A program made the position numbers and the translations under genes. Positions 1 through 64,000 of a stretch of 64,000 nt of DNA are shown here, in pieces; positions within the stretch are counted from its first letter, which is position 1, and each line of letters begins with the position of its first letter. The notes beneath the pieces were generated by a model. It made no database searches and was not told where the DNA came from. It saw only the letters and a list, made by a program, of their open reading frames with translations. Source of the DNA: an uncultured Clostridia bacterium (GTDB taxonomy: Bacteria > Bacillota > Clostridia > TANB77 > CAG-465). Location: assembly GCA_944387375.1 (NCBI GenBank), contig CALXEQ010000008.1:1-64000 (forward strand). Reading direction: 5' to 3'.

Positions 1-34
1 TTTTATGTTTAACTCTCTCCTTGCGACGTCTATT

Positions 35-63
35 ATGATACTACTTTTTGTCTTCTTTGTCAA
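35..63 (-). promoter_or_regulatory. Sigma-A type promoter reading off the left edge
   Basis: On the minus strand there is TTGACA (58-63), a 17 bp spacer and TATCAT (35-40), followed by an AAGGAGAG ribosome binding site close to the window edge. It should drive a gene lying to the left of the window, whose identity cannot be seen. Confidence 0.6.
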
Positions 64-113
64 CACTTTTTTTAAAAATTTTTTAACTTTTTTTCAATTC
101 TTTTTATAAGTAA

Positions 114-344
114 TTAAACATCTACTAAAATTACGTCTTCACCTATCTTTTTTATACTATTCCATGGTATAGTTACATTATTCTTACTATTTATACTATT
201 AAATATCTTTCCAGTTTTTGCTACTATAATTGAATGTATTTCTCCTTTTTCAAAATCTGCTTGAACATCAATCACAAATCCTAATATTTTTCCATCATTT
301 ATATTAATTACTTCCTTTTGTTTAAAATCAATTCCTCTTGACAT
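114..344 (-). CDS. ylmC: YlmC/YmxH-family PRC-barrel sporulation protein
   Basis: A 76-residue protein made of a single PRC-barrel-like beta fold. The start SRGIDFKQKEVIN, the central GKILGFV and the conserved I..SIIV segment are typical of the YlmC/YmxH family, which is widespread in spore formers. The exact biochemical role of the family is not established; an association with sporulation is known from comparative work. It lies downstream of murF in the same direction, but a hairpin at the murF stop suggests partial or full transcriptional separation. Family assignment is by sequence recognition, function is open. Confidence 0.75.
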   Translation of the reverse strand: MSRGIDFKQKEVININDGKILGFVIDVQADFEKGEIHSIIVAKTGKIFNSINSKNNVTIPWNSIKKIGEDVILVDV

Positions 345-366
345 ATTATCACCAATACATTATATG

Positions 367-402
367 AAAGAAGACTCCATTTAATTCATGAAGTCTTCTT
401 TT
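367..402 (-). terminator. Hairpin terminator at the end of murF
   Basis: Inverted arms at 370-379 and 389-398 (GAAGACTTCA type, one G-U pair), followed on the minus strand by a T-rich stretch. It overlaps the last codons of murF and separates it from ylmC. Confidence 0.55.
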
Positions 403-1757
403 AAATATTCTATTATTTTATTTACATTCATTGCATTGGATCCTTTAAAATAAATTATATCATCTTTTTGTATTATACTTTCTATCTTCTCTATTACTTC
501 TTTTTCATCTTTAAAATAAAAAACTTTAGAAACATATTTTCTAGCATTATTAACTAGATACTTCATTGCATCTCCATATGCAATCAAAACATCAATATTT
601 AAACCCTTAAAACATTCTCCTAAATCTTCATGTATTTTTTTAGAATATTCTCCAAGCTCTAAAATATCAGCAAGAACAGCTATTTTTCTTTTATAATTTA
701 AATTGCTTAATGTTTTTAATCCTGATTCTGTTGAACTTGGACTTGCATTATATGTATCATCAATTATAGTAAAGTCTTTAATTTTTATTTTTTCCATTCT
801 TCTTGAAAAATTCCTATATTTATCTATACCTTTTATAATATTTTTTGAAGAAATATTATAAAGTTGCCCTATTTTTATGGCTATTAGCGAATTTAATACA
901 TTATGTTCTCCTATATCATTTATTTTTAAATGTTCTAATTTATTATATATATATGTATCAAACTCTATATAATCATTATTCATTTTTATATTTTTTGCAT
1001 CATTTATACTATAAAATTCTATATTTACATTGTCATTTTTATAATTTTTTAAATATTCATCATCTTTATTTAATAACAATATTTTTCTACCTAATAACCC
1101 ATTTGCTATTTTTGTTTTTTCTTGATAAATTATATCTTTACTTCCAAATTTTCCAATATGAGATGTTCCTATATTAGTAATAACCGCAATCTCTGGTTTT
1201 AATATTTTTGTTAAAATGTCCATTTCTCCAACAAAATCAACACCTGCTTCAAACACTCCAACATCTTGATCTTGAAGTTTTAATGTCATAAGTGGTAATC
1301 CTATATTACCATTCATATTTTTTTCTGTAGTCATTACTTTTTTCTCTTGAGATAATACAGAAGATATTATCTCTCTTGTACTTGTTTTTCCCACGCTACC
1401 TGTTACTGCTACAATAGGAATACTTATATGAATATCTCTATTATATTCTCCTATACTATGTAAAGCAATTAAAGTATCTTCAACTTCAATAATAATTAAA
1501 TTCTTATTCTTTATTAAATATTCTTTTATATTTAAAGCATCTATTTTATCCTTTGCTACAAAAAATCCACAACATCCTTTATCTATTACCATATCCAAAT
1601 ATTTATGTCCATCTGTTTTTTCACCTGACAATGGAATAAAAAAATCTCCATTATTTACTTCTCTACTATCTATTTTATAATTAGTTATCATTAATTCTTT
1701 ATTTCCATTTATTAATTTTCCATTTGTAGCTTTTAAAATATCTGTTACTTTTAGCAC
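381..1757 (-). CDS. murF: UDP-N-acetylmuramoyl-tripeptide-D-alanyl-D-alanine ligase
   Basis: Cytoplasmic Mur ligase that adds D-Ala-D-Ala to UDP-MurNAc-tripeptide, the last soluble step of peptidoglycan precursor synthesis. The 458 residues match the family length. The N-terminal substrate domain has the SREV..GDFF pattern around residues 31-40. The ATP-binding P-loop GSVGKTST is at 120-127. The central part carries the expected ITNIGTSHIGKFGS segment, and the C-terminal ligase domain has DDTYNASP. The start is a GTG preceded by an AGGTGA-like site. Neighbours are an amidase upstream and ylmC downstream, all on the minus strand. Confidence 0.93.
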   Translation of the reverse strand: MLKVTDILKATNGKLINGNKELMITNYKIDSREVNNGDFFIPLSGEKTDGHKYLDMVIDKGCCGFFVAKDKIDALNIKEYLIKNKNLIIIEVEDTLIALHSIGEYNRDIHISIPIVAVTGSVGKTSTREIISSVLSQEKKVMTTEKNMNGNIGLPLMTLKLQDQDVGVFEAGVDFVGEMDILTKILKPEIAVITNIGTSHIGKFGSKDIIYQEKTKIANGLLGRKILLLNKDDEYLKNYKNDNVNIEFYSINDAKNIKMNNDYIEFDTYIYNKLEHLKINDIGEHNVLNSLIAIKIGQLYNISSKNIIKGIDKYRNFSRRMEKIKIKDFTIIDDTYNASPSSTESGLKTLSNLNYKRKIAVLADILELGEYSKKIHEDLGECFKGLNIDVLIAYGDAMKYLVNNARKYVSKVFYFKDEKEVIEKIESIIQKDDIIYFKGSNAMNVNKIIEYLKEDFMN

Positions 1758-1788
1758 TTAAATCACCTGTTTTTATTTTACCATATTA

Positions 1789-2334
1789 TTAACTATTTGC
1801 AATAGAATTAAAATAATTATTTATTCCATTTACTACTGCTTGTGCTATTTGTTGTTCATTATCCATAATCCATTGTGCATCTTCTGGATTATCATGAAAA
1901 GCAACTTCAAGTAACACTGCTGGTGCATTTGTTCTAATTATTTCATATAAACTACTAGTATACAGTACTCCTCTGCCTTTAGATGAGTCTGGATATATCT
2001 CCATTATTTCGTCATATATGGCATTTGCAAGTCTATCTCCTGGCGTATTAGGTCTATTAGCAAATATTTCTGGTCCTTGTGCATTATATCCTTGCCCACT
2101 AGCATTACTATGTAAAGCTACATGAATATCTGGTCCTATCTCGTTACTTTTTCTGACTGCTGCACTTAATTTTTCATTTGGATCATTTCTATATACAGTA
2201 TATCCTTGACTTTTTAAAAGTTGTTCTACAATATCTGCTATTCTATTCATTCTATATTCTTCTGTACCAAAATCACCATATCCTACATTAAACTCCTGAG
2301 TAGATGGACTTAAAAAAATAACTTTGTCTTCCAT
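1789..2334 (-). CDS. N-acetylmuramoyl-L-alanine amidase, Amidase_3 type
   Basis: A single-domain amidase of 181 residues that would cleave the bond between muramic acid and the stem peptide. Visible family motifs are the TEEYRMN segment near residue 25 (with the glutamate that normally binds zinc), ALHSNA near 98, and LLEVAFHDN near 140 with the catalytic glutamate. The usual first zinc ligand motif DPGHGG is replaced by LSPSTQ, so the first His is missing at its normal place. No signal peptide is visible, so a role inside the sporulating cell, for instance in mother-cell lysis, or export by another route is possible. Assignment is solid at family level, activity is not certain. Confidence 0.82.
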   Translation of the reverse strand: MEDKVIFLSPSTQEFNVGYGDFGTEEYRMNRIADIVEQLLKSQGYTVYRNDPNEKLSAAVRKSNEIGPDIHVALHSNASGQGYNAQGPEIFANRPNTPGDRLANAIYDEIMEIYPDSSKGRGVLYTSSLYEIIRTNAPAVLLEVAFHDNPEDAQWIMDNEQQIAQAVVNGINNYFNSIANS

Positions 2335-2370
2335 ATTGTACCTCCTACTTTTCTTTATAATAATATTAAA

Positions 2371-2395
2371 AAAACTGGTATTATATACCAGTTTT
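2371..2395 (-). terminator. Terminator after the YdbC-like gene
   Basis: A 10 bp perfect stem AAAACTGGTA/TACCAGTTTT with a five-base loop, followed on the minus strand by a T run. It overlaps the stop codon of the gene at 2394. Confidence 0.8.
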
Positions 2396-2609
2396 ACTCA
2401 TTTTTCATTAAATCTATTAAATTTTCCATCTCTTCTTGTGTAAGAGTAATTCCTTTACTCATTTTTTCATGATCTTCTGCCCAATCTCTAATATCATATT
2501 TTGGTGGTCTGTCATTCCAGCTAACTAAATTAATTTCTCTTCTCCAACCATTAGCATTTTCAGATAACACACCTATTTCTTTTACAATTTCATATTTTAT
2601 ATCTGCCAT
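2394..2609 (-). CDS. YdbC-like PC4-fold single-strand nucleic acid binding protein
   Basis: A 71-residue protein with the pattern IGVLSENANGWRREINLVSWN followed by PPKYDIRDW and EDHEKMSKGITLT. This is characteristic of the YdbC/PC4-like family, whose Lactococcus member binds single-stranded DNA through a beta-sheet and helix. In this window it stands alone between sigG and an amidase, with its own strong site (AGGAGG) and a terminator directly behind the stop. A role in DNA metabolism or transcription is inferred from the family, nothing in the neighbourhood narrows it. Confidence 0.75.
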   Translation of the reverse strand: MADIKYEIVKEIGVLSENANGWRREINLVSWNDRPPKYDIRDWAEDHEKMSKGITLTQEEMENLIDLMKNE

Positions 2610-2667
2610 ATTCTTCCTCCTATATTCAGGAGTATTCTATCATACTAATGTTAAAAATACAATAATT

Positions 2668-3459
2668 CTATAATTCTTTTCCTATTTTATTTCTTATTCT
2701 AAGTAAAGCATTCTTTTCAATTCTTGATACTTGTGCTTGAGATACTCCAAGTTCCTCAGCAAGCTCTACTTGTGTTTTATCTTTAAAATATCTTTTTTCA
2801 ATTATATATCTTTCTTTATCATTTAATTTATCTAAAATCTGTTCTATTGATATTTTATTTATTAAGTCTTCAGAGTCTTCTTTTTCGTTTTTTAACTGAT
2901 CAAGTAGAAATATTTGATCACCCCCATCATTATATACAGTATCATATATAGACATAGGAGCAACCATACTATCTATTGCAAGTATTATTTGTTCTTTTGG
3001 AGCACCTATTATTTTTTCAAGTTCATCTATTGTTGGTTCTTCATTATGTTTTGCTATGTATTTTTCTCTCTCTTGAGATATAACATAAGATAAATCTCTT
3101 AATGATCTTGTAACTCTAAACGCACTATTATCTCTTAGATATCTTTTTATTTCACCTATTATCATTGGTACAGCGTAAGTTGAAAATTGTACTTCTTGCG
3201 TAATATCAAAATTATCTATAGCTTTTATAAGACCTATTACACCAACTTGAAATATATCATTAATATTTTCTCCCCTATTATTAAACTTTTTAACTAAACT
3301 TAAAACTAATCTTAAATTCGCATTAATAAACTCATCTTTATATTGAGTCTGACCATTTTTAATTTTTCTTAACATTTCCATTTGTTCTTTTGATGAAAGT
3401 TTTGGTAACTTAGAAGTATCTAAACCTTGTATTTCTACTTTAACATTTGTTCCATTCAT
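2668..3459 (-). CDS. sigG: Sporulation sigma factor G, forespore late
   Basis: A sigma-70 family factor of 263 residues. The N-terminal VEIQGLDTSKLP segment is a hallmark of SigG. Region 2 contains NLRLVLSLVKKF and the QVGVIGLIKAIDNFD core, followed by FSTYAVPMIIGEIKRYLRD, and region 4.2 has the helix-turn-helix TQVELAEELGVSQAQVSRIEK. Forespore SigG directs late spore genes after engulfment. In many clostridia sigG follows spoIIGA-sigE directly; here cysS and an HExxH gene are inserted between them. Upstream there is a possible sporulation-type promoter. Confidence 0.92.
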   Translation of the reverse strand: MNGTNVKVEIQGLDTSKLPKLSSKEQMEMLRKIKNGQTQYKDEFINANLRLVLSLVKKFNNRGENINDIFQVGVIGLIKAIDNFDITQEVQFSTYAVPMIIGEIKRYLRDNSAFRVTRSLRDLSYVISQEREKYIAKHNEEPTIDELEKIIGAPKEQIILAIDSMVAPMSIYDTVYNDGGDQIFLLDQLKNEKEDSEDLINKISIEQILDKLNDKERYIIEKRYFKDKTQVELAEELGVSQAQVSRIEKNALLRIRNKIGKEL

Positions 3460-3574
3460 ATGTATCTCCCCTTTGTTGTTATTATTTTTTACATATGATT
3501 TTGGTTATATTCACATTCGACTTTTATAGATATTTTTAGTGTTTTTAAAATAAAACAACAAAATCTCATTATAT

Positions 3575-3601
3575 TTATATGAACAAATGTTACTGTTATA
3601 C
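3575..3601 (-). promoter_or_regulatory. Possible sporulation sigma promoter of sigG
   Basis: On the minus strand GTATAA (3596-3601) and CATATAA (3575-3581) are separated by 14 bases, roughly in the style of SigE/SigF/SigG promoters. No good sigma-A promoter was seen in front of sigG. This is a weak pattern match in AT-rich DNA. Confidence 0.25.
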
Positions 3602-3634
3602 TTATATATTTTTAATCATATCTTTTTAGACAAA

Positions 3635-3670
3635 AAAATAGCAAATAACTTTATTCGTCATTGCTATTTT
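3635..3670 (-). terminator. Terminator behind cysS
   Basis: Perfect 10 bp arms AAAATAGCAA and TTGCTATTTT with a 16-base loop, followed on the minus strand by TTTT. It lies 13 bases downstream of the cysS stop. Confidence 0.75.
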
Positions 3671-3682
3671 ATATTTTATATT

Positions 3683-5155
3683 TTATTCTACATTATATAA
3701 AGCTTTTATATCCCATACTACACCATTTGGTGTATCGTTTAAAATTATTCCTTTTTCATCTAAATTACTTCTTATAGCATCTGCCTTGTCAAAATCTTTA
3801 ACCTTCTTAGCTTCTGCTCTTAAATTAATTTGATCTTGTATATACTCTATACTTATATTTAGTCTTTTTAAATATTTATTTTTCATATCGTTAATAAACT
3901 CATCTGGATCTTGAGTAAGTAGTCCAATTATTGAATACACTTCTTTTAAATTAGCTAACATTTTTGAAAAAGTATTTGCTATCTGTTGTCTATTATTTTT
4001 ATTTGCTTTTTTTAACAATCCATTTGCATACTTAAATACACCAAATAATTCAGATATTGCTGCTGCAGTATTAAAATCATCATCCATTACTTCAATAAAT
4101 TTAGGAATAATATTTCCAGATATATCATCCTCCATAGTTTCACCATTTTTATCTCCACTATTTTTTAAAATAAATTCATTCATATTTTTTATTGTAGTAT
4201 AAAAATAATATAAATGACTTTCTGCTAAAGAATAGTCTCTATCTACTAAATCTATATCTGATGTATAATGTTTTGAAAACATTACATACTTAATAACTTC
4301 ATAGTTATATTTCTTTAAGGCCTCTCTTATTGTTACAAAGTTTCCTAAAGATTTACTCATCTTTTCTCCATTGATTTTTACCAAACCACAATGTGACCAA
4401 TATTTTGATAATGGTTTTCCTGTATAAGCCTCACTTTGTGCAATTTCATTTTCGTGATGTGGGAAAATTAAGTCTTTACCGCCACCATGTATATCTATTG
4501 TTTCTCCCAAATTATTTAATATCATTGCTGAACATTCTATATGCCAACCTGGTCTACCTTTACCCCATGGAGACTCCCAATATACTTCACCTGGTTTCGC
4601 TGCTTTCCATAACGCAAAATCTAAAGGATCTCTTTTTCCTTCTTCTACATCTTTTCTTACACCATTTAATAGTTCGTCTACATTACAATTAGATAATTTT
4701 CCATACTCTTTAAATTTTCTAACTGAATAATATACATCTCCTTTTTCTGTTGGATATGCATATCCTTTATCTATTAATCCTTGTACAAAATTTATAATAT
4801 TATCTATATTTTCAGATGCTTTAGGAGTTATATCTGCATCTCTTACGTGTAAATTATGCATATCTAACTCTGTTTCTTCAATTTGTTCTCTTGAAAGGGC
4901 TAAAGCCTTTTTTCCTTGTTCATTTGCTCTTTTTATTATTTTATCATCTACATCTGTATAATTTCTAACATAAGTTACATTATACCCTCTATATTTTAAA
5001 TAATCAGCTACCATTGCATATACGATTGCTTGTCTTGCATGACCTATATGACTTAAATCATATACAGTAACACCACATGCATATATATTTACATCTTTTC
5101 CATTTAATGGTACAAATTCTTCCTTTTTTCTTGACATTGAATTATATATTTTCAT
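3683..5155 (-). CDS. cysS: Cysteinyl-tRNA synthetase
   Basis: Class I synthetase of 490 residues that charges tRNA-Cys. The HIGH signature is at residues 36-39 within SHIGHARQ, and the preceding Cys28 is the expected zinc ligand. The WHIECSAM motif and HHENEIAQSEA supply further zinc and substrate contacts, and KMSKSLGN is found near residue 267. The start ATG has a good AGGAGG site. The gene is preceded by a consensus promoter, a Cys-rich leader peptide and a set of alternative hairpins (5210-5415) that look like a cysteine-responsive attenuator. Downstream is a strong terminator, so it is probably monocistronic. Confidence 0.97.
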   Translation of the reverse strand: MKIYNSMSRKKEEFVPLNGKDVNIYACGVTVYDLSHIGHARQAIVYAMVADYLKYRGYNVTYVRNYTDVDDKIIKRANEQGKKALALSREQIEETELDMHNLHVRDADITPKASENIDNIINFVQGLIDKGYAYPTEKGDVYYSVRKFKEYGKLSNCNVDELLNGVRKDVEEGKRDPLDFALWKAAKPGEVYWESPWGKGRPGWHIECSAMILNNLGETIDIHGGGKDLIFPHHENEIAQSEAYTGKPLSKYWSHCGLVKINGEKMSKSLGNFVTIREALKKYNYEVIKYVMFSKHYTSDIDLVDRDYSLAESHLYYFYTTIKNMNEFILKNSGDKNGETMEDDISGNIIPKFIEVMDDDFNTAAAISELFGVFKYANGLLKKANKNNRQQIANTFSKMLANLKEVYSIIGLLTQDPDEFINDMKNKYLKRLNISIEYIQDQINLRAEAKKVKDFDKADAIRSNLDEKGIILNDTPNGVVWDIKALYNVE

Positions 5156-5209
5156 TTTTACTCCTCCTTAATTTATACAATATATGATTCTTTTATAATT
5201 ATATAACAA

Positions 5210-5318
5210 AAAACTATGTAGTATGCCTACATAGTTTTATATATCTTAATATGAAAAATATATATTGCTATTGTAGGCATGAAACTAATCACTCATACCT
5301 ACCTAGTAGATAAGAGTG
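5210..5318 (-). promoter_or_regulatory. Transcription attenuator of cysS with four mutually exclusive hairpins
   Basis: Reading the minus strand, segment 1 (5318-5306) can pair with segment 2 (5302-5290): CACTC, then TATCTAC against GTAGGTA, then GAGTG. Segment 2 can instead pair with segment 3 (5282-5272, TCATGCCTACA; 10 bp, one G-U). Segment 3 is a perfect 9 bp complement of segment 4 (5231-5223, TGTAGGCAT). Segment 4 overlaps the 5-prime arm of a 12 bp terminator stem AAAACTATGTAG/CTACATAGTTTT (5238-5210) that ends in TTTTTTGTT. A ribosome stalled on the Cys codons leaves 1 free, giving 1:2 and 3:4 and read-through. A ribosome at the leader stop covers 1, giving 2:3 and the terminator. Pairings are seen directly, the regulation is inferred. 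Confidence 0.8.
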
Positions 5319-5360
5319 TTACTTCATACAACAGCATCCTTCAAATATATATTTTCTCAT
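5319..5360 (-). CDS. Cysteine leader peptide of cysS (13 residues)
   Basis: The reading frame is MRKYIFEGCCCMK followed by TAA. It has an AAAGGAGAG ribosome binding site (5367-5375) at good spacing and starts about 20 bases after the predicted transcription start. The three cysteine codons TGC TGT TGT are consecutive, in a genome where cysteine is rare. The stop codon is immediately next to segment 1 of the hairpin chain, which is the spacing needed for a ribosome ending translation to mask that segment. The peptide most likely has no function of its own and serves as a sensor of charged tRNA-Cys. Confidence 0.78.
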   Translation of the reverse strand: MRKYIFEGCCCMK

Positions 5361-5386
5361 AACTATCTCTCCTTTACTATAAGCCT

Positions 5387-5415
5387 ATTATATATTAAAT
5401 ATTTTATTTTGTCAA
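5387..5415 (-). promoter_or_regulatory. Consensus promoter of the cysS leader
   Basis: TTGACA (5410-5415), exactly 17 bp, TATAAT (5387-5392) on the minus strand: a perfect consensus sigma-A promoter, implying strong initiation with control left to the attenuator. Its -35 box starts six bases beyond the stop of the upstream gene. Confidence 0.88.
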
Positions 5416-5420
5416 CATAA

Positions 5421-6647
5421 TTATATTTGTTTTATATTTTTATTTTGAACATTTTCTGGTATTTCTTTTTGCTTCTGATTGCTCTCTCTCTCATTTTCGT
5501 TTAAAGCTAACTCTTCTTGGGAATAAGTTTTATCTGAAAGTTCATTTAAAAAATTATCTTTGTTTTTATTAATCTCATTTTCAAAATTTAGATTTTTGAA
5601 TTTCTCAATTGTCAAATTTTCCTTAAAAAATTCAATTTGCTCCTTTACATCCTCTGTAATTTCACCTTTTTCTTGAAGTCTTTTAATAAATATACTAGTT
5701 AATTGTTCTTCTATCTCATTATTTGCTTTTTGTGAAATTTCTTCATTATCTTGAGATCCTAAATCATGTAACAAATCATTAAAATTTTCTATTATATTGG
5801 AATTATATTTTTTACTCACTTCTTCTTTTAAACTTTCAAATTTATCTATTCTATCTTCTCTTAACATATCAGTTAAAAAATCTGAGCTTCCAAGAGCAGT
5901 AACAAGTAAATCTCTTGGTCTATTTGTCCAATAATATGCAGACATTTTTGATGGTACTGAAAAATCTTTAAAATCTTTGGTATTATTTTCACCTGTTACT
6001 ATACCTGCTAAAGATTCTGTACACATCTCTGTATATGTATTATTTTTACTTTCTATACTATTTAAATTATTGTCTAATTTTACAGTTGCATATCCTGATA
6101 CAATAGTATAATCTTCCATATTAAAATCTTCTTTTTCTAAATTAGTTTTTAAATTTTTTCTAAAATTAAAAACATCTAAATTTTTTCCATCTTTTCTTAA
6201 GCCCTGTGTAATTGCATGTATCATTTCATGAGTTTTTAATTTTAATAAATCTTTATCTGTTTTTATTTTTTCATCTGTATTTGAGATTGTTATTCTTTGT
6301 TCTTTTGAAAGGAACTGACCAGCATAATATTTTGAAAAGCAATCTTTTAAATATGAGATCTTTTTATCTAATTTTTCTTGAGAATATATTTTTTGTTTTT
6401 CAGCAATTAATTGTTCTAGTCTTTTAGGATTATTATTATTATTCATTAATTCTATTATTTGTCTAAAACTTTTTTCTTCTTGAGAATATTTATAATATGT
6501 AATATCTGTCATTCCATTTTTTATTTGATAATTTAAATAATTCATATCTAAATTAAGTTTGTTTTTATTATTACATTCCTTTAACATTTTATACAATTTA
6601 TTTTGTTCATTTAAAATTTGTAATTTATTATATTTTATTTCTTCCAT
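5421..6647 (-). CDS. Hypothetical protein with HExxH zinc-peptidase motif
   Basis: A 408-residue protein not assigned to a named family. The first 110 residues are helical and charged, with a YSQEE repeat-like motif occurring near residues 54 and 88. At 140-144 there is HEMIH in a KTHEMIHAITQG context, the metal-binding motif of zincin peptidases. A downstream TEMCTESLAG near residue 207 could supply the third, glutamate ligand of a gluzincin-like site. The C-terminal 100 residues are rich in Glu, Lys and Asn and look disordered. No signal peptide is visible. The gene lies between sigE and the cysS leader, bounded by a terminator on its upstream side. Peptidase activity is inferred from the motif only. 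Confidence 0.6.
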   Translation of the reverse strand: MEEIKYNKLQILNEQNKLYKMLKECNNKNKLNLDMNYLNYQIKNGMTDITYYKYSQEEKSFRQIIELMNNNNNPKRLEQLIAEKQKIYSQEKLDKKISYLKDCFSKYYAGQFLSKEQRITISNTDEKIKTDKDLLKLKTHEMIHAITQGLRKDGKNLDVFNFRKNLKTNLEKEDFNMEDYTIVSGYATVKLDNNLNSIESKNNTYTEMCTESLAGIVTGENNTKDFKDFSVPSKMSAYYWTNRPRDLLVTALGSSDFLTDMLREDRIDKFESLKEEVSKKYNSNIIENFNDLLHDLGSQDNEEISQKANNEIEEQLTSIFIKRLQEKGEITEDVKEQIEFFKENLTIEKFKNLNFENEINKNKDNFLNELSDKTYSQEELALNENERESNQKQKEIPENVQNKNIKQI

Positions 6648-6663
6648 ATACCATCCTCCACAT

Positions 6664-6700
6664 TAAATATGCTATCCTCTTTTTTAGGATAGCATATTTA
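6664..6700. terminator. Strong hairpin between sigE and the HExxH gene
   Basis: A 15 bp perfect stem TAAATATGCTATCCT/AGGATAGCATATTTA with a seven-base loop. It lies downstream of sigE and upstream of the gene ending at 6647, so it ends the spoIIGA-sigE transcript. Confidence 0.8.
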
Positions 6701-6718
6701 ATATTTTAAATCAACAAA

Positions 6719-7426
6719 TTAAGCCGTAAAATCATTTCTTAAATTATTGATTACTTTTTTCTCAAGCCTTGAAATATAAGATTGAGATATTCCTAGTCTG
6801 TCTGCCACTTCTTTTTGAGTAAGTTCATCTTTACCATCAAATCCATATCTAAGTTGCATTATTGTTTTTTCTCTTTTATTTAAACCTTGTATAGCATTTT
6901 TTAATATCTTTTTATTTTCCTCATCTTCTATACTTTTATATATACTATCATTATCTGTTCCAAGTATATCTCCTAAAGATAAATCATTTCCTTCACTATC
7001 TATATTTATGGGTTCATCTATTGATACTTCTGTTTTAATTTTATTATTTTTTCTCAAATACATCAATATTTCATTTTCTATGCAACGTGACGCATACGTT
7101 GCAAGCTTAATATTTTTAGATAAATCATAACTATTTATAGCTTTCATAAGTCCAATGGTTCCTATTGATATTAAATCTTCTATGTTAATTCCTGAACTTT
7201 CAAATTTTTTTGCAATATAAACAACAAGTCTTAAATTTTTTTCAACAAGTACATTTTTAGCTTCCTTATCTTTGTTCATAAGTCTTTTCAATAATTTTAA
7301 TTCTTCCTCTTCACTAAGTGGAGCTGGTAATTTATCATTTCCTGCAATATAATATAAAAACGAATCACCAAGTCCTAACCATCTTAAAAGTTTCAAATAA
7401 ACTAATTTAATTTCTTCTTTAATCAT
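6719..7426 (-). CDS. sigE: Sporulation sigma factor E, mother cell early
   Basis: A sigma-70 family factor of 235 residues. A hydrophobic N-terminal pro-sequence (about residues 7-27, [12 protein letters not shown] and following) fits pro-SigE, which is made inactive and cleaved by SpoIIGA. Region 2 shows [27 protein letters not shown] and [19 protein letters not shown]; region 4 shows [22 protein letters not shown]. The gene overlaps spoIIGA by four bases (ATGA), implying translational coupling of the factor and its activating protease. This context separates SigE from the related SigK. Confidence 0.94.
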
Positions 7427-8229
7427 AATATTACCCCCTTTAAATTTTCTAGATATGTATCATATCCAAGTATTGCACTATATTTTTCTGGAGTATTACT
7501 ATTGTCTAATGAAAAAGATAAAATTATTTTATCTATTATTGCTATTTCTCTTTCTTCTTTATATACTGTTATATTTTTTATTATATATCCAACTTTTATT
7601 TGAGATCCATTTACTGTAGAAACATTTATATATGTCTTTTTATAATTAATATTATTTGTTAAGATTTCTTTTTCTAATTCTTTTTTTAAAAATATTACAT
7701 CTAAAGAAGTAATTGGATCCTTTACACTGTTTCCTGTATCAACAAAAGCATTTATTTTTCTATCATTTATCTTTAAAGTATAAAATAAATCTCTATCTTT
7801 AATATTAATTTTCCACATTTTCCACAAATCTCTACATAAAAAGTGAAAAAATATACCAGAAAAAACATATATAAATAATTTATTTATTATATTTTCTAAA
7901 TTTATTTTTAATAAAATAGAAAAAGAAATAATAAGTCCGATATATATAAAATATAATAAATAATAATAACAAAATTTTTTTATTAATTCATATATATTTT
8001 TAGGATTAAATAAAAAGAAAAGTATTCCTATAGACACAAAAAAATGTAAAATATAACTAACAGTATTTGAATACATAGCAAATATACATGATAAAATAGT
8101 ATCTATAAAAATAATAACAACTTTTCTTTTTGTTGATACTTTACTTTTGGTAAATATTATTAATTCTGAAATTATTACTATATTAACTACTAAATTTTCT
8201 AAAAAAATATAGTCTAGGTAGATCTTCAT
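7423..8229 (-). CDS. spoIIGA: Sigma-E processing peptidase SpoIIGA
   Basis: A 268-residue protein with five or so hydrophobic segments in the first 135 residues, followed by a cytosolic aspartic-protease-like domain. The catalytic motif DTGN is at 164-167 ([12 protein letters not shown]), as in the family. Near the C terminus there is ILGYDTY. In the mother cell it dimerises at the septum, is triggered by the forespore signal SpoIIR and cleaves pro-SigE. The stop overlaps the sigE start, and ftsZ lies upstream on the same strand, the usual clostridial arrangement. Confidence 0.93.
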
Positions 8230-8329
8230 TAAATCACCTAGACTAATTATATTTATTTTATATCAAAATATATGTCATTTATTATTATTTTTACATTTTT
8301 TCATTCAACTTTTTTATTTAATAAAACAA

Positions 8330-8366
8330 AAAAAGACCAAGATATTTACAATATCTTAGTCTTTTT
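8330..8366 (-). terminator. Terminator behind ftsZ
   Basis: A 17-base stem (8330-8346 with 8350-8366, one G-U pair), three-base loop and T run on the minus strand, about 40 bases downstream of the ftsZ stop. Confidence 0.85.
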
Positions 8367-8403
8367 TCTTTTATTCTATAGATTTCTAATACGGGGAATA
8401 TTA

Positions 8404-9600
8404 TTAATCTTTATTTCTTCTTAAAAATGGAGGTATATCTAAATCTACCATTTTATATTCATTATTTGATGTTATATTTGTTCTTGTTGAGCTAATTGAA
8501 CTACTAGAATTCATATCTGATTGAGAATTTAACCCAGACATACTATTCATATCTGAAAAAGCACTAGTTGATGTTGGTTGTGTATTTTGAGTTACAGTAG
8601 CATTTTTTAGAGCTTCTCCAACAATACTATCTAGTTTTAAATCTTGAAATGCTGTTTTTGTAAATCCTGTAGCTATTACTGTTATTACAATTTCATTTTC
8701 AAGTTTTTCATCTATAACAGCACCAAATATAATATTTGCATCTGGATCTACAGACTTTTGAACTAAGTCTGCTGCTTCACTTATTTCAAGTAAGCAAAGA
8801 TCTTTTCCACCTGTTACATTAAGAAGTACTCCACCTGCACCTTCTATAGAAGTTTCAAGTAATGGACTATGTATAGCTTGTCTTGCAGCTTCTTGAGCTC
8901 TATGTTCACCAGAAGCTCTACCAATACCAATATGTGCTACTCCTGCGTCAAGCATAATAGTCTTTACATCAGCAAAATCTAGGTTTACAAGACCTGGTAT
9001 TGTTATTAAGTCTGATATACCTTGTACACCTTGTCTTAATACGTCATCTGACATTTTAAATGCATCCATAATAGATGTTTGTTTTTCTACAACTTGTAAC
9101 AATTTTTCATTTGGTATTATTATTAAAGTATCAACATTTTGTCTTAATTCTTCTATACCAGATTCTGCTTGCATCATTCTTCTTTTTCCTTCAAAAGGAA
9201 ATGGTTTAGTAACAACACCAACTGTTAAAATTCCCATTTCTTTTGATACTTCTGCAACTATAGGAGCAGCACCAGTTCCTGTTCCGCCACCCATACCAGC
9301 AGTTACAAATACCATATCAGCACCTTTTAATGCTTCAGCTATTTCTGTTTTAGATTCTTCAGCACTACATTTTCCAACTTCTGGATTTGCTCCTGCGCCA
9401 AGTCCTCTTGTTAATTTTTCACCTATTTGAATTTTTTTATTTGCTTTTGATACATTTAATTGCTGTCTATCAGTATTAACAGAAATGAATTCAACACTTT
9501 TTAAGCCGTTTTCAACCATTCTGTTAACACCATTATTTCCAGCACCTCCTACACCAACAACCTTAATTGTAGCCATCCCAGCTTGATTTTCGTTTTCCAT
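8404..9600 (-). CDS. ftsZ: Cell division GTPase FtsZ
   Basis: Tubulin-like GTPase of 398 residues that forms the division ring and also the polar septum in sporulation. The nucleotide-binding signature GGGTGTG is near residue 107, preceded by GVGGAGNN near 16. The T7 loop NLDFADV lies near residue 207. The last 70 residues are a Ser/Asn/Thr-rich linker ending in [11 protein letters not shown], the conserved tail that binds FtsA and other partners. ftsA lies 25 bases upstream in the same operon, and a terminator follows. Confidence 0.98.
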
Positions 9601-9625
9601 TTATTATTCCCCCTTAAAATCTATA

Positions 9626-10900
9626 TTAAAACTTCTTTTGTTTTTTCTTTTTGCTAAAGAAAAACTTTTCTTTGAAGTTTTCTATACCTTCAAAAATCTT
9701 ATCTTTAAAACTAGGTTCTGTTACTATTTGAACATCACTATTTACATGCTTACTTAATCCTAAGCCTGCTATATATCTAACCATACCATACACAGTAGTA
9801 TGCTGTGGCTTTATTACATTTATTAATTTAGGACTACATACTCTTACATTATTTATTTTTAATGTTTTAGCTGCCAATTCTTCAGCACCAACTATATTAC
9901 TTATTCCTTGACCTGTTAAAACTACTGTATTTATTGCTGTAGTCATTCCTTTTTCTTGAAGCATTCTTCGTATTATTTGATATATTTCCTTTATTCTTGC
10001 TTCAATAACTTGTACAATTTCACTACATTTAACTATATCATTTGTATTATTAGAACTAGATTTTGACGTTAGCTTTATTTCATGATTATTAGTAATCATA
10101 GAAACAAGAGCTAAATTATATTGTCTTTTTAATTTCTCAGCTTCATCAGTACTAATATCGAAAGTTAAAGAAATATCATTTGTGATATGATCTCCTCCTA
10201 CTGGAAGAGTGGTATAAAACTCTAATTTGTCTTTTTTATATACTGATATATCTGTGTGACCACCGCCTATATCTAACATTAAAACACCATTTTGCTTTTC
10301 CTCTGGCATCAATATTATATTAGATGTAGCTAATGTTTCAAGTATTAGTCCATCTATTTTTAATCCTGCACATTTTAATGCTTTTTGAACTCCAACTATG
10401 TAATCGCCCCTTGCAATTACAACTTCAACTTCCATTTGAAAAGTCTTACAAAAAGCTCCTATAGGCTCTTCTTTATATATTCTTCCATTTACTACATATG
10501 CTGAAGGTAATATATCTATTATCTGCTCATCTCTTTCTAAACGAGTAGAAATTTGGATTTTAGTATATAAATTATATATATCATTTACTGTCATACCATC
10601 ATCTGGTCTTTCGACCTCAGATTCCATAACAACCTTCTCTATTCTAACGTTCATGCCTTTTATATTAACATAGGCAGAATTTACTGAAAGCTCAGAAATT
10701 TGTTCAGCTGAATTTACTGCGTCTCTTATTGATTGGCCTACTCTTTCATAATCTAGTATCTGTCCTCGTTTTATTCCTGAGTTGTTTGAAAGGCCATAAC
10801 CAATGACTTCAATCTCGCTAAATTTATTGACTTGTCCAATTACACAACTTACCTTGGATACACCAATATCTAGCCCAACGATGATATCACCTATAGCCAC
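9626..10900 (-). CDS. ftsA: Cell division protein FtsA
   Basis: Actin-fold ATPase of 424 residues that tethers FtsZ to the membrane. The phosphate-1 loop VGLDIGVSKVSC is at the N terminus, the 1C subdomain follows, and the LMLDIGGGHTD phosphate-2 motif is near residue 205. The C terminus (KDKIFEGIENFKEKFFFSKKK) is a typical amphipathic membrane-targeting helix with a basic tail. It starts at ATG with an AGGTGTG site and is first in the ftsA-ftsZ operon behind a TTGATT-N17-TATCAT promoter. Confidence 0.96.
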   Translation of the reverse strand: MAIGDIIVGLDIGVSKVSCVIGQVNKFSEIEVIGYGLSNNSGIKRGQILDYERVGQSIRDAVNSAEQISELSVNSAYVNIKGMNVRIEKVVMESEVERPDDGMTVNDIYNLYTKIQISTRLERDEQIIDILPSAYVVNGRIYKEEPIGAFCKTFQMEVEVVIARGDYIVGVQKALKCAGLKIDGLILETLATSNIILMPEEKQNGVLMLDIGGGHTDISVYKKDKLEFYTTLPVGGDHITNDISLTFDISTDEAEKLKRQYNLALVSMITNNHEIKLTSKSSSNNTNDIVKCSEIVQVIEARIKEIYQIIRRMLQEKGMTTAINTVVLTGQGISNIVGAEELAAKTLKINNVRVCSPKLINVIKPQHTTVYGMVRYIAGLGLSKHVNSDVQIVTEPSFKDKIFEGIENFKEKFFFSKKKKQKKF

Positions 10901-10930
10901 ATCTCACACCTCCAAATTTGAGCTATCTAT

Positions 10931-10959
10931 ATGATACTATCTTTTGCTAAAAAAATCAA
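10931..10959 (-). promoter_or_regulatory. Promoter of ftsA-ftsZ
   Basis: TTGATT (10954-10959), 17 bp, TATCAT (10931-10936) on the minus strand, about 30 bases before the ftsA start. Confidence 0.65.
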
Positions 10960-10966
10960 GCATTTT

Positions 10967-11030
10967 AAGGAAATTTTGTAATATTTGTGCAACCTTATTG
11001 TAACTATTTTAAAATATTGCAAATTTCCTT
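10967..11030 (-). terminator. Long imperfect hairpin between spoIVFB-like gene and ftsA
   Basis: Perfect 10 bp arms AAGGAAATTT (10967-10976) and AAATTTCCTT (11021-11030), with further AATATT pairing inside. It begins about eight bases behind the stop of the upstream gene. It lacks a clear T run, so it could stabilise the transcript end rather than terminate. Confidence 0.4.
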
Positions 11031-11038
11031 TAGATACG

Positions 11039-11620
11039 CTATTTTATATGATTTTTTGTGAAGTATTTTATTAAAATTACATATATAAAAAATATAATTA
11101 AAGATGGATTATAATACATAAAAAAAATTATAATAGATATAATAAAAAAAAGAATTAAAAATATACTTTCTATACTTTTTAAATAATTAATTTTATTAAA
11201 AAATATTAATATACATTTAAAAATATTATACCCATCTAATGGATAGACAGGCATTAAATTTAAAAAAGCTAAAAATATATTAACTTCAAAAACAAAATCT
11301 ATATTTATAAAAAGTAATGCTAGTATAATATTTGCTAGCGGTCCTGCTATATATATTATTATTTTTTTTATTATTTCCAATTCATCATTATTATTAAATA
11401 CTACACATACTCCTGCAATAGATAATTTTAATTTTCTTATTTTTTTACCAAAAATACTCGCAAAAATTATATGAGATAATTCATGGAATATTATGAATAA
11501 ATAACATACAAAATACGATGTCAAAAACAATTTGATTTTATCAGAAAAGAAAAAAGAAATCAATACAATAACAAATAAATTTTCAATTTCTAATAAAAAA
11601 CTATTTAAACGTAATACCAT
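11039..11620 (-). CDS. spoIVFB: SpoIVFB-like site-2 protease (M50 family)
   Basis: A polytopic protein of 193 residues with hydrophobic segments throughout. The zinc motif HELSH lies in IIFHELSHIIFASIFGK near residue 45, and the second metal and substrate motif NLMPVYPLDGYN is near residue 121, as in SpoIVFB-type intramembrane metalloproteases. SpoIVFB cleaves pro-SigK in the mother cell-derived forespore membrane. The upstream gene encodes a LytM-domain protein, the usual partner. The protein is shorter than B. subtilis SpoIVFB and ends without a CBS domain. No sigK is in the window. Confidence 0.82.
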   Translation of the reverse strand: MVLRLNSFLLEIENLFVIVLISFFFSDKIKLFLTSYFVCYLFIIFHELSHIIFASIFGKKIRKLKLSIAGVCVVFNNNDELEIIKKIIIYIAGPLANIILALLFINIDFVFEVNIFLAFLNLMPVYPLDGYNIFKCILIFFNKINYLKSIESIFLILFFIISIIIFFMYYNPSLIIFFIYVILIKYFTKNHIK

Positions 11621-11629
11621 TTATACCTG

Positions 11630-12658
11630 CTATCTAAATTTCAAAAACAATTCTGGATCAACACTTCTTCCATTTATTTTTATTTCAAAATGAAGATGCG
11701 ATCCAGTAGACATTCCTGTAGATCCCATAAGTCCTATTATATCTCCTTGTTTTATAACATCACCTTCATTTACATTTATCTGATTTAAATGTGCATATTT
11801 AAAAATAACCCCATTATTTTCTATTTCAATATTATTTCCATAATATTTATCCATTTGTTGTGCAGACACAACAGTACCACCAGTAGCACTTTTAATTTCA
11901 GTATTTAATACATTTGCCACATCTATTCCTGTATGATATCCTACATTTTCAAACACTTCATCCCTTGCGCCATAAATAGATGTAACTGTGCCATTTACTG
12001 GTAATATCATGTTTATATTTTTAGATAATATTTCTTCTTTATCCATATCCATAAGACTTATTTGACTACTTGTTACAACAGTATCTTGAATAGGTGCTAT
12101 ATCTTCACTTTTTACTTCTATATTACCTTCATTAAATACTGCAACAGTATTTTCAATATCATTATCTCCAAACAAATTATTTAAAGAAAAACTCATAATT
12201 TCAGGTTTTATTTTATTTACATATTTATCTACAATATTATTATACATATCTTCTGGAATTATATTTTTTATTTTAGCATACACACTTTTAGATAATTCTT
12301 CTAAATTATCCATAACTTGCTCTTTAGTATAATCTTTTTTATATTCACTTTTTATCCAATTAAAAAAACTAGAATTTTTAAATTCATTTTCTGGTAAATA
12401 TTTATATGAAAATATTCCTACTCCTAAAACCAATGACAAAACTAACTTTATCATAAATTTGTATTTAAATTTAGTTATTTTACTTATATGCTCCTCGCCG
12501 ACATCTTCATTTTTATATACTGGATAATTTTTAAAATCCTGAATATCTATATTACCACTAAAATCTCTTTTTAAATAATGATTTTTAAGCTCATCTTTAA
12601 ATAATGAATTTATATCATCTTTTGTATATTTGTTTTGATCTATATCTTCCATATTCAT
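11630..12658 (-). CDS. Membrane-anchored M23 (LytM) protein, SpoIVFA-like
   Basis: A 342-residue protein with a charged cytoplasmic part of about 85 residues, one membrane segment (roughly 90-110), a linker, and a C-terminal LytM domain (about 225-342). The LytM zinc motifs look intact: HTGID near residue 242 and HLHFE near 322. Position 10 bases upstream of the SpoIVFB-like gene points to the SpoIVFA role of holding and inhibiting the protease. B. subtilis SpoIVFA has a degenerate LytM domain, so the intact motifs here are notable and active endopeptidase function, as for SpoIIQ-type proteins, is possible. Confidence 0.78.
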   Translation of the reverse strand: MNMEDIDQNKYTKDDINSLFKDELKNHYLKRDFSGNIDIQDFKNYPVYKNEDVGEEHISKITKFKYKFMIKLVLSLVLGVGIFSYKYLPENEFKNSSFFNWIKSEYKKDYTKEQVMDNLEELSKSVYAKIKNIIPEDMYNNIVDKYVNKIKPEIMSFSLNNLFGDNDIENTVAVFNEGNIEVKSEDIAPIQDTVVTSSQISLMDMDKEEILSKNINMILPVNGTVTSIYGARDEVFENVGYHTGIDVANVLNTEIKSATGGTVVSAQQMDKYYGNNIEIENNGVIFKYAHLNQINVNEGDVIKQGDIIGLMGSTGMSTGSHLHFEIKINGRSVDPELFLKFR

Positions 12659-12730
12659 AACCTCATTAAATTATATTTATTTTTTATTTTATTATTACTA
12701 TAATTTATTAAAAAATTTTTTTGGTATTAT

Positions 12731-12759
12731 TTTACATAATATCTTAGTTTTGATATAAT
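12731..12759 (+). promoter_or_regulatory. Promoter of the class I amidotransferase-like gene
   Basis: TTTACA (12731-12736), 17 bp, TATAAT (12754-12759), followed by AAGGAGG (12786-12792) and ATG at 12800. Confidence 0.7.
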
Positions 12760-12799
12760 ATATTTATCACTAAAAAATAATTTATAAGGAGGATTTAAT

Positions 12800-13484
12800 A
12801 TGAGACCTATTATTGGAATTTTACGGAAGACCAGATATTTCTAGAGATGATAATGTAGAACTTATTATAACCCAAGATGAAATACGAAATTCTATTATCA
12901 AAAGTGGCGGTACGCCAATTGTCATTTTACCAACTCAAGATATGATATATTACAATAACAATGAAAAAGAATTAAGCGAATTTGACAAAGAAGTTTTAAA
13001 TGAACAAATTAATTTATGTGACGGTATTGTTATGTCAGGAGGATATAAAATATATTTCTATGATAAATATGTATGCCACGTAGCAAACGAAAAACATATC
13101 CCGTTATTTGGTATATGCATGGGAATGCAAACAATGTGTTGCTATAATAACGAAAATAAAAATATTAGAGTTGAGGGGCATAGAGAAAAAAATGGAAATT
13201 GTACACATAATGTTAAAATTTTGCCTAACAGTAAATTATTTACTATACTTTCTAAAGAAGAAATATTAACAAATAGCTTTCATTCTTATGCTGTACCTAA
13301 TTCTGGCAGCTATACAGTTTCAGCAGTTGTAGGAGATGTAATAGAAGCAGTAGAGAAAAAAGAAGACCTATTCAATATAGGAATACAATGGCATCCAGAA
13401 AAATATGATAATGAAAATAGCCAAAACTTATTTAAAGAATTTATTAAAGCTTGTAATACATTTCATACAAAAAAATTAAAGTAG
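12800..13484 (+). pseudogene. Gamma-glutamyl-gamma-aminobutyrate hydrolase-like (C26) gene with a frameshift near its start
   Basis: The strong AAGGAGG site points to ATG at 12800, but that frame reads MRPIIGILRKTRYF and stops at 12844. The rest of the protein is in another frame from about 12820: YGRPDIS and 215 more residues. Removing one T from the TTTT run at 12819-12822 joins them into the expected family start PIIGIYGRPDIS. The body is a peptidase C26/class I glutamine amidotransferase: VMSGGY near the first third, nucleophile elbow GICMGMQ, and the His-Glu pair in QWHPEKYD. Length of about 227 residues is normal. It may be a true mutation, a slippage site, or a sequencing error. Confidence 0.75.
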
Positions 13485-13502
13485 ACATTTTGTCTACTTT
13501 TT
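13478..13502. terminator. Bidirectional terminator
   Basis: A 10 bp stem AAAGTAGACA/TGTCTACTTT with a three-base loop and T runs on both strands, shared by the convergent amidotransferase-like gene and miaB. Confidence 0.85.
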
Positions 13503-14869
13503 TATTTTACTATTTCTCCTTTTAAATACCATAAATGTTGACTTTCTATTTTAACATTTACTACTTTTCCTATAAAACTATCATCTGCTTCAAAAATAAC
13601 CACTTTATTTTGAGAAGTTCTTCCAGTATATAGAGCATCATTTGTTTTACTTTTTCCCTCTACCAATAATTTATACTCTTTACCAACCATTTTTTCATTT
13701 AATTTTGGTAAAATTTCTTCATATATTTTTTTTAATCTTTCAAGTCTATCCACTTTTTCTTCATATGTTACTTTATCTTCCATTTTAGCTGCAACAGTTC
13801 CATTTCTTTTTGAATATATAAACATATATATTTGATCAAATTCTACTTTTTTTACTACGTCTAAAGTATCTTGAAATTCCTCTTCTGTTTCATTTGGAAA
13901 TCCTACAATAATATCTGTAGACAATGATACATCTGGAATTTGTTTTAATTTTAAAGCAAGTTCTAAAAATTGTTCTTTGGTGTACTTTCTATTCATTTTC
14001 TTTAAAATATTACTGTTTCCAGATTGTAAAGGTAAATGAATTTGTCTAGCTATTTTTTCAGAATTTCTTATAACTTCTATTAAATCATCTTTAAAATCCT
14101 TTGGATGAGGAGACATAAATCTAATTATCTCTATTCCATCTATTTTCTCAATTTCCTTAAGTAACATTGGAAAAGTATATTTTTCTTCAAAATCATTTCC
14201 ATATGAATTAACATTTTGTCCTAAAAGCATTATTTCTTTATATCCATCTTTTGCTAGTTTTTTTATATCTGAAATTATATCTTCAGGTCTTCTACTTCTT
14301 TCCCTTCCTCTTACATACGGAACAATACAATATGTACAAAAGTTATTACAACCATATATTATACTAACACTTGCTTTATACTTATCTTCATATTTAATTG
14401 GAACATCTTCTTCTAAAGTATTACTAACATCAATATACTCTATCTTATCTTTTCCATTTATTATTGTATTATATAATTTTTCTGGAAAAATACTCATGCA
14501 GCTTGTACCAAGTACAATATCTACAAATCTGTATGATTTTTTTATCTTTTCTAAAATGTGTTTTTGTTGTGTCATGCATCCAACAATTGCAATATATACT
14601 TCTTCATTTTTTAGTTTCCTTTGTTTTAACATACCAAGTCTTCCAAAAAGTGTATTTTCTGCATTTTCTCTAACACAACATGTATTAAATAAATATACAT
14701 TTGAATTATTTTCTTCACCTTTTTCAAATCCCATTGATTCCAATATTCCTGCATATTTTAGTGAATCATTCTCATTCATCTGACATCCCATAGTATCAAT
14801 ATAATATTTTAATTTATGTTCATCATTATATTTTTTTAATTTTTCTTTATAACTATTTACAAATTTCAT
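13502..14869 (-). CDS. miaB: tRNA-2-methylthio-N6-dimethylallyladenosine synthase
   Basis: Radical-SAM methylthiotransferase of 455 residues that modifies A37 of tRNAs reading UNN codons. The N-terminal UPF0004 domain has TMGCQMNENDS, with the first cluster cysteine, then NTCCVRENAE and VGCMTQ. The radical SAM cluster motif CNNFCTYC is near residue 174 within IYGCNNFCTYCIVPYVRGRERSR-type sequence, and a TRAM domain ends the protein. The ATG has TTTCTCC-complementary GGAGAA upstream. It is alone on the strand between two terminators. Confidence 0.95.
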   Translation of the reverse strand: MKFVNSYKEKLKKYNDEHKLKYYIDTMGCQMNENDSLKYAGILESMGFEKGEENNSNVYLFNTCCVRENAENTLFGRLGMLKQRKLKNEEVYIAIVGCMTQQKHILEKIKKSYRFVDIVLGTSCMSIFPEKLYNTIINGKDKIEYIDVSNTLEEDVPIKYEDKYKASVSIIYGCNNFCTYCIVPYVRGRERSRRPEDIISDIKKLAKDGYKEIMLLGQNVNSYGNDFEEKYTFPMLLKEIEKIDGIEIIRFMSPHPKDFKDDLIEVIRNSEKIARQIHLPLQSGNSNILKKMNRKYTKEQFLELALKLKQIPDVSLSTDIIVGFPNETEEEFQDTLDVVKKVEFDQIYMFIYSKRNGTVAAKMEDKVTYEEKVDRLERLKKIYEEILPKLNEKMVGKEYKLLVEGKSKTNDALYTGRTSQNKVVIFEADDSFIGKVVNVKIESQHLWYLKGEIVK

Positions 14870-15036
14870 TATTTTTCTCCTTTAAACATAAGTATTATAC
14901 ATTATTTATCTTTAAATTTCAATATACTTGATTTTTTATATTCATTCTTATTATTAAAATTACATAAATTTTATAATTTTATTTTTTTACATTTTACTTT
15001 TCATAAAATTATGCTAAAATAATGTTGGTGATGTAA

Positions 15037-15786
15037 ATGAGAAAAAAAATAATAATATTAACAACAATATTAATATTTATTCTATTAGGTATATTAATTA
15101 GTGTATATCTAATAGACCAAAACAGAATGAATAATAATGAGCCCGTGTTATTTAGTACATGGGGAAAAAATTATTCACCTATTGAAGAGCAAGTAATTGA
15201 AAAAGAAGAACCTATAGAAGAAATAAAGCCAGAATATGTAGATACTAATACTGTTGATCTAGGAATATATATAGACAATGGATATAATTTACAACTCGTT
15301 ACACAAGATTATTACTGTGATTGGTCACCAGAAAATGTTATGGGATTATTTTACGCTGTTCCAACAAAAGAAGAAACTTTACCAAACACTAACTTTGATA
15401 CAATGTGGAAAGACTATATAAATAAATATCCAAATGCTAACAATTGTAGAATTGGCTATTCTCTTGAATTTACACTTGATGATGGAAGTCAGATGTATTA
15501 TACAATATTAAATCCTGATGATGCATACTATACTTTTCCACAAGTAATGAGCTTTTTATATGATGATGTAAATTTAGTGCCTGGTAAACCATATTATCAT
15601 ATAACACAAGATGTTATGTATGATTATACTATATGCTCTTCATTAAAACTCGTTGGAGATGTTGATACATATAAAATAACATCAGACATAAAACTTACAG
15701 CTTTCTGTTTTGATAGCGAAGATGATTTTGATGATAATGGACACTATAGAGGAAATTCTTATTATACAATAACTATAAAAAGGTAG
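15037..15786 (+). CDS. Hypothetical membrane-anchored extracellular protein
   Basis: A 249-residue protein not recognised. An N-terminal segment (about residues 5-26) is a signal anchor, followed by a linker rich in Glu, Pro and Ile and then a soluble domain of about 170 residues with many Tyr and Asp residues. Motifs such as YCDWSPENVMG, YTILNPDDAYY and YDYTICSSLKLVGDV suggest a beta-rich fold. It has a weak promoter-like TAAAAT and a GGTGATG site, a strong terminator behind its stop, and stands alone. Function is unknown. Confidence 0.6.
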   Translation: MRKKIIILTTILIFILLGILISVYLIDQNRMNNNEPVLFSTWGKNYSPIEEQVIEKEEPIEEIKPEYVDTNTVDLGIYIDNGYNLQLVTQDYYCDWSPENVMGLFYAVPTKEETLPNTNFDTMWKDYINKYPNANNCRIGYSLEFTLDDGSQMYYTILNPDDAYYTFPQVMSFLYDDVNLVPGKPYYHITQDVMYDYTICSSLKLVGDVDTYKITSDIKLTAFCFDSEDDFDDNGHYRGNSYYTITIKR

Positions 15787-15804
15787 GTCAATCCTACCTT
15801 TTTA
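15777..15804. terminator. Terminator behind the 249-residue protein gene
   Basis: Stem AAAAGGTAGG/CCTACCTTTT with a short loop and T run on the plus strand. It is close to symmetric, so it could also stop minus-strand transcripts. Confidence 0.8.
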
Positions 15805-15852
15805 ATACATAAATAATTTTTTTATATCTTCACATATTTTTTCTTGATCCAT
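15802..15852 (-). CDS. Possible 16-residue peptide
   Basis: A minus-strand frame MDQEKICEDIKKLFMY with a GAAAGGATG-like ribosome binding site about seven bases before ATG. It sits between the efp terminator and the hairpin at 15777. There is no clear promoter and no known homologue is recognised, so it may be chance. Confidence 0.2.
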   Translation of the reverse strand: MDQEKICEDIKKLFMY

Positions 15853-15920
15853 AATTTCATCCTTTCAATAATATTTTACATATAAAAAAAGTGAAATTAA
15901 ACAAACCATAAATTGAAAAA

Positions 15921-15945
15921 AGACAATAACTAATGCTATTGCCTC
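15921..15945 (-). terminator. Terminator behind efp
   Basis: A seven-pair stem GGCAATA/TATTGTC (one G-U) followed by TTTTTT on the minus strand, a few bases after the efp stop. Confidence 0.65.
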
Positions 15946-15953
15946 TATTTTTA

Positions 15954-16508
15954 TTATACTCTTTCCATATATGATCCTGTTCTTGTATCAATTCTTATTT
16001 TATCTCCTATTTCTACAAATATAGGAACATTAAAAGTAGCTCCTGTTTCAACAGTTGCAGGTTTTGTTGTACCTGTAGCTGTAGCACCTTTGATTCCAGG
16101 TTCAGTATATGTTACTTCTAACTCAACAAATGTAGGAGGTTCAACTCCGAATATATTTCCTTTGTATGATAATACTTTAACTAACATATTATCTTTAAGA
16201 TAAGGTAATGTATCTGATATTTGTTCTTTAGTTAGTTCAACTTGCTCATAAGTTTCTGTATTCATAAATACATACATATCTCCATCTGCATAAAGATATT
16301 GCATTTCTTCAACAGTAACTTGTGCTTCTTCAAGCTTTTCGTTTGGGTTGAATGTTCTTTCAAGATTTTTTCCAGTTATAACATTTTTTAAAGTAGTTCT
16401 TACAAAAGCTGATCCTTTACCTGGTTTTACATGCATAAATTCTACAACTCTATATACAGAACCCTCTAATTCAAATGTTGCTCCCTTTCTAATTTCTCCT
16501 GCTAACAT
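15954..16508 (-). CDS. efp: Translation elongation factor P
   Basis: A 184-residue EF-P with the standard three beta-barrel layout: KOW-like domain I with [15 protein letters not shown], where Lys31 or so in the PGKGSA loop is the position modified in other species, and C-terminal OB domain with the signature [16 protein letters not shown]. It relieves ribosome stalling at proline runs. It follows rplT on the same strand by 20 bases and probably belongs to the infC-rpmI-rplT transcript or its end. Confidence 0.97.
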
Positions 16509-16527
16509 AAATTACCTCCTCACTTTA

Positions 16528-16875
16528 TTATTTTTGTACTTTTTCTACTAATGTTTTAAATCCATTCATATCGTTAACTGCCATTTCAGCTAACATTTTT
16601 CTATTTATAGTTACATTAGCTGCTTTTAAATTATTCATTAATTTAGAATATGTTGTTCCACACATTCTTGCAGCAGCATTTATTCTTGCAATCCATAAAG
16701 ATCTAAAATCTCTTTTCTTTTGCTTTCTTCCTACATAAGCATAATTTCCAGATTTCATAACAGCTTGGTTAGCCATTCTAAATCTTACAGATTTTGCTCC
16801 AAAATAACCTTTTGCTCTTTTAAGAACTTTTTTATGTCTTGCTCTTGTTGTAACAGCTCCTTTTACTCTTGCCAT
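16528..16875 (-). CDS. rplT: 50S ribosomal protein L20
   Basis: A 115-residue, highly basic ribosomal protein starting [22 protein letters not shown], with [14 protein letters not shown] in the middle: clear L20. It binds 23S rRNA early in 50S assembly and in Firmicutes also represses its own operon by binding the infC leader. It is the third gene of infC-rpmI-rplT. Confidence 0.97.
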
Positions 16876-16906
16876 TTATATTCTCCCCTTTCATATTATA
16901 TGCTTA

Positions 16907-17104
16907 TTATTGATATGGTAATAACTTCTTAATTGCTTTCATGTTTGCATTATCTGCATAAGATGATTGCTTTAAAGACATTTTTCTTTTTGAAGATTTA
17001 CCTGTTAATTTATGTGCACGATTTGCAACATTTTTCTTAATTTTACCAGTTCCTGTTACTGATAATCTCTTTTTTGATGAACTGTGTGTTTTCATTTTTG
17101 GCAT
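16907..17104 (-). CDS. rpmI: 50S ribosomal protein L35
   Basis: A 65-residue basic protein starting MPKMKTHSSSKKRL, typical L35. The longer open frame beginning at 17128 is rejected because GGAGAG lies just before the ATG at 17104 and the family begins at this methionine. It sits between infC and rplT, 27 bases from infC. Confidence 0.96.
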   Translation of the reverse strand: MPKMKTHSSSKKRLSVTGTGKIKKNVANRAHKLTGKSSKRKMSLKQSSYADNANMKAIKKLLPYQ

Positions 17105-17131
17105 AATACTCTCTCCTCTCTCAAACACTAA

Positions 17132-17641
17132 TTATTTTTGCTTTGGTATTAAAAACATAATTAGATTTTTACCTTCCATTTTTGCTTCTTTTTCAATTTG
17201 AGCATTATCTATCATATCTTTAAAATCTGACATGATATTTTTTCCTTGGTCAACAAAGTTTAATTCTCTACCTCTAAATCTCATTGTTACCTTTACTTTA
17301 TTTCCAGCATCAATGAATTTATTAGCATTTTTAGCTTTAACTTCTAGGTCATGTTTATCTATATTTGGTGATATTCTGACTTCTTTAATTTCAATAACCT
17401 TCTGTTTCTTTTTAGATTCTTTAGCTTTTTTAGCCATTTCAAATTTATACTTACTATAATCTAAAATTTTACATACTGGGTTACTTGGATTAGGTGATAC
17501 AAGAACTAAATCTAATCCCTCATCCTTAGCTAATTCTATAGCTTTTTCTGTTGGCATAACACCAATTTTTTGACCATCTGAGTCAACAACTTGAACCTTG
17601 GAAAATTCAATATTTTCATTAATTATAAAATCTTGTTTTAT
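17132..17641 (-). CDS. infC: Translation initiation factor IF-3, probable ATA start codon
   Basis: IF-3 of about 169 residues: N-terminal domain with IINENIEFSKVQVVDSDGQ, the lysine-rich linker EMAKKAKESKKKQK, and C-terminal domain with EVRISPNIDKHDLEVK and KVTMRFRGREL. There is no suitable ATG. The GGAGG site (17650-17654) is eight bases before an ATA codon at 17641, exactly where homologues begin with a rare AUU. A GTG at 17650 overlaps the ribosome binding site and is unlikely. Rare start codons let IF-3 limit its own synthesis. First gene of the operon, behind an L20-type leader. Confidence 0.9.
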   Translation of the reverse strand: MKQDFIINENIEFSKVQVVDSDGQKIGVMPTEKAIELAKDEGLDLVLVSPNPSNPVCKILDYSKYKFEMAKKAKESKKKQKVIEIKEVRISPNIDKHDLEVKAKNANKFIDAGNKVKVTMRFRGRELNFVDQGKNIMSDFKDMIDNAQIEKEAKMEGKNLIMFLIPKQK

Positions 17642-17670
17642 ATTAAACACCTCCACAAAAAATATATAAA

Positions 17671-17793
17671 AAAGATTGCTTGTAGGCAATCTTCTCCAAT
17701 CAAAATATAAAAATTTAAATAAAAATATATTTTAATTAATACCTTAACAAGACAAAACTCGTAAGGTGAGAAGATTTCCTCTACTTTACGAGT
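17671..17793 (-). promoter_or_regulatory. L20-type leader with terminator/antiterminator in front of infC
   Basis: On the minus strand the transcript begins with a stem ACTCGTAA/TTACGAGT (17793-17786 with 17764-17757) enclosing AATCTTCTC. It ends with a terminator AGATTGCCTACAAGCAATCT plus a T run (17692-17672). AATCTTCTC is an exact complement of GAGAAGATT in the terminator 5-prime arm, so an antiterminator can form. This is the layout of the Firmicute L20 autoregulatory leader, in which L20 binding favours termination. Placement before infC-rpmI-rplT supports it. Confidence 0.75.
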
Positions 17794-17796
17794 TAT

Positions 17797-17825
17797 ATTA
17801 TACATAACTTTTTAAACTTTGTCAA
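17797..17825 (-). promoter_or_regulatory. Consensus promoter of infC-rpmI-rplT
   Basis: TTGACA (17820-17825), 17 bp, TATAAT (17797-17802) on the minus strand, a perfect consensus promoter just upstream of the L20-type leader. Confidence 0.88.
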
Positions 17826-17828
17826 GTA

Positions 17829-18275
17829 TTAATTAGCATTTTCTATTAACATTTTCTCTATATATTCCTTTGGTGTATAAAAATAATCATAAGGATATCT
17901 TAATTTATAATATTTTATTAAGTCATCTATCAATTCACCATTAATAATATTTTTATTATCGTTTAATAATTCATCTATCTATTCAAAACAATAATTCTCT
18001 ATATCATTATATTCATAATAATTAAATTTTTTTAATAACTCATCAAATTCAATAAATAAACGTCTTTTATTAAAATTTAAAATAATATTCTTTAATATAA
18101 CAATATTAAATTGCAAATATTCTCTCTGATCATAATGGATATCAAATATAAATTTATTATTTACTTTATAAATAACTTTTGACTTTATACTATCTATATA
18201 AAAAACATTAGAATATAAAGAACAACTTTTTTTAATTTTGGTATTTATTAAATTTGATAAATTTAATCCTAACAA
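17829..18275 (-). pseudogene. Decayed gene with in-frame TAG
   Basis: A frame of 98 residues (from a TTG at 18275) stops at TAG (17979-17981). The same frame then stays open for 49 more codons to TAA at 17829, with sensible composition (LIDDLIKYYKLRYPYDYF, then PKEYIEKML). Upstream the frame extends about 23 codons further without a methionine. It looks like a protein of about 170 residues that lost its start and gained a stop. No family is recognised. The infC promoter lies directly against its end. Confidence 0.5.
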
Positions 18276-18360
18276 ATTAGGTACACTACATACATAAACT
18301 TGTGTATTAGAATTTAATAAATATATATTTTTTAAAACAGCATTTAAGCTCTATAAATCT

Positions 18361-18585
18361 CTATAAAAACCGCTTTATATAATTTTCACCGCTTCTTGTA
18401 ATATTATCTAAAAAAGAGCCTGTTACTCCACTATATATTATTATATTTACTAATCCTTCTTCATCTAATTTTATTAAATCTGTTATACCTAAATCTTCAG
18501 AAAAGCAATAATTTTTTAAAATAGTAAAATTTCTCATGGAAAATTTTGAATTTACTAAGTCTATTTTTATTAATTTATCAACCAT
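18361..18585 (-). CDS. Small hypothetical protein, possible remnant
   Basis: A 74-residue frame starting MVDKLIKIDLVNSKFS and ending TRSGENYIKRFL. The end resembles the last helix and wing of winged-helix proteins (ITxxGxxYI), but this is only an impression. A TTGATA-N17-TATAAT promoter lies about 40 bases upstream, yet no clear ribosome binding site precedes the ATG. The downstream decayed frame is in another phase and the two may once have been one gene. Function unknown. Confidence 0.35.
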   Translation of the reverse strand: MVDKLIKIDLVNSKFSMRNFTILKNYCFSEDLGITDLIKLDEEGLVNIIIYSGVTGSFLDNITRSGENYIKRFL

Positions 18586-18624
18586 TTTAATTAAAATAGT
18601 TTTTTACTTATTAACAATGTATTG

Positions 18625-18653
18625 ATTATACCATATTATGTTATCTTTATCAA
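18625..18653 (-). promoter_or_regulatory. Promoter upstream of the small remnant gene
   Basis: TTGATA (18648-18653), 17 bp, TATAAT (18625-18630) on the minus strand. Confidence 0.55.
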
Positions 18654-18654
18654 T

Positions 18655-18710
18655 AAAAAATAGATTACTATTTAATAAACAACTGTCATTTATCTTAATA
18701 GTAATCTATT
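18655..18710 (-). terminator. Terminator behind the gyrB-distal membrane genes
   Basis: A 14 bp perfect stem AATAGATTACTATT/AATAGTAATCTATT with a 24-base loop and a T run on the minus strand. It ends the transcript that carries the genes at 18747 and 19210. Confidence 0.7.
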
Positions 18711-18746
18711 ATATTTTTAAATTATACATATCCAAAATTTTCTATA

Positions 18747-19199
18747 CTACTTAATTTTTCTTGTAAGTTGATATAATATTATACTTATAGCTACCGCGCC
18801 AAATATTACAATAAAAGTGTTAGAATATAAATCTGTTAACGATGTTTCCCCAATAAATGTTGCAAAAAAAATAACAAAATAATTTATAAAAACAATTAAT
18901 CCAGATATTACATATACTTTTATTAAATGTTTAATCTTTTCTTTTTTTCTTTCTTGTTCTTTTATCAACATTATTAATTTATATATAAATGTAACTATTA
19001 GTATTACAATTAAAGCCCCTCCAATAACCCTCATAATTAATGCTAAAAAAGAGGCTATTTCTATACTTAATGCATGTTTTTCTCTAAACTCCCAAGCTAT
19101 AGCTTCAGCTTCAAGAGTCATATTTGCATATACACTTGAACTAATAACTAACATTAAACTTAAAAGTATAAAATCTAATCTTTTAATTATTCTTCTCAT
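18747..19199 (-). CDS. Hypothetical membrane protein with signal peptide
   Basis: A 150-residue protein. Residues 1-25 resemble a signal peptide ending in VYANMTLEA. Three further hydrophobic helices lie at about 45-72, 91-112 and 122-145, separated by a very basic loop EQERKKEKIKH. The outline is similar to small TrbC/VirB2-like or pilin-like inner-membrane proteins, but no firm family match is possible by eye. It follows the 106-residue membrane protein gene by 10 bases and probably shares the gyrB transcript. Confidence 0.55.
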   Translation of the reverse strand: MRRIIKRLDFILLSLMLVISSSVYANMTLEAEAIAWEFREKHALSIEIASFLALIMRVIGGALIVILIVTFIYKLIMLIKEQERKKEKIKHLIKVYVISGLIVFINYFVIFFATFIGETSLTDLYSNTFIVIFGAVAISIILYQLTRKIK

Positions 19200-19209
19200 A
19201 TATTTTCTC

Positions 19210-19530
19210 CTAAATTAAAATAAAACTAACTATATAAGAACAAAGATTATTTATAATTGATAAATGCAAAAAGTTTATATTTTTAGTTTTTAACACTTTT
19301 TTAAATAATAGAAATTCAATTATTGTTATAAAAATTTCTATAAGAAAAATTATTGGATAATGAAAATTATTATCTTGTACTAATAAATTTATATATTCTG
19401 CAAAAGGATTAGTTAATATGTTTATAATTACTATATATAATAAATCAATTTTTCTATTTATTCCTAAAATTATAGAAGTAATTAATTCAATTAATATTGT
19501 GAATAATAATGAAAATAACAATTCCTCCAT
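19210..19530 (-). CDS. Hypothetical four-helix membrane protein
   Basis: A 106-residue protein that is almost entirely hydrophobic, with four predicted membrane helices. The motifs ELITSIILGI, NILTNPFAEY and YPIIFLIEIFITIIEFLLFKKVL recur in small uncharacterised membrane proteins of clostridia, from memory of the general pattern. It lies between gyrB (21 bases upstream) and another membrane protein, so it is likely cotranscribed with gyrB. Function unknown. Confidence 0.55.
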   Translation of the reverse strand: MEELLFSLLFTILIELITSIILGINRKIDLLYIVIINILTNPFAEYINLLVQDNNFHYPIIFLIEIFITIIEFLLFKKVLKTKNINFLHLSIINNLCSYIVSFILI

Positions 19531-19551
19531 TTTATTCTCCTTTGCAATTTA

Positions 19552-21483
<1,932 letters not shown>

Positions 21484-21530
21484 TCATATTATCTTTTTTA
21501 TGTACCTTTTATTTATATCATATTTTCATA

Positions 21531-22604
21531 TTAATTTTCAAGTGCTCCATTTGAAACTTTTGAAATTTTTATATTCTTAATATTCTTAACAAATGTATCT
21601 TCTGTTGTTGTAATGATACTTTGATATTTTTCTATATATTTCAATAAAAAATTAATTCTTTTACTATCTAATTCCGACATTATATCATCAAGTAATAATA
21701 TAGGTATTTCTTCTTTTTCATTTTTTAATAATTCAAAATTTGCAAGCTTTAATGTTAATAATGCTGTTCTCTTTTGTCCTTGTGAGCCAAATTTAGCCAC
21801 TTCTTGTCCATTTATATATATTTCTATATCATCACGTTGAATTCCTTTAATTGATGACATTCTGAGCTTATCTATATATAAATGATCATTTAAATATTTA
21901 TAAATTTGTTCAGAATTCATATTTAAAAAGTCTGTATTATATATTAAATTAATTTCTTCTTTTTCCTCAGTTAATTCTTTTTGTATAATTTTTGCATAAT
22001 TATTTAATTTTTCTATTATATCTACTCTGAATTTTACTATTTTTTCTATATATTTACTCATTTTTTCATGTAATACTTTGATATAATCATCATCAACTCT
22101 ATCTTTTTTCAACATACTATTTTTTAATTTTAAACATTTCATATATTCTTGATGATATATAATATATGACTTAGATAATTGGCAACAAATCATATCTATA
22201 AAGTTTCTTCTTTTGCTCGGAGACCCTTTTACTACATCTAAACTCTCTGGTGAAAAAATAACTATAGGAATTTCGCCAACATAATCTGCAATTTTTTTTA
22301 TTTTTATACCATTATTTTTAATTTGTTTTCTATTTAAATTGTCTATATAAAATTCTGTTGTTAAATTTATATTATTTTTAATATATTCTAAATCTACTTT
22401 ACAATATTCTTTATTAAAATTAATTAATTCACTATCTTTTTGAGTTCTATATGACTTACCAAAAGCACATACATATATTGATTCTATTATGTTAGTTTTT
22501 CCTTGTGCATTATTCCCTAAAAATAAATTTATTCCATTTATTAATTCCAATTCTTGATCTATATAATTTCTAAAATTTTCTAATTTTAATTTTTTTAAAT
22601 ACAT
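21531..22604 (-). CDS. recF: DNA replication and repair protein RecF
   Basis: SMC-like ATPase of 357 residues that helps load RecA at gaps. The Walker A motif GNNAQGKTN is at 30-38, the QGQKRTALLTLKLA signature region is near residue 275, and the Walker B LLLDDIMSELD is near 300. It lies between dnaN and gyrB. The S4-domain gene (yaaA) that commonly precedes recF in Firmicutes is absent; only a terminator-bearing gap of 58 bases separates recF from dnaN. Confidence 0.95.
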   Translation of the reverse strand: MYLKKLKLENFRNYIDQELELINGINLFLGNNAQGKTNIIESIYVCAFGKSYRTQKDSELINFNKEYCKVDLEYIKNNINLTTEFYIDNLNRKQIKNNGIKIKKIADYVGEIPIVIFSPESLDVVKGSPSKRRNFIDMICCQLSKSYIIYHQEYMKCLKLKNSMLKKDRVDDDYIKVLHEKMSKYIEKIVKFRVDIIEKLNNYAKIIQKELTEEKEEINLIYNTDFLNMNSEQIYKYLNDHLYIDKLRMSSIKGIQRDDIEIYINGQEVAKFGSQGQKRTALLTLKLANFELLKNEKEEIPILLLDDIMSELDSKRINFLLKYIEKYQSIITTTEDTFVKNIKNIKISKVSNGALEN

Positions 22605-22622
22605 CTTATCTCCTCAAAAAAG

Positions 22623-22653
22623 AAAGCATGAATAATACATACTCATGCTTTTT
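22623..22653 (-). terminator. Terminator between dnaN and recF
   Basis: Stem AAAGCATGA/TCATGCTTT with an 11-base loop, followed on the minus strand by CTTTTTTG. It lies directly downstream of dnaN. Confidence 0.65.
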
Positions 22654-22662
22654 ATTATAATT

Positions 22663-23781
22663 TTAGTCTTGCTTTATTTTTATTGGTAAAACAACATATG
22701 TAAATTCATTAGAAACAATTGGCTTAAATAAAACTGGTGAAATACTTGTTGTAAATTCTATGCATATTTCTGAATCTTCAATTACTTTTAATGCATCAAT
22801 TACATATCTTGGATTAAATCCTATTTCAAGTTCTCTTCCTTCTACTAAAGCTGTAATTACTTCCTTTGCATCACCATTTTCACTAACACAACTTAATGTA
22901 ATTCCATCTATACTTAATCTCATTTTTACTGGAGATTTTTTATCCTTCTCTTTATTTTCTTTTGCAAAAAGAGCAACTCTTTCAAAAGCATCTAATAATT
23001 TTTTAGTTTTTACACGTACTTTTGTCTCATAATGTTCTGGTATAATACTTTGATAGTTTAAAAATTCTCCTTCTATAAGTCTGCTTATTATTATACTATT
23101 TCCCATTTCAAATAATGCTTGATTTCTATTTATTCCTATTCTTACAGTTTCTCCTTCAGAATCACTTAATATTTTTAATAATTCAGATAATACTCTTCCA
23201 GGAATAATTGCTTTAAAATTATTTATTTCTTTTTCACAAATATGTTTTTTTAAAGATAATCTAAATCCATCAATTGTTACTATAGTTAAAACATTATCTT
23301 CTACTTTTACTAGAGCTCCATTGTATACAGGTCTATTTTCATCAGTACTAACAGAAAATAAAGTTCTTCTAATCATATCTTTAAAAATACTCTGCTCTAT
23401 TTCTATACTATTTTCAATATCAAAAACAGGAAGTTTTGGATATTCATTTGGGTTCATAACTGCAAGTTTAAATACACCATTTATTGATTTAATTACAAAT
23501 AAATTATCGTCTACAGATATCTCCACTGTTTCATCTTCAATTTTTCTTACAATTTCATTTAACATTCTTAAATCTACTACAGTTTTTCCTTCTCTTATAA
23601 CATCACAATCAAAAGTATGCTCTGAGCCTATCTCCAAATCATTTGTTATAAGCTTTAATTTATTTTGATATGCTTCAAATAAAACTCCTTCTAATATTGG
23701 CATAGTTGTTTTTGAGCTAGATGTTTTTGATACAATATTTAAAGCATTTATTAATTCTTTTAAATCACATTTAATATTCAT
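22663..23781 (-). CDS. dnaN: DNA polymerase III sliding clamp, beta subunit
   Basis: A 372-residue ring-clamp subunit with three repeats of the clamp fold. Clear motifs are KTSSSKTTMPILEGVLFEA near the start, TDENRPVYNGALV around residue 150, and the C-terminal VLPIKI. It tethers DNA polymerase III to DNA. It has its own promoter (23842-23870), nearly identical to that of dnaA, and a hairpin follows it, so it can be transcribed apart from dnaA and recF. Confidence 0.97.
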   Translation of the reverse strand: MNIKCDLKELINALNIVSKTSSSKTTMPILEGVLFEAYQNKLKLITNDLEIGSEHTFDCDVIREGKTVVDLRMLNEIVRKIEDETVEISVDDNLFVIKSINGVFKLAVMNPNEYPKLPVFDIENSIEIEQSIFKDMIRRTLFSVSTDENRPVYNGALVKVEDNVLTIVTIDGFRLSLKKHICEKEINNFKAIIPGRVLSELLKILSDSEGETVRIGINRNQALFEMGNSIIISRLIEGEFLNYQSIIPEHYETKVRVKTKKLLDAFERVALFAKENKEKDKKSPVKMRLSIDGITLSCVSENGDAKEVITALVEGRELEIGFNPRYVIDALKVIEDSEICIEFTTSISPVLFKPIVSNEFTYVVLPIKIKQD

Positions 23782-23841
23782 AATTTTCTCCTTTACTATT
23801 ATATTTTAACTATCCACTATGAGATTAAATTTTATTATTTA

Positions 23842-23870
23842 ATTATAATAAACTAAATTTAAAAAATCAA
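23842..23870 (-). promoter_or_regulatory. dnaN promoter, near-copy of the dnaA promoter
   Basis: TTGATT (23865-23870), 17 bp, TATAAT (23842-23847) on the minus strand. The whole 29 bp differs from the dnaA promoter at 25351-25379 in only two positions, including the spacer. Confidence 0.75.
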
Positions 23871-23898
23871 TAGATAAAATGAAACTTTTTTTGCCATT

Positions 23899-25305
23899 TT
23901 AGCTTTCTCTTTCTAATGTTTTTTTAATATCATCTATTAAATCTTTTGTATCTGGATTATTATCATAGTCATATTTTACCTTTGAATAAGCATGTAAAAC
24001 TGTTGAATGATCTCTTCCACCAAAATCTTTACCAATTGCAGGAAAAGACATATCCGCAACTTCCCTACACAAATACATTGCAATTTGCCTTGGAAAAGCT
24101 ATTGTAGTAGAACGCTTATCACTTGTTAAATCTGTTACTTTAATATTAAAAAATTTAGCAACAACTTGCATAATTAATTTACTAGTCATAATTTTAGTAT
24201 TTTTTACTAAAATTGATTCTATAGTATTATCTACCACTGCATCAGTTAGTGGATTATTTGTAAATTTTGTATATGCAACTAATTTATTAAATACTCCCTC
24301 TAATTCACGTACATTAGATTTTACTCTTGTTGCAATTTTAACTAAAATATCTTCGTCAATTACATATCTTTCTTCTTCAGCCTTCTTTTTTAATATTGCA
24401 AGTCTTGTTTCATAATCTGGTGTTTGTATATCTACACTTACTCCCATAGAAAATCTTGTTTTTAATCTATCCTCTAAACCATTAATTTCTTTAGGAGGTT
24501 TTTCAGATGTAAGTACTATTTGTTTTCCACTTTCAAATAATGAATTAAATGTATGGAAAAATTCTTCTTGACATTTGTCTTTTCCTGCAATAATTTGTAC
24601 ATCATCTATAAGTAATAAATCTACATTTCGATATTTTTGTTTGAATGTATCGTTCATATTTGGATTTAACATGGCTTTTATTAACTCATTAACAAATAAC
24701 TCACCTGTACAATAAATAACCTTTTTAGAAGGATCCTTATCGATTGTAGCATTACCTAGAGCTTGCATAAGATGTGTTTTTCCAAGACCTACTCCACCAT
24801 AAATATATAATGGGTTTGTCATACCTAAATTTTCATAAACTGAATATGCAGTTGCCCTTGCAAATCTATTACTACTACCAACAATAAAATTATCAAAAGT
24901 GTATCTAGGATTAAGACCTGCTTTTTCTTTAACAGTTTTAGGATCTAATTTAATATTATTATTAACTATATTATTATCTCCCACCTTAATATTTCCATAT
25001 TGACCTTTAATAATTTCAACATCTAAATTTTCATCACTTTCATTTTCTGGAATAGCATCTTTTGCTTCAAAAGTTATTTTATAATCAACGCTAGTTAAAA
25101 ATTTTAAAGTGTTTTGTATTAAATCTAAATATCTTTTTTTGCATATCTCTATATGATAGCTAGATGGAGATAAAAAACATATAGTATTTTTATCTATTAA
25201 TCTAGGAACCATTACTTCTATATATGTTTTATAAGCTATCTGTGATGTTTCTTCTTTTAAAGCTTCAAGTGCTTTTTCCCAAATATTTATAAAATTGTCT
25301 TCCAT
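23899..25305 (-). CDS. dnaA: Chromosomal replication initiator DnaA
   Basis: AAA+ initiator of 468 residues. Domain I (1-80) has the WEKALE start typical of the helicase-interaction domain; a short linker follows. Domain III carries Walker A GGVGLGKTH at 170-178 and LLIDDVQ near 230. Domain IV ends with the DNA-binding signature GGRDHSTVLHAYSKV. It binds the TTATCCACA boxes found in quantity immediately upstream of its own gene. The promoter lies at 25351-25379. One box (25404-25412) is just upstream of the promoter, so autoregulation is plausible. Confidence 0.98.
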   Translation of the reverse strand: MEDNFINIWEKALEALKEETSQIAYKTYIEVMVPRLIDKNTICFLSPSSYHIEICKKRYLDLIQNTLKFLTSVDYKITFEAKDAIPENESDENLDVEIIKGQYGNIKVGDNNIVNNNIKLDPKTVKEKAGLNPRYTFDNFIVGSSNRFARATAYSVYENLGMTNPLYIYGGVGLGKTHLMQALGNATIDKDPSKKVIYCTGELFVNELIKAMLNPNMNDTFKQKYRNVDLLLIDDVQIIAGKDKCQEEFFHTFNSLFESGKQIVLTSEKPPKEINGLEDRLKTRFSMGVSVDIQTPDYETRLAILKKKAEEERYVIDEDILVKIATRVKSNVRELEGVFNKLVAYTKFTNNPLTDAVVDNTIESILVKNTKIMTSKLIMQVVAKFFNIKVTDLTSDKRSTTIAFPRQIAMYLCREVADMSFPAIGKDFGGRDHSTVLHAYSKVKYDYDNNPDTKDLIDDIKKTLERES

Positions 25306-25350
25306 GTTCCCTCCTTTTATTAAAAATATAAAACCGTAATTCCTTTAATT

Positions 25351-25379
25351 ATTATAATAAATTAAATCTAAAAAATCAA
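25351..25379 (-). promoter_or_regulatory. dnaA promoter
   Basis: TTGATT (25374-25379), 17 bp, TATAAT (25351-25356) on the minus strand, with a DnaA box 25 bases further upstream. Confidence 0.75.
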
Positions 25380-25588
25380 CAAAAAAAATTTTAAAAATAA
25401 TAGTTATCCACATATTCAACAGATTTGTATGTGGATAATGTGAATAACTTAATTATTATATAAAAACAATTGTTACAATTTTTGTAACCTTTTTTTCTCA
25501 TCTTGTAAAATAAGTAAAAAATATTAAAAAATTTTTTTTATTAAATTTTTTTAATTTTCTTTCCGAAAAATGTAAACCAATTTTTCCT

Positions 25589-25606
25589 CGCGCGCGCACG
25601 CGCGTA
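25589..25606. other. 18 bp alternating pyrimidine-purine tract inside oriC
   Basis: CGCGCGCGCACGCGCGTA is perfectly alternating and almost pure GC in a very AT-rich neighbourhood. Such tracts can adopt the Z form under negative supercoiling. It lies at the edge of the AT-rich unwinding stretch, on the dnaA side. Confidence 0.6.
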
Positions 25607-25681
25607 TTAATAAATAATAGGATTTATTTTTATTATTATTATAATAGTAGTAGTAGTAGGGGGTGTGGATAATGTGGATAA
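25607..25681 (+). other. Unwinding element with DnaA-trio and tandem boxes
   Basis: An AT-rich stretch (25607-25644) is followed by five TAG triplets (25645-25659), GGGG (25660-25663) and two abutting TGTGGATAA boxes (25664-25672, 25673-25681). This is the order AT-rich unwinding region, DnaA-trio, GC-rich spacer, paired DnaA boxes known as the basal unwinding system in B. subtilis. TTA triplets continue the three-base rhythm upstream of the TAGs. Opening would therefore start on the dnaA side. Confidence 0.85.
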
Positions 25682-26225
25682 CTATGTCTAGCCCTTGGTA
25701 TGACTGCATTTTGCCTGTGGATAAAACTGTGGATAACTTTGGCACTTATCCACATTATCCACAGGGGGGTCAAAATTTTAAAAATTTTCACAATTCTATC
25801 ACATAGTTATCCACAGGTTATCCACAGTTACCTGTGGATAACTTTTATAATTTTGCAAATTTAACATTTTGGCAACCTTTTTGAAATTTTTTTGAAATAA
25901 ATTACACTAACCCTTAAAGAATACAGTAAAATAGCATATTTGAAAATTTGTTTTTTACAAATAACTATTCAAAAAATGGTAAGTTATCCACAGTTAGCAA
26001 AAGCTAACTTTTGTAACTATTTTTACCAACTTTTCACAGAAATTTTTATTTCAAAAATATGTATACTAAAATTCTACAAAAATATATTAAAATTAATAAA
26101 TTGTAAATGTTTGTGAAATACAAATATTTTTTTGGAAAATACTGATTTTTTGAAAAGTTATCCACAGGTTATCCACAGTTACTGAAAAAAATATGATAAT
26201 TTTGTGAAAAATAATTTTTTATTTA

Positions 26226-26555
26226 ACATAAAAACTGTGGATAAGTTAATGAGTTTTCACAACTTTTTTGTTTTTTATGTATTGTTAAAATCCTTGATAT
26301 CACAGTATTTCAAGCTTTTAATTTTTGTGAAAACTTTTCATTTTTTCTAGTATTTTTTTTAGTAATAATGAAATCAAAAAAATAACTATTAGATTTACAT
26401 AAAAACTGTGGATAACTTGTAAATTTATGTAGTTTTTTATATATTTTTTTTCATTTATTTAGAATAATTGGTCAAGCTGTGGATAACTTGGCTTAAAAAA
26501 TTTTTTTGGTTGTCATTATATGTAAATTACAAATTTACATAAAAACTGTGGATAA
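26226..26555 (+). repeat. Three 19 bp repeats containing a DnaA box
   Basis: ACATAAAAACTGTGGATAA occurs at 26226-26244, 26397-26415 and 26537-26555 in the same orientation; the last two share longer flanks (TTTACAT before, CTT after). The conserved part is longer than the box itself, like a recurring origin module. Confidence 0.75.
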
Positions 26556-26606
26556 CTTTTTTTGAATTTTTGACTTTTCACAGAAAATTTTAAAAAAAAT
26601 AGGGGG

Positions 26607-26635
26607 TTGACAAAAAAAAGAAAATATTATATAAT
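26607..26635 (+). promoter_or_regulatory. Consensus promoter of rpmH
   Basis: TTGACA (26607-26612), 17 bp, TATAAT (26630-26635), about 110 bases upstream of rpmH and just past the last DnaA box. Confidence 0.88.
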
Positions 26636-26744
26636 GTTTGCACTTATTATAGGTTAAATGTCTAAATATGATTATTTAATTTAGCATTTATTTTTTTTGG
26701 ATTGAAAATAATATATATTTATACATTTTAGGAGGTGTATTAGC

Positions 26745-26879
26745 GTGAAAAGAACATATCAACCAAAAACAAGACAAAACAAAAAAGTACACGGATTTAG
26801 AAAAAGAATGTCTACTTCTTCAGGAAGAAACATTTTAAAATTAAGAAGACAAAAAGGAAGAAAAGTACTTTGTGCTTAA
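26745..26879 (+). CDS. rpmH: 50S ribosomal protein L34
   Basis: A 44-residue, strongly basic protein: [20 protein letters not shown], then [23 protein letters not shown]. This is unmistakable L34. The start is GTG at 26745, with AGGAGG at 26730-26735 in good position. It is the first gene of the plus-strand origin cluster and is followed by a hairpin that may let it be expressed above rnpA, as is common for rpmH-rnpA pairs. Confidence 0.97.
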
Positions 26880-26888
26880 GTTCTACTG

Positions 26889-26919
26889 AAAAGTGGGTAT
26901 GTTTTTCATATCCACTTTT
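26889..26919 (+). terminator. Hairpin between rpmH and rnpA
   Basis: Stem AAAAGTGGGTATG/CATATCCACTTTT (one G-U) with a TTTTT loop, ending in TTTTAAC. Probably a partial terminator or transcript-stabilising element. Confidence 0.6.
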
Positions 26920-26942
26920 AACTTATATGGAAAGGGTCAGAA

Positions 26943-27299
26943 ATGAAATATACTCTTAGAATAAAGAAAAATAAAGTATTTAAATATATTTTTAGAAAGG
27001 GCATTTATTCAAAGGGGGATTTTGTTGTAGTGCATATTTGCAAAACAAAATATACTAATGAGGAAAATGCTAATAATTTTTTTGCTGTGTGTGTTTCTAA
27101 GAAAAATGGTAATAGTGTAAAAAGAAATAGATTAAAAAGACTTGCACGAGAAGTATATACTCAAGAAGAAAGTAAATTAAAAAGAGGATACAATATTGTT
27201 ATTATATATAAAAAAGAAACATATGCAGATAATGTAGATTTTTTTGTTCTAAAAAATGATATTATAAATTGTTTTAAGGATCTTGATTTGTATGAATAA
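26943..27299 (+). CDS. rnpA: Ribonuclease P protein component
   Basis: A basic protein of 118 residues that assists the RNase P RNA in maturing tRNA 5-prime ends. The RNR motif region is clear: VSKKNGNSVKRNRLKRLAREV near residues 59-79. The N-terminal LRIKKNKVFKYIFRKG also fits. It overlaps the yidD start by eight bases, in the classical order rpmH-rnpA-yidD-yidC. Confidence 0.95.
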   Translation: MKYTLRIKKNKVFKYIFRKGIYSKGDFVVVHICKTKYTNEENANNFFAVCVSKKNGNSVKRNRLKRLAREVYTQEESKLKRGYNIVIIYKKETYADNVDFFVLKNDIINCFKDLDLYE

Positions 27300-27531
27300 A
27301 ATAAAGAAAATTTTTAAATTGCCAAGAAAAATAGTAGTATCTTTAATTAGAAGTTATCAATTATGTATATCTCCTCGCCTTGGAAAGCACTGTAAATATT
27401 ATCCTACATGTTCTGAGTATACTAGGCAAGCAGTTGACAAATATGGTATAATTAAAGGTAGTTTATTAGGTATAATAAGAATATTAAAATGTAATCCATT
27501 TTCAAAAGGTGGAGTGGATTTATTGAAGTAA
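27292..27531 (+). CDS. yidD: Membrane protein insertion efficiency factor YidD
   Basis: A 79-residue protein with the family core SLIRSYQLCISPRLGKHCKYYPTCSEYTRQAV, including the conserved YPTCSEY cysteines, and the ending LKCNPFSKGGVD. It associates with the inner membrane and helps YidC. The ATG at 27292 overlaps the end of rnpA; a start nine bases earlier is possible but fits the family less well. Confidence 0.93.
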   Translation: MNKIKKIFKLPRKIVVSLIRSYQLCISPRLGKHCKYYPTCSEYTRQAVDKYGIIKGSLLGIIRILKCNPFSKGGVDLLK

Positions 27532-27546
27532 AAATGGGGGATATTA

Positions 27547-28431
27547 ATGTTTATAATCGATTTTATTTGTGGATTATTAGGAAGCATAATCAGAGTAATA
27601 TTCAATATATTTGGACAAAATTACTTTGTAGCTTTATTAATATTTACCTTTTTAACTAAGTTAATACTTTTTCCATTAATGCTAAAACAGTTAAAGTCTA
27701 CAGCAGCATTGCAAAAAATAGCTCCTGAAGATAGGAGATTAAGAGAAAAGTATAAAGATAATCCTGAAAAATTATCTCAGGAGCTAGGAAAACTTTATAC
27801 TGAAAATAAAATCAAACCTTTAGGAGGATGCATAATTCCATTAATTCAAATACCAATAGTTTTAGCAATGTTTTGGGTTGTAAAACAACCTTTAACATAT
27901 ATAACTCAAACTGATCCAGCTATAATTGAATCTTATACTCAAGAATACTTAGGAAAAGAAGAAGTTACTGAATCTGAAATGAATGAATATGAGATTAATA
28001 TAGCTAAAAAGTATAATTTATTAGATATGAATATTGGTTTTGGATTAAATCTTGGAGATACTCCAAAAGATGCATTTTCAAATGATGGAAATAATAGAGT
28101 AAGTAAATTAACTTTAATTATTCCTTTACTTACACTTGTGTTTGCAATAATTAGTAACAAAATATCTCAAAGAAAAATGCAAATGACTGAAGATCAAGCT
28201 GAAATGCAAAAATCTATGAATTTAGTAATGCCTTTACTTTCAACTTATATAGCTTTTGCTTGGCCTATTGCACTTGGTGTATATTGGTTATTTGGAAGTA
28301 TTTTAGGTATTATTCAACAATTAGTAATAGATAAGATTATGGAAAAAGAAAGTGGCGTAATAGAGATAAAAGGTAAAAAGAAAAAAGATAAAGTATTATT
28401 CCTAGGAAAGGGTGATAATAATAATGATTAA
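27547..28431 (+). CDS. yidC: Membrane protein insertase YidC/OxaA
   Basis: A 294-residue insertase of the short Gram-positive type. It starts with a hydrophobic segment without a lipobox cysteine in typical position. The catalytic helices include FVALLIFTFLTKLILFPLMLKQ, with the hydrophilic-groove region, and the cytoplasmic coiled-coil hairpin ALQKIAPEDRRLREKYKDNP. Later helices include IPLIQIPIVLAMFWVV and AFAWPIALGVYWLFGS. It inserts membrane proteins with or without Sec. The C terminus is lysine-rich and overlaps the jag start. Confidence 0.95.
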   Translation: MFIIDFICGLLGSIIRVIFNIFGQNYFVALLIFTFLTKLILFPLMLKQLKSTAALQKIAPEDRRLREKYKDNPEKLSQELGKLYTENKIKPLGGCIIPLIQIPIVLAMFWVVKQPLTYITQTDPAIIESYTQEYLGKEEVTESEMNEYEINIAKKYNLLDMNIGFGLNLGDTPKDAFSNDGNNRVSKLTLIIPLLTLVFAIISNKISQRKMQMTEDQAEMQKSMNLVMPLLSTYIAFAWPIALGVYWLFGSILGIIQQLVIDKIMEKESGVIEIKGKKKKDKVLFLGKGDNNND

Positions 28432-29086
28432 AAAAGTTACAGAACAAGTAGGAAAAACTATAGAAGAAGCAATAAGAAAAGGATTAGAAGAGTTAAAAGT
28501 TTCAAGAGATGATGTAAAAATAGAAGTGCTTGAAGAACCTTCAAATGGTGGAGTTTTAGGTATTTTGTCTGCAAAACTTGCCAAAGTAAGACTTACTGTA
28601 GATAAGAAAATTAGTGATGAACAAGCACAAAAAACAATAGATAAATTAGATGAAATATTAAAAAATATTTTTGCAATTACTAATGAACAAGTAAATTATG
28701 AGATTAAAAGAAATGAAAATCAAATAAATCTTATAATTAAAGGTGATGAAATGAAACATTTAATTGGATATAAAGGTAGAACAATTGAAGCTTTTCAATC
28801 TCTTTTAAATTCAATGCTTCAAAGAGAAGATGAAGAATATGCAAAAGTATTTGTTGAAATTAATGATTATAAAAAGAAAAAAGAAGAAAAATTAAGAAAA
28901 TTAGCTAATAAAATGGCAGCAAATTGCGTTAAGTTTAGAAGACCAATAAGACTTGAACCAATGTCTGCATATGAAAGACTAATAATTCATAGAGAATTAG
29001 CAGATAGAACAGATGTGGAAACTGAATCAATAGGAGAAGAACCAAGAAGAAGAGTCGTAATAAAAAGAAAATATCAATATAGATAA
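28424..29086 (+). CDS. jag: Jag/KhpB RNA-binding protein
   Basis: A 220-residue protein with three parts: an N-terminal Jag domain with GLEELKVSRDDVKIEVLEEPSNGG, a KH domain (about 80-155) with the GYKGRTIEAFQSLLNSML motif, and an R3H domain at the end with LEPMSAYERLIIHRELADR. KhpB binds RNA with KhpA and affects cell elongation in other Firmicutes. The ATG at 28424 overlaps the yidC stop; four extra codons upstream are possible. The yidC-jag pairing is conserved. Confidence 0.94.
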   Translation: MIKKVTEQVGKTIEEAIRKGLEELKVSRDDVKIEVLEEPSNGGVLGILSAKLAKVRLTVDKKISDEQAQKTIDKLDEILKNIFAITNEQVNYEIKRNENQINLIIKGDEMKHLIGYKGRTIEAFQSLLNSMLQREDEEYAKVFVEINDYKKKKEEKLRKLANKMAANCVKFRRPIRLEPMSAYERLIIHRELADRTDVETESIGEEPRRRVVIKRKYQYR

Positions 29087-29106
29087 TTTTTTTAGGAGGG
29101 ATATGT

Positions 29107-29262
29107 ATGGAAAATGATGAGGTTAGAGAAGATTTTATTGATGAAATGAAATCAAAAAATGATCCTATTGAAGGATGGAGCATAAAAAGACTAAAAAAAG
29201 AAGCAGAAGATGATTCTGGAAAGGGAGAATCTCTAGAAAGAGATGACTTAGGTATAGATTAA
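29107..29262 (+). CDS. Small acidic hypothetical protein (51 residues)
   Basis: The frame MENDEVREDFIDEMKSKN to ERDDLGID encodes 51 residues with many Asp, Glu and Lys and no hydrophobic stretch. An AGGAGG site (29093-29098) lies eight bases before the ATG, so translation is likely. It is placed between jag and the hairpin in front of mnmE, within the conserved cluster. No family is recognised. Confidence 0.65.
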   Translation: MENDEVREDFIDEMKSKNDPIEGWSIKRLKKEAEDDSGKGESLERDDLGID

Positions 29263-29302
29263 AAATTATATAATCACCATTCTATTTAGGTGAAAGTTAA
29301 AT

Positions 29303-29347
29303 AGAACTCAGTGATATAGCTATTATGCTATTTTACTGAGTTCTTTT
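29303..29347 (+). terminator. Terminator-like hairpin upstream of mnmE
   Basis: Stem AGAACTCAGT/ACTGAGTTCT with an inner ATAGC/GCTAT stem and TTTT behind it. An earlier stem TTCTATTTA/TAAATAGAA (about 29279-29306) shares four bases with it, so the two compete. It separates the jag part from mnmE or acts as an attenuator. Confidence 0.6.
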
Positions 29348-29366
29348 AAGTAAAGGAGTGAAATTT

Positions 29367-30740
29367 ATGTCTACAACTATTGCAGCAATCGGTACAGCAT
29401 TATCTAATAGTGGTATAAGTATAATACGTATAAGTGGGAAAGATAGTTTAAATATAGTTAAAAAAATTTTTAAAAGTGGAAATAATTTACGCAAAAATAG
29501 TATTGTTTTTGGAAAGATTATATATGATAATGAATTTATAGATAATGTTTTAGTATCATATTTTCAAGCACCACATTCTTATACCGGTGAAGATGTGTGT
29601 GAGATCAATTGTCATGGTGGAACACAAATAACAAAGCAAATTCTAGAAATTGTTTTAGAAAATGGAGCTCGTCTTGCTGAACCAGGAGAGTTTTCTAAAA
29701 GAGCTTTTTTAAATGGAAAAATGGATTTATCTCAAGCTGAAGCTGTTATTAATCTAATAAATGCTAAAACTCAAACAGAAACAAGAATAGCAGCTAAGAA
29801 TTTAGAAGGAAATTTATCTAAAAAAGTAAAAGAATTAAGAGAAGAACTTGTTGAATTAATGGCAAAAATTGAAGTAAGTGTAGATTATCCAGAATATGAT
29901 TATGAAGAAGTTGAACCTACTTCTATAATTGAATTATTAGATAAAAAAATAAATGAAATAAATAATATATTAAAAACATATGAGCATGGAAAATATATTA
30001 AAAATGGTGTTAATGTAGCAATACTTGGTAAACCTAATGTAGGAAAATCTTCACTTCTTAATAATTTAGCTAATTATGATAAAGCAATTGTAACAGATAT
30101 ACCGGGTACTACAAGAGATATTGTTGAAGAAACTATAAATTTAGGTGATATAGTTTTAAATATATCAGATACAGCAGGGATTCGTGACACAGATGATATT
30201 ATAGAAAAGATTGGTGTGGAAAAAAGTCTAAAAATATTAGAAGAAATGGATTTGGTAATATATATAATAAATGGAGAAGATGGAATAAGTAAAGAAGATT
30301 TTGAAATTCTTTCTAAAATCCAAAATAAAGGCCTTAAATATATACTAGCTATAAATAAGATTGATGTGGCATCAAAAAACGTTTTAAATGGCATTTTAGA
30401 TGAAATAAAGCAAAACGAATTAAATGATCCTATATTTATATCTGTACAAGAGAATAAAGGAATAGATAAATTAAAAGATGAGATAATTAAACTTTTTAAT
30501 TCAAATGATTTAGATTACGCACATGAATTAATAATTACAAATGAGAGACATAAAGATTTATTGAAAAAATCTGTAGATTATTTAAATGATGCAAAGAAAG
30601 AAATATCGCTTGGACAACCAATAGATATTGTTTCTATATACGTAAAAAAAGCTACAAAGACACTTGGAGAAATAATAGGAGCAGACGTTACTGAAGATAT
30701 TATTTCAAAAATATTTGAAAAATTTTGTTTAGGAAAATAG
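29367..30740 (+). CDS. mnmE: tRNA modification GTPase MnmE
   Basis: A 457-residue GTPase that with MnmG makes the carboxymethylaminomethyl group on wobble uridine 34. The N-terminal folate-binding domain starts TTIAAIGTALSNSGISIIRISG, a helical domain follows, and the inserted G domain shows G1 GKPNVGKSS near residue 220, DIPGTTRD and NKID. The protein ends in FCLGK with the conserved C-x-G-K cysteine. AGGAG at 29354-29358 favours ATG at 29367 over the upstream GTG. Confidence 0.97.
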   Translation: MSTTIAAIGTALSNSGISIIRISGKDSLNIVKKIFKSGNNLRKNSIVFGKIIYDNEFIDNVLVSYFQAPHSYTGEDVCEINCHGGTQITKQILEIVLENGARLAEPGEFSKRAFLNGKMDLSQAEAVINLINAKTQTETRIAAKNLEGNLSKKVKELREELVELMAKIEVSVDYPEYDYEEVEPTSIIELLDKKINEINNILKTYEHGKYIKNGVNVAILGKPNVGKSSLLNNLANYDKAIVTDIPGTTRDIVEETINLGDIVLNISDTAGIRDTDDIIEKIGVEKSLKILEEMDLVIYIINGEDGISKEDFEILSKIQNKGLKYILAINKIDVASKNVLNGILDEIKQNELNDPIFISVQENKGIDKLKDEIIKLFNSNDLDYAHELIITNERHKDLLKKSVDYLNDAKKEISLGQPIDIVSIYVKKATKTLGEIIGADVTEDIISKIFEKFCLGK

Positions 30741-30749
30741 GAGGAAAAA

Positions 30750-32651
30750 ATGAGCGAATATAGTTTAGGTACATATGATGTAGTTGTTATTGGTGCAGGA
30801 CATGCAGGATGTGAGGCAGCACTTGCTGCTGCAAGGATGGGAAAAAAGACAGCAGCTTTTGTTATTAATTTAGATACTCTTGCAAATATGCCATGTAATC
30901 CTAGTATTGGCGGTACGTCAAAGGGACATTTGGTAAGAGAAATAGATGCGCTTGGAGGAGAAATGGCAAAAAATGCAGATAAAACTTTTTTACAATCAAA
31001 AATGCTTAATACTTCAAAAGGACCTGCGGTACATTCTCTAAGAGTTCAGTCAGATAGAAAGATGTATCATATAGAAATGAAAAAAACAATGGAAGAGCAA
31101 GACAACTTAGATGTTTATCAAGCTGAAATCGTTAAAATATTAGTAGTGAATAATAAAGTTATAGGAGTAAAAACTAAAGTTGGAGCTACTTTTTATGCTA
31201 AATGTGTAATTGTTGCAACAGGTACTTATTTAAAAGGTAAAGTGATTATTGGAGAAGTATCATATGAGAGCGGTCCAGATGGAGTATTTCCTGCAAACGA
31301 TTTATCTCAAAGTTTATTAGATTTGGGAATAGAATTAAGACGTTTTAAAACAGGAACTCCAGCAAGAATTAATGCTAAAACAATAGATTTTTCTAAAATG
31401 GAAGAACAATTAGGAGATAAAGAAATAATACCATTTTCTTTTGAAAATGAAGGAAATGAAGAAATTAAAAATAAAAAACAAATTTCTTGTTATTTAACTT
31501 ATACAAACGAAGAAACGCATAAAATAATAAGAGCAAATTTAGATAGATCACCAATATATACAGATAATAAAGAAATGAAATTAAAATCTACAGGTCCTAG
31601 ATACTGTCCTTCTATTGAAGATAAAGTTGTTAGATTTGCAGATAAAAAAAGACATCAATTATTTATAGAGCCACTTGGCGAAAAAACTTCTGAAATGTAT
31701 ATTCAAGGTATGTCATCTTCACTTCCTGAAGAGGTTCAAATTCAAATGTATAGAACTGTACCTGGACTTGAAAATGCAAAAATGATGAGACCAGCTTACG
31801 CTATAGAATATGATTGTATTGATTCTACTAATTTAAAATTAAGTCTTGAGTATAAAGGAATTGACGGATTATTTTTTGCAGGACAAGTAAATGGTTCATC
31901 TGGATATGAAGAAGCTGCTGCACAAGGAATTATTGCAGGAATAAACGCTGTTTTGAAAATAGATAATAAAGAACCATTAATACTTGATAGGTCTGAGGCG
32001 TATATTGGAGTTTTAATAGATGATTTAGTAACAAAGGGAACTAATGAACCATATAGAATGATGACTTCACGTGCCGAATATAGACTTGCTTTAAGACAAG
32101 ATAATGCAGATTTAAGACTTACAGAAAAAGGATATAAAGTTGGACTTGTTACTAAGGAAAAATATGAGAAATTTTTACAAAAAAAGGATGCAATTAGAAA
32201 AGAAGTAGAAAGAATTAAAGCTACTGCAGTAAGACCAACAGAGGAAGTAAATATATTGTTACAAAAACTAGGTTCATCTCCTCTAAACACAGGGTGTAAG
32301 CTTGCTGATTTACTTAAAAGAAGTGAATTAAATTATAGTAATTTAGCACCAATTGATAAAAAAAGAAAGATATTACCAAGAAGTGTAGCAGAAGAAGCTG
32401 AAATTCAAATAAAATATGAAGGATATATAAAATTACAACAGGAACAAATAGATGAGTTTAAGCAGTTAGAAAGTAAAAAATTAAGTCCAGATATTGATTA
32501 TAATAATATTAAGGGCTTATGTTTGGAAGCTCGACAAAAACTAAATAAGCAAAAACCATTATCAGTAGGTCAAGCTTCTAGAATTTCCGGTGTATCGCCA
32601 GCAGATATTTCGGTATTATTAATATATTTAAATCAAAATAATATTAGGTAA
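30750..32651 (+). CDS. mnmG: tRNA uridine 5-carboxymethylaminomethyl modification enzyme MnmG
   Basis: FAD-dependent partner of MnmE, 633 residues. The dinucleotide-binding motif [10 protein letters not shown] begins at residue 15, [12 protein letters not shown] follows near 50, and [11 protein letters not shown] near 285 is a family signature with the functional cysteine region. [18 protein letters not shown] and [17 protein letters not shown] complete the pattern. It follows mnmE by nine bases with an AGGAGG-like site and is translationally close to rsmG. Confidence 0.98.
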
Positions 32652-32663
32652 GGGGGCTTTCAT

Positions 32664-33386
32664 GTGAAAAATTCTACCCATTTTTATGTAAATCAATTAG
32701 TAACAGAAGGCATAGTGTTGACAGAAAATATGCAAAAACAGTTAGAAATGTATAAAAATTTATTACTTGAATGGAATGAAAAAATAAATTTAACAGCTAT
32801 AACAGATGAAGAAGAGATTTTTGTAAAACATTTTGTTGATTGTTTATATTGTGCAAAATATATAACAAAAGAAGATAAAAAAATTATAGATGTAGGAACA
32901 GGAGCTGGTTTTCCTGGTCTTGTACTTGCTATTTATTTTCCAGATAAGGAATTTACATTATTAGATGCATTGAATAAAAGATTAGTGTTTTTAGAGGATG
33001 TAATAAATAAATTAGGACTTAAAAATGTAAAATTAGTACACGGTAGAGCAGAAGAAATAGTAAGAATTGACAATTTATATGAAAATTATGATATAGCAGT
33101 TTCAAGGGCTGTTGCACAACTACCAATATTGCTTGAATATATAAGTCCATATATAAAAGTAAATGGAAAATGTATTGTTATGAAAGGTGATAATGTAGAT
33201 GAAGAGATAAAAGTATCTTCTAATGCATTAAAAGTGTTAAATTTAAAATTATTAAGAAAAAATTTATATTCATATAATGTGAAAAATGAAGAATATAAAA
33301 GAAGTATATTAGAAATAGAAAAAATAAATGAAACACCAAAAAAATATCCAAGAAATTATGGAAAAATAAAGAAAAAACCATTGTAA
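32664..33386 (+). CDS. rsmG: 16S rRNA (guanine-N7) methyltransferase
   Basis: A 240-residue SAM-dependent methyltransferase that methylates G527 (E. coli numbering) of 16S rRNA. Visible are LLEWNEKINLTAITD, the SAM-binding VGTGAGFPGLVLAI near residue 78, and ISRAVA-like VSRAVAQLPILLEY. It begins with GTG preceded by AAGGGGG. It ends the mnmE-mnmG-rsmG operon before a terminator, in the conserved order with parAB. Confidence 0.94.
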   Translation: MKNSTHFYVNQLVTEGIVLTENMQKQLEMYKNLLLEWNEKINLTAITDEEEIFVKHFVDCLYCAKYITKEDKKIIDVGTGAGFPGLVLAIYFPDKEFTLLDALNKRLVFLEDVINKLGLKNVKLVHGRAEEIVRIDNLYENYDIAVSRAVAQLPILLEYISPYIKVNGKCIVMKGDNVDEEIKVSSNALKVLNLKLLRKNLYSYNVKNEEYKRSILEIEKINETPKKYPRNYGKIKKKPL

Positions 33387-33436
33387 ACAATTAGATAACT
33401 TTCTAACTATAAAATGAGGAGTAAAATCCGTACAAA

Positions 33437-33470
33437 AAAGAGCGAATTTTTAATTTGCTCTTTAATTTTT
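33437..33470 (+). terminator. Terminator behind rsmG
   Basis: Stem AAGAGCGAATT/AATTTGCTCTT (one G-U) followed by TTAATTTTTTTT. Confidence 0.8.
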
Positions 33471-33506
33471 TTTATAAATGTAATATAATAACTATGAGGT
33501 GACATT

Positions 33507-34277
33507 ATGGCAAGGGTAATATCAATAGCTAATCAAAAAGGTGGTGTCGGTAAAACTACAACAGCAGTTAATTTAAGTGCTTGTTTAGCTCAAAAAGGGA
33601 AAAGAGTACTATTAATAGATACAGATCCTCAGGGAAATGCAACTAGTGGACTTGGAATAGAATCGCATACTGAAAAATCAGTATATAATGTTTTAGTAGA
33701 TGATATGGATATAAAAGAGACTATTTTATCAACTATGATAAAAAAATTAGAAATTTGTCCAGCAAATATAAATCTTGCAGGAGCAGAAATTGAACTTGTA
33801 TCAATGGTATCAAGAGAAAATAGATTAAAAGATGCTGTAGATACTATAAGAGATGAGTACGATTATATTTTAATAGATTGTCCACCATCACTTGGACTTA
33901 TTACTTTAAATGCGTTTACTGCATCTGATAGTGTACTTGTTCCTATACAATGCGAATATTATGCTTTAGAAGGACTTGGACAACTTATTAATACTATAAA
34001 ACTTGTACAAAAGCATTTAAATCCAGATTTAGTTATTGAAGGTGTAATTTTAACAATGTTTGATGCAAGAACAAATTTATCTACACAGGTTTCTAGAGAA
34101 GTTGAAAAATACTTTGGAAATAAAGTATTTCAAACAATAATACCAAGAAATATTAGACTTAGTGAAGCACCAAGTCATGGATTACCAATAACTTTATATG
34201 ATAATGAGTCTAAAGGAGCGGAAACATATAAAAAACTTGCTAAAGAATTAATAAAATTAACAGAAAAGGAGGATTAA
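33507..34277 (+). CDS. parA: Chromosome partitioning ATPase ParA/Soj
   Basis: Deviant Walker ATPase of 256 residues. [13 protein letters not shown] is at 11-23 with the ParA-specific lysine, [13 protein letters not shown] near 39, and [16 protein letters not shown] near 118. It works with ParB at parS sites in origin segregation and, in Firmicutes, modulates DnaA and sporulation entry. It begins with ATG after a GAGGTGA site and a TATAAT about 20 bases upstream. parB follows four bases after its stop. Confidence 0.96.
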
Positions 34278-34280
34278 TGT

Positions 34281-35168
34281 ATGGCTAAGGGGTTAGGAAG
34301 AGGATTAAATGCCTTTTTTGGTGAAGATGAGGAAAATGCAATAGAGCAAGTTACAAAAAAATCTTCAAAAAAAGAAGATAATGTTTTAGAAAAAGTTATA
34401 GAACTAAAAATAGATGAAATAGAGCCAATGTTAAATCAGCCAAGAAAAGTGTTTAATCAAGAAAAAATGGATGAATTAACAAATTCTATACGTGAAAATG
34501 GAGTTATTCAACCTATTCTTGTAGTTAAAGATAAAAACGGGTATACTATAGTTGCAGGTGAAAGAAGATGGAGAGCGGCTAAAGCTGCAGGACTAACAAA
34601 AATACCAGCTATAGTAAAAGATTATACAGACAATAGAAAAAAGCAAGTAGCATTAATTGAAAATATTCAAAGAGAAGATTTAAATATAGTTGAAGTTGCA
34701 AGAGCTGTAAAAGAGCTTATGGATATTGATGGGTATACTCAAAGTGAAGTAGCAAAAATAACAGGAAAAAATGTTTCAACAATATCTAATATAACAAGAC
34801 TTTTAAAACTTCCAAATCAAGTTTTAGATATGCTATTAAAAGGTGAATTAGTAGAGGGACAAGCTAGAGCATTACTTGCAATTGATGATAAGAAAAAGCA
34901 AATAGAAATTGCTAAAAAAGTGGCTGAAAAAAAATTAACTGTTAGAGATGTTGAAAGACTTATTTATGGTGATGAAAAATACCAAAGAAAAACAGAAACA
35001 AAAAAGCCAAAAAGCGTATATTATCAAAATGTTGAAAATAAACTAAAAGATTATTTTGGATATAAAGTAAAAATTGATCAAACTAAAAGACATCAAAGAT
35101 TAATTATAGAATATAATGACGAAGAAGGATTAGAAAGTTTACTTTCAATGTTAAATATTGATATGTAA
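34281..35168 (+). CDS. parB: Chromosome partitioning protein ParB/Spo0J
   Basis: A 295-residue CTPase clamp. It starts with the GLGRGLNAFF motif, has the CTP-binding box GERRWRA at 93-99 and box III with ENIQREDLN near 128, then a helix-turn-helix region YTQSEVAKITGKNVSTISNITRLL and a C-terminal dimer domain. It loads at parS and spreads along origin DNA. No convincing parS site was found inside the window by eye. parA and parB form a two-gene operon closed by a terminator. Confidence 0.96.
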   Translation: MAKGLGRGLNAFFGEDEENAIEQVTKKSSKKEDNVLEKVIELKIDEIEPMLNQPRKVFNQEKMDELTNSIRENGVIQPILVVKDKNGYTIVAGERRWRAAKAAGLTKIPAIVKDYTDNRKKQVALIENIQREDLNIVEVARAVKELMDIDGYTQSEVAKITGKNVSTISNITRLLKLPNQVLDMLLKGELVEGQARALLAIDDKKKQIEIAKKVAEKKLTVRDVERLIYGDEKYQRKTETKKPKSVYYQNVENKLKDYFGYKVKIDQTKRHQRLIIEYNDEEGLESLLSMLNIDM

Positions 35169-35172
35169 TAAT

Positions 35173-35203
35173 AAAATCTTATAGAAATTCTATAAGATTT
35201 TTA
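35173..35203 (+). terminator. Terminator behind parB
   Basis: A 12 bp stem AAAATCTTATAG/CTATAAGATTTT with a five-base loop and T run. Confidence 0.88.
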
Positions 35204-35212
35204 ATTTTTGTA

Positions 35213-35240
35213 TTGACAAATTTTAAAAAGATGGTATAAT
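35213..35240 (+). promoter_or_regulatory. Promoter of tRNA-Ser(UGA)
   Basis: TTGACA (35213-35218), 16 bp, TATAAT (35235-35240), directly upstream of the tRNA. Confidence 0.8.
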
Positions 35241-35258
35241 TATATCTGTACCGTATAT

Positions 35259-35347
35259 GGAAGAGTGTCCGAGTGGTTTAAGGAGCCAGTCTTGAAAACT
35301 GGTGATGTCGAAAGGCACCGTGGGTTCGAATCCTACCTCTTCCGCCA
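35259..35347 (+). tRNA. tRNA-Ser, anticodon UGA
   Basis: An 89-base class II tRNA with encoded CCA. Acceptor arms GGAAGAG and CTCTTCC pair, the anticodon stem CCAGT/ACTGG encloses CTTGAAA with anticodon TGA, a long variable arm follows, and the T arm carries GGGTTCGAATCC. It has its own promoter and a hairpin terminator behind. Confidence 0.97.
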
Positions 35348-35354
35348 AAGAATA

Positions 35355-35386
35355 CCTATTATTTTTAAGTAATAGGCATTTTTTTA
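35355..35386. terminator. Terminator between tRNA-Ser and tspO
   Basis: Stem CCTATTA/TAATAGG with an eight-base loop, followed by ATTTTTTT on the plus strand; it also lies at the end of the convergent tspO gene. Confidence 0.75.
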
Positions 35387-35842
35387 TTTATTTAAAAGAT
35401 ATATAGAAAAATTTAAATATGTTGCAAAAATTGTCCATAATAAATATGGTATTTGAATTAATGAGGCAACTTTATTTTTTTTGTAAAATTTAACTATCAT
35501 AATAATTATTAGAATTAATAGTAAAATAATCCATATTAAAGCTAGTAATCTATTTTTCATAACAAAAAATATTATTGGCCATATTAAATTTACAATTAAT
35601 TGTGAGTAATAAATCGTTTTCACATCTGAATCTAAGTCAGAATATATAGTAATTATTCCATATGATAATCCCATTAAAAAATATAATATGGTCCATACAA
35701 TAGGAAAAAGTATTGCTGGTGGTGCTAGTTCTGGCTGAATTAATGAATTATAATCCGTACTACCAGAAATAATAAAGCCAACTATACCTCCTAAAACCAA
35801 AGGTATTAATATTGATTTTAAATAAATTTTAAATTTTGACAT
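35384..35842 (-). CDS. tspO: TspO/MBR family membrane protein
   Basis: A five-helix membrane protein of 152 residues. Family motifs are PELAPPAILFPIVWTILYFLMGLSYG (around residues 37-62), NLIWPIIFF near 85 and the C-terminal PYLLWTIFATYLN. TspO proteins bind porphyrins and related ligands and are linked to stress responses; the role here is not indicated by neighbours, two tRNA-Ser genes. It has an AGGGAG site before the ATG. Confidence 0.9.
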   Translation of the reverse strand: MSKFKIYLKSILIPLVLGGIVGFIISGSTDYNSLIQPELAPPAILFPIVWTILYFLMGLSYGIITIYSDLDSDVKTIYYSQLIVNLIWPIIFFVMKNRLLALIWIILLLILIIIMIVKFYKKNKVASLIQIPYLLWTIFATYLNFSIYLLNK

Positions 35843-35930
35843 ATATCTACTCCCTTTAATAATATTTTATTAAATACTTATATAAATATACTTGTAACAT
35901 ATGATTTTAGTAAAAATAATGAAAAAAAGA

Positions 35931-35959
35931 TTGACTTATTTTATACTTATTGTTATAAT
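35931..35959 (+). promoter_or_regulatory. Promoter of tRNA-Ser(GCU)
   Basis: TTGACT (35931-35936), 17 bp, TATAAT (35954-35959). Confidence 0.8.
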
Positions 35960-35981
35960 GTAGGAGTAGCTAAAATAGTTT

Positions 35982-36071
35982 GGAGAGTTACCCAAGTGGT
36001 GAAGGGGACAGTTTGCTAAACTGTTAGGTCGTGTATGCGGCGCGAGGGTTCGAGCCCCTCACTCTCCGCCA
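35982..36071 (+). tRNA. tRNA-Ser, anticodon GCU
   Basis: A 90-base class II tRNA with encoded CCA. Acceptor GGAGAGT pairs with ACTCTCC, the anticodon stem ACAGT/ACTGT holds TTGCTAA with anticodon GCT, a long variable arm is present, and the T arm has GGGTTCGAGCCC. Confidence 0.97.
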
Positions 36072-36090
36072 AATAAATTTAATATGATAA

Positions 36091-36117
36091 GGAATGTTTT
36101 TAAACATTTCTTTTTTT
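36091..36117 (+). terminator. Terminator behind tRNA-Ser(GCU)
   Basis: Stem GGAATGTTT/AAACATTTC followed by TTTTTTT. Confidence 0.75.
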
Positions 36118-36204
36118 ATGTTAGTAATTTAAAAATTAAATAGAAAAAAATTTTAATAACTTATGTGAAAATATATAATTATCCTATAAATAAAAATAAT
36201 AATA

Positions 36205-36225
36205 TCCTAGAAAAATTTTCTAGGA
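36205..36225 (-). terminator. Terminator of the frameshifted gene
   Basis: A 10 bp perfect stem TCCTAGAAAA/TTTTCTAGGA with a one-base centre, overlapping the stop codon of the minus-strand gene and followed by ATATTATTATTTTTATTT. Confidence 0.6.
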
Positions 36226-36652
36226 CATTATTATTTTGTAACAAAAGTATGAATAATCATAATATGGATGATCATACATTTCTTTGAATTTGCATTTTAA
36301 AACAATACCATTATTTAAAAAGTACTTATATTTGTACTTTAAATTAGTATTTTCTAAAATATCGAAGAATTTTTCTTCTATGCAAAGCATATCATCACAA
36401 AGATGCTTGCTTTGGTAAGATTTTATAGGTATAAAATCCTTAGTAATATCTTTAAATATTAAAGTTTTAACTACACCTACTTCATTTAGACAAAATTCTT
36501 CATTTAAATGAACTATTTTGATACCTCCTCTTTTATCGATATCAAAATTTATTTTTTCAGCTTTTTCTTTACCGAAAAATATTTTTCTTGACTGCAATAT
36601 AGCAGTCATCTTCAAGGTATCTTTCCACCTTATAAATATTGAATTTTTTCAT
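36220..36652 (-). pseudogene. Hypothetical protein gene with a frameshift
   Basis: A GAAGGGG ribosome binding site precedes ATG at 36652, whose frame reads MKKFNIYKVERYLEDDCYIAVKKNIF-type sequence and stops at 36569-36571 after 27 codons. The +1 frame continues from the same point as GKEKAEKINFDIDKRGG and about 110 further residues to 36220. Removing one T of the T5 run (36575-36579) joins them into one protein of about 143 residues. The alternative TTG start at 36615 in the second frame has no ribosome binding site. No family is recognised: charged, with many Lys, Asp and aromatic residues near the end. Mutation or sequencing error cannot be told apart. Confidence 0.55.
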
Positions 36653-36808
36653 ATATACCCCTTCTTTCTGATACATATTGATGTATCTAATTAATAAAAA
36701 TATCTAATAATATTATACCATATTTTTTACATTATGTAAACTATATACTTATAATTTCAATTAATAAAAAGTTCAGAAAATCTGATATAAAAAACGAGCT
36801 TAAAAAGT

Positions 36809-36837
36809 TTGCTATTTAAAAATCAAAAGAGTATAAT
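36809..36837 (+). promoter_or_regulatory. Promoter of the Rpn-like nuclease gene
   Basis: TTGCTA (36809-36814), 17 bp, TATAAT (36832-36837), with AAAGGAGG just before the ATG. Confidence 0.65.
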
Positions 36838-36866
36838 AGCCTTGCTTTAACTAAAGGAGGTTCCAT

Positions 36867-37727
36867 ATGAATAAAAAATTAAAGCCAACAAATGATTATG
36901 TATTTAAGAAAATATTTGGAAGTATTGGTTCTGAGGATATAATAAGAGAATTTATAAAGTATGCAACAGGAATAAAGTTTAAAGATATAAATTTAGATAC
37001 AACACCAATACTTGAAAAAGATTTAATAGATAAAAAAACAGGTATATTAGATGTAAAGGTAGTAGCAGATAAATTAAATAATATTGATATAGAAATGCAA
37101 GTAGTAAAAAGTGAACATATAGCAGAAAGAATATTATTTTACTGGTCAAAAATGTATAATAAAACAATAAGACAAGGGTGTGGATATGAAAGAGCCCAAA
37201 AAGCAATATGTATACTAATAGCAGATTTTAAACTAAGTAACTTAACACAAATAGATAAGTTTTATACAAGATGGAAAATAATGGAAGAAAACTACACAAA
37301 ACAAAGCTTTACAGATAAATTATACATAGTTATAATAGAATTAGAAAAGTTAAAAGATATAAAGGAAACAGACAATGAAGAATTATTAAACTGGTGTAAA
37401 TTTATAAAAAATCCAGAAGAAATGGAGGGAGAAGAAATGAAAAATGAGTATATAAAAAAAGCAAAAGAAAAGTTAGATGAGATAAATCAAAATGAAGAAG
37501 AAAGAAGACTAGCAGAAATAAGAGAAAGAACAATAAGAGATGAAATGGCAATAAGGGATAGTGGCTACATAGATGGGAAAAACGATGGTATAAAACAAGG
37601 AAAAAATGAAGGAATAGCAGAAGAAAAATTACAAATTGCAAAAATTATGCTAAAAAAGAAAATGCTATTAGAAGATATAATAGAGATAACAAGATTATCT
37701 AAAGCAGAAATAGAAAATCTTATATAG
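36867..37727 (+). CDS. Rpn-family PD-(D/E)XK nuclease / transposase-like protein
   Basis: A 286-residue protein of the Rpn/YhgA-like group. The start KPTNDYVFKKIFGS is typical. The nuclease core has ILDVKVVADKLNNIDIEMQVV (around residues 60-82), giving the Asp, Glu and Gln of the D-ExQ metal site. RILFYWSKMY follows, as in the family. The C-terminal third is a charged helix with GYIDGKNDGIKQGKNEGIAEEK repeats, also usual in this group. These proteins can promote recombination and are often mobile or multi-copy. It stands alone with its own promoter, a strong site and a terminator further downstream. Confidence 0.85.
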   Translation: MNKKLKPTNDYVFKKIFGSIGSEDIIREFIKYATGIKFKDINLDTTPILEKDLIDKKTGILDVKVVADKLNNIDIEMQVVKSEHIAERILFYWSKMYNKTIRQGCGYERAQKAICILIADFKLSNLTQIDKFYTRWKIMEENYTKQSFTDKLYIVIIELEKLKDIKETDNEELLNWCKFIKNPEEMEGEEMKNEYIKKAKEKLDEINQNEEERRLAEIRERTIRDEMAIRDSGYIDGKNDGIKQGKNEGIAEEKLQIAKIMLKKKMLLEDIIEITRLSKAEIENLI

Positions 37728-37890
37728 GATTATAAAGAAAATGAACAAAGTTTCAATTAGAAATTAAAAGTAAAGATAAAAATTGTGAAAAATATTAATA
37801 TTAACAAAGAAAAATTAAGCAAATACATACTTATATATTTGAATAAATAAGTTATCTGTTATATATAATTATCAATTAAATAGTTGTGTA

Positions 37891-37932
37891 TTATATAAAA
37901 ATTGCGGGTTATACCCGTAATTTTTTATATAA
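37891..37932. terminator. Terminator behind the Rpn-like gene
   Basis: Stem ATTGCGGG/CCCGTAAT extended by TATATAAAAA/TTTTTTATATA, with a short loop. The rest of 37728-38043 holds no gene, only this hairpin and the ECF promoter. Confidence 0.8.
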
Positions 37933-37954
37933 TATTATAATTTTTTTATATATT

Positions 37955-37984
37955 TGAAACTTTTTAAGATTAATTTACGTCATA
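37955..37984 (+). promoter_or_regulatory. ECF-type promoter in front of the ECF sigma gene
   Basis: TGAAAC (37955-37960), exactly 17 bp, CGTCATA (37978-37984). GAAAC with CGTC at this spacing is the standard ECF sigma promoter pattern, and no TTGACA/TATAAT pair is better placed. It suggests that the sigma factor at 38044 activates its own operon. Confidence 0.75.
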
Positions 37985-38043
37985 TAAGTATAGGATTGAT
38001 TTTATAATATAAAAATATAAATTGTAAAATTTAAGGAGAAATT

Positions 38044-38571
38044 ATGGAAGAGCTTTTAAAAAAGTTAAATAGAAATAATGATGATATTGTATTTGAAGAA
38101 ATTATAAATAAAGTACAAAAGCAATTATTTATAATAGCAAAAGCAAGACTTAGAGATGATTCTTTGGCTGAAGATGCTTTGCAAGAAACCTTTATATCCC
38201 TATATTTAAATATTAATAAGATAAAGGATGAAAAAAAATTAAAAGCTTGGCTTACTAAAACTTTAATAAATAAATGTAATGATATTATGAGAAAAAATAA
38301 AATATATAGTTTTAAATGTGATTATAATATTTTAGAAAATAATTTGTATAGTAATAATCAATATGATGATTTAAATAATCATATTGATATATTCAGAATT
38401 ATAAATTTATTAAATGTTGAAGAAAGAACAATAATTATAATGTTTTATAGTAAAAAATATACTATAAAAGAAATTTCCAAAATTTTGAATATCAATGAAA
38501 ATACAATTAAAACTAAAATTTCAAGAATAAAAATAAAATTAAAAAAATATCTTGAGGAGGAAGAAAAATAA
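38044..38571 (+). CDS. ECF-type RNA polymerase sigma factor
   Basis: A 175-residue group IV sigma factor with only regions 2 and 4. Region 2 shows LAEDALQETFISLYLNI and KLKAWLTKTLINKCNDIMRK; region 4 shows LLNVEERTIIIMFYSKKYTIKEISKILNINENTIKTKISR with the helix-turn-helix. An AAGGAG site precedes ATG. The next gene begins three bases after the stop and encodes a membrane protein with a cytosolic head, the usual place of the anti-sigma factor. The promoter at 37955 points to autoregulation. Targets outside the operon are unknown. Confidence 0.93.
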   Translation: MEELLKKLNRNNDDIVFEEIINKVQKQLFIIAKARLRDDSLAEDALQETFISLYLNINKIKDEKKLKAWLTKTLINKCNDIMRKNKIYSFKCDYNILENNLYSNNQYDDLNNHIDIFRIINLLNVEERTIIIMFYSKKYTIKEISKILNINENTIKTKISRIKIKLKKYLEEEEK

Positions 38572-38573
38572 AA

Positions 38574-39434
38574 ATGAGAGAAGATTTTGACTATTTAGAT
38601 AATATATTATTTCAATCCATAAAAGATATAAAGGTAAAAAAGTATAGTGATAATAGAATACAAGAAATAATGATTAAGGCTAAATTTAAAAAAAAGGAAA
38701 AGCATAAGTTAATTTTAAAGGTTTCTGTAATTATATCTTTTTTATTTATTAGTATTTTTTCTATAGCAAAATATTCTATAAATAATTATATAGATAAGGA
38801 AAACATAATTACTATTAATAATGAAAAGAATTTAGATAATAATGTTATTGAATATGAAAGTAGTGATAATGGAACTGGAAGTTCATATACAGAATTAACT
38901 CCAAAAGAATTGTTTGAACTTGCAAATTATGTGGCTGTAGTAAAAATAGAAAATGGATTGAAAGGTGTTAATTATGATAGAGAATATAGTGCAAAGTATA
39001 ATGGTGAATATCATTATACTTATGTGAGAACAATAGGAAAAATGAATGTGATAGAAGTATTTAAAGGAAATATAAATATTGGAGATACTCTTGAGTTTAG
39101 AAAAAAAGGTGGGAAAATATTATATTCTGAATATTTAAAATATTTTGAAGAAAATAAGTCTGCTAAAATAAATGATGAAATACAAAAGAGATATAATGAA
39201 TTAATTAGTAATGGAATTAGCAATATATATATAAATTTTAAGAGTACAAATTCTATAGAAATTGAAGAGGAAAAAGAATATTTAGTATATATTACAAAAA
39301 AATCATGGGGAGATTTATGGCTAGAATCTGGTTTAAATGCAATAAGAGAGTATAATAGCGATAGTAATATGGTGTTAAATAATTATAGTGGTAAATGGGA
39401 ACCTATAAATATAGTATTGAATGGAGGTGAATAA
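38574..39434 (+). CDS. Putative membrane anti-sigma factor with TIMP/NTR-like ectodomain
   Basis: A 286-residue protein with a basic cytosolic head of about 46 residues, one membrane helix (about 47-67) and an external part. The external part shows ELANYVAVVKI, NVIEVFKGNINIGDTLEF, a KKGG turn, EIEEEKEYLVYIT and a closing SGKWEPI. The order of V-K-I strand, V-E-V-x-K-G and G-K-x-Y-L-V-Y resembles bacterial TIMP/NTR OB-fold domains, although the N-terminal TIMP cysteines are missing. The 261-residue protein at 40069 shares the same domain. Position next to an ECF sigma gene suggests an anti-sigma role. Membrane layout is visible, function is inferred. Confidence 0.6.
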   Translation: MREDFDYLDNILFQSIKDIKVKKYSDNRIQEIMIKAKFKKKEKHKLILKVSVIISFLFISIFSIAKYSINNYIDKENIITINNEKNLDNNVIEYESSDNGTGSSYTELTPKELFELANYVAVVKIENGLKGVNYDREYSAKYNGEYHYTYVRTIGKMNVIEVFKGNINIGDTLEFRKKGGKILYSEYLKYFEENKSAKINDEIQKRYNELISNGISNIYINFKSTNSIEIEEEKEYLVYITKKSWGDLWLESGLNAIREYNSDSNMVLNNYSGKWEPINIVLNGGE

Positions 39435-39474
39435 TAAATATAGAGGTTCTTAGAATATAAGGAGGTAATTTATT

Positions 39475-40056
39475 ATGAAAAAATTGTTTAATATTTTATT
39501 TTTATTTTTGTTAGTTTTTTTTATTAATAATGTATTTGCAATGACTCCAACATTTCCCAATAATGCAAAATTTACAAGAGGAGTAAGTAATACTTGTTAT
39601 TATATTGATAATAATGCTAGTCAATATACTAATGTTATAAATTCTGCCATTAATAATTGGGTAGATACAGGATATGGATGGAATCCAATATATGTAACTC
39701 CAGTTTCTAGCAATTATGCTACACATATCGATTTTTATGCATATTATTCTATTGATCATAATGTTTTAGATAGGGGAACTTATGCATATACATCTTTTTG
39801 GGATATAAATGAGGGAGAAATTTGTAATGATCCTGATTTAGTTCCTAGTAGAGATTATTTTTATACAGAAGTAACATTAAATGAAGATTTTGAATATTCT
39901 CATAGTAGAAGAGTTATAACTCATGAAATAGGACATGCTTTTGGTTTAAATCATACAAGTAATAAAAATAGTATTATGTATAATCCAGTGAGCTCTGGAA
40001 ATGTTGATACAGTTCAAAAGGAAGATCATGATACAATAAATTATTTATATAATTAA
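39475..40056 (+). CDS. Secreted matrixin-like zinc metalloprotease
   Basis: A 193-residue protein with a signal peptide ending near residue 22 (INNVFA) and a catalytic domain of the metzincin clan. The zinc motif HEIGHAFGLNH is at 150-160, with the catalytic Glu151, and the Met-turn SIMYNP follows with Met168. NNWVDTG in the first half and a QKEDHDTINYLY end fit the matrixin fold. There is no visible cysteine-switch prodomain. A strong AGGAGG site precedes the ATG. It is the third gene of the ECF cassette, flanked by two paralogous membrane proteins that may inhibit or sense it. Confidence 0.88.
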   Translation: MKKLFNILFLFLLVFFINNVFAMTPTFPNNAKFTRGVSNTCYYIDNNASQYTNVINSAINNWVDTGYGWNPIYVTPVSSNYATHIDFYAYYSIDHNVLDRGTYAYTSFWDINEGEICNDPDLVPSRDYFYTEVTLNEDFEYSHSRRVITHEIGHAFGLNHTSNKNSIMYNPVSSGNVDTVQKEDHDTINYLYN

Positions 40057-40068
40057 GGGGGAAAAAGT

Positions 40069-40854
40069 ATGAAAAAATCAATAAAAATTAAGGTACTACT
40101 TGTAGGGTTTGTTTTTTTTATTGCAGTTTTTTGTTTTGGAATTTATAAATTTAAATCACAAAATAATGATTTAAAAAATTATAATATTAGTATAGAAGAT
40201 AGTAATATAAAAAAAGAGTATGAGTTATTTTCATATGTAACTGAAGATATTAAATCTAATTCAATACAAAGTATATGTTCATTAAGTATGGCCTATGAAT
40301 ATACTCCAGATAAAATGTATGAATTGAGTAGTGATATTGCAATTGTGAAAATAATATCAAAAGATTATATGGATCCTAATGCAAGTATGTTAGGTATGAC
40401 ATTTGGGAAATTGCTAGTTAATAATATAATAAAAGGAAATTTAGAAGAGGGAGAAGTCGTAGAGTATCAAAAACCAGGTGGATATATAGATTTGAAAACA
40501 TATGATGAATCTAGGCCAGAGGCTTCTAGGGAAAAAAGAAGATTTTTAAGAGAACAAGCAGGAATAACAAATGATATGAGTAACGAATATATTAATATAT
40601 TGGCAGATTCAGATATTGAAATTGAAGTTGGTAAAACGTATTTAGTATATTTAACTTATAATACATATACAAATGCTTATGAAATTATAGGTTTGGGAAA
40701 TGGTTTAAGAGAGGTCAATATACCACAAGAAAATAAAAAAGTTAAAATGTCAGAAGAAAATATAGAAAATTTAAAAATCAAAAATAATCAAACAGGAGAA
40801 TGGGAAGATTTATATGAATATATAGAAGAAAATATAAAAAAAATTAATTCTTAA
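40069..40854 (+). CDS. Membrane-anchored paralogue of the anti-sigma ectodomain (TIMP/NTR-like)
   Basis: A 261-residue protein with an N-terminal signal anchor (about residues 8-26) and an external domain. It shares with the protein at 38574 the series ELSSDIAIVKI, GKLLVNNIIKGNLEEGEVVEY, KPGG, EIEVGKTYLVYLT, GLREV and TGEWE. It lacks the cytosolic head of the putative anti-sigma factor, so it looks like the ectodomain alone on a membrane anchor. In the TIMP reading it would protect against, or present, the matrixin-like protease. A terminator closes the four-gene operon 40 bases on. Confidence 0.6.
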   Translation: MKKSIKIKVLLVGFVFFIAVFCFGIYKFKSQNNDLKNYNISIEDSNIKKEYELFSYVTEDIKSNSIQSICSLSMAYEYTPDKMYELSSDIAIVKIISKDYMDPNASMLGMTFGKLLVNNIIKGNLEEGEVVEYQKPGGYIDLKTYDESRPEASREKRRFLREQAGITNDMSNEYINILADSDIEIEVGKTYLVYLTYNTYTNAYEIIGLGNGLREVNIPQENKKVKMSEENIENLKIKNNQTGEWEDLYEYIEENIKKINS

Positions 40855-40894
40855 AATAAATTTTATAAAAAATGTGACTGTAAAAAAGGCCAAT

Positions 40895-40925
40895 AAAATA
40901 TGACTGGTTTTCCAGTCATATTTTT
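40895..40925. terminator. Bidirectional terminator between the ECF cassette and the P-type ATPase
   Basis: Perfect 13 bp stem AAAATATGACTGG/CCAGTCATATTTT with a TTTT loop, shared by convergent genes. Confidence 0.88.
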
Positions 40926-43539
40926 ATATCCATTCTTTGAATTTTTTGATATATATTTTTTTTGCAACCATTGCAACAATACAGTATAAAAATGTTACGG
41001 CAAAAATTAAGAATATGTATTTTGCCTCTAGAGGAATAAATCCTAATATGCTACCAAGAGCTGTAAAAGGAACAATTATTCCTATTAAAATTAACGATAT
41101 AGAAGAGATGTAAACTGCCTTATGTGCATTACTTTGGATAAATGGTATTTTAGAAGTTCTAATTATATGTAGACCAACAAGATTAGATACTATGCTAAAT
41201 GAGAAACTCATTGTTTGGAATGTTGCTACATCACGAACATTGAATATAAACCATAGTGATGAATATACAATAATATCAAATATAGCACTTAGAGGACCCA
41301 TAAAGAATATGAAATCTTTCAATTTACTTAAAGAAAATCTTTTTGGTTGCTCTAAATCTTCTTTGTCTACATTATCAAAAGGTAGAGTCATTTGTCCAAA
41401 ATCATAAAGTAGTCCTTCTACTAATAATTGTATTGGTGTTTCTGGTAAAAATGGTAAAAATACACTTGCTATAACTAAAGATAAAACTTCACCAAAATTA
41501 AAGCTAGTTGCAAGTTTAATATATTTCATTAAATTAGAAAAAGTACGTCTTCCTTCAGTTACACCATCAAGTAAAACATTTAAATCTTTTTTTAGTAGAA
41601 TTATATCCGCAGAATCTTTTGCAATATCTACTGCAGTGTCAACAGAAATGCCAACATCTGAATTTGTAAGAGATGGACTATCATTTATACCGTCTCCCAT
41701 ATATCCAACAACATTTCCATCTTCTTTTAAAAGTCTTACTATTCTAGCTTTTTGTATTGGAGATAATTTTGCAAATATGTTAGTTTTTCTTAGTAATCTT
41801 ATAAGAGCAGCATCTGTTAATTTATCTATTTGACTACCAAGTATAATTCTTTCTGAATTGATATCTACTTTTTTACAAATGCAACTTGTTACCTCAGCAT
41901 TATCTCCTGTAATAACTATTACTCTAATACCAGCTTTATTTAATTTAGCAATAGATTCTTTAGCTGTTTTTTTAGGTGGATCAAGAAATCCTATAAATCC
42001 AAGTAATATCATATTTTTTTCATCTTTAACTTCAAAGTGTTCTATATCATCTACATCATTTCTTTGTGCTACTGCTATTACTCTTAGACCTTCCTCATTT
42101 AGACTTTTACTTATTTTTTTAATATTATCTTTTATTTCTTTAGTAATAGGAGATATTTCTCCTTTATAATCTACTTTAGTACAGATACTTAAAATTTCTT
42201 CAACAGCACCTTTTGTTATAAGTTGTTTTTTTGTACCATCACTTACAATAACAGATAAACGTCTACGTGAAAAATCAAAAGGTATTTCATCTACAACTTT
42301 AAATATTTTACTTAATTCATCCATACCATTTGCAAGCCCTTTTTTAATAACAGCCTCATCTATGTTGCTACTAAGACCAGTTTGAAAATATGAATTAAGA
42401 AAAACATGTTTTAATATACGTATATCTTGTTCACCTTTTATATCTAGATATTTTTCAAGAACAATTTTATCTTCTGTTAAAGTTCCTGTTTTATCTGTAC
42501 ATAAAATATTCATAGCACCAAAATTTTGTATAGAGTCTAATTTTTTTACTATAGTTTTTTTCTTAGACATCCTTACAGCGCCCTTAGAAAGACTAGAAGA
42601 TAATATTACAGGTAGAAGTAGAGGTGTTATACATATCGCTATTGCTACAGCAAAAGTAAATGCAGTTATACTATCATGTTTCCATACATTTAGTAAAAAA
42701 ACAATAGGTATTACACAAAGCATTATTTTAATTAATAATTTACTTATAGTTTCAATTCCTTTTTGGAATGCAGTTTTAGGTTTCCCTAAAGTTAATGTAT
42801 GAGCTACTTTTCCAAAGTAAGTATCATCTGCTATTTGTATTACTACACCTATAGCACTTCCAGATATTACATTTGTGCCCATAAAACAAATTGTATCTAA
42901 ATCTGTTAGACTTTCTATGCCTTTTAAAGATAACTTAGAATTCTCTTCTTTTTTTACACTATCAGATTCACCTGTAAGAGAAGATTGACCTACATATAGA
43001 TCTTTTGAGTCAATTATTCTTAAATCTGCAGGTATCATACTTCCTGCTGAAAGTTTAACTACATCTCCAATAGTTACATTTTTAATTGGAATATTCATTT
43101 CTTTTCCGTTACGTATTACGCAAGTTGTAGTTTCTACAATTTCTTTTAATTTTTCTGCGGCTTTGTTTGAACGATATTCTTCAAAGAAATCTAGAAGAGT
43201 ACTTGCAGTTACTAAAATAATAATTACAATAATGTTTGCGTAACTAGGAGGATCGGCAAGATAAATATCTGTATATATTAAAATTAATATTATTCCTAGT
43301 AAAATACAGTTAAATGGCGTAAATAAACTCTCAAAAAAATAATTGTACCACTTTTTAGCTTTTGCTTGTTTAATTTGGTTATCTCCATATTTTTTTCTTC
43401 GTGTAGAAGCTTCTTTTGAAGATAAACCAGTGTCTTTAACTTTATATTTTTTTATAAAGTCTTCTTTTGACATAGTACAATCTTCGCCATATACTTTACA
43501 TACATCTACCTCCTCTTTTTCATTTTTCAAAAGCATCAT
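40924..43539 (-). CDS. P-type cation ATPase, MgtA-like (type IIIB)
   Basis: An ion pump of about 870 residues. The phosphorylation site CTDKTGTLT is near residue 350, SLTGESDSVKK in the actuator domain near 190, and GDGINDSPSLTNSDVGISVD in the hinge near 640. The FQTGLSSNIDEAVI segment near 395 resembles the NQTGL motif of MgtA-type magnesium importers rather than calcium or heavy-metal pumps. About ten membrane helices are present. GGAG sits directly before two ATGs, so the true start may be a TTG nine bases further in (43530). No Mg-sensing M-box fits in the upstream gap. Substrate is inferred as Mg2+. Confidence 0.85.
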   Translation of the reverse strand: MMLLKNEKEEVDVCKVYGEDCTMSKEDFIKKYKVKDTGLSSKEASTRRKKYGDNQIKQAKAKKWYNYFFESLFTPFNCILLGIILILIYTDIYLADPPSYANIIVIIILVTASTLLDFFEEYRSNKAAEKLKEIVETTTCVIRNGKEMNIPIKNVTIGDVVKLSAGSMIPADLRIIDSKDLYVGQSSLTGESDSVKKEENSKLSLKGIESLTDLDTICFMGTNVISGSAIGVVIQIADDTYFGKVAHTLTLGKPKTAFQKGIETISKLLIKIMLCVIPIVFLLNVWKHDSITAFTFAVAIAICITPLLLPVILSSSLSKGAVRMSKKKTIVKKLDSIQNFGAMNILCTDKTGTLTEDKIVLEKYLDIKGEQDIRILKHVFLNSYFQTGLSSNIDEAVIKKGLANGMDELSKIFKVVDEIPFDFSRRRLSVIVSDGTKKQLITKGAVEEILSICTKVDYKGEISPITKEIKDNIKKISKSLNEEGLRVIAVAQRNDVDDIEHFEVKDEKNMILLGFIGFLDPPKKTAKESIAKLNKAGIRVIVITGDNAEVTSCICKKVDINSERIILGSQIDKLTDAALIRLLRKTNIFAKLSPIQKARIVRLLKEDGNVVGYMGDGINDSPSLTNSDVGISVDTAVDIAKDSADIILLKKDLNVLLDGVTEGRRTFSNLMKYIKLATSFNFGEVLSLVIASVFLPFLPETPIQLLVEGLLYDFGQMTLPFDNVDKEDLEQPKRFSLSKLKDFIFFMGPLSAIFDIIVYSSLWFIFNVRDVATFQTMSFSFSIVSNLVGLHIIRTSKIPFIQSNAHKAVYISSISLILIGIIVPFTALGSILGFIPLEAKYIFLIFAVTFLYCIVAMVAKKIYIKKFKEWI

Positions 43540-43755
43540 CTCCTTTTTATAATTATAAAAGACATTTTATTAATGACTAAAAATATTATAGCATATTTTT
43601 ATAAAATAAAACAAAGATTTTTATATAAAGAAAAAAATATATAATGGATATATTTTTTATTAATAAAAATAATTATAAATTAGCATTTTTAATTTATTGC
43701 TTTATGTTGTAAAAATGTTATATATATGTTTAAATTATATATAGGTGATTTGTTG

Positions 43756-44820
43756 ATGAATAGAGAAAAAACAACTAAAGTTATGGTTGGAGATGTTCAA
43801 ATTGGTGGACAAAATAAAGTAGTGATACAGTCTATGTGTAATACAAAAACAAAAGATGTAGATGCTACAGTAAAACAAATATTAGAACTGGAAAAAGTAG
43901 GATGCGAAATAATACGAGTTGCTTGTTTAGATATAGAAGATGCAAAAGCAATAAAGCTAATAAAAGAAAGAATTCATATTCCTATAGTAGCTGATATTCA
44001 TTTTGATTATAAAATAGCATTACAGGCTATAGAATCAGGTGTAGATAAAGTAAGAATTAATCCTGGAAATATAGGAAGTGAAGAAAAAGTAAGAGCAGTT
44101 GTAGATAAATGTAAGGAAAAGCATATACCAATAAGAATAGGAGTTAATGCAGGTTCTTTAGAGAAAGATTTACTTGAAAAATATGGCGGAAGTCCTACTG
44201 CAAAAGCGATGGTTGAAAGTGCAAAAAGACATGTAGATATACTAGAAAAATTAGATTTTCATGATTACTTAATTTCTTTAAAAGCATCAGATTTAGACTT
44301 GTGTTTAGAAAGTTATGAGATGGCATCAGAAATGTTTAAATGTCCGTTGCATTTAGGAATTACAGAGGCTGGAACTGAATTTAGTGGTACAATAAAGTCT
44401 AGTATTGGACTTGGATGGCTTTTAAGAAAGGGTATTGGAGATACAATACGAGTATCTTTATCTGATGACCCTATAAAAGAAATAAAAGTTGCAAAAGAGA
44501 TATTAAAAGATTGTAATTTATATAGTAAGGTACCTACTTTAATTGCTTGTCCAACATGTGGTAGAACACAAATAGATTTAATTCCTATAGCAAAAGAGGT
44601 AGAAGATTTTTTAAATACGATAAATTCGGATATAAAAGTTGCAGTAATGGGGTGTGCAGTAAATGGACCAGGAGAAGCAAGAGAAGCAGATATTGGTATT
44701 GCTGGTGGAATAAATGAAGGATTATTGTTTAAAAAAGGTAAAATAATAAAAAAAGTAAAGCAAGAAGAAATAGTAGAAGTTTTAAAAAAAGAAATTTTAT
44801 CAATGATAAATAATAATTAA
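43756..44820 (+). CDS. ispG: 4-hydroxy-3-methylbut-2-en-1-yl diphosphate synthase
   Basis: Iron-sulfur enzyme of the MEP isoprenoid pathway, about 354 residues. Signatures are [14 protein letters not shown] near the start, [21 protein letters not shown], and the C-terminal cluster region with CPTCGRT and [19 protein letters not shown], supplying the 4Fe-4S cysteines. ATG at 43756 is chosen because GGTGAT precedes it and the family starts here; ten more codons upstream are open. A DUF1292 gene follows in the same direction. Confidence 0.95.
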
Positions 44821-44856
44821 ATGAAATCACATAATATTTAAAAAGGAGAGTTTTTT

Positions 44857-45105
44857 ATGGATGAGGAAATAATAGAATTAACAGACAAAGATGGTAAAAA
44901 AGTTAAATTTAAGATTATAGATGTTTTTGAAAAAGATAATGAAGAATATGCTATATTATTACCTGAAGATAGTGAGGATGAAGTAGTTATATTTAAAGTT
45001 CTTTATTCAGATAATGATGAGGCTGAATATATAGAAATAACTGATGATAATCTTGCAGATGATATTTTTAATGAATTTATAAAAAGAGTTAATGAAGAGG
45101 AGTAA
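44857..45105 (+). CDS. DUF1292 (YrzB-like) protein
   Basis: A small acidic protein of 82 residues with the DUF1292 pattern: IIELTDKDGKKVKFKIIDVFEKDNEEYAILLP followed by EDEVVIFKV and a charged tail. The family is widespread in Firmicutes and of unknown function. AAAGGAGAG precedes the ATG at good distance. It probably shares the ispG transcript and is followed by a hairpin. Confidence 0.88.
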   Translation: MDEEIIELTDKDGKKVKFKIIDVFEKDNEEYAILLPEDSEDEVVIFKVLYSDNDEAEYIEITDDNLADDIFNEFIKRVNEEE

Positions 45106-45168
45106 TTGACAAAATATATAAAATATGGTAATTTATTTAACAGATATTAATACTAAATTTAGTATATA

Positions 45169-45192
45169 AGACTTTATGCATGCATAGAGTCT
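45169..45192 (+). terminator. Hairpin between DUF1292 gene and antiporter
   Basis: Stem AGACTTTATGCA/TGCATAGAGTCT (one mismatch-like T-G) ending in ATTTTTATT. It may terminate the ispG transcript or lie in the leader of the antiporter gene. Confidence 0.5.
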
Positions 45193-45212
45193 ATTTTTAT
45201 TGGAGGTTTGAA

Positions 45213-46160
45213 ATGTTAAGTTTTATATTATTGATAGCAGGACTTGCTATCTTAGTTAAATGCGCAGATATTTTTGTGGATGGAAGCAGTAATATAGCAA
45301 AAGCTTTTGGAATACCATCATTAATAATTGGACTTACAATAGTAGCTTTTGGTACTTCTGCACCAGAAGCTGCAGTAAGTATTACAGCTGGTCTTAAGGG
45401 AAGTAATGAGATATCAATTGGAAATGTAGTTGGTTCTAATATTTGTAATTCATTACTAATTCTTGGGTTTTGTGGTTTGTTTAAAGCTTTAAAAGCTAAA
45501 AAAGAAGTAAGAAAAAGAGATTTTCCATATTATTTATTATCTGCTTTAGTTTTATTTATAATGGTGTCTGAATATTTCTTTGCGGGAGAATCTGTAGGCC
45601 ATATTACAAGGGCAAATGGGTTAATTATGCTTTGTTTTTTAGGAATTTATATGGTGTCATTAATTTCTGACGTAAAAAGAAATAAGAAAAATGATAATCA
45701 AGAGCAAAAAGAGAAGTTTAAAGCAAAAGATTTATTATATATAATAATAGGACTTGCAGGCATTATACTTGGTGGACAAATGGTAGTAGAGGGTGCAACA
45801 AATATAGCTCAAGCAGTTGGTGTTAGTGAAAATGTTATAGCACTAACAATCGTGGCAATAGGTACAAGCTTACCAGAACTAGTTACAAGTTATGTTGCAA
45901 CTAAAAAAGGTGAAGTAGATATTGCTGTTGGAAATGTAATAGGTTCAAATATATTTAATATTCTATTTATTTTAGGTATAACTAGTGTGATAACACCACT
46001 TGCTTTAAATATGGATACATATATTGATATAATATTTATGATGTTATCTAGTATATTAGTATTTATCATGCTTCATAAAAATAATAGAATTGGATGGAAA
46101 AAAGGAATATGTATGCTTGCTTTATATGTAATTTATATGGCATATATATTATGTAGATAA
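45213..46160 (+). CDS. Calcium/sodium antiporter, CaCA family (YrbG type)
   Basis: A 315-residue polytopic exchanger with two homologous halves. The alpha repeats are evident: GLTIVAFGTSAPEAAVSI with GNVVGSNICNSLLILG in the first half, and ALTIVAIGTSLPELVTSY with GNVIGSNIFNILFILG in the second. These G-T-S-x-P-E motifs bind the cation. It probably exports Ca2+ against Na+. GGAGG at seven bases fixes the ATG at 45213 rather than the earlier open start. Confidence 0.93.
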   Translation: MLSFILLIAGLAILVKCADIFVDGSSNIAKAFGIPSLIIGLTIVAFGTSAPEAAVSITAGLKGSNEISIGNVVGSNICNSLLILGFCGLFKALKAKKEVRKRDFPYYLLSALVLFIMVSEYFFAGESVGHITRANGLIMLCFLGIYMVSLISDVKRNKKNDNQEQKEKFKAKDLLYIIIGLAGIILGGQMVVEGATNIAQAVGVSENVIALTIVAIGTSLPELVTSYVATKKGEVDIAVGNVIGSNIFNILFILGITSVITPLALNMDTYIDIIFMMLSSILVFIMLHKNNRIGWKKGICMLALYVIYMAYILCR

Positions 46161-46164
46161 AAAG

Positions 46165-46193
46165 TTGACATAAAATAAAAATAGTGGTATAAT
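46165..46193 (+). promoter_or_regulatory. Consensus promoter of the gene at 46288
   Basis: TTGACA (46165-46170), 17 bp, TATAAT (46188-46193). Confidence 0.88.
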
Positions 46194-46217
46194 ATATACG
46201 TATTTAAAATAAATGGA

Positions 46218-46258
46218 CACTAATTTAATAATGAGGTGTGATAATTATTATATTAGTG
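46218..46258 (+). other. Leader stem-loop with an AGGTG loop
   Basis: CACTAAT-T-TAATAAT pairs with ATTATTA-T-ATTAGTG; the 11-base loop contains GAGGTGTG. It lies in the 5-prime leader, about 20 bases after the predicted transcript start. A GTG in the loop opens a 17-codon frame ending on the ATGA of the main gene. Confidence 0.5.
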
Positions 46259-46287
46259 CTGGAAAAAAATTTTAAGGAGGAAAAAAA

Positions 46288-46734
46288 ATGAAATTTTCAA
46301 ACAAACTAACAAACACATTGACAGTAGATGTTAAAAGTGAGGAGGATAAACTTTTAAGAATTAATTTACAAAAACAAGGAATCAATCTTGTAAATGTAAG
46401 TTTTCCTGAAAAGCTTGAAAAAATTGACAAAAATTATATTGAAAGAAACTGGAAAAACGCATTAAAGAATAATGTAGAAAATACAGTTTTTATTGGTAAT
46501 GCAAAAGGTAAAGTAATCTTACTTTTTGAAGATGATGAATTACAATTTACTTTACTTAAATTAGTAGAAAAATTAAAATTAAATGCACTTTATACATATG
46601 TAATTGATCTTGGAGAAAAATATCTTATGCAAAGAGAAATTTACAAAAGTGGTACGTTAGTGTTAGATAATTTTGATGAAGAAGAAGAAAGAATTAAAAT
46701 AGCAAAATTTAATTTTGCTAGATGTCTAAGATAA
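46288..46734 (+). CDS. Hypothetical cytosolic protein
   Basis: A 148-residue soluble protein, not recognised. It has alternating charged and hydrophobic stretches with no membrane helix or signal. Noticeable parts are VENTVFIGNAKGKVILLFEDDELQF in the middle and a Glu-rich FDEEEERIKIAKFNFARC end. An AAGGAGG site, a consensus promoter and a strong terminator show that it is a well-expressed single gene. Function unknown. Confidence 0.6.
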   Translation: MKFSNKLTNTLTVDVKSEEDKLLRINLQKQGINLVNVSFPEKLEKIDKNYIERNWKNALKNNVENTVFIGNAKGKVILLFEDDELQFTLLKLVEKLKLNALYTYVIDLGEKYLMQREIYKSGTLVLDNFDEEEERIKIAKFNFARCLR

Positions 46735-46739
46735 AAATT

Positions 46740-46769
46740 GGTCCTTGATAAATCAAGGACTATTTTTTT
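46740..46769 (+). terminator. Terminator behind the gene at 46288
   Basis: Stem GTCCTTGAT/ATCAAGGAC with a two-base loop and ATTTTTTT. Confidence 0.88.
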
Positions 46770-46781
46770 ACCATTTTAAAG

Positions 46782-46810
46782 TTGACATAAGTTAAAATAA
46801 ATGATATAAT
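46782..46810 (+). promoter_or_regulatory. Consensus promoter of the gene at 46917
   Basis: TTGACA (46782-46787), 17 bp, TATAAT (46805-46810). Confidence 0.88.
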
Positions 46811-46832
46811 AATAAAACATTTAAAATATGAC

Positions 46833-46880
46833 ACAACTAATAATTTAGGAGGTGAAGATAGTTTTATTATATTTAGTTGT
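46833..46880 (+). other. Leader stem-loop with AGGAGGTGA in the loop
   Basis: ACAACTAA (46833-46840) pairs with TTAGTTGT (46873-46880). The loop carries a perfect AGGAGGTGA that does not serve the main start 60 bases later. A GTG in it opens a 10-codon hydrophobic frame. The design is similar to the leader at 46218. Confidence 0.45.
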
Positions 46881-46916
46881 TTAAATGGAAATTAATGAAA
46901 GGAATGGTTATATATT

Positions 46917-47585
46917 ATGGATATTATAATCAAAAATAAAATAAATGTTTTCGGAAACTATGAAGGAACAAATTTAGTAGTAAATAAAATAACAGATAAA
47001 AAGGGTAAATTTTCTTTTAACAGATTGGTACCAATTGAACCTATTGCTGAAGATGATGATATGACAGATTATATTTGTGCATGTATAAATCTTTATATGA
47101 AGCAGAATGATATTAAAGATGATAAATTTATTAATAGTTGTAAGTTTGTTGGTATTACGAGAAAAAATCCATATAATTTCCAAGTTTTAGATGATGAAGA
47201 AATAAATAAATATAAGAAAAAATATAAAACTAAAAAAATGCTTGAGGATGCGGAATCCTTTTTAAATAAAATTAACTCAAAAATAATTTTTAATGGAACT
47301 ATGGTAAGAGAAGCTAAATGGGGAACTATTAGTGAACCTATTAATTTTAGAAGTAAAAATAATATATTTTATTTTGATACTTTTTATACACCTGCTTTAG
47401 AGGTAGTAAAAAGTTTAGCACCATTTACTATAGATAATCCAGGTACTTTAATTTCATATACTTATGCAAGTGGTAAAAGAGCTAATGAATTAATAATAAG
47501 TAACGGAGAAATTAAGTATAGAGTAAAAAATGAGTTGGAAAATGTAAGGCTAATAGATGAAATAAAGAAAAATGTATTTATATAA
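46917..47585 (+). CDS. Possible DUF1281/YubB ferredoxin-like domain protein
   Basis: A 222-residue soluble protein. The layout of an N-terminal INVFGN strand, GKFSFNRLVPIEP, a helical middle, REAKWGT and then FYFDTFYTPALEVVKSLA is reminiscent of the Api92/YubB ferredoxin-like domain family (LTVxG; FSFxxLxPxP; WGTKW; FxTAWxPP), here much diverged. The family is common in plasmids and phage and of unknown function. The start ATG is 14 bases from GAAAGGA. It has its own promoter and terminator. The family call is tentative. Confidence 0.5.
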   Translation: MDIIIKNKINVFGNYEGTNLVVNKITDKKGKFSFNRLVPIEPIAEDDDMTDYICACINLYMKQNDIKDDKFINSCKFVGITRKNPYNFQVLDDEEINKYKKKYKTKKMLEDAESFLNKINSKIIFNGTMVREAKWGTISEPINFRSKNNIFYFDTFYTPALEVVKSLAPFTIDNPGTLISYTYASGKRANELIISNGEIKYRVKNELENVRLIDEIKKNVFI

Positions 47586-47586
47586 A

Positions 47587-47613
47587 AAGAAAGTGCAATC
47601 GCACTTTCTTTTA
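47587..47613 (+). terminator. Terminator behind the gene at 46917
   Basis: Stem AGAAAGTGC/GCACTTTCT with a four-base loop and TTTT, right after the stop. Confidence 0.85.
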
Positions 47614-47676
47614 TTATACTATTTTTCATAGTTTTGATAGTTTATAATAAAAACAAAGCAAAAATTAAATAATTAT

Positions 47677-47705
47677 TTGACATAACACTAAAAATATGCT
47701 ATAAT
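47677..47705 (+). promoter_or_regulatory. Consensus promoter of the gene at 47803
   Basis: TTGACA (47677-47682), 17 bp, TATAAT (47700-47705), about 100 bases upstream of the coding start. Confidence 0.85.
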
Positions 47706-47802
47706 CATCATGCTTCTTAATATTTGTGTAGAGACACCTTAATAGGTTGTTTTGGAGAAGTTGCAAAGATATTGCAATCTACCGAAAAAGGAGGGAATTC
47801 AC

Positions 47803-48510
47803 ATGAGTGAATTTTTAATTAACAACATGATTGTTGTTCAATATTTAGTACTTATTTTTGAGTACGGCCTTTTAGTTTTAGGACTATTATATTTGTACAG
47901 AATAGTCAGACAAGAGCATTTTGAAAACAAAATTGAAAAATGTGAAGAGCAAAGAAATGAGGCAAGAGATGATTACTTATATAGTATTACTCATACAGAT
48001 CGAGAGCTTCTTACGGAGGATGAGGATTATTCTAAAAAGCTTGATGACAAAAGGAAAGAAATGGAAAGCAAAACTGAAGTTTTAAATTCTCAAATCCAAG
48101 ATTATAGCAAAAAGTCTGAAAGTTCTAAAACAAATTCAAATATAATAATGTCCACAGTTGGAGTATTTTTAATAGTATTATTAATGCTATTAAATTTTGG
48201 TAGAAGTTGCATTGGAGGCGATATTAGTTACATAGTTCCTATAGAGAATAATGTAAATCAAGATATTGCAATTACAGCATATTATGAAGTAGAATATGAG
48301 GGGGTAAGTCAAAAGACACTTACAGTATTCGTTAGAAACGATTCTCAAAAAATATTAGAGAATGCGATACTAAAGGAGAAAAAATCAGGTAATACAGTAG
48401 ATGTAAAAACTTTAGAACCTGGAGAAGAAAAAATTGTATCTATAAATGTATATAGTTTAACAGATTCTGATTATGAATTTGAGCTATTAGATATAAATTT
48501 CAAAGAATAG
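47803..48510 (+). CDS. Hypothetical two-helix membrane protein with coiled coil
   Basis: A 235-residue protein. A membrane helix near residues 10-32 is followed by a charged helical stretch (about 40-108) with coiled-coil character, a second membrane helix (about 113-132), and a C-terminal domain of about 95 residues with YEVEYEGVSQKTLTVFVRND and ending in VSINVYS-type strands, which looks like an immunoglobulin-like beta domain outside the cell. AAAGGAGGG at eight bases fixes the ATG at 47803 instead of the earlier TTG. No known family. Confidence 0.55.
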   Translation: MSEFLINNMIVVQYLVLIFEYGLLVLGLLYLYRIVRQEHFENKIEKCEEQRNEARDDYLYSITHTDRELLTEDEDYSKKLDDKRKEMESKTEVLNSQIQDYSKKSESSKTNSNIIMSTVGVFLIVLLMLLNFGRSCIGGDISYIVPIENNVNQDIAITAYYEVEYEGVSQKTLTVFVRNDSQKILENAILKEKKSGNTVDVKTLEPGEEKIVSINVYSLTDSDYEFELLDINFKE

Positions 48511-48528
48511 GGAAACCTATTCTTTTTC
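48502..48528 (+). terminator. Terminator at the end of the gene at 47803
   Basis: Stem AAAGAATAGG/CCTATTCTTT with a GAAA loop and CTTT; the upstream arm includes the stop codon. Confidence 0.8.
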
Positions 48529-48529
48529 T

Positions 48530-48558
48530 TTGCATATTTTACATAATTATGGTATAAT
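48530..48558 (+). promoter_or_regulatory. Promoter of the gene at 48642
   Basis: TTGCAT (48530-48535), 17 bp, TATAAT (48553-48558). Confidence 0.75.
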
Positions 48559-48641
48559 AAAGATATGTTTAAATAAGATATTTTTTACTTAATAGAAGAA
48601 AAAATTAAATGTACATTTTTTTGTACAAAAAGGAGGTAGAA

Positions 48642-48920
48642 ATGACCGAACAAATTAGGGAGTTTTTGCAGTCAGGAAACTATATTAATATATTTATTAT
48701 AGGATTTATAATATTAATAAATATATTGAAGGAAGGATTAATACTTGCAAATGAGAATTTTGATGAATTAATCAAAAACAATAAGGAGCTATTAAGTGAG
48801 CAAGATGTTATTAAGGCTAACAAACATATAACTTTTAATAAAGGATTAGTACTATTTGCAAGAATTTTAATTTGGCTATTAGTTATAGTTTTATTAATTA
48901 ATATGATTAATTTTATTTGA
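48642..48920 (+). CDS. Small hypothetical membrane protein
   Basis: A 92-residue protein with two membrane helices: about residues 14-36 (NIFIIGFIILINILKEGLIL) and 70-91 (ILIWLLVIVLLINM). Between them is a soluble loop with ENFDELIKNNKELLSEQDVIKANKH. AAAGGAGG before ATG at 48642 decides the start over an upstream open frame. Its leader holds a TGTACA/TGTACA hairpin just before the ribosome binding site. Function unknown. Confidence 0.55.
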   Translation: MTEQIREFLQSGNYINIFIIGFIILINILKEGLILANENFDELIKNNKELLSEQDVIKANKHITFNKGLVLFARILIWLLVIVLLINMINFI

Positions 48921-48946
48921 AGTAAGCAAAAAAGCTTACTTTTTTG
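48920..48946 (+). terminator. Terminator behind the small membrane protein
   Basis: Stem AAGTAAGC/GCTTACTT with a six-base A loop and TTTTG. Confidence 0.85.
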
Positions 48947-48947
48947 T

Positions 48948-48976
48948 TTGAGTTAGATAAATAAATATTGTATAAT
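48948..48976 (+). promoter_or_regulatory. Promoter giving a probably leaderless vanZ-like transcript
   Basis: TTGAGT (48948-48953), 17 bp, TATAAT (48971-48976). The expected start of transcription, seven to nine bases on, coincides with the ATG at 48985. Confidence 0.6.
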
Positions 48977-48984
48977 ATATAATT

Positions 48985-49524
48985 ATGATGGAAGAAGAAA
49001 TAAAACAAAATTTAAAAGAAAAGTATAATAAAAAAATTAATATTGCTATTAAAGTTATTAACTTTATATTTTTAGTTGCTTGGATGGGATTAGTATTTTA
49101 TTTTTCAAGTGAGATAGGTAACGAATCATCTAGCACTAGTGGAAATACTATAAGGAAAATAATAACTTTTTTTAATGATGAGATAAAATTAGAAGATTTA
49201 AATTATATTGTAGAAACTTATCAACCGATTGTAAGAAAAATAGCACATTTTACTTTATATACAACAGGAGGGTTTATTATATATAATTTTATAAATAAAT
49301 TTAAAATTAATAGATCAAAAAAAATTATTTTTTCATTATTAATTGGAGTATTATATGCGATTACAGATGAATTACATCAGTATTTTGTACCAGGTAGATC
49401 TGGTAAAATATTAGATGTAATTATAGATAGTAGTGGAATAATTACTGGGATTTTATTATTTATTATATTTATAAAAATAATAAGTATAATCCAAAACAAA
49501 TTATTTGTAAAATTTAATAATTGA
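48985..49524 (+). CDS. VanZ-family membrane protein
   Basis: A 179-residue protein with four membrane helices and the VanZ pattern: WMGLVFYFSSEIG near residue 34, VRKIAHFTLYTTGGF near 78, and YAITDELHQYFVPGRSGKILDVIID near 120. VanZ-type proteins are tied to glycopeptide resistance or cell-envelope processes. No ribosome binding site precedes the start; the promoter places the transcript start at or next to the ATG (ATGATG), so translation may begin on a leaderless mRNA. A second VanZ protein is encoded at 55533. Confidence 0.88.
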   Translation: MMEEEIKQNLKEKYNKKINIAIKVINFIFLVAWMGLVFYFSSEIGNESSSTSGNTIRKIITFFNDEIKLEDLNYIVETYQPIVRKIAHFTLYTTGGFIIYNFINKFKINRSKKIIFSLLIGVLYAITDELHQYFVPGRSGKILDVIIDSSGIITGILLFIIFIKIISIIQNKLFVKFNN

Positions 49525-49549
49525 TTATTTATGTAAATTGTGATATAAT
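49521..49549 (+). promoter_or_regulatory. Promoter of the LCP gene
   Basis: TTGATT (49521-49526), 17 bp, TATAAT (49544-49549), overlapping the vanZ-like stop. Confidence 0.75.
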
Positions 49550-49574
49550 CAATGTCACGTAAAGGAGAATATAA

Positions 49575-50531
49575 ATGTTAAAAAAAGATGGTAAAGTATG
49601 GATAGTGTTTGTAGTAATAATAGCTATTGTATTAATCGCAATATTATGTGGATACTTATTTATAAAAAGTAAATTTGATAAAATGACATATAAAGAGCTT
49701 GACGAAACAGATTTGGGAATAGAAGTAAATAATGACGATACAGCTCAGGTAAATGTTGAAGATGTAACAAAATTTGTTATTTTTGGAAGTGATTCAAGAG
49801 ATACGGATAACAGTTATGCTGGCAGATCTGACACTATAATAATTGTAGTTATAAATAATATAGATAAAAGTATTAATTTAATTAGTGTGCCAAGAGATAC
49901 ATATGTTGAGGTTCCAGGATATGGAATGACTAAGATTAATCATGCATATGCTTATGGACAAGAACAATTAAGTATAAAAACTTTAAATACTAATTTTGGA
50001 CTTGACTTAACACAGTATGTAACTATAGATTTTTCTGGTCTTGTTAACTGTATAGATAGAGTTGGAGGTGTAGAACTTACTCTTACTCAAGAAGAAGTTG
50101 ATTTTATTAATAGCTCAATGACTCCTGAAAATAAGATTGCAAGTGCTGGTACAATAACCCTAAATGGGGAGCAAGCATTAAAACATTCTAGAAATAGATA
50201 TGTTGGAAATGATTTTACAAGAGCCTTTAGACAAAGAGAGATTTTAATTGCATTAATGAAAAAAGTATCTACTATGTCTCCAGAAGAAATACTTGATTTA
50301 TCTGACGATATATTGGTTAATTTGACAACTAATATGGATATAAACATGTATAAAGATATGTTTTTAAAATTGTCTGGAGATATGTCTACATATTTAAGTA
50401 ATATAAACTCTGTTCAAATTCCATCAACAGACTATGGTTATGATAATTGGGTAGATGGTATATATTACTTTGGATTTGATATGGAAAGAGCAAAACAAGA
50501 TTTTAATAAATACTATTATGGAAATGAATAA
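49575..50531 (+). CDS. LytR-CpsA-Psr family glycopolymer transferase
   Basis: A 318-residue membrane protein with a short cytosolic N terminus, one helix (about 8-30) and a large external LCP domain. Motifs are FVIFGSDSRD with the pyrophosphate-binding Arg and Asp, GRSDTIIIV, INLISVPRDTYVEVPGYG and DRVGGVELTL, followed by LKHSRNRYVGNDFTRAFRQREIL. LCP proteins attach teichoic acids or capsular polysaccharides to peptidoglycan. The polysaccharide operon that begins at 55.5 kb is a natural source of its substrate. Confidence 0.93.
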   Translation: MLKKDGKVWIVFVVIIAIVLIAILCGYLFIKSKFDKMTYKELDETDLGIEVNNDDTAQVNVEDVTKFVIFGSDSRDTDNSYAGRSDTIIIVVINNIDKSINLISVPRDTYVEVPGYGMTKINHAYAYGQEQLSIKTLNTNFGLDLTQYVTIDFSGLVNCIDRVGGVELTLTQEEVDFINSSMTPENKIASAGTITLNGEQALKHSRNRYVGNDFTRAFRQREILIALMKKVSTMSPEEILDLSDDILVNLTTNMDINMYKDMFLKLSGDMSTYLSNINSVQIPSTDYGYDNWVDGIYYFGFDMERAKQDFNKYYYGNE

Positions 50532-50559
50532 GATAAGTTTGATATTAGTATAATATAAA

Positions 50560-50602
50560 AAAATAGAGGTTATAGAATAAAATCTATAGCCTCTAATATT
50601 TT
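50560..50602. terminator. Bidirectional terminator
   Basis: A 13-base stem TAGAGGTTATAGA/TCTATAGCCTCTA (one G-U) with T runs on both strands, between the convergent LCP gene and the gene ending at 50603. Confidence 0.85.
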
Positions 50603-51214
50603 TTATTTTAAATAATAATTGCTTCCTTGATATGGTTCAGTAATTGGTATAGTTACATCATTTATAGTAATAGAGCCACTATCTAATGAAAACCATACAT
50701 CTAAGTTTTGACCAAAATATTCTTGTAGAGTTTTTTCTATACTGTCAAATATAGTAAAAGCTAAATCATCATTAGTAGTATATTGTTCATTTCCAATATA
50801 TGAGTCATTTGTATTAAATGGAGCAGAATTTGAGTTAAAATCTATTGTCATTCCACCTTTACCATCTGTAATATCATTAGCAATTAGTCTATATCCTAAT
50901 ATATCTCCTATAGCTTCTAAAATTTGACTTGCTTGATAAGTAGCAGAACCACTTTTGTCTATATTTACAGTGAATTCTTCAAAGTTATCTTCTGTACCAA
51001 TGTAAATTGTAGTATTATATTCTTGATTTTCTTCTGATTGAGAAGTTGTATTAGAATCAGATTTATTATTTGAAGTATTATTTTGTTCTTCATTTACTGT
51101 GTTATCTATTATTTCATTTTCATTACTTTCACCTTTATCTAAAAGCTTAAATCCTAAAAATACTACTAAAGCTAGTAATACTAAAATAATTATAAAAGTT
51201 AAAAATTTTTTCAT
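50603..51214 (-). CDS. Hypothetical membrane-anchored extracellular protein
   Basis: A 203-residue protein with an N-terminal membrane anchor (about residues 4-23), a low-complexity linker rich in Asn, Ser, Thr and Glu (about 30-68), and a C-terminal domain of about 130 residues with a central DITDGKGGMTIDF and a final SITINDVTIPI. The end segment with paired beta strands is vaguely like GerMN or similar extracellular domains. It is the last gene of a four-gene minus-strand operon, 11 bases behind the P-loop NTPase. Function unknown. Confidence 0.55.
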   Translation of the reverse strand: MKKFLTFIIILVLLALVVFLGFKLLDKGESNENEIIDNTVNEEQNNTSNNKSDSNTTSQSEENQEYNTTIYIGTEDNFEEFTVNIDKSGSATYQASQILEAIGDILGYRLIANDITDGKGGMTIDFNSNSAPFNTNDSYIGNEQYTTNDDLAFTIFDSIEKTLQEYFGQNLDVWFSLDSGSITINDVTIPITEPYQGSNYYLK

Positions 51215-51225
51215 TAAATCATCTC

Positions 51226-52527
51226 CTATTTTTTTATTTCATTTTCAAAAAATTCTTTGTAATTTTCTAATATTTTATTAGTATCAATTCCAGTTATTTC
51301 AGGTTCAACTGTACCCAATTCTTTTTTGTTTTCACTTGCATATTTAATAAATCCATTGCCTGGTTGAAGTATATATTTTTCTTGATTTTCATAACTTAGA
51401 CTAATACTTGAAAATAACCAAGCTGGAAGTTTTCCACTAATATATAGCTTTTTATTTATATCTATGTCTGGAAATTTCATATTTTCAAAATCTTCTGGTA
51501 CTATTTTATTATTTGGATTTGGTTCAAAACCTAAAAATATGCTATCATCTGTTTTAGAAGTTATTAAGTTTAGTTTATTATCATCTAATACATTATATAA
51601 ATATGTGTTATTTTCTAATTTAGAAGAATCTTGTATAATGTTTAATTCAGCTTTATTTGATTGTATAAATTTATCTTGTCTTGCATCATAAAATTTAATA
51701 TTTTTTATATTTGAATCAATAGCAGCTTGCGTGCAAAGGCCAGCAACCCAGTTTGCTCTAGCTTCAAAAAAATTAGCTTCATTTTTATTTTTTAATCTAT
51801 TTATTAGATTAGAATAAATTTCACATGATTTTGATACATTCCATTTTGCATTATTTGTTTCTTTATCTATCATATCTAGTTCTTTAGCAATATCTAGCAT
51901 ATTTATAGTATCTTTATCTGATATATATTTAGCTCCTTTAATTTCTTTTTGAGCATTTTTTTTGGTAATTGTAATTTCTTGGATCTTATCTAGTATTTTA
52001 TTTATAAGAGGTGAAGTATATTTAGTTTTACCTCTTTGAAGATCTGTTATTTTACCAGTAATTACATCATTATTAGAAGAGGAATATATCTCATCTTTTC
52101 CTTCTAAAGCTGAGTCTAAAATTGCAATAGGTAATACATCGTGTTCTTTTGAAAATTCTTCCCATTTCTTTTTATCTTCTGGATTATTACTTAATATTAT
52201 TGAGTAGTTACAAGTATCAAAAATCTTTTCTTTGTCTTCGTTTATTTTTCCACCTACATCTACTAGAACGATGGAAGCTTTTTCGTTTTCTATACTATTT
52301 GTATTATATTGAGTTCTTTGTTCACTAAAATCCCCTTTTCTTCTTGTAGCTTGGATTTGTTCTTGATTTACATTGTTACTATACATTCCTTCACCATCTG
52401 GTGCAGCACGAACAATTGCTGTATGTGATTGAGGTAAATTTTTATATATTGTACTTAAAAGTACACTTTTCCCTGAATGTGGCGGACCACAAAATATTAT
52501 TCTTATATTTTCAATATTTTCTTTCAT
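51226..52527 (-). CDS. P-loop NTPase resembling the ATPase domain of long Csx3 proteins
   Basis: A 433-residue protein. Walker A GPPHSGKS is at 14-21, followed by AAPDGEGMYS (41-50), a TRRKGDFSEQ segment, and the Walker B-like VLVDVGG near 87-93. Then come CNYSIILSNN and GKITDLQRGKTKYTSPLI. The order G-PPHSGKS, R-x-PDGEG, VDVGG, C-x-x-A/S-I-I-L-S is what I recall from the ATPase domain fused to Csx3 in type III CRISPR loci. Here no Csx3 ring-nuclease domain and no CRISPR array are seen. The second half (about 240-433) is not recognised. The match is from memory and needs a profile search. Confidence 0.55.
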   Translation of the reverse strand: MKENIENIRIIFCGPPHSGKSVLLSTIYKNLPQSHTAIVRAAPDGEGMYSNNVNQEQIQATRRKGDFSEQRTQYNTNSIENEKASIVLVDVGGKINEDKEKIFDTCNYSIILSNNPEDKKKWEEFSKEHDVLPIAILDSALEGKDEIYSSSNNDVITGKITDLQRGKTKYTSPLINKILDKIQEITITKKNAQKEIKGAKYISDKDTINMLDIAKELDMIDKETNNAKWNVSKSCEIYSNLINRLKNKNEANFFEARANWVAGLCTQAAIDSNIKNIKFYDARQDKFIQSNKAELNIIQDSSKLENNTYLYNVLDDNKLNLITSKTDDSIFLGFEPNPNNKIVPEDFENMKFPDIDINKKLYISGKLPAWLFSSISLSYENQEKYILQPGNGFIKYASENKKELGTVEPEITGIDTNKILENYKEFFENEIKK

Positions 52528-52540
52528 CTTTTTTCACCTC

Positions 52541-53422
52541 TTATTTATTATCCATTATATATTCTAATAATTTCAAAGTGGCAAAACTTGCGATTTCTTT
52601 TTTTTGGATTATTATTCCTATATCTATTTTTGGTAGTTTTAAATTAGATATAACAAAGATATCTTTTTTAATTGCATCTTTTAGACCTATTCCAATTCCT
52701 AATCCATCTTTTGCTATTCTTTTTCTAGAAGTATTACTAGAAAATATATATTTAGAATTAATATTTAAATTTTGAGTTTGAAAGAAAGAGTAAATAACTT
52801 TACCAGTATTAGATGTTGTTGTTGGTAAAATTAATGTTCCTTTTAATATATCTTCCCATTTGTTTATATCTATATTATTTTTCTCTAAGTATTCTTTAGT
52901 AGAGTATACTACTAGTTCTAATGATTTATATTTAATAATATCTATGTTCTCTTTTATTTCTTCTGATGGCAAAGGAACAATAGCCATATCAAGTTCACCA
53001 TTTGATACCATTTCAATTGCAGTAGAAGAACGACCAGAGACAACATCTACACAAATTTTAGGATAATCTCTCATAAATTTTTCAAGTGGATTAAAAAGAA
53101 CAATTTCGCTTATTGTAGTACCTGCTTTAATTTTTAATGAACCTTCTTCTAAATTTATATATTGACTAAATTTTTTAGGTGCATTTTCAAGTGCATCAAT
53201 ACTAGGTTTAATAAAGCTATATAAGCTTTTACCTTGTTCGGTTAAAACTACACCTTTTGGTGTTCTATAAAAAAGAGCACCACCAAGTTCTTCTTCAAGC
53301 TTTTTAATACTTTGAGTTACTGCAGGTTGTGAAATATATAAACTTTCAGCTGCCTTATATATTTTACCAGTCTGAGCAACTATGCAAAATAGTCTTAAAA
53401 GTTCTAGACTAACATTTGACAT
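52541..53422 (-). CDS. LysR-family transcriptional regulator
   Basis: A 293-residue regulator. The N-terminal winged helix-turn-helix reads LELLRLFCIVAQTGKIYKAAESLYISQPAVTQSIKKLEEELGGALF in outline, the canonical LysR head. The effector domain follows (about 90-290) with AGTTISEIVLFNPLEKF and DMAIVPLP. LysR regulators often control a divergent neighbour, but here the gene is second in a same-strand operon between a DUF3800 gene (19 bases) and the P-loop NTPase gene (13 bases). Its effector is unknown. Confidence 0.92.
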   Translation of the reverse strand: MSNVSLELLRLFCIVAQTGKIYKAAESLYISQPAVTQSIKKLEEELGGALFYRTPKGVVLTEQGKSLYSFIKPSIDALENAPKKFSQYINLEEGSLKIKAGTTISEIVLFNPLEKFMRDYPKICVDVVSGRSSTAIEMVSNGELDMAIVPLPSEEIKENIDIIKYKSLELVVYSTKEYLEKNNIDINKWEDILKGTLILPTTTSNTGKVIYSFFQTQNLNINSKYIFSSNTSRKRIAKDGLGIGIGLKDAIKKDIFVISNLKLPKIDIGIIIQKKEIASFATLKLLEYIMDNK

Positions 53423-53441
53423 TTTAAAATCCCCCCTAAAA

Positions 53442-54095
53442 TTAAACTCTACGGTTTAATCTATAAATTCGCATTCTCTTTTTTTGATTTAAAGAGTTAA
53501 ATACTTTAAAAGGATTAGGAGACTGAGCAATATTCCAAATTGTATTACACATAATATCTGCTACTTGTATCATGTAGTTTTTGCTTGAATCCCAGTATGC
53601 AACATTAAGTTCAAATTTCATTTTTCGCTCTATATTAAAATGGATTTTTAAATACATTTCTAATGAGTTTATATCTTCTATTTTCATAGATGATTTATCT
53701 ATATTAATAAAGAGATAGTCTTTTTCATTAGTTTTAATAAGCCCTATTTTAACTAAATAATCTAGAAGTTTACCTATTATATAATTGTAATATAGGTGTA
53801 TTTCTTCTATTTTTACACCAATTTTTTCTTTATCTACTATTACGCCAACTATATACATACCATTCATTTGTTGAAGTTTAACAACTATATCCATTTTTTC
53901 TTCCATATTAAGGTAAGCAGCTTTAAGTTCTGTATCAAAATCCATGTTTAATTTTTCTTTTAATTCTCTATTTATTTCAACATATGATTTTTTAATATCA
54001 TCATAATTGTTAGTAAAAATACCACCAATTACAAAGTATCTATCTGGACTATTTTTGTGTAAATTGCCAGATTCGTCTAAAAATAAGTATTGCAT
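53442..54095 (-). CDS. DUF3800 domain protein
   Basis: A 217-residue protein with the DUF3800 hallmarks: YLFLDESGNLH at the start with the DES triad, FVIGGIF next, NIDKSS in the middle and the C-terminal YMIQVADIMCNTIWN with the conserved Q-x-A-D. The domain is thought to have an RNase H-like fold with these acidic residues at the putative active site, and is frequent in defence and mobile contexts. It heads a four-gene operon with a LysR regulator and an NTPase. Its own activity is not established. Confidence 0.85.
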   Translation of the reverse strand: MQYLFLDESGNLHKNSPDRYFVIGGIFTNNYDDIKKSYVEINRELKEKLNMDFDTELKAAYLNMEEKMDIVVKLQQMNGMYIVGVIVDKEKIGVKIEEIHLYYNYIIGKLLDYLVKIGLIKTNEKDYLFINIDKSSMKIEDINSLEMYLKIHFNIERKMKFELNVAYWDSSKNYMIQVADIMCNTIWNIAQSPNPFKVFNSLNQKKRMRIYRLNRRV

Positions 54096-54238
54096 ATAAA
54101 CCTCCTATAATAAAAAAATTATATCATATATATCTTTAATAGTAAAAGGTAAAATTATTTATTTTTTTCATAATTAACACAAAAATTATATATAAACATA
54201 ACATATTATAGGTAGAATTTGAATATATAAAGAAAGGG

Positions 54239-54925
54239 GTGATTAAAAGACCAGATTTAATTAAACAAAATAATGATATAAAAACAGTACAAGACGAAGA
54301 AATTAATATAGAAAGTAAAGAATATAATGATTTAATAAGAATATATGAGATTGCAATGAATCAAGTTGCAAGTGAGATAAATTTAGTAAAAGAAAAGATA
54401 AATAAGCTATATGGATATTCCATTATAGAGAAAGTTACAGCTAGAGTCAAATCTAAAAAGAGTATATTAAATAAAATGAAAAAGAAAAATATTAAATATA
54501 CATATACGTCTTTAATAGATAATATTAACGATATAGCTGGAGTTAGGATAACATGTCCTGTACAAGATGATATATTTTTTGTAAAACAGATTATTGAAAT
54601 GATACCTAATTTAAAAATAATAAAGGAAAAAGACTATATTAATAACCCTAAAAAAAGCGGATATTCAGCTTATCATATAATTGTAGAAACACCAGTAACA
54701 ATAAACGGTGAAACTGTAGTAATGAAAGTAGAGATACAAATAAGAACAATTGCTATGGATTTTTGGGCTGAAATGGAGCATGATATAAGGTATAAAAGTA
54801 AAAACAATATGTCATTATTTGATTCAAAAAAACTAACATGGTATGCAAAAGTTCTTGAAAAACTTCAAGGAAAAATAGTAAAAATATATAGAAAGCAAGA
54901 AACAAATACTATGTTTAATTATTAA
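54239..54925 (+). CDS. Small alarmone synthetase, RelA/SpoT domain
   Basis: A 228-residue GTP pyrophosphokinase-type protein with only the synthetase domain and no hydrolase or ACT domains. Motifs are VTARVKSKKSILNKM, DNINDIAGVRITCPV, PKKSGYSAYHIIVETP, and EIQIRTIAMDFWAEMEHDIRYK with the catalytic E-x-Q-x-R. It makes (p)ppGpp or a related alarmone. The GTG start lies immediately against AAAGGGG, unusually close, so the exact start is uncertain. It is divergent from the DUF3800 operon. Confidence 0.9.
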   Translation: MIKRPDLIKQNNDIKTVQDEEINIESKEYNDLIRIYEIAMNQVASEINLVKEKINKLYGYSIIEKVTARVKSKKSILNKMKKKNIKYTYTSLIDNINDIAGVRITCPVQDDIFFVKQIIEMIPNLKIIKEKDYINNPKKSGYSAYHIIVETPVTINGETVVMKVEIQIRTIAMDFWAEMEHDIRYKSKNNMSLFDSKKLTWYAKVLEKLQGKIVKIYRKQETNTMFNY

Positions 54926-54962
54926 AAGGACGAGTCCAAAGTAATGGACTCGCCCTTTTTGC
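54924..54962 (+). terminator. Terminator behind the alarmone synthetase
   Basis: Stem AAAAGGACGAGTCCA/TGGACTCGCCCTTTT (one C-A mismatch) with T run, one of the strongest in the window. Confidence 0.9.
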
Positions 54963-54980
54963 TCTAAAAGAGATAAGTAT

Positions 54981-55241
54981 TTAATCCTCGACTCTAATTA
55001 CTTCAATACCGTGCCAGCAGATGTGATCGCATCCTTCATGATTTAAGATAACGTTGCAAGACATAGGCATATTCCAGTATACAGTGCATACGTTATTGCG
55101 TTTCATGACAGCAGGTACATAGTAGCCTCCTTTGGTAACTCTGGGAAGAGAAACCAAGGTAAGTTTTAGATTATCCTCTAAAAGATAGGGGATGATCCAG
55201 TGTTTAGTAAAAAGGCAGAGCAATTTATTAAACAATTTCAT
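54981..55241 (-). CDS. Hypothetical protein of foreign base composition
   Basis: An 86-residue protein starting MKLFNKLLCLFTKHW, with four further cysteines and two CxxxxC-like spots (CNVILNHEGCDHICWHG). No family is recognised. GGGAGG before ATG at 55241 decides the start; an earlier open frame has none. The coding region is clearly richer in G and C, with codons such as GTG, CTG-type and CAG, than every neighbour, which suggests recent transfer. Its promoter overlaps an inverted repeat (55299-55351), a possible operator. Confidence 0.55.
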   Translation of the reverse strand: MKLFNKLLCLFTKHWIIPYLLEDNLKLTLVSLPRVTKGGYYVPAVMKRNNVCTVYWNMPMSCNVILNHEGCDHICWHGIEVIRVED

Positions 55242-55293
55242 TTGAAATACCTCCCAAATAGTTAATGGGTGTGAGGAATTTTCGGATAACAAC

Positions 55294-55321
55294 ATTATAC
55301 TCCTTTTTTGTATAAATTCAA
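55294..55321 (-). promoter_or_regulatory. Promoter of the 86-residue protein gene
   Basis: TTGAAT (55316-55321), 16 bp, TATAAT (55294-55299) on the minus strand. Confidence 0.6.
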
Positions 55322-55351
55322 GTAGTTATATAGTAGTATACAAAAAAGAGT
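55299..55351. repeat. Inverted repeat overlapping a promoter, possible operator
   Basis: ACTCCTTTTTTGTATA (55299-55314) and TATACAAAAAAGAGT (55337-55351) are inverted copies, differing by one base, around a 22-base centre. The left arm lies between the -35 and -10 boxes of the promoter of the 86-residue gene. Confidence 0.5.
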
Positions 55352-55423
55352 ACTACAAATTTGTGCTTTAAATTACAATAAATACAAAAGTATAACAAAT
55401 TTATATTAAATATGCTAATTTAA

Positions 55424-55452
55424 TTGACTATTTTTATGTTAAATGATATAAT
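55424..55452 (+). promoter_or_regulatory. Promoter of the polysaccharide operon
   Basis: TTGACT (55424-55429), 17 bp, TATAAT (55447-55452), followed by about 75 bases of leader to the VanZ gene. Confidence 0.75.
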
Positions 55453-55532
55453 AATACCCGTCGAATGTATATTAAAGAAGACATAAAAATAGTTAAAAAT
55501 GTCATTGAATAAGAAATGTTAGGGGAGAAAGA

Positions 55533-56084
55533 ATGCAAAAGGGAAAAATACTACAAATAATATCCACAATGTTTGTTTTAGTATGGATGATAACTGTATT
55601 TATATTTTCTAGTCAGGACGGAACACAAACACTTAATACTAGTGGTGCATTTATACATGCAATAGATAGTACTATAAATAATAATGATACGCCACAAGTA
55701 GAAAGTCATAATTTAAATAAAACAGATACAGTAAACACACAAGATGGTAATAATGACAGATACAATTATTCTGAAGAGTTACAAACTTTTGTAAGAAAAA
55801 ATGCTCATTATTTTTTATACACAATTGGTGGTATTATTTTATCTGTGTTTTTTTATGCTTTTTTAAAACACAACAAGAAAATATATATTTTTGCTATCCT
55901 AACAGGAATGATTTATGCTATGTCTGATGAATTTCACCAAAGATTTGTTACAGGTAGGACAAGCAGGATAACAGATGTAGGAATTGATACTTTAGGAGTA
56001 ATAACAGGAACTATTTTATTTATGATTTTCATTAATATACTGATAAAATCGAGAAAAAGAAAAAATCTGAAGATGGGGGAATAA
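55533..56084 (+). CDS. VanZ-family membrane protein, first gene of the polysaccharide operon
   Basis: A 183-residue protein with four membrane helices and VanZ motifs: WMITVFIFSSQDG near residue 20, VRKNAHYFLYTIGGI near 88, and YAMSDEFHQRFVTGRTSRITDVGID near 125. Between the first and second helices there is an Asn/Asp/Thr-rich external loop of about 50 residues, longer than in the paralogue at 48985. GGGGAGAAAG precedes the ATG. It begins the surface-polysaccharide operon, two bases ahead of the sugar transferase gene. Confidence 0.88.
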   Translation: MQKGKILQIISTMFVLVWMITVFIFSSQDGTQTLNTSGAFIHAIDSTINNNDTPQVESHNLNKTDTVNTQDGNNDRYNYSEELQTFVRKNAHYFLYTIGGIILSVFFYAFLKHNKKIYIFAILTGMIYAMSDEFHQRFVTGRTSRITDVGIDTLGVITGTILFMIFINILIKSRKRKNLKMGE

Positions 56085-56086
56085 AA

Positions 56087-56842
56087 ATGTCACATTCTAA
56101 TGAGGCAGAAGAATTCAACATATTAAGTGTTGAAACAGATAAGAAATTGCCTGTAGAAAACAATATTATTAAGTTTGATGATAATAATAAAGTGTTAGAG
56201 CAAAAAGAAAAAAAGACATTTAATGAAATAACATATTCATTTTTAAAAAGAACAGTGGATATAACAGCTTCAGCTGCTGCATTGTTATTATTATCTCCTG
56301 TATTTTTAGTAACAAGTTTAGCAATAAGAAAAGATTCAGATGGACCTGCAATGTTTACTCAAAAAAGGATAGGAAAAGACGGAAAATTATTTGAAATATA
56401 TAAATTTAGAACAATGGTACCAGATGCAGATAAAAAATTATTTGAACTATTAGACAAAGATGAAAAAGCTAGAGAAGAATACAAAGTAAATAAAAAATTA
56501 AAACATGATCCAAGAATAACAAAAGTAGGAAACTTTTTAAGAAAGACATCAATTGATGAACTACCACAACTAATAAATGTATTAAAAGGGGATATGTCAC
56601 TTGTAGGACCTAGACCTTATCTTCCAAGAGAGAAAAAAGATATGGGTGATTATTACAACACAATAATAGAATCAAAACCAGGTATTACAGGACTATGGCA
56701 AGTAAGTGGTAGATCAAATACTACATTTGAGCAAAGATTAGAGTTTGATAAAGAATATACTGAAAACAAAGGCTTTTTATATGATATGGAACTACTTACA
56801 AAAACTGTAGGTGTAGTTGTTAAAAAGAATGGAGCAGAGTAA
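56087..56842 (+). CDS. Initiating undecaprenyl-phosphate sugar phosphotransferase
   Basis: A 251-residue bacterial sugar transferase of the WcaJ/RfbP/EpsL group. After a 45-residue charged head comes one membrane segment with KRTVDITASAAALLLLSPVF, then the catalytic domain with GPAMFTQKRIGKDGKLFEIYKFRTM, DELPQLINVLKGDMSLVGPRP and KPGITGLWQVSGRS. It transfers a sugar-1-phosphate to undecaprenyl phosphate, starting a repeat unit. The stop overlaps the start of the next glycosyltransferase (TAATG). Confidence 0.94.
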   Translation: MSHSNEAEEFNILSVETDKKLPVENNIIKFDDNNKVLEQKEKKTFNEITYSFLKRTVDITASAAALLLLSPVFLVTSLAIRKDSDGPAMFTQKRIGKDGKLFEIYKFRTMVPDADKKLFELLDKDEKAREEYKVNKKLKHDPRITKVGNFLRKTSIDELPQLINVLKGDMSLVGPRPYLPREKKDMGDYYNTIIESKPGITGLWQVSGRSNTTFEQRLEFDKEYTENKGFLYDMELLTKTVGVVVKKNGAE

Positions 56843-58056
56843 TGAAAATATTAATGGTTAATAAGTTTCTTTATCCAAGGGGAGGAGCTGAAACTTATTT
56901 TTTAAAAATAGGAAATTATTTACAAGAGCACGGACATGAAGTTCAGTATTTTGGAATGTATGATGATAAAAACACAATGAAAAATAATGCAGGACAATAT
57001 ACCAAAAACGTAGATTTTCATAATGCAGGAATAGAAAAAGTCTTATATCCTTTTAAAATTATATATTCTAAAGATGCTAAGAAAAAATTAAAAAAGGTAA
57101 TTGAAGATTTTAAACCAGATATAATTCATATGAATAACATTAACTTTCAATTAACACCATCTATAATAGATGCAGCATATGAGGAGAAAGTACCTGTTGT
57201 TCAAACTGTACATGATTACCAAATGATATGTCCAAATCATTTATTATTTAATCCTAACACAAATCAGATTTGTGAAAAATGTATAAAAGGTAGTAAATGG
57301 AATTGTACAAAAGAAAATTGTATACATGGCTCAAAAGTTAAAAGTATATTAGGTAGTGTAGAAGGTATTTTATATACAAAATATAGAGATGAATATACAA
57401 AAGTTAATAAATTTATTTGTCCTAGTTATTTCTTAGAAAACAAACTACTTTCTGCATCAGATATATATAAAGGTAAAACAATAGCTATTCATAATTTTAT
57501 AGAATTAAAACCTTTAAATAGTTATACAAAAGATAACTATGTATTGTTTTTTGGAAGACTATCTGAAGAAAAAGGTTTAAAGATGTTTTTAGAGTGTTGT
57601 AAAGAACTTCCTAATATAAAATTTAAAGTAGCTGGAACAGGACCTTTAAATTATATGTGTAAAGGAATAGATAATGTTGAATTTGTTGGATTTAAAACTG
57701 GAAAAGAACTAGAAGAATTAATAGCTAGAGCAAAGTTTTCTGTATATCCATCAATTTGGTATGAAAACTGTCCATTATCTATACTTGAATCTGAATCATT
57801 AGGTACTCCAGTAATTACTGCTAAAAATGGCGGTATGATGGAACTTGTAGAGGATAATGAAACAGGAATTCTAGTTGAAAATATAAATAAAGAAAATCTA
57901 AAAAAAGCAATTGAAGACTTATACAAAAATGATTCTTTAATTGAAAAGATGTCTAAAAATTGTATAGCTAAAAGAGATAAAATGATTTCATTAGAACAAT
58001 ACTGTAATGAATTGTTAAAAATATATAATGAAGTTTTAGAAGGAGCTAAAAAATGA
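56842..58056 (+). CDS. Glycosyltransferase family 4
   Basis: A 404-residue GT-B enzyme. The N-terminal domain has NKFLYPRGGAETYFLKIG, the C-terminal domain has LFFGRLSEEKGLKMFLE, VAGTGPL and SIWYENCPLSILESESLGTPVITAKNGGMMELV with the E-x7-E nucleotide-sugar motif. A cysteine-rich insert (CPNHLLFNPNTNQICEKCIKG and following) near residue 130-160 is typical of a subgroup. It extends the lipid-linked oligosaccharide. It overlaps the next gene by four bases. Confidence 0.92.
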   Translation: MKILMVNKFLYPRGGAETYFLKIGNYLQEHGHEVQYFGMYDDKNTMKNNAGQYTKNVDFHNAGIEKVLYPFKIIYSKDAKKKLKKVIEDFKPDIIHMNNINFQLTPSIIDAAYEEKVPVVQTVHDYQMICPNHLLFNPNTNQICEKCIKGSKWNCTKENCIHGSKVKSILGSVEGILYTKYRDEYTKVNKFICPSYFLENKLLSASDIYKGKTIAIHNFIELKPLNSYTKDNYVLFFGRLSEEKGLKMFLECCKELPNIKFKVAGTGPLNYMCKGIDNVEFVGFKTGKELEELIARAKFSVYPSIWYENCPLSILESESLGTPVITAKNGGMMELVEDNETGILVENINKENLKKAIEDLYKNDSLIEKMSKNCIAKRDKMISLEQYCNELLKIYNEVLEGAKK

Positions 58057-59168
58057 AAATAGCAATGATAGGACATAAACGTATACCTTCAAGAGAAGGT
58101 GGCGTTGAAATAGTAGTAGAAGAGCTATCAACTAGATTAGTTAAAATGGGACATCAAGTGGATGTATACAATAGAAAAGGAAATAATGTAGCAGATAAAA
58201 ATATAAAAACTAAAAAAATAAAAAATTATAAAGGTGTTAATATCATAACAATACCTACTATAAATAAAAAAGGCTTAGATGCATTAATATATTCTTTCTT
58301 TTCTTCTATTGTAGCATTATTTAAAAAATATGATTGTTTACATTATCATGCTGAAGGTTCTTGTGCTATGTTATGGATACCACATCTTTTTAGAAAAAGA
58401 ATAGTAGTTACTATACATGGATTAGACTGGCAAAGAGCTAAATGGGGAGGCTTTGCCACAAAGTATATAAAATTTGGGGAAAAATTAGCTGCTAAATATG
58501 CTGATGAAATAATAGTGCTTTCTAAAGGTGTACAAAAATATTTCAAAGATACATACAATAGAGATACTAATTTTATACCAAATGGAGTTAATATACCAGA
58601 AATAAAGGAGCCTAATATAATAAAAGAAAAATATAACTTAAATGGTAATGACTATATATTATTCCTAGCAAGAATTGTTCCAGAAAAAGGATTACACTAT
58701 TTAATTGATGCTTATAATCAGATAAAAACAGATAAAAAATTAATTATTGCTGGTGGAGCAAGTCATACAAATGATTATTATAAAGAAATACAAGAAAAAG
58801 TAAAAGGCAATAAAAATATAATAATGACTGGATTTGTTCAAGGTGAAGAGCTAGAAGAGTTATATAGTAATTGTTATTTATATTGTTTACCAAGTGATAT
58901 TGAAGGTATGCCAATAAGTCTGTTAGAAGCGATGAGCTATGGTAAAAATTGTTTGGTAAGTGATATAGAAGAAAACACACAAGTATGTGGTGAATATGGA
59001 CATACATTTAAAAAAGGTGATCTTCAAGATTTAAAAGAAAAATTAGATAGTTTATTAAAAGAAGATAAGCTAATAGATGCAAATATATTAAAAAATTATG
59101 TTATAGAAAAATATAATTGGGATAAAATTGTTGATGAAACTAAAAAATTATATTGTGGGGATAAGTAA
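58053..59168 (+). CDS. Glycosyltransferase family 4, rhamnosyltransferase-like
   Basis: A 371-residue GT-B enzyme. It begins IAMIGHKRIPSREGGVEIVVEEL, a start shared by the WsbF/rhamnosyl-type DUF1972 group, has ATIHGLDWQRAKWG-like VTIHGLDWQRAKWGG near residue 117, and the C-terminal domain shows LFLARIVPEKGLHYLIDAY, IAGGASH and LPSDIEGMPISLLEAMSYG. Overlaps at both ends (ATGA with the previous gene, TAATG with the next) show tight operon coupling. The sugar is not determined by sequence alone. Confidence 0.9.
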   Translation: MKIAMIGHKRIPSREGGVEIVVEELSTRLVKMGHQVDVYNRKGNNVADKNIKTKKIKNYKGVNIITIPTINKKGLDALIYSFFSSIVALFKKYDCLHYHAEGSCAMLWIPHLFRKRIVVTIHGLDWQRAKWGGFATKYIKFGEKLAAKYADEIIVLSKGVQKYFKDTYNRDTNFIPNGVNIPEIKEPNIIKEKYNLNGNDYILFLARIVPEKGLHYLIDAYNQIKTDKKLIIAGGASHTNDYYKEIQEKVKGNKNIIMTGFVQGEELEELYSNCYLYCLPSDIEGMPISLLEAMSYGKNCLVSDIEENTQVCGEYGHTFKKGDLQDLKEKLDSLLKEDKLIDANILKNYVIEKYNWDKIVDETKKLYCGDK

Positions 59169-60277
59169 TGTTAAAAAATATATTAAAAAAAATTATCTTT
59201 TTTGTTTTAGATGTTTTTATAGGAATTATAAAACCTTTAGAGCCTAAAGCAAAGATTGATATAAAGGAAGCTAAAGATAAAATATTTAATGTATATAAAA
59301 AGAAAGAATTAATAAAAGAAGAATATGAATATTTAAATGATAATGTAGACTTATCAATAATTGTTCCTATATACAATGGAGAAAAATATATAGATAAATG
59401 TATTTCATCTTTAATCAATCAAAAAACAAAGTATAAATTAGAAATAATTGCTATTGATGATGGCTCTAAAGATAAAACTTTAGAAAAGTTAAATAATTAT
59501 AAAAAGGATATAGTAATTATTACTAAAAATAATTCTGGAGCAGCTGATTCAAGAAATTACGGTATAATGAAAGCATCAGGAAGATATATAGGTTTTGTTG
59601 ATATTGATGATTATGTTGATGAAAACTATGCAGAAAAACTTTTAGATAAAGCATATTCTAAAGATGTTGATATGGTTAAGTGTAACTATTATTTATATGA
59701 TGATAATGGTATTATAAATATAACAGATAAAAAAGATTTTTATACAGATAACAAATATGCAGATGAAGTTTTAAATACAGAAGGTTTTATTTGGAATGGA
59801 ATTTATAAAAGAGAAATATGGAAAGATATTTTATTACCTTGTAATTATTACTATGAAGATATGATTTTAAAAATAGTTATAATAAATAAAATAAATAGCT
59901 TTGCTCAGGTCTCAGATAAATTGTATTATTACAGAAAAAATCTTAAAAGTACATCAAGAGATAAGAAAAATTATAAGAATTATAAATGTATAGATCAATT
60001 ATTCTTACCTTCTGAACTTATAAAAGCATATAATGTTGAGATTAATAAATATAACTTTAACAATTTATTATTCGAATATGGGCCTATGTTATTTTTTAGA
60101 ACAAGATACATTTCAAAAGAAATAAAGAAAGCTATTTTTATTGTTGCATGTGAGTATATTAATACTTTTAAAATTGATGTAACAAATTCTGATTATAAAA
60201 AACTTCTATATTCTTTTAAAAATAAAAAGTTTATTTTATGGAAGTTAATATCTATAAAAATGTATTTAAACAAGTAG
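59168..60277 (+). CDS. Glycosyltransferase family 2
   Basis: A 369-residue GT-A enzyme. An N-terminal hydrophobic segment (about residues 8-24) and a charged stretch precede the catalytic domain, which starts LSIIVPIYNGEKYIDKCISSLINQ near 60. IAIDDGSKDKT, NSGAADSRNYGIMKASGRYIGFVDIDDYVD supply the nucleotide and metal sites. The C-terminal 140 residues are helical. Codon use is very AT-rich, like the rest of the operon. Confidence 0.9.
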   Translation: MLKNILKKIIFFVLDVFIGIIKPLEPKAKIDIKEAKDKIFNVYKKKELIKEEYEYLNDNVDLSIIVPIYNGEKYIDKCISSLINQKTKYKLEIIAIDDGSKDKTLEKLNNYKKDIVIITKNNSGAADSRNYGIMKASGRYIGFVDIDDYVDENYAEKLLDKAYSKDVDMVKCNYYLYDDNGIINITDKKDFYTDNKYADEVLNTEGFIWNGIYKREIWKDILLPCNYYYEDMILKIVIINKINSFAQVSDKLYYYRKNLKSTSRDKKNYKNYKCIDQLFLPSELIKAYNVEINKYNFNNLLFEYGPMLFFRTRYISKEIKKAIFIVACEYINTFKIDVTNSDYKKLLYSFKNKKFILWKLISIKMYLNK

Positions 60278-60291
60278 AAGAGGAGTTAGTG

Positions 60292-61179
60292 ATGAAAGAT
60301 ATAACAGTTTTAACACCAACGTATAACAGAGAGAAAAATTTATATAAATTATACAACTCATTATGTGTTCAGACTAATAAAGATTTTGTTTGGATGATTA
60401 TAGATGACGGAAGTACTGATAATACAAAAGAAGTTGTTAACAAATGGAGAGATGAAAATAAAATAGAAATCGTATATATATATAAAGCAAATGGTGGTAA
60501 ACATACTGCTTTAAATGTTGGAATAAAAAATATAAATACATATATGACATTTATAGTAGATAGTGATGATTGGCTTGTAGATAATGCAATAGAAATAATT
60601 TATAAATATTATAATAAATACAAGAATATAAATGAGTTATGTGGTTTTAGCTTTTTAAGGAAATTTCCAAATGGCGAAATAAATAATAAACTTTTTCCAG
60701 TTAATGAGAAGATAGAATCATATATTGATAGTAGAGTAAATGGAAATATTATGGGAGATAAAGCAGAAGTATTTTATACAAAATGTTTAAAAGAATTTCC
60801 TTTTCCAGAGTTTCCAAATGAAAAATTTATTAGTGAAGCTGTTATTTGGATAAAAATGGCTTTGAAGTATAAAATGGTACATATTAATGAAGCTATTTAT
60901 GTAGGAGATTATTTATCTAATGGACTTACAAAAAATATAAAGAAAAATAAAATAAAAGCACCTTTAGGAAATATTGAATTAGCTAAAGTATTAATGTACA
61001 AAGAATGTTGTTTAAAAAGCAGAATAAAGGGTATGCTTTTTTATATAATTTATGGAAATTTTGCTAAATTTTCTTTTAAAAAATTATTAAATGATATAGA
61101 TAATAAAATTGCTTTTATATTATTATACCCAGTTGGGAAATGTATACAGATATATTGGAAATATAAATATTGTAATTAA
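60292..61179 (+). CDS. Glycosyltransferase family 2
   Basis: A 295-residue GT-A enzyme starting KDITVLTPTYNREKNLYKLYNSL, with MIIDDGSTDNTKEV, ANGGKHTALNVGI and FIVDSDDWLVD as the metal-binding site. GAGGAG upstream fixes the ATG at 60292 against an earlier open start inside the previous gene. The ANGGKHTALN motif places it near the TagGH-like group of family 2 enzymes. Acceptor and donor are not known. Confidence 0.88.
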   Translation: MKDITVLTPTYNREKNLYKLYNSLCVQTNKDFVWMIIDDGSTDNTKEVVNKWRDENKIEIVYIYKANGGKHTALNVGIKNINTYMTFIVDSDDWLVDNAIEIIYKYYNKYKNINELCGFSFLRKFPNGEINNKLFPVNEKIESYIDSRVNGNIMGDKAEVFYTKCLKEFPFPEFPNEKFISEAVIWIKMALKYKMVHINEAIYVGDYLSNGLTKNIKKNKIKAPLGNIELAKVLMYKECCLKSRIKGMLFYIIYGNFAKFSFKKLLNDIDNKIAFILLYPVGKCIQIYWKYKYCN

Positions 61180-61200
61180 GAAATAAAGGAGAAATTTATA

Positions 61201-62223
61201 ATGAATGAAGAAATAAAGGTTAGTGTTATAATACCGGTTTACAATGTTGAAAAGTATATTTCTAGATGTTTAGATTCTGTTATTAATCAAACTTTAAAGC
61301 AAATTGAAATATTAGTTATTAATGATGGAACTAAAGATAATAGTTTCGAAATTTGTAAGCAATATGCATTAAAAGATTCTAGAATTAAGTTATTTTCAAA
61401 AGAAAATGAGGGATTAGGACTAACAAGAAATTATGGAATTAAAAGAGCTAAAGGCGAATATATTGCGTTTTTAGATTCAGATGATTTTATCGATTTAGAC
61501 TTTTATGAAAAATTATACAATGACGCAAAGAAAAATAATACAGATGCATCTTTTACAAATATAAAACTGTATACTGAAACAGGAGAAATAATTCAAAAGG
61601 ATGTAATGCCTTTTAAAAGTAATGTTGTACCGTCAAAAAAATTTATGTATAATTTATTACATGTTGAAGATAAAAAAGAATATGGAAAAAATTATATGGG
61701 GATGAGTGTTTGGAGATCTATATATAAAAAAGAAATATTAGATAAAAATAATATTATTTTTGAGTCAGAAAGAAAATTTATTTCAGAAGATATAATATTT
61801 AATATAGATTTTTGTATGGCAAGTAAAAAAATTAGTTTTATAGATAATACATATTATTATTATTGTATAAATGGTAATTCTTTGACAACAACATATAAAA
61901 AAGATAGATTTGAAAAAGATATTATATTATACAAAGAATTAATTAGACGTCTAAAATCATATAATGAGTATAATAACGTAAAAAAAGGTTTATCTAATTA
62001 TTTTTTAGGATATGTAAGAGGAGCAATAAAACAGGAAGTAATTCATAAGAGTAATGATAAAAAGCTAGTTTTAAATAGAATAAAAGAAATTGTTAATAAT
62101 AAATATGTTATTGATGCTTTAAAAGATAAAGAGTATGAGGGATTACAAAGAGAAATATATGATACTTTAATGAAATTAAAACTTGTAAATTGTATATATT
62201 TAGTAACTAAAATAAAAAGTTAA
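61201..62223 (+). CDS. Glycosyltransferase family 2
   Basis: A 340-residue GT-A enzyme: VSVIIPVYNVEKYISRCLDSVINQTLKQIEILVINDGTKDNS at the N terminus, NEGLGLTRNYGIKRAKGEYIAFLDSDDFID for donor and metal binding. The C-terminal half is typical of EpsH/EpsJ-like capsule enzymes. AAAGGAG precedes the ATG. It follows the previous gene by 21 bases. Confidence 0.9.
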   Translation: MNEEIKVSVIIPVYNVEKYISRCLDSVINQTLKQIEILVINDGTKDNSFEICKQYALKDSRIKLFSKENEGLGLTRNYGIKRAKGEYIAFLDSDDFIDLDFYEKLYNDAKKNNTDASFTNIKLYTETGEIIQKDVMPFKSNVVPSKKFMYNLLHVEDKKEYGKNYMGMSVWRSIYKKEILDKNNIIFESERKFISEDIIFNIDFCMASKKISFIDNTYYYYCINGNSLTTTYKKDRFEKDIILYKELIRRLKSYNEYNNVKKGLSNYFLGYVRGAIKQEVIHKSNDKKLVLNRIKEIVNNKYVIDALKDKEYEGLQREIYDTLMKLKLVNCIYLVTKIKS

Positions 62224-62270
62224 GAAAGGAGATTATAATATAATTTGGTTTTATATTATTTAGATTAAAT

Positions 62271-63245
62271 ATGAAAAAATGTTGCTTTTTAATTCCATAT
62301 TTTGGAAAATTACCTAATTATTTTGAACTATTTGCCAAAACATGTGGATATAATAAAGATTATGATTGGTTTATTTTTACAGATGATAAGACTAAATATA
62401 CTTTGCCAGATAATGTAAAAATTTTTTTAATGGGATTTGAAGAATTAAAAAAAATAATACAAAGTAAATTTGATTTTAATATTTCTTTAGACAAGCCATA
62501 TAAGTTATGTGATTATAAACCAGCTTATGGATATATTTTTGAAAATTATATTTCTAATTATAAATTTTGGGGACATTGTGATTTAGATACTATAATGGGG
62601 GATTTAAACAAGTTTATAACAGAAGATATGTTAGAAAAGTATGATAAAATTTTCTGCCTTGGACATATGATTTTATATAAAAATACATATGAAAATAACA
62701 GAGTTTTTATGTCTAAATATGATGGAAGATTTTTATATAAAGATGTGTTTCAAACAGATGATATTTGTGTATTTGATGAAACTTATGGAGATAAAGAGAA
62801 TATTAATACAATTTTTTTGAGTCAAAATAAAAAAGTTTATATGCAAGATTTATCTTTGAATTTCAATATTGGACACACAAAATTTATAAAAACTACATTT
62901 AATCCAAATAATTATAAATTTGAAGATGAAAAGTATAAAAAAGCTTTATATGTTTGGAAAGAAGGAAAAATTTTTAGAATATATAAAGAAAATACTAAAT
63001 TAAAATATGAAGAGTTTTTATATGCACATTTTCAACAAAGAAATATGAAAATAGATAAGTTTATAATTGATAAAAATATATTTAAATTTGTTCCTAATAA
63101 ATTTATGGCATTAGAAACAGAAGATATAAATATTAGTAATTTTGATAAAATAAAAAAAAGAATTTTATGTTTTCATACTATAGAAATGCATCTTAAATGG
63201 AAAATAAATAAATTTAGAAAATGGAGAGAAAAATGGAAAAAATAA
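62271..63245 (+). CDS. DUF6625-like polysaccharide biosynthesis protein
   Basis: A 324-residue protein starting CCFLIPYFGKLPNYFELFAKTCGYN, followed by WFIFTDD, KPYKLCDYKPAYGYIFENYI and WGHCDLDTIMGDLNKFI. This is the pattern of the DUF6625 family often seen in surface-polysaccharide clusters, probably a GT-A type enzyme with D-L-D as metal motif. The start ATG has only a weak ribosome binding site after a 47-base gap; an AAAGGAG lies further upstream. It overlaps the next gene by 13 bases. Confidence 0.72.
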   Translation: MKKCCFLIPYFGKLPNYFELFAKTCGYNKDYDWFIFTDDKTKYTLPDNVKIFLMGFEELKKIIQSKFDFNISLDKPYKLCDYKPAYGYIFENYISNYKFWGHCDLDTIMGDLNKFITEDMLEKYDKIFCLGHMILYKNTYENNRVFMSKYDGRFLYKDVFQTDDICVFDETYGDKENINTIFLSQNKKVYMQDLSLNFNIGHTKFIKTTFNPNNYKFEDEKYKKALYVWKEGKIFRIYKENTKLKYEEFLYAHFQQRNMKIDKFIIDKNIFKFVPNKFMALETEDINISNFDKIKKRILCFHTIEMHLKWKINKFRKWREKWKK

Positions 63246-63904
63246 AAAAAATATTAACTTTTTTTAGAGATTTACCAAAAAGCATATATGTTAATTTTAA
63301 AGTTTTTAATATAAAGGATGCGCTAAAGCTTCCAATTAGAGTAAGATATAATGTTAAAATAGGAAAAATATATAAAGGTGCTATTAAAATTAAGTGTAGT
63401 TTAAAATATAGTATTGTTAGACTTGGATTTGGTGGTTCTGAATTTGTTTCTGATACAAAGAGTAAATTAAGTTTTTATAATAATGGAGTTATAATTTTCA
63501 ATGGGAAGTGCACTTTGGCTGAAGGAGTTAATATATTTGTCGATAAGGGAAAAATAGAGTTTGGAGAAAATATATATGCAAATAAAAATTTAACAATTCA
63601 ATCTGAAAATAGTATTATAATTGAGGATAACTCTTTAATTGGATGGAATGTCGATATTAGAGACACAGATGGACATATGATATTAAACAATGGTGAAGAA
63701 AGACCTATTAATGGAAAAATTTATATTGGTAAACATGTATGGATAGCATCAAATTGCAATATATTAAAAAATTCATATATAACAGAAAACTCTGTTATTG
63801 GATGTAATAGTTTGGTATGTGGATTAAAAGTAAAAGATAATAATTGTCTTATAGTTGGATCTCCAGCTACTGTAAAAAAGAATAATATTGAGTGGAGGGA
63901 ATAA
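63233..63904 (+). CDS. Hexapeptide-repeat acyltransferase
   Basis: A 223-residue protein with a left-handed beta-helix formed by hexapeptide repeats (about residues 105-215), with IRDTDGH containing the catalytic-type His, KIYIGKHVWIASNCNIL and ENSVIGCNSLVCG. The end IVGSPATVKKNNIEW is standard for sugar O-acetyltransferases of the WcaF/NodL type. It probably acetylates the polysaccharide repeat unit. GGAGAG places the start at 63233. Confidence 0.88.
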   Translation: MEKIKKILTFFRDLPKSIYVNFKVFNIKDALKLPIRVRYNVKIGKIYKGAIKIKCSLKYSIVRLGFGGSEFVSDTKSKLSFYNNGVIIFNGKCTLAEGVNIFVDKGKIEFGENIYANKNLTIQSENSIIIEDNSLIGWNVDIRDTDGHMILNNGEERPINGKIYIGKHVWIASNCNILKNSYITENSVIGCNSLVCGLKVKDNNCLIVGSPATVKKNNIEWRE

Positions 63905-63909
63905 TTAAA

Positions 63910-64000
63910 ATGAAAGTTAAAATATCTACAATTATGTCAATTTTAGTATATCATATAATTTTTATAAATTTATATTATGTACATAATTATAGTTTGTTAG
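63910..64000 (+). CDS. Start of a membrane protein, cut by the window edge
   Basis: An ATG at 63910, five bases after the acyltransferase stop, opens a frame that is still open at the window end. The 30 visible residues (MKVKISTIMSILVYHIIFIN and so on) form one hydrophobic helix. In this position a polysaccharide polymerase or flippase would be expected, but too little is visible to say. No strong ribosome binding site apart from GGAGGGA inside the end of the previous gene. Confidence 0.5.
   Translation, partial: MKVKISTIMSILVYHIIFINLYYVHNYSLL

What the first reader, a model, noticed from the sequence alone, without database searches (positions are those of the whole stretch)
37955..40854. 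ECF sigma cassette pairing a secreted matrixin protease with two TIMP/NTR-like membrane proteins
Four consecutive genes encode an ECF sigma factor, a one-helix membrane protein with a cytosolic head, a secreted metzincin with HEIGHAFGLNH and Met-turn, and a second membrane-anchored protein sharing the ectodomain of the first. In animals, TIMPs of NTR fold inhibit matrix metalloproteases. Here the anti-sigma candidate itself would carry such a domain, so protease binding outside could be signalled to a sigma factor inside. I know of no described bacterial system of this make-up.
Basis: partly seen in the sequence, partly recalled or inferred. Interest (0 to 1): 0.88.

Follow-up and report, generated by a model that had tools for sequence, protein, structure and literature searches.

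The report
Bacterial TIMP-like sensor paired with matrixin
A gut bacterium carries a four-gene switch in which a secreted protease of the matrix-metalloprotease family sits beside two membrane proteins whose outer domains are predicted to fold like the animal inhibitors of such proteases, and one of these looks like the receptor that holds a gene-activating sigma factor in check, so the cell may sense this protease at its surface.

Summary
An ECF promoter (TGAAAC-N17-CGTC, 37955-37981) precedes an ECF sigma gene, a headed one-TM protein, a secreted matrixin and a headless one-TM protein. Both ectodomains give confident AlphaFold models. In related genomes 23 of 26 matrixins lie beside an NTR gene, but 50 of 72 NTR loci lack a matrixin. 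Those orphans are mostly sigma/anti-sigma cassettes, and six such genomes have no matrixin family hit. Across the wider phylum, 14 of 19 matrixin loci have an NTR gene 11-49 nt downstream. The protease/TIMP-like pair itself is already described: Mtz-Tim of Listeria (PMC8235301), whose proteins match these profiles. There Mtz cuts the membrane-anchored Tim and sheds its TIMP-like domain. What I found no description of is the same domain serving as ectodomain of an anti-sigma factor. I favour this mechanism: matrixin binding or shedding of the NTR ectodomain acts as site-1 cleavage, releases sigma and drives positive feedback, and orphan cassettes listen to neighbours. Interaction, cleavage and inhibition are untested here. 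Verdict: new variant of a known kind.

The parts
37955..37981 (+). ECF-type promoter, TGAAAC-N17-CGTC
   Evidence: Exact match. Only 4 exact matches in the whole 1.54 Mb genome; 3 precede operons of this family (C8 = this one, C3 matrixin-first, C11 NTR-first), and the fourth lies inside a coding gene.
38044..38571 (+). ECF sigma factor, 175 aa
   Evidence: Pfam Sigma70_r2 and Sigma70_r4_2; NCBIfam sigma70-ECF superfamily over its cut-off.
38574..39434 (+). Probable anti-sigma factor: cytosolic head about residues 1-45, TM about 46-67, disordered linker about 76-85, NTR/TIMP-fold ectodomain about 97-286
   Evidence: Gene order (headed homologues lie directly downstream of an ECF sigma gene in over 30 loci). 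AlphaFold ecto pLDDT mostly 88-98. Foldseek best hit TIMP-2, E 5.5e-4, probability 1.0; VIA Z 8.8 to NtA and TIMP-1. Anti-sigma function inferred, not shown.
39475..40056 (+). Secreted matrixin: signal peptide about 1-22 (NVFA|MTP), then a catalytic domain only, no evident propeptide
   Evidence: Pfam PF00413 E 4.6e-11. Profile matches human MMP catalytic domains in the PDB, E down to 8e-7, over the active-site region. Signal peptide by reading.
39922..39954 (+). Zinc-binding motif HEIGHAFGLNH (residues 150-160); SIM Met-turn at residues 166-168 (39970-39978)
   Evidence: Read from the translation; zinc ligands and Met invariant in the 15 close relatives.
40069..40854 (+). Headless companion (Tim-like): N-terminal signal anchor, disordered linker 28-44, NTR/TIMP-fold ectodomain about 65-261
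   Evidence: AlphaFold mean pLDDT 89.5, ecto about 90-97. VIA Z 10.9 to agrin NtA (rmsd 2.8, 112 aligned) and Z 9.0 to N-TIMP-3; all 50 VIA rows shown and the leading Foldseek rows are NTR-superfamily.
40898..40925 (.). Inverted repeat followed by T-run between this operon and the convergent P-type ATPase gene; likely shared terminator
   Evidence: Read from the sequence: ATATGACTGGTTTTCCAGTCATATTTTT.

Best explanation
This is a Mtz-Tim-type pair (secreted matrixin plus membrane-anchored TIMP/NTR-fold partner) wired into an autoregulated ECF sigma/anti-sigma switch whose anti-sigma factor carries the same NTR ectodomain. Proposed working: (1) the matrixin is secreted without an evident propeptide, so it is presumably active on release; (2) it recognises NTR ectodomains on the cell surface; (3) as Listeria Mtz does to Tim, it cuts the juxtamembrane stretch just before the NTR domain; (4) for the anti-sigma factor this shedding is the site-1 cut, followed by a site-2 (M50) cut, which frees sigma; (5) sigma transcribes its own operon from the TGAAAC-N17-CGTC promoter, giving positive feedback; (6) the headless companion is the Tim counterpart: a competing substrate, tether or inhibitor that sets the threshold and protects the cell. 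Cassettes without a matrixin would sense proteases of neighbours. Shown here: predicted fold, gene order, promoter, linkage, family relation to Mtz-Tim. Inferred: every protein-protein and cleavage step.
For: NTR fold of both ectodomains from two separate models, with NTR/TIMP proteins filling the top lists. Matrixin-NTR linkage 23/26 in relatives. In a wider phylum sample the NTR profile search hit only three other genomes, the same three that hold a close matrixin, and 3 of their 4 NTR genes lie 12-20 nt downstream of it. 14 of 19 matrixin loci of the phylum have an NTR gene directly downstream. Listeria-phage Mtz and Tim match the matrixin and distant-NTR profiles at E 9.7e-14 and 6.6e-15; distant and gut NTR profiles align at 97.9% probability in the NTR core. 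Mtz cuts Tim at about residues 49-55 and sheds it (PMC8235301); aligned, this is residue 64-70 of the companion and about 95-98 of the anti-sigma factor, next to where TIMP residue 1 superposes (72 and 97). Promoter: 3 of 4 exact sites in the genome precede family operons. An M50 site-2 protease gene is present. RsiV is a precedent for an anti-sigma factor that binds an extracellular enzyme, inhibits it and signals (PMC5014341).
Against: 50 of 72 NTR loci have no matrixin, and six genomes with NTR genes have no Pfam matrixin hit, so the ectodomain must be able to work without its own protease. The nearest relative of the window's anti-sigma factor (L107) and most of the companion's clade lack a matrixin. 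NTR ectodomains diverge to 15-25% identity while close matrixins keep 50% or more, not the mark of a tightly fixed interface. Two Bacilli loci pair matrixin and NTR companion with an anti-sigma factor of a different ectodomain. No interaction, cleavage or inhibition was tested.
Confidence: 0.42

Rival explanations
1. NTR ectodomain as a general envelope sensor. The sigma/anti-sigma/companion cassettes respond to some other ligand (a peptide, cell-wall fragment or antimicrobial enzyme); the matrixin is simply one regulon member plugged into some of them, with no contact between protease and NTR domains.
For: Most NTR cassettes lack a matrixin, including whole genomes; in G024 the same sigma/anti-sigma/companion order occurs without it (L045/L106); anti-sigma ectodomains diverge far more than matrixins.
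Against: Outside these gut lineages matrixin and NTR gene are paired, mostly without a sigma gene in the stretch read, which a pure sensor role does not explain; in Listeria the two proteins interact enzymatically (PMC8235301).
Confidence: 0.3
2. TIMP-like inhibitor/immunity system. Both NTR proteins bind and block the matrixin (self protection), and the anti-sigma factor reports bound protease as RsiV reports lysozyme; no cleavage of the NTR proteins is needed. Orphan NTR cassettes are immunity against neighbours.
For: Fold; no evident propeptide on the protease; precedents RsiV (PMC5014341) and adjacent metzincin/inhibitor genes Mep72-BamI and AprA-AprI (PMC4334185); orphan NTR loci resemble orphan immunity genes.
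Against: Uncut membrane-anchored forms have no free N-terminus at the TIMP position and no conserved disulphides, and Listeria Mtz cuts Tim rather than being silenced by it (PMC8235301).
Confidence: 0.2
3. The matrixin is only an accidental neighbour; linkage reflects shared ancestry of one small gene island.
For: Relatives of one genus make up much of the sample.
Against: Linkage persists across many families of the phylum, with different gene orders, and in Listeria phage DNA.
Confidence: 0.03

Closest known systems
Mtz-Tim pair of Listeria monocytogenes and its prophages (PMC8235301)
   Same: Secreted small metzincin directly followed by a membrane-anchored protein with a TIMP-like domain; same protein families by profile.
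   Different: Listeria uses a CI/Cro-type switch and a lipoprotein Tim. Here the pair lies in an ECF sigma operon and a second copy of the TIMP-like domain is the ectodomain of the presumed anti-sigma factor.
SigV-RsiV lysozyme receptor (PMC5014341)
   Same: Membrane anti-sigma factor whose ectodomain is thought to bind an extracellular enzyme and trigger regulated proteolysis; autoregulated operon.
   Different: RsiV ectodomain is DUF4163/DUF3298, not NTR; its ligand is a foreign hydrolase, and site 1 is cut by signal peptidase.
SigI-RsgI systems of Clostridium thermocellum (PMC6056542)
   Same: Several paralogous sigma/anti-sigma pairs per genome with variable extracellular sensory domains that control secreted enzymes.
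   Different: RsgI sensors recognise polysaccharides and SigI lacks the usual ECF sigma architecture; no NTR domain.
Animal MMP-TIMP
   Same: Matrixin catalytic domain and NTR-fold partner.
   Different: TIMP is a soluble, disulphide-rich inhibitor with a free N-terminal cysteine; here the partners are membrane-anchored and lack those features.
Mep72-BamI and AprA-AprI of Pseudomonas aeruginosa (PMC4334185)
   Same: Metzincin with an adjacent gene for a binding partner or inhibitor.
   [quoted passage not shown] no sigma factor.

Membership tests
NTR/TIMP fold superfamily | NTR/OB-barrel fold | tested here: met
   Two AlphaFold models; leading Foldseek and VIA matches are NTR proteins. Predicted structure only.
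TIMP (tissue inhibitors of metalloproteinases) | Recognisable by the curated TIMP sequence model (Pfam PF00965) | tested here: inconclusive
   No match in 95 genomes, but no positive control rang. hmmscan of 33 members did not list TIMP among the families shown; one member matched NTR PF01759 at E 0.1.
TIMP (tissue inhibitors of metalloproteinases) | Free N-terminal Cys1 that coordinates the protease zinc (PMC3679795) | tested here: not met
   The position superposed on TIMP residue 1 is companion residue 72 and anti-sigma residue 97, preceded by the anchor. A free end could arise only by cleavage.
TIMP (tissue inhibitors of metalloproteinases) | Conserved disulphide pattern | tested here: not met
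   The window ectodomains hold 1 (companion) and 0 (anti-sigma) cysteines; relatives 0-5, not conserved.
TIMP (tissue inhibitors of metalloproteinases) | Inhibits matrixins | not testable with these tools
   Needs an enzyme assay.
Mtz-Tim pair | Secreted small metzincin with HExxHxxGxxH | tested here: met
   Listeria-phage Mtz matches the matrixin profile, E 9.7e-14.
Mtz-Tim pair | Adjacent membrane-anchored TIMP-like protein of the Tim family | tested here: met
   Companion starts 12 nt downstream of the matrixin stop; linked to Tim through the distant-NTR profile; the gut-NTR profile alone matches Tim only weakly (E 4.6).
Mtz-Tim pair | Protease cuts its partner near the start of the TIMP domain | not testable with these tools
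   Shown for Listeria only (PMC8235301).
Matrixin (peptidase family M10A) | M10 catalytic domain with third zinc His and Met-turn | tested here: met
   PF00413 E 4.6e-11; motif and SIM Met-turn.
ECF sigma / anti-sigma pair | ECF sigma with regions 2 and 4 | tested here: met
ECF sigma / anti-sigma pair | Membrane protein with cytosolic N-terminal head encoded directly downstream of the sigma gene, and an ECF promoter before the operon | tested here: met
   Gene order and heads in over 30 loci; promoter by sequence.
ECF sigma / anti-sigma pair | Head binds and inhibits the sigma factor | not testable with these tools
   Not assigned by sequence: only a sub-threshold Sigma_reg_N match.

The most novel reading that the evidence does not exclude
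The anti-sigma factor is a cell-surface receptor for a matrix-metalloprotease-type enzyme: its TIMP-fold ectodomain is bound and shed by the matrixin, making the secreted protease the site-1 protease and autoinducer of its own operon, and many gut bacteria keep protease-free copies to detect neighbours that make it. Cutting just ahead of the domain would also create a TIMP-like free N-terminus.
Probability: 0.33. Interest if true: 0.87.

Novelty: new variant of a known kind. Interest (0 to 1): 0.7.

Why it matters
If true, bacteria use the same pairing of matrixin and TIMP-type fold as animals, but as a signalling circuit: a protease sensed through its own partner domain. It would add a ligand class (a secreted protease) to anti-sigma receptors, give Mtz-Tim a wide family and a likely role, and suggest protease-based cell-cell communication in gut communities that can be tested in Bacillus subtilis with four genes. 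It also bears on whether the MMP-TIMP partnership is older than animals or arose twice.

Tried and rejected
The broad matrixin alignment A2 had no conserved stretch for a collection scan; A3 was used instead. Profile search of the NTR alignment against PDB sequences found nothing meaningful (best FliL, E 0.017). Pfam TIMP search of relatives was empty, but so were its controls. Matrixin against plasmids: no match. Considered and rejected: protease as mere neighbour; companion as an anti-sigma factor itself (it lacks the head and never directly follows a sigma gene); NTR profile hits to distant companions as TM artefacts (a profile built without the TM keeps 14 of the 15 matrixin-adjacent hits; only L156 drops out). 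Very divergent metzincins in G009 and G024 were left out of the family. Co-folding was not possible (single chains only, two jobs).

Full report
What is there. The four genes are as described. An exact ECF-type promoter, TGAAAC-N17-CGTC, starts at 37955, followed by an ECF sigma gene (38044-38571), a 286-aa protein with a 45-residue head, one TM helix and an ectodomain (38574-39434), a 193-aa secreted matrixin (39475-40056) and a 261-aa protein with an N-terminal anchor and a related ectodomain (40069-40854). Pfam and NCBIfam recognise the first and third only. The genome is a 1.54 Mb, 25-contig assembly. Relatives that hold the close matrixin are animal-associated uncultured Clostridia, with deer and sheep gut (and apparently rabbit) named in the record titles.

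Fold. An alignment of 33 relatives gave an AlphaFold model of the headless protein with ectodomain pLDDT about 90-97. Foldseek's best hits are the agrin NtA domain, complement C345C and TIMP-1 (best E 1.6e-3, probability 1.0). VIA-align gives Z 10.9 for NtA, 9.0 for N-TIMP-3 and 8.8 for TIMP-1, and all 50 rows shown are NTR-superfamily. The anti-sigma candidate, modelled from an alignment of 37 headed proteins, gives TIMP-2 first (E 5.5e-4) and NTR proteins throughout the high-probability rows. Two models agreeing on one superfamily make the fold assignment strong, though it remains a prediction.

Two classes of NTR protein. Among 90 distinct NTR rows, headed ones have their TM near residue 46 and, in over 30 loci, directly follow or overlap an ECF sigma gene. 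Headless ones have their TM near the N-terminus, never directly follow a sigma gene and often directly follow a matrixin. This is the main evidence that headed proteins are anti-sigma factors. The head itself has only a sub-threshold Sigma_reg_N match.

Regulation. The exact promoter pattern occurs four times in the genome. Three lie in front of operons of this family: this one, a matrixin-first operon on C3 and an NTR-first operon on C11. The fourth is inside a coding gene. In relatives 13 of 173 upstream regions carry it (about 1 expected from the background of 0.02 per kb), five of them before matrixin-first operons. So the matrixin is probably part of the sigma regulon even where it is not in the sigma operon.

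Linkage. In 95 related genomes 23 of 26 matrixins lie within 3 kb of an NTR gene. Of the exceptions, one is near a contig end beside a sigma gene and two are remote metzincins. In the other direction, 50 of 72 NTR loci have no matrixin, and six NTR-bearing genomes have no Pfam matrixin hit. The tree places the window's companion in a 30-row clade of which 25 lack a matrixin nearby (23 headless, 2 headed), and the window's anti-sigma factor beside a matrixin-free one.

Beyond the lineage. A search of 299 genomes of the phylum with the NTR profile found three others. The matrixin search, over 398 genomes, found close relatives in the same three. In each, one NTR gene lies 12-20 nt downstream of the matrixin and there is no sigma gene in the stretch read. 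More distant matrixins in further families show the same order: counting all 19 loci examined, in 14 the next gene, 11-49 nt downstream, matches an NTR profile built without the TM segment. Profile-profile comparison of these distant partners with the gut family gives 97.9% probability in the NTR core. The protease plus membrane NTR partner is therefore the widespread unit; the sigma/anti-sigma form looks like a derived use of the NTR domain.

Literature. That unit is known: Boichis et al. 2021 (PMC8235301) describe Mtz-Tim of Listeria, a metzincin and TIMP-like lipoprotein of phage origin, with similar pairs in other Firmicutes. I recovered such a pair from Listeria phage DNA. Its Mtz matches the matrixin profile at E 9.7e-14 and its Tim the distant-NTR profile at E 6.6e-15, although the gut NTR profile alone matches Tim only weakly (E 4.6). 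In Listeria, active Mtz cuts Tim at about residues 49-55 and releases the TIMP-like part. Aligned, that is companion residues 64-70 and about 95-98 of the anti-sigma factor, next to the residues that superpose on TIMP residue 1 (72 and 97). The residue numbers come from a different Listeria sequence, so the mapping is approximate.

Mechanism. I put first a circuit in which the matrixin recognises and sheds NTR ectodomains. On the anti-sigma factor this is site-1 cleavage; a site-2 protease of the M50 family is encoded. Sigma release then raises the operon. The companion plays Tim's part. RsiV (PMC5014341) shows that an anti-sigma factor can bind, report and inhibit an extracellular enzyme. The strongest counter-evidence is the abundance of matrixin-free cassettes, which either listen to foreign proteases or sense something else. 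Both main rivals remain open, and no binding, cleavage or inhibition was tested.

Verdict. I found no paper on an anti-sigma factor with such a domain in the open-access library searched, which does not cover most subscription journals.

Noticed in passing
L019 1477-2106 and L032 about 1495-2100: Matrixin relatives that have lost the HExxH motif (AYFMGSGFGLAT, AHFFGSTFGLGT) still sit directly upstream of an NTR companion; L019 is an intact frame, L032 shows a frameshift.
   Followed up: partly
L080 7138-7878, L081 7849-8574: Two Bacilli gut MAG loci have matrixin, NTR companion, sigma, then a membrane protein whose ectodomain is not recognised as NTR.
   Followed up: partly
L050 1489-2664: Sigma factor and NTR anti-sigma factor fused in one 391-aa open frame.
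   Followed up: no
L020 1489-2559: 356-aa matrixin with an extra N-terminal region that reads like a ricin-type lectin repeat; not tested.
   Followed up: no
L085, L109, L113, L121: Matrixin-free NTR companions lie near a conserved gene for a CwlD-like N-acetylmuramoyl-L-alanine amidase, by reading of the sequence.
   Followed up: no
L066: Two matrixin-companion pairs in one cluster around a sigma/anti-sigma pair (order M-E-S-A-M-E).
   Followed up: no
L057: An NTR domain at the C-terminus of a larger (over 640 aa) protein in another family of the order.
   Followed up: no
window 36867-37727: PD-(D/E)XK nuclease family transposase gene just upstream of the operon.
   Followed up: no
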